A stretch of DNA of 8,761 bases, taken from NCBI GenBank assembly GCA_003697105.1, contig RFFQ01000158.1:1-8761 (forward strand), given 5' to 3'. The notes beneath the pieces were generated by a model. That model was not told the DNA's origin, did no database searches, and saw only the letters and a program-made list of their open reading frames with translations. The position numbers and the translations under genes are program-made. This stretch comes from Gemmatimonadota bacterium. Its GTDB lineage: Bacteria; 4572-55; J002. This document shows, piece after piece, positions 1-8,761 of this stretch; position 1 is the stretch's first letter, and each line of letters begins with the position of its first letter.

Positions 1-799
1 AACCCTCACCATTACCAGCGATGACGATGATGAAAGCACGGTGACGATCCCCCTCACCGGCGTGGCGATCCCGCTCATCCCAGAGATTGAGGTCAGCCCG
101 CTAATGGGTAACTTTGGAACGATTTTTGTGGATGAAACCTCCACGGTGACGTTTACCCTAAGCAATTTAGGCAACACACCATTGCATGTCGGTGGGCAGG
201 TGATTAGCGGCACCAATGCCGATGAATTTTCAATTATCGATGGTGCGGGTTCGGTAGTCATAGAGGCTGGTGAACAGCACGTCACCACAGTTCAATTTGC
301 GCCGGTAAGTGCCGGTAGTAAACTGGCAACATTGACCATTAGCAGTGACGATCCGGATAATCCAACGGTAGATATTATTTTGATAGGTACTGGAGTGCAG
401 TTGATTGTCGATGATCAGGTTCACATCCAACCGGCAAATTGGGATTTTGGACAGGTATTAGTTGGCGGATCCGCGGTCTCAGCATTTGCCGTAACGAATA
501 CCGGCACAGAGCCGGTAACCATTTTGAGCCAATCGTTTGTGGGCAGTCAGGCGAATCAATTTAGCGTACTCAATGGGGGGTCATTTTCGTTGGATCCGGG
601 TGAGCTACGCTTGATAACCGTTCAATTTTCACCGCTGAGTGTGGGGACAAAAACGGCAACCCTATTGGTGACAACGACTGACGGTTCTTCGGCAACGGCA
701 TTTTTGCAGGGTACGGGACAAAATCCATTTGATGTGAACGGTGATGGTCAAGTTGATATTGATGATGTGCAAAGTGTGATTCAGCATTGGAGCGAGTGA
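1..799 (+). CDS. choice-of-anchor D (ASH-like) repeat protein with C-terminal dockerin-like loop, 5' partial
   Basis: The reading frame is open from base 2, with no start in view, to TGA at 797-799, so this is the last ~265 residues of a longer protein. It consists of Ig-like beta-sandwich modules of about 105-110 residues. The end of one module lies at visible residues 1-20, a complete one at ~27-132 and another at ~140-240. Each shows the recurring signature of choice-of-anchor-D/ASPM-SPD2-Hydin domains: FG near the start, then TxTFTLSNLGNTPL or FAVTNTGTEPV, then VQFxPxSxGxKxATL, then a closing GTG. The tail from visible residue 244 begins DVNGDGQVDIDD, a canonical calcium EF-hand-like dockerin loop, followed by one helix ending HWSE. 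Only one of the two usual dockerin repeats is present. Such proteins are normally exported, but the signal peptide would lie outside the window. The family call is firm; the ligand or role is unknown. Confidence 0.85.
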   Translation, partial: TLTITSDDDDESTVTIPLTGVAIPLIPEIEVSPLMGNFGTIFVDETSTVTFTLSNLGNTPLHVGGQVISGTNADEFSIIDGAGSVVIEAGEQHVTTVQFAPVSAGSKLATLTISSDDPDNPTVDIILIGTGVQLIVDDQVHIQPANWDFGQVLVGGSAVSAFAVTNTGTEPVTILSQSFVGSQANQFSVLNGGSFSLDPGELRLITVQFSPLSVGTKTATLLVTTTDGSSATAFLQGTGQNPFDVNGDGQVDIDDVQSVIQHWSE

Positions 800-820
800 T
801 ACGGAGGAACATAAACCGGT

Positions 821-860
821 AAACCCGTAGGGTATTAATACCCTACGGGTTTTATTTTTT
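821..860 (+). terminator. Rho-independent terminator, perfect palindrome
   Basis: Bases 821-836 and 837-852 are exact reverse complements (arms begin AAACCCGTAGGG), giving a 32-nt perfect palindrome with no unpaired centre. In RNA it would close with a ~4-nt loop. It starts 21 nt after the stop codon of the ASH-repeat gene and runs into a T-rich stretch (TTTTATTTTTT) on the plus strand, as an intrinsic terminator should. It may also stop the convergent minus-strand operon ending at 931, but the U-tract in that direction is only TTT, so that role is weaker. Confidence 0.85.
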
Positions 861-930
861 ATTAACCATCCAGATATGTTTTCGCGTGGATTAGATAACG
901 TGCCAAGTGACCTATTGGCTGGAAGTCTCA

Positions 931-1989
931 TCACTCCAGAATTGCGGGAAATACAAATTGATTGAGAATCCGTTGCATCTGAGCAAATTCGCCCTCCTTC
1001 TGGCGGGCGGTAGAGACGATTACCATTTGGTAGCACGGTACGATGATGATAAATTGACCCTGATAGCCATGCGCATACGGCATCAGTGTATCTTCCCGCG
1101 TGGCATCAAACGGAAATAACCACCAGTGATAACCGTAACAGCGCCCATCCTCAAGGCAATGATACGGTTGGAATGACGCCTTCAACCATGCTTCCGGCAA
1201 AATACGAACACCTTGCCACACGCCCCCGTTTAGCACCAATTGCCCGATAACCGCCATATCGCGCGGGCGCAGATTCAGACCCCAAGCGGCGTTGTTGATC
1301 TCGTGCGGTCCCATCTCCCAGGCGAATGTAGTAATCCCCAGCGGGGTAAACAACCGCTGTTGGGCATAATCTGCCGCACATTGTCCGGTTAGATAGTGGA
1401 GGACTCCTGCTAAAAGCATCGAATTGCCGCTGTTGTAGGTAAAGACCTGCCCCGGCTCGTCGGAGACCGGCAAATTCAGGGTAAATTGCACCCAATCCTC
1501 ACTATTGATCAAGCGCATAATGGGGTTATGGGGCGTGCCGTAATCCGCGGTCCATTCGTCCCATTGGAAACCGGCTGACATGGTCAGTACATTTTGTAGC
1601 GTGATTTTGGATTTCCAACGGTTCAAATTCCCAATGGCATGTTCCGAAGGAAGTAAGTCCAACAGCGGTTGATCCAGAGATTCCAGTAACCCTTCCGCCT
1701 GAGCAATGCCGGCTAACAGAGCGGTGATGCTTTTGGTGACCGAATACACAATATGCAGGTCATCTGCGGTAAACCCATGAAAATATTGCTCATATACTAA
1801 ATCGCCGTGGTGGACGATCAACAAGCTATGGATTTCACCAAAATCACCTTGATCGAGTTTAGTAGTCAACTGGTTGAGGATTTCAGGATCAAGCTGGTGG
1901 CGGGTTGGAGAAATGAGTTGCCAATCTGCGGCAAAAAGAGGGTTCGCAAAAATAAAAATCAGAAAAATAGCATATCGAAGTGGGTTCAT
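931..1989 (-). CDS. secreted beta-lactamase-family serine hydrolase
   Basis: This 352-residue protein belongs to the class C beta-lactamase / penicillin-binding-protein-like serine hydrolase family, whose members cleave amide or ester bonds using a nucleophilic serine. Residues 1-20 form a signal peptide: a short basic start (MNPLRY), a hydrophobic core, and probable cleavage after PLFA, so the enzyme should act in the periplasm or outside. The SxxK catalytic motif is S83-V-T-K86. The second-motif tyrosine is Y185 in FTYNSGNS, which fits the YNSG variant seen in many uncharacterised serine hydrolases rather than the YxN of true AmpC. HGYQGQ at 307-312 replaces the KTG motif, as in esterase or 6-aminohexanoate-dimer-hydrolase-like relatives. 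Length is normal. It starts 26 nt after ligA ends and is the last gene of the minus-strand cluster; no strong Shine-Dalgarno is visible. Antibiotic resistance should not be inferred. The substrate is unknown. Confidence 0.88.
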   Translation of the reverse strand: MNPLRYAIFLIFIFANPLFAADWQLISPTRHQLDPEILNQLTTKLDQGDFGEIHSLLIVHHGDLVYEQYFHGFTADDLHIVYSVTKSITALLAGIAQAEGLLESLDQPLLDLLPSEHAIGNLNRWKSKITLQNVLTMSAGFQWDEWTADYGTPHNPIMRLINSEDWVQFTLNLPVSDEPGQVFTYNSGNSMLLAGVLHYLTGQCAADYAQQRLFTPLGITTFAWEMGPHEINNAAWGLNLRPRDMAVIGQLVLNGGVWQGVRILPEAWLKASFQPYHCLEDGRCYGYHWWLFPFDATREDTLMPYAHGYQGQFIIIVPCYQMVIVSTARQKEGEFAQMQRILNQFVFPAILE

Positions 1990-2015
1990 GCGCAGAAGGT
2001 CAATCTACGGTGGGG

Positions 2016-4007
<1,992 letters not shown>

Positions 4008-4035
4008 TTACACATACTGAATTGAGGGTGAATCT

Positions 4036-5160
4036 TTAACGGGTCAACAAGGTGATGTCATCCCCATTGCGATATAGGGACGGCAGAAGATAGACATCTC
4101 CCTTCTGCCGGAGGTGGTCCAAAAGGTGATTGATGGTCAATCCCTGTGTTAGCTGCTGGTAAAAGGCTTCAAAAAATGTCATCTTGGCGGAATTTCGTAG
4201 CGCATAAGGTATGGCAATGACGGCGGGGACACCGGCACTGATCAACCGTGAACCAATGCAACCAAACGGTTCATTGACGGGTTCAACCCGTTGGGGAGTT
4301 GTGAGGATCGTCAATGCCACTCGGTGGCGGTAGAGCATTTGCCCCAGCAATTTTGCCGAAAGCCGGTGACTAGAACCATCGCGTTTTTCCAGCACAACAT
4401 ACGCCATCCGTACCGGATCGATCACCATGCCTTTAAGAATTTGGTCGCGGTAGGCATGGTACGGATGATGATTTTCAATAATGCTACCTTCCCGATCATC
4501 CCGGTCATAATAGCCCGGACCATCAAAATGAAAAATGTCAACCGCGGGTAAATTCCGGTTATCCAGCCGGTCAACCAGTGCCTCAAACGTAGGGGATTCC
4601 AATATTTCCACCGTAAGACCCGGTCGTGAAAGAGTCTCCTTAAAAGTAGTCAGATTGAGCGGCATTTCTGGATACGGTACATCGTGGGGACGGCTCATCA
4701 TTACCAGCACATGGCGAGTTGAGCGGCGGGGAATATAAAATGCTTTTTGGTCGGGGGTAAGACCTACGTAGGCCCGCTGGATCGAAATCGGGGGAGTTTG
4801 TTGGGCTAAAAACGTATCATTTGCCGTTAGATCGGTCAAGAGTTCCCAAGGCAAGCTTAAAATTTCCGGGTGATCGGAAGCAATTATCAGCCGGCGGTCT
4901 TCGGTTGGGGTTTTAAGAAAGTGTAAAAAGAGGTCGTGGGCGGTGGATTCCAAAAAAACGGACTGAGCTAAACGGGTGCCCCACTGGACAAGTTGGTTGG
5001 TATCAAACGGAGGGGATGCCGTGAAAAATTGGTACATCGCCCGTTTTTCGTCCACAGGAAAGGGGTCGGTAAATCCTAAACTCACCGGGGATTGGTGGGA
5101 ACCAGCACGGAGAATAACCTGCGTGGGTTCAGGAAACGTTAATCGGAATTCCAAACTCAT
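4036..5160 (-). CDS. CHAT-domain-like protein lacking the catalytic His/Cys
   Basis: This 374-residue protein has the layout of a CHAT domain (caspase-fold peptidase family). LPWELL at 103-108 precedes the core, followed by an RRSTRHVLVMMSRP beta strand, HFDGPG at 211-216, and the C-terminal helix signature SAGVPAVIAIPYALRNSAKMTFFEAFYQQLTQG (~308-340). In active CHAT peptidases the middle motif is usually HFxGHG and a later strand ends in NACxS. Here the second histidine is P215, and the cysteine strand reads LTILTTPQRV (283-292) with no cysteine. Cysteine 301 is nearby but out of register. The catalytic dyad therefore seems lost. No TPR repeats, signal peptide or membrane segment are evident. 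The start is supported by GGAG at 5166-5169, 5 nt upstream. It begins 12 nt after the M48 gene ends. The role is unknown; a pseudo-protease acting as sensor or partner of the M48 enzyme is inference. Confidence 0.75.
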   Translation of the reverse strand: MSLEFRLTFPEPTQVILRAGSHQSPVSLGFTDPFPVDEKRAMYQFFTASPPFDTNQLVQWGTRLAQSVFLESTAHDLFLHFLKTPTEDRRLIIASDHPEILSLPWELLTDLTANDTFLAQQTPPISIQRAYVGLTPDQKAFYIPRRSTRHVLVMMSRPHDVPYPEMPLNLTTFKETLSRPGLTVEILESPTFEALVDRLDNRNLPAVDIFHFDGPGYYDRDDREGSIIENHHPYHAYRDQILKGMVIDPVRMAYVVLEKRDGSSHRLSAKLLGQMLYRHRVALTILTTPQRVEPVNEPFGCIGSRLISAGVPAVIAIPYALRNSAKMTFFEAFYQQLTQGLTINHLLDHLRQKGDVYLLPSLYRNGDDITLLTR

Positions 5161-5172
5161 AATGACTCCACG

Positions 5173-6090
5173 TTAGATGGCGATAATTTTTGCCACGTGT
5201 TCATCTAATTTGGTCATGGACATTCCCCCGGTGGATTCCATACCCAGTACCCGTTGTTGGTAATATTTGGATTTTGCAAAAAGTTGTAGGGCTTTGACTC
5301 GCTTGGGTAGAAATGGGTGTGTTTGTGTCAGTTCGGCAAATTTACCGATGGTTCCGCGCAGTTCGTCCAACTGTTTCAGATACTCATCCACATTGACCTG
5401 CTCATATAAATTTTGCGAACCCAATGCTAATTTGACTAAAGTACGCGTTGCGATAGTCTCATCTTGAGCGCAAATAAGACCGGCACGATCAGCGGTAATT
5501 TCAGACTTCCGGATCCAGTCCAGTAACATCATGCGTAGGGGTTGCGCCAACCACGCTATCAGCATTGCCGCTCCAGAAGCAAGAAACTGTGCGACGGTAT
5601 GATACAGGACATGCCCGTTAGCAATATGCCCGCACTCATGTCCAATGACGCTTTTAAGCTCTTCCCGGCTGAGATGATCCACCGTTGCCGAATGGATGAT
5701 GATGATCGAATCATCTTCCAACCCCAACGTCATGGCATTTAGATACGGGTTTTGAATGACATACATGGGGGGCAGTACCAGATGCAGTTCTTCGGCACAT
5801 TCCATCCCGATTTGGTACAAATTAGAGAATTGCCGGGGAGTCACCTTTACGGCGTGTCCGAGAAGTTCCCCGCGCCAACTCTCCTTCCAGAAGCGAACGA
5901 GGGCGGAAATCGTAAGATTCAGGGGCTTAAGCCGTTGGAGGGTACGGAGGGCATCTTGATCAGGGCGGTACACATAGTCACCGGAGGGCGCATCCTGCTG
6001 CTTCTGATGGCGATACGTCGAAAAGTCATCCGGTGTGCCGGTATTCGCTTTCATTTCTCGAACATAATTATTGAAGCTGAGATCAACCAT
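5173..6090 (-). CDS. M48 family zinc metallopeptidase
   Basis: This 305-residue protein is a predicted zinc endopeptidase of family M48 (HtpX/Ste24-like). The zinc-binding and catalytic HExxH motif is HECGH at 151-155, and the third ligand is E197 in EITAD (197-201), both in the expected positions. Between them lies a hydrophobic stretch (~166-190) that could be a membrane-associated segment or buried helices. No signal peptide is present at the N-terminus, whose first ~60 residues are polar. LGSQNLYEQ and THPFLPKRVKAL in the C-terminal half are typical of this soluble M48 subgroup. Its AGGGG Shine-Dalgarno (6099-6103) sits 8 nt before the ATG, supporting this start. It is the first gene of the four-gene cluster and follows the tRNA-Pro terminator. 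No convincing promoter fits in the ~20 nt between them, so transcription may depend on readthrough. The substrate is unknown. Confidence 0.92.
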   Translation of the reverse strand: MVDLSFNNYVREMKANTGTPDDFSTYRHQKQQDAPSGDYVYRPDQDALRTLQRLKPLNLTISALVRFWKESWRGELLGHAVKVTPRQFSNLYQIGMECAEELHLVLPPMYVIQNPYLNAMTLGLEDDSIIIIHSATVDHLSREELKSVIGHECGHIANGHVLYHTVAQFLASGAAMLIAWLAQPLRMMLLDWIRKSEITADRAGLICAQDETIATRTLVKLALGSQNLYEQVNVDEYLKQLDELRGTIGKFAELTQTHPFLPKRVKALQLFAKSKYYQQRVLGMESTGGMSMTKLDEHVAKIIAI

Positions 6091-6113
6091 AACACCAACC
6101 CCTGCTAATATAG

Positions 6114-6142
6114 AAAAATCCCACTGGTCTTCGTGGGATTTT
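6114..6142 (-). terminator. Rho-independent terminator after tRNA-Pro
   Basis: On the minus strand, a 10-bp perfect stem (AAAATCCCAC pairing with GTGGGATTTT; plus-strand arms 6115-6124 and 6133-6142) encloses an 8-nt loop and ends in TTTTT. It lies 20 nt beyond the CCA end of the tRNA and 24 nt before the M48 start codon. It should end the tRNA transcript, with some readthrough possibly feeding the operon. Confidence 0.85.
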
Positions 6143-6161
6143 GCATTTCTTGGAATTAGGA

Positions 6162-6238
<77 letters not shown>

Positions 6239-6259
6239 ACCACGCAATAAGTGGAGCAG

Positions 6260-6288
6260 AATCTACAGTGATTTTAGCATTTTGTCAA
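6260..6288 (-). promoter_or_regulatory. sigma-70-type promoter of tRNA-Pro
   Basis: The minus strand carries a perfect -35 TTGACA (6288-6283), a 17-bp spacer and a -10 TAGATT (6265-6260, 4 of 6 matches to TATAAT). Transcription would start near 6253, about 15 nt before the tRNA 5' end. The spacing and the position just ahead of a tRNA make this convincing. It faces away from the ATPase promoter, so the two are divergent. Confidence 0.8.
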
Positions 6289-6326
6289 CAGAAAAAACAG
6301 GGGTAAAACCTCTTCGCCGTCCGGTC

Positions 6327-6338
6327 GGGGGGGGGGGG
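6327..6338. repeat. homopolymeric tract of 12 G
   Basis: Twelve consecutive G lie 15 bp upstream of the -35 box of the ATPase promoter, separated from it by an A/T-rich segment. A run of this length is prone to slipped-strand changes and is also a site of sequencing length errors. It lies between the two divergent promoters. In the surrounding ~65 bases between the two -35 boxes I see no gene. Confidence 0.9.
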
Positions 6339-6353
6339 AGAATTAAAGTTTTC

Positions 6354-6382
6354 TTGACTTTCTCCAAAATGCCCGCTATACT
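6354..6382 (+). promoter_or_regulatory. sigma-70-type promoter of the GspE/PilB-like gene
   Basis: A -35 TTGACT (6354-6359) and a -10 TATACT (6377-6382) are separated by exactly 17 bp; each box matches consensus at 5 of 6 positions. An A/T-rich stretch (AATTAAAGTTTTC) directly upstream could act as an UP element. Transcription would begin near 6389, giving a ~47-nt leader to the preferred start codon at 6436. Confidence 0.85.
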
Positions 6383-6421
6383 CTAAATTATTCGCTATTT
6401 TCATGGTTACATTAGTTGGGG

Positions 6422-6427
6422 AAAGGA
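6422..6427 (+). promoter_or_regulatory. Shine-Dalgarno that decides the ATPase start
   Basis: AAAGGA lies 8 nt before the ATG at 6436. The earlier in-frame ATG at 6403 has no purine-rich site ahead of it and would sit only ~14 nt from the predicted transcription start. The 6436 start is therefore preferred. It also places the conserved GRLG motif six residues from the N-terminus, as is usual in MshEN/GspE-N domains. Confidence 0.75.
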
Positions 6428-6435
6428 CAGCGCTG

Positions 6436-8544
6436 ATGGCTTCGACACAAGGACGTTTAGGGAGTCAACTGATCCAGCAAGGCTTGATCACGGAAGAGCA
6501 ACTCTCCAAAGCATTGCTCACCCAAAAAGCATTGGGCATTCAACGGGGAGTTGTCAAACCTCTCGGTGAAATTTTGATTGACCTACAGCTGGTCACCGAG
6601 GCAGATTTGCTCACAGTCTTAGGCGCACAATTAAATGTCCCCTATATCGATGTGGACAAATATGATATCGATATAGAGACCCTAGCGACCGTGCCTGAAA
6701 AAATCGCCCGCGAAAAAAAGGTGATCCCCATTTCGCGGATTGAGTCCACCTTGACATTGGCAATGGCAACCCCATCGGATTTATCAACCATTGATGAAAT
6801 CGAATTTTTGTCGGGATGCGAAGTGATTCCAGTACTGGGAAGTCGTCATTCGATTATGCGGGCAATTGAGCGTTCCTACCCACGATTGGCTGAAATGAAA
6901 TCCAAACAAGCCGCAATGCCTAAACCCCAAACCACTGACCGGCGAAAGAAAAAACCCTCGGCGAAAGAATCCGGCGAACCTGCACCCTTTGAAGGGTTGA
7001 GCGATGAAGACCTTGGCTTTGGCACCGGCAAACCCGTTTCGGCAGAAGCCCGCAGCCAACTTGATCTTGATGGAAGTTACCAAAAAAGCCTAAAAGCCCG
7101 GCAACAAGAAGAAGATAAACGAGATTACACCGCGGACGTGGATGACTTTCTCGATTCGATTCAGGGAGATCAAGATGAAGGTGTTCCTGAAAACTACGAA
7201 TATGTCTCCCTAGACCAAATTTTTGATAACGTACCGGCATCATCCCAAATGGGCGCGGCCAGCACCCCTTCAGAAGAAGACAACAGTATCAATGTCGGCA
7301 CAGTCCGGGTGGAAGATGAACCGGTGCACGGCTTTCCGGACAATGATGATATTGCACCCCCACCGCCACAAACAGCTCACACTCCCCGTTCCGTTGAAAT
7401 CGCCTCCGATGACTCTGTTATCCATGATCTGATTAAAGAAGCATTGGAGAAACGCGCTTCCCTGATTTATCTGGAATTTGACAGCCACGGCTCGTGGGTG
7501 CGTTATCGAATTGGGAGTCAGATAATAGAAGCCTCCATGTTGGATAGCGATACATCAAATTCCATAATGGTTACCTTAAAACGACTGGGTAAGATCGACC
7601 TTTACGAGACGCGAAAACCACAAAGTGGAATTGGTATTGTGGAAATTGACGGAAATCGCCTGCAATTGCTCATCGGTTCCATGCCAACCATCACTGGCGA
7701 GAGTATGATGGTGCGGATTTTGGGTCAAAAGGAACATACGAGCCTGACACAACTCGGCATGAATTCCAAAGTGTTACAGCAGTTGCGCCATGTACTCCAC
7801 CAACCCTACGGTACCATCCTCTTAGTCGGACCCGCTGGCAGTGGCAAAACCGCCACCACTTATGGTATAATTAGTGAATTTGATCACGCGAAGAAAAAGA
7901 TTGTGGACATCCAAACAACCATTGATCGCTACATCCCAACCATCAATCAGGTGCAAGTCTTTCCGAATGAAGGGATTTCCTATGCCTCTGTGCTCCAATC
8001 GGTGGCACACCACCAGCCGGATGTGGTTGTTTTGGGGGAAATGGCAGATTTGGAAACTACAGAAGCCATTTTGCGGATCGGACTTAGCTCCGTTGTGGTT
8101 ACACCGTACATCTCTACCGCCGCGTACCAAGCCATCAATGGGCTGAAAAGTATCGGTTTAGATGCCATGCTGTTGGGCACCTCCTTACGCGGGATTTTAA
8201 ATCAGCGCCTCGTTCGTAAAATATGCCAAAAATGCAAGACCGGCTATAAACCCCCTGACGATATTGCCGAAAAAATCAAAGCCAGTGTGCGAATTAAAGA
8301 AGTGATCTTTTACAAAGGAAAAGGGTGCGAAACGTGCCAACAAAGTGGATTCGAGGGTGAGTTGATGATTTACGAATTTGCTCCGGTCACCACGGAATTG
8401 CGTACCCGCATCCTGACAAACACCCTGCCGGAATTACTGGAAAAAGCCATTGCAAATGCCCGTATCCGTAGCCTGAAACAAGATGCACTCGAAAAAGTAT
8501 TGAAGGGATTAACCACCTTTGAAGAAATGACCCGAGTGATTTGA
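6436..8544 (+). CDS. GspE/PilB-family type II/IV secretion ATPase-like protein with degenerate active site
   Basis: The 702-residue protein (numbered from 6436; 713 if started at 6403) has the architecture of GspE/PilB/MshE ATPases. The N-terminal ~145 residues form a GspE-N/MshEN region with two RLG/LG...L...L..Q motifs (R7-Q30 and L43-Q65) that resemble cyclic-di-GMP-binding repeats. Residues ~155-320 are an unusually long acidic, Pro/Ser-rich, probably disordered linker. The ATPase core follows: Walker A GPAGSGKT (465-472), a Walker B-like PDVVVLGE (528-535), and a tetracysteine zinc site (C597, C600, C631, C634). Expected catalytic features are missing. The Asp box (usually DPVEY) reads QTTID at ~493, and the His box (usually TGHLVxSTLHTN) reads LSSVVVTPYIST at ~550-561. 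GEIRD reads GEMAD. ATP binding may persist, but hydrolysis is doubtful. No secretion or pilus genes adjoin it. Family certain, function inferred. Confidence 0.88.
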   Translation: MASTQGRLGSQLIQQGLITEEQLSKALLTQKALGIQRGVVKPLGEILIDLQLVTEADLLTVLGAQLNVPYIDVDKYDIDIETLATVPEKIAREKKVIPISRIESTLTLAMATPSDLSTIDEIEFLSGCEVIPVLGSRHSIMRAIERSYPRLAEMKSKQAAMPKPQTTDRRKKKPSAKESGEPAPFEGLSDEDLGFGTGKPVSAEARSQLDLDGSYQKSLKARQQEEDKRDYTADVDDFLDSIQGDQDEGVPENYEYVSLDQIFDNVPASSQMGAASTPSEEDNSINVGTVRVEDEPVHGFPDNDDIAPPPPQTAHTPRSVEIASDDSVIHDLIKEALEKRASLIYLEFDSHGSWVRYRIGSQIIEASMLDSDTSNSIMVTLKRLGKIDLYETRKPQSGIGIVEIDGNRLQLLIGSMPTITGESMMVRILGQKEHTSLTQLGMNSKVLQQLRHVLHQPYGTILLVGPAGSGKTATTYGIISEFDHAKKKIVDIQTTIDRYIPTINQVQVFPNEGISYASVLQSVAHHQPDVVVLGEMADLETTEAILRIGLSSVVVTPYISTAAYQAINGLKSIGLDAMLLGTSLRGILNQRLVRKICQKCKTGYKPPDDIAEKIKASVRIKEVIFYKGKGCETCQQSGFEGELMIYEFAPVTTELRTRILTNTLPELLEKAIANARIRSLKQDALEKVLKGLTTFEEMTRVI

Positions 8545-8581
8545 GTTTGATAAGTTTGGGAGTTTTACGAGTTTGGGAGTT
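8543..8581 (+). repeat. short imperfect tandem repeat (17-bp period)
   Basis: AAGTTTGGGAGTT (8552-8564) and GAGTTTGGGAGTT (8569-8581) differ at one base and are 17 bp apart. A weaker partial copy, GAGTTTGA, overlaps the ATPase stop codon at 8543-8550. No role is evident. Confidence 0.7.
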
Positions 8582-8761
8582 CGAGCCATTCGTAAATGCG
8601 AAACCCCCACCATAATGCGGATTCGGTAGGATACCCCCCGTAGAGACGTTGCAGTGCAACGTCTCTACGGATATCGCCCATCACCATCCCCAAAAATTTT
8701 GCCAGCGCCTCCAAACCGCGTGGAAAACCGGCACGCTTATCTGGATTCGGTAGGATACCCC
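8565..8761 (-). CDS. possible C-terminal fragment of an unidentified protein, partial
   Basis: On the minus strand one frame is open from the window edge (first full codon 8757-8759) for 65 codons to TAA at 8565-8567. It would run tail-to-tail with the ATPase gene, 20 nt apart. The peptide reads plausibly as protein (for example GFPRGLEALAKFLG, then ALWWGFRIYEWLELPNS at the end). However, its middle, RRDVALQRLYG, is encoded by the 33-bp palindrome, and it also crosses two copies of a 19-bp repeat in different frames. I recognise no family. It could be the real end of a gene that has taken up a palindromic repeat, or a chance open frame over repeats. Confidence 0.35.
   Translation of the reverse strand, partial: GILPNPDKRAGFPRGLEALAKFLGMVMGDIRRDVALQRLYGGYPTESALWWGFRIYEWLELPNS
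8619..8637. repeat. 19-bp direct repeat, copy 1
   Basis: GGATTCGGTAGGATACCCC occurs here and again, without mismatch, at 8743-8761, 124 bp further on. This copy abuts the 33-bp palindrome. Confidence 0.9.
8638..8670. repeat. 33-bp palindromic repeat (GTAGAGACGTTGCA type)
   Basis: Two perfect 16-bp arms (8638-8653, starting CCGTAGAGACG, and 8655-8670) flank a single central G. The arms would form a long stable hairpin in RNA or single-stranded DNA. I recall sequences of this type as dispersed palindromes in cyanobacterial and other filamentous-bacterial genomes. Lying 94 nt beyond the ATPase stop codon, it could also help end or protect that mRNA, but no U-tract follows. Confidence 0.85.
8743..8761. 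repeat. 19-bp direct repeat, copy 2, at the window edge
   Basis: An exact second copy of the sequence at 8619-8637, same orientation. The match ends at the last base of the window, so the true repeat may be longer and a second palindrome may follow. Confidence 0.9.

Follow-up and report, generated by a model that had tools for sequence, protein, structure and literature searches.

A stand-alone CHAT-fold protein lacking its catalytic dyad, encoded beside an intact M48 peptidase in a Gemmatimonadota bacterium

The SAVED-CHAT protease carries a SAVED sensor domain together with a catalytic dyad, while among the metallopeptidases the mitochondrial M48 enzyme OMA1 cleaves OPA1, a member of the dynamin family. 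Other caspase-like domains act as binding modules, one case being the caspase-like domain of Raptor, which shows no activity and serves to recruit substrates (PMC5205667, PMC6325617), although it retains its catalytic residues (PMC5205667) and is therefore an imperfect parallel to a CHAT domain that has lost them. In the VMAP-type conflict systems, about 70% of the caspase domains in effector position are inactive, and a dominant-negative or peptide-binding role has been proposed for them (Kaur et al. 2020, PMC7159879).

Here, we describe a small CHAT-like protein that belongs with these already known inactive caspase-like domains, and ask what its place next to an M48 peptidase gene means. 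Both genes lie on a contig of 8761 bp, analysed whole and referred to below as the window, which is one contig (C36) of a 4.18-Mb genome that is 96.9% complete. An assembly chimera or a contaminant contig is ruled out, since no ligA other than that of the window was found in the genome and the tetranucleotide profile of the window correlates with those of other contigs at 0.84–0.92.

Loss of the catalytic dyad in a stand-alone CHAT protein

The minus-strand frame at 4036–5160 encodes a stand-alone protein of 374 aa that belongs by homology to the CHAT domain family (PF12770; 39.7 bits against a curated Pfam cut-off of 24) and carries the motifs LPWELL, HFDGPG and a C-terminal signature (GVPAVIAIPYALRNSAKMTFFEAFYQQL), all of which had been picked out in the original prediction. 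When aligned with 40 homologues, encoded on plasmids, on two viral contigs or in one of a set of genomes, it has Pro215 (4516–4518, minus strand) in place of the catalytic His of HxxGHG, reading HFDGPG for HFDGHG, and Pro289 (4294–4296, minus strand) in place of the catalytic Cys of [NSD]AC, reading TTPQR for NACQS, with no other cysteine aligned there. Both catalytic residues are kept in 37 of these homologues, the remaining three being dead as well. Of the 40 positions at which 75% or more of the 37 active homologues agree, taken here as conserved, the protein retains 31, including W105-E106, R129, H211, E258, Y334 and R351, and differs at 215, 288 and 289 in the active site and at six other columns. 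As judged from this alignment, the fold is held and the active site lost, because 31 of the 40 conserved positions are retained and both catalytic residues are proline.

The predicted structure is of low confidence (AlphaFold2, mean pLDDT 58.9, pTM 0.56, three-sequence alignment); scans of viral contigs yielded only two usable homologues, so that the alignment was shallow and the model weak. A phmmer search of the PDB with the protein gave no meaningful match, and Foldseek on the low-confidence model returned TM-scores of 0.25–0.3. Clearer results came from VIA-align with residues 137–368, which, for this same low-confidence model, placed SAVED-CHAT first (8tl0; Z 14.6 over 175 residues), followed by DdvA (8rot) and Raptor (5wbk), each with Z 12.1, the TPR-CHAT of Craspase (7y85; Z 10.0) and caspases at about 9. 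While too coarse for the atomic detail of the groove, the model supports a caspase/CHAT alpha/beta fold. Alignment, conserved columns and fold comparison together bear out the original prediction of a catalytically dead CHAT fold in which the second His of HFxGHG is proline and the NACxS cysteine is absent.

A chance or decayed open reading frame is ruled out by the Pfam score and by codon use, which is like that of pilB and ligA and scores better than all of 200 synonymous randomisations. That the gene has native codon use and a frame open over 374 codons, at only about 27% identity to the nearest homologues, points to purifying selection, a reading drawn from codon use and frame for a protein whose homologues are too distant for dN/dS, and suggests that the fold may be under selection without catalysis. 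The protein also forms the longest branch on the CHAT tree, at 2.2 changes per site, which could instead mean relaxed constraint. A single-sequence search with it over a collection of genome contigs found no relative and, as it is the sole member of its subfamily in its genome, a role as regulator of an active paralogue of that subfamily was rejected.

Dead CHAT domains recur, as far as alignment can tell. The three further homologues that lack both catalytic residues (L146, L152 and L162) and the window protein appear on the tree as four separate losses; the first of these is a single domain within a multi-CHAT protein, the second a 463-aa open reading frame with HFDIPY and HTHQT in place of the catalytic motifs, a loss of another kind than in the window protein. 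By eye, the small dead CHAT gene of L152 (L152:1-2396, G116 contig C338) lies 107 nt 3' of a CPBP-type intramembrane protease-like gene, a single case (n=1) of a dead CHAT adjoining another membrane protease. The genome of the window itself encodes two other CHAT proteins. One is a 2770-aa PD40-TPR protein, a predicted lipoprotein (L039:7042-15354, G000 contig C165), with two CHAT domains, both apparently without catalytic His and Cys by inspection; the other is a 1806-aa TPR-CHAT protein on C170, distant from the window protein and with its dyad intact. CHAT homologues occur mostly in open frames of at least 440 aa, the exceptions being fragments and one intact protein of about 360 aa (L230), so that the stand-alone form is itself uncommon.

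These features are probably best explained by a non-catalytic binding protein of CHAT fold, encoded in an ordinary packed operon where its link to M48 is incidental. The ancestor would have been an active CHAT domain, of the type that mostly occurs fused to long C-terminal regions, and would have lost its fusion partner as well as both catalytic residues; the resulting pseudo-protease, if it works at all, may use the former substrate groove to bind a protein or peptide without cutting it. A small stand-alone dead CHAT is a handy subject for studying what the CHAT fold does without catalysis.

The long branch can also be read together with the company the homologues keep. Most are long fusions, in open frames of 460 to about 2000 aa, some are found on conjugative cyanobacterial plasmids, and inactive effector domains are known in conflict systems (PMC7159879), all of which would fit an origin from a mobile conflict (defence) system, the gene being what remains of an effector domain that has lost its fusion partner and catalysis and that either drifts or persists as a decoy. 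We regard this as unlikely, given an intact frame with native codon use and retained conserved positions, an 8.8-kb contig on which no conflict genes were found, and a PADLOC match that is weak and partial (SAVED_CHAT, 19.6 bits, residues 296–346 only).

The gene run and its M48 peptidase

Four minus-strand genes follow one another in the window, namely M48 (6090–5173), the CHAT-like gene (5160–4036), ligA (4004–2016; Pfam DNA_ligase_aden, E 3.5e-95) and a gene for a serine hydrolase of beta-lactamase fold (1989–931; Pfam Beta-lactamase, E 5.1e-32), separated by gaps of 12, 31 and 26 nt. Between M48 and the tRNA-Pro(CGG) gene at 6162–6238, a terminator-like hairpin with a T-run (6142–6115, minus strand) sets the run apart from the tRNA gene. 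The 12-nt gap (5161–5172, minus strand) holds a Shine-Dalgarno-like GGAG before the CHAT ATG (AACGTGGAGTCATTATG), confirming both the spacing and the ribosome binding site originally noted. We infer that the run is co-transcribed, with the CHAT protein probably translated from its own Shine-Dalgarno site within it. Elsewhere in the window, positions 2–799 encode a truncated protein whose Ig repeats are HYDIN/ASH-like and which has a dockerin-like stretch (DVNGDGQVDIDDVQ) at its C terminus, and GATTCGGTAGGATACCCC is present twice at the contig end (8620–8637 and 8744–8761), a repeat that may explain the assembly break there.

The first gene of the run encodes an M48 zinc metallopeptidase of 305 aa (5173–6090, minus strand; Pfam Peptidase_M48, 97.6 bits against a cut-off of 20.3) whose active-site residues are intact, as had been claimed. 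In an alignment with ten relatives, H151, E152, G154 and H155 of its zinc motif HECGH (residues 151–155; 5626–5640, minus strand) are invariant, as is Glu197 (5500–5502, minus strand), the glutamate of WxRxxExTxDRA at the position of the third zinc ligand. With both HExxH and the downstream Glu ligand, the protein is a member of peptidase family M48; it is not an HtpX equivalog, its best score being 53.5 bits against an NCBIfam cut-off of 369. The nearest solved folds to its model (pLDDT 79.7) are ZMPSTE24 and BepA.

An intact peptidase encoded on the same strand, 12 nt from a CHAT gene with its own Shine-Dalgarno site, invites the reading of the original prediction, in which the dead CHAT would be a sensor, presenting partner or inhibitor. 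It would then be a dedicated regulator, added in this lineage, that binds either substrates or the peptidase, as inactive caspase-like domains such as that of Raptor act as binding modules elsewhere. Short gaps are, however, the norm in this genome, with 14 of 37 co-directional gene pairs on sampled contigs at 12 nt or less and 26 of 37 at 31 nt or less; a distance of 12 nt therefore does not speak for a pair, and ligA is nearly as close to the CHAT gene as M48 is. The adjacency itself is real, then, while what had seemed a special pair belongs to a run of four genes with ordinary gaps.

Nor does the pair recur. A search of 80 M48 loci, with flanks of up to 10 kb, found no CHAT homologue, and neither did a CHAT profile search of the same 80 loci and 21 further M48 neighbourhoods. 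Comparing the coordinates of the two genes by eye across 28 genomes that carry CHAT, we found a Pfam M48 and a CHAT of this type 10 kb or less apart at the window alone and in 0 of the 27 others, the next nearest distance, in two genomes (G337 and G048), being about 20 kb. Among the papers searched, none treats CHAT together with M48. CHAT homologues are thus never adjacent to M48 in everything searched, the outcome that the original prediction had named as a refutation, which argues against pairing and, together with an ordinary gap and an M48 clade that has another conserved neighbour (see below), makes a dedicated regulator distinctly unlikely. The genome collections searched held no close relative with both genes, one other genome of the same class or phylum (G001) being without either, and for this reason a lineage-specific link in one genome is possible. 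A functional role with M48, for which the evidence is adjacency, is likewise possible, and co-transcription with M48, as a possible functional link, counts against the reading of a binding protein with an incidental neighbour. We nevertheless consider it most likely that the adjacency is incidental, the place beside M48 reflecting ordinary operon packing.

M48 peptidases with dynamin-like GTPases, and the remaining alternatives

The nearest relatives of the window M48 are from Myxococcota, mostly with 41–46% identity over the full length (30% for L059), and one cyanobacterial relative has 34%. In the tree, the window M48 falls inside a dynamin-linked M48 clade with 100/100 support. A dynamin-like GTPase gene, assigned by Pfam Dynamin_N, lies directly 3' of M48 on the same strand in all 11 clade loci checked (L048–L056, L059 and L197, from Myxococcota and one cyanobacterium, counted as ten loci and G403); the two genes overlap by 1–4 nt in five of these loci, and a second, TPR-bearing dynamin then follows in several. 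At the window, the gene 3' of M48 encodes CHAT and not a dynamin-like GTPase, and relatives of both clade GTPases are encoded away from M48 on C43 (578 aa) and C10 (941 aa) of the genome. The M48 and GTPase genes of this lineage therefore lie apart, and the CHAT gene takes the place 3' of M48. Most likely, M48 is part of a separate module that has the dynamin-like GTPase as its conserved neighbour.

An FHA-domain gene is found 5' of M48 at L049:8121-9968 (Pfam), and apparently also at L051:8115-9401 and L124:299-1387, the last in a Clostridiales MAG that has GTPase-like genes 3' of M48 as well, which suggests an FHA-M48-dynamin cluster in two phyla. Among the papers searched, none describes an operon that joins dynamin to an M48 peptidase. 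The OMA1–OPA1 relationship would be a suggestive parallel to the M48-dynamin gene pair, as a likeness of kinds that implies no homology between the pairs. We consider this gene pair a firmer lead than that of CHAT and M48, and one that deserves its own study.

One further proposal would join the two neighbours, with the pseudo-CHAT as an adaptor that chooses substrates for an M48 peptidase otherwise working with dynamin-like GTPases, in the same phylum. Its chances seem slim to us; if true, a bacterial pseudo-caspase would be coupled to a metallopeptidase as its substrate receptor.

That the CHAT-like protein is still active through other residues, such as C301 with H211 or the inserted histidines 231, 232 and 235, is highly improbable: Cys301 (4258–4260, minus strand) is its sole cysteine and the insert at residues 220–250 is His-rich, but C301 is rejected as a replacement nucleophile by the alignment, where it sits 12 positions past the catalytic column among small residues of the homologues and not in the active site, where the original prediction had looked for it as a counter-sign, the model places it within a predicted helix (298–308) and not at the catalytic strand end, and the insert has a pLDDT under 50.

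Comparison with described systems

The long fused CHAT proteins of bacteria, such as the TPR repeat-containing BAY35406.1 from Nostoc carneum plasmid2, align over the same domain extent at 22–29% identity and share with the window protein the LPWELL, HFDG, GVxAVIA and RxxxLPxLY positions. They carry long C-terminal regions and nearly always keep the dyad, whereas the window protein stands alone and has lost both His and Cys. SAVED-CHAT, the best match in fold, differs in a similar way, the window protein having neither a SAVED match in Pfam nor the dyad. In the VMAP/MoxR-vWA conflict systems, a caspase-like fold has likewise lost catalysis and has been given a proposed peptide-binding or dominant-negative role (PMC7159879); there, however, the inactive domains form part of vWA fusion proteins with MoxR alongside, while the window contig is without MoxR or vWA genes, which, as it spans 8761 bp only, may lie nearby.

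The N-terminal caspase-like domain of Raptor, also matched in fold, offers a non-catalytic substrate-binding role (PMC6325617), but is eukaryotic, forms part of a 150-kDa protein and has conserved catalytic residues (PMC5205667). For the peptidase, the closest described counterparts are the Myxococcota M48 proteins of L048–L055, L059 and L197, encoded 5' of a dynamin-like GTPase, which share a clade and an identical active site with the window M48; the window differs in having a dead CHAT as the next gene, with the relatives of the GTPases on other contigs.
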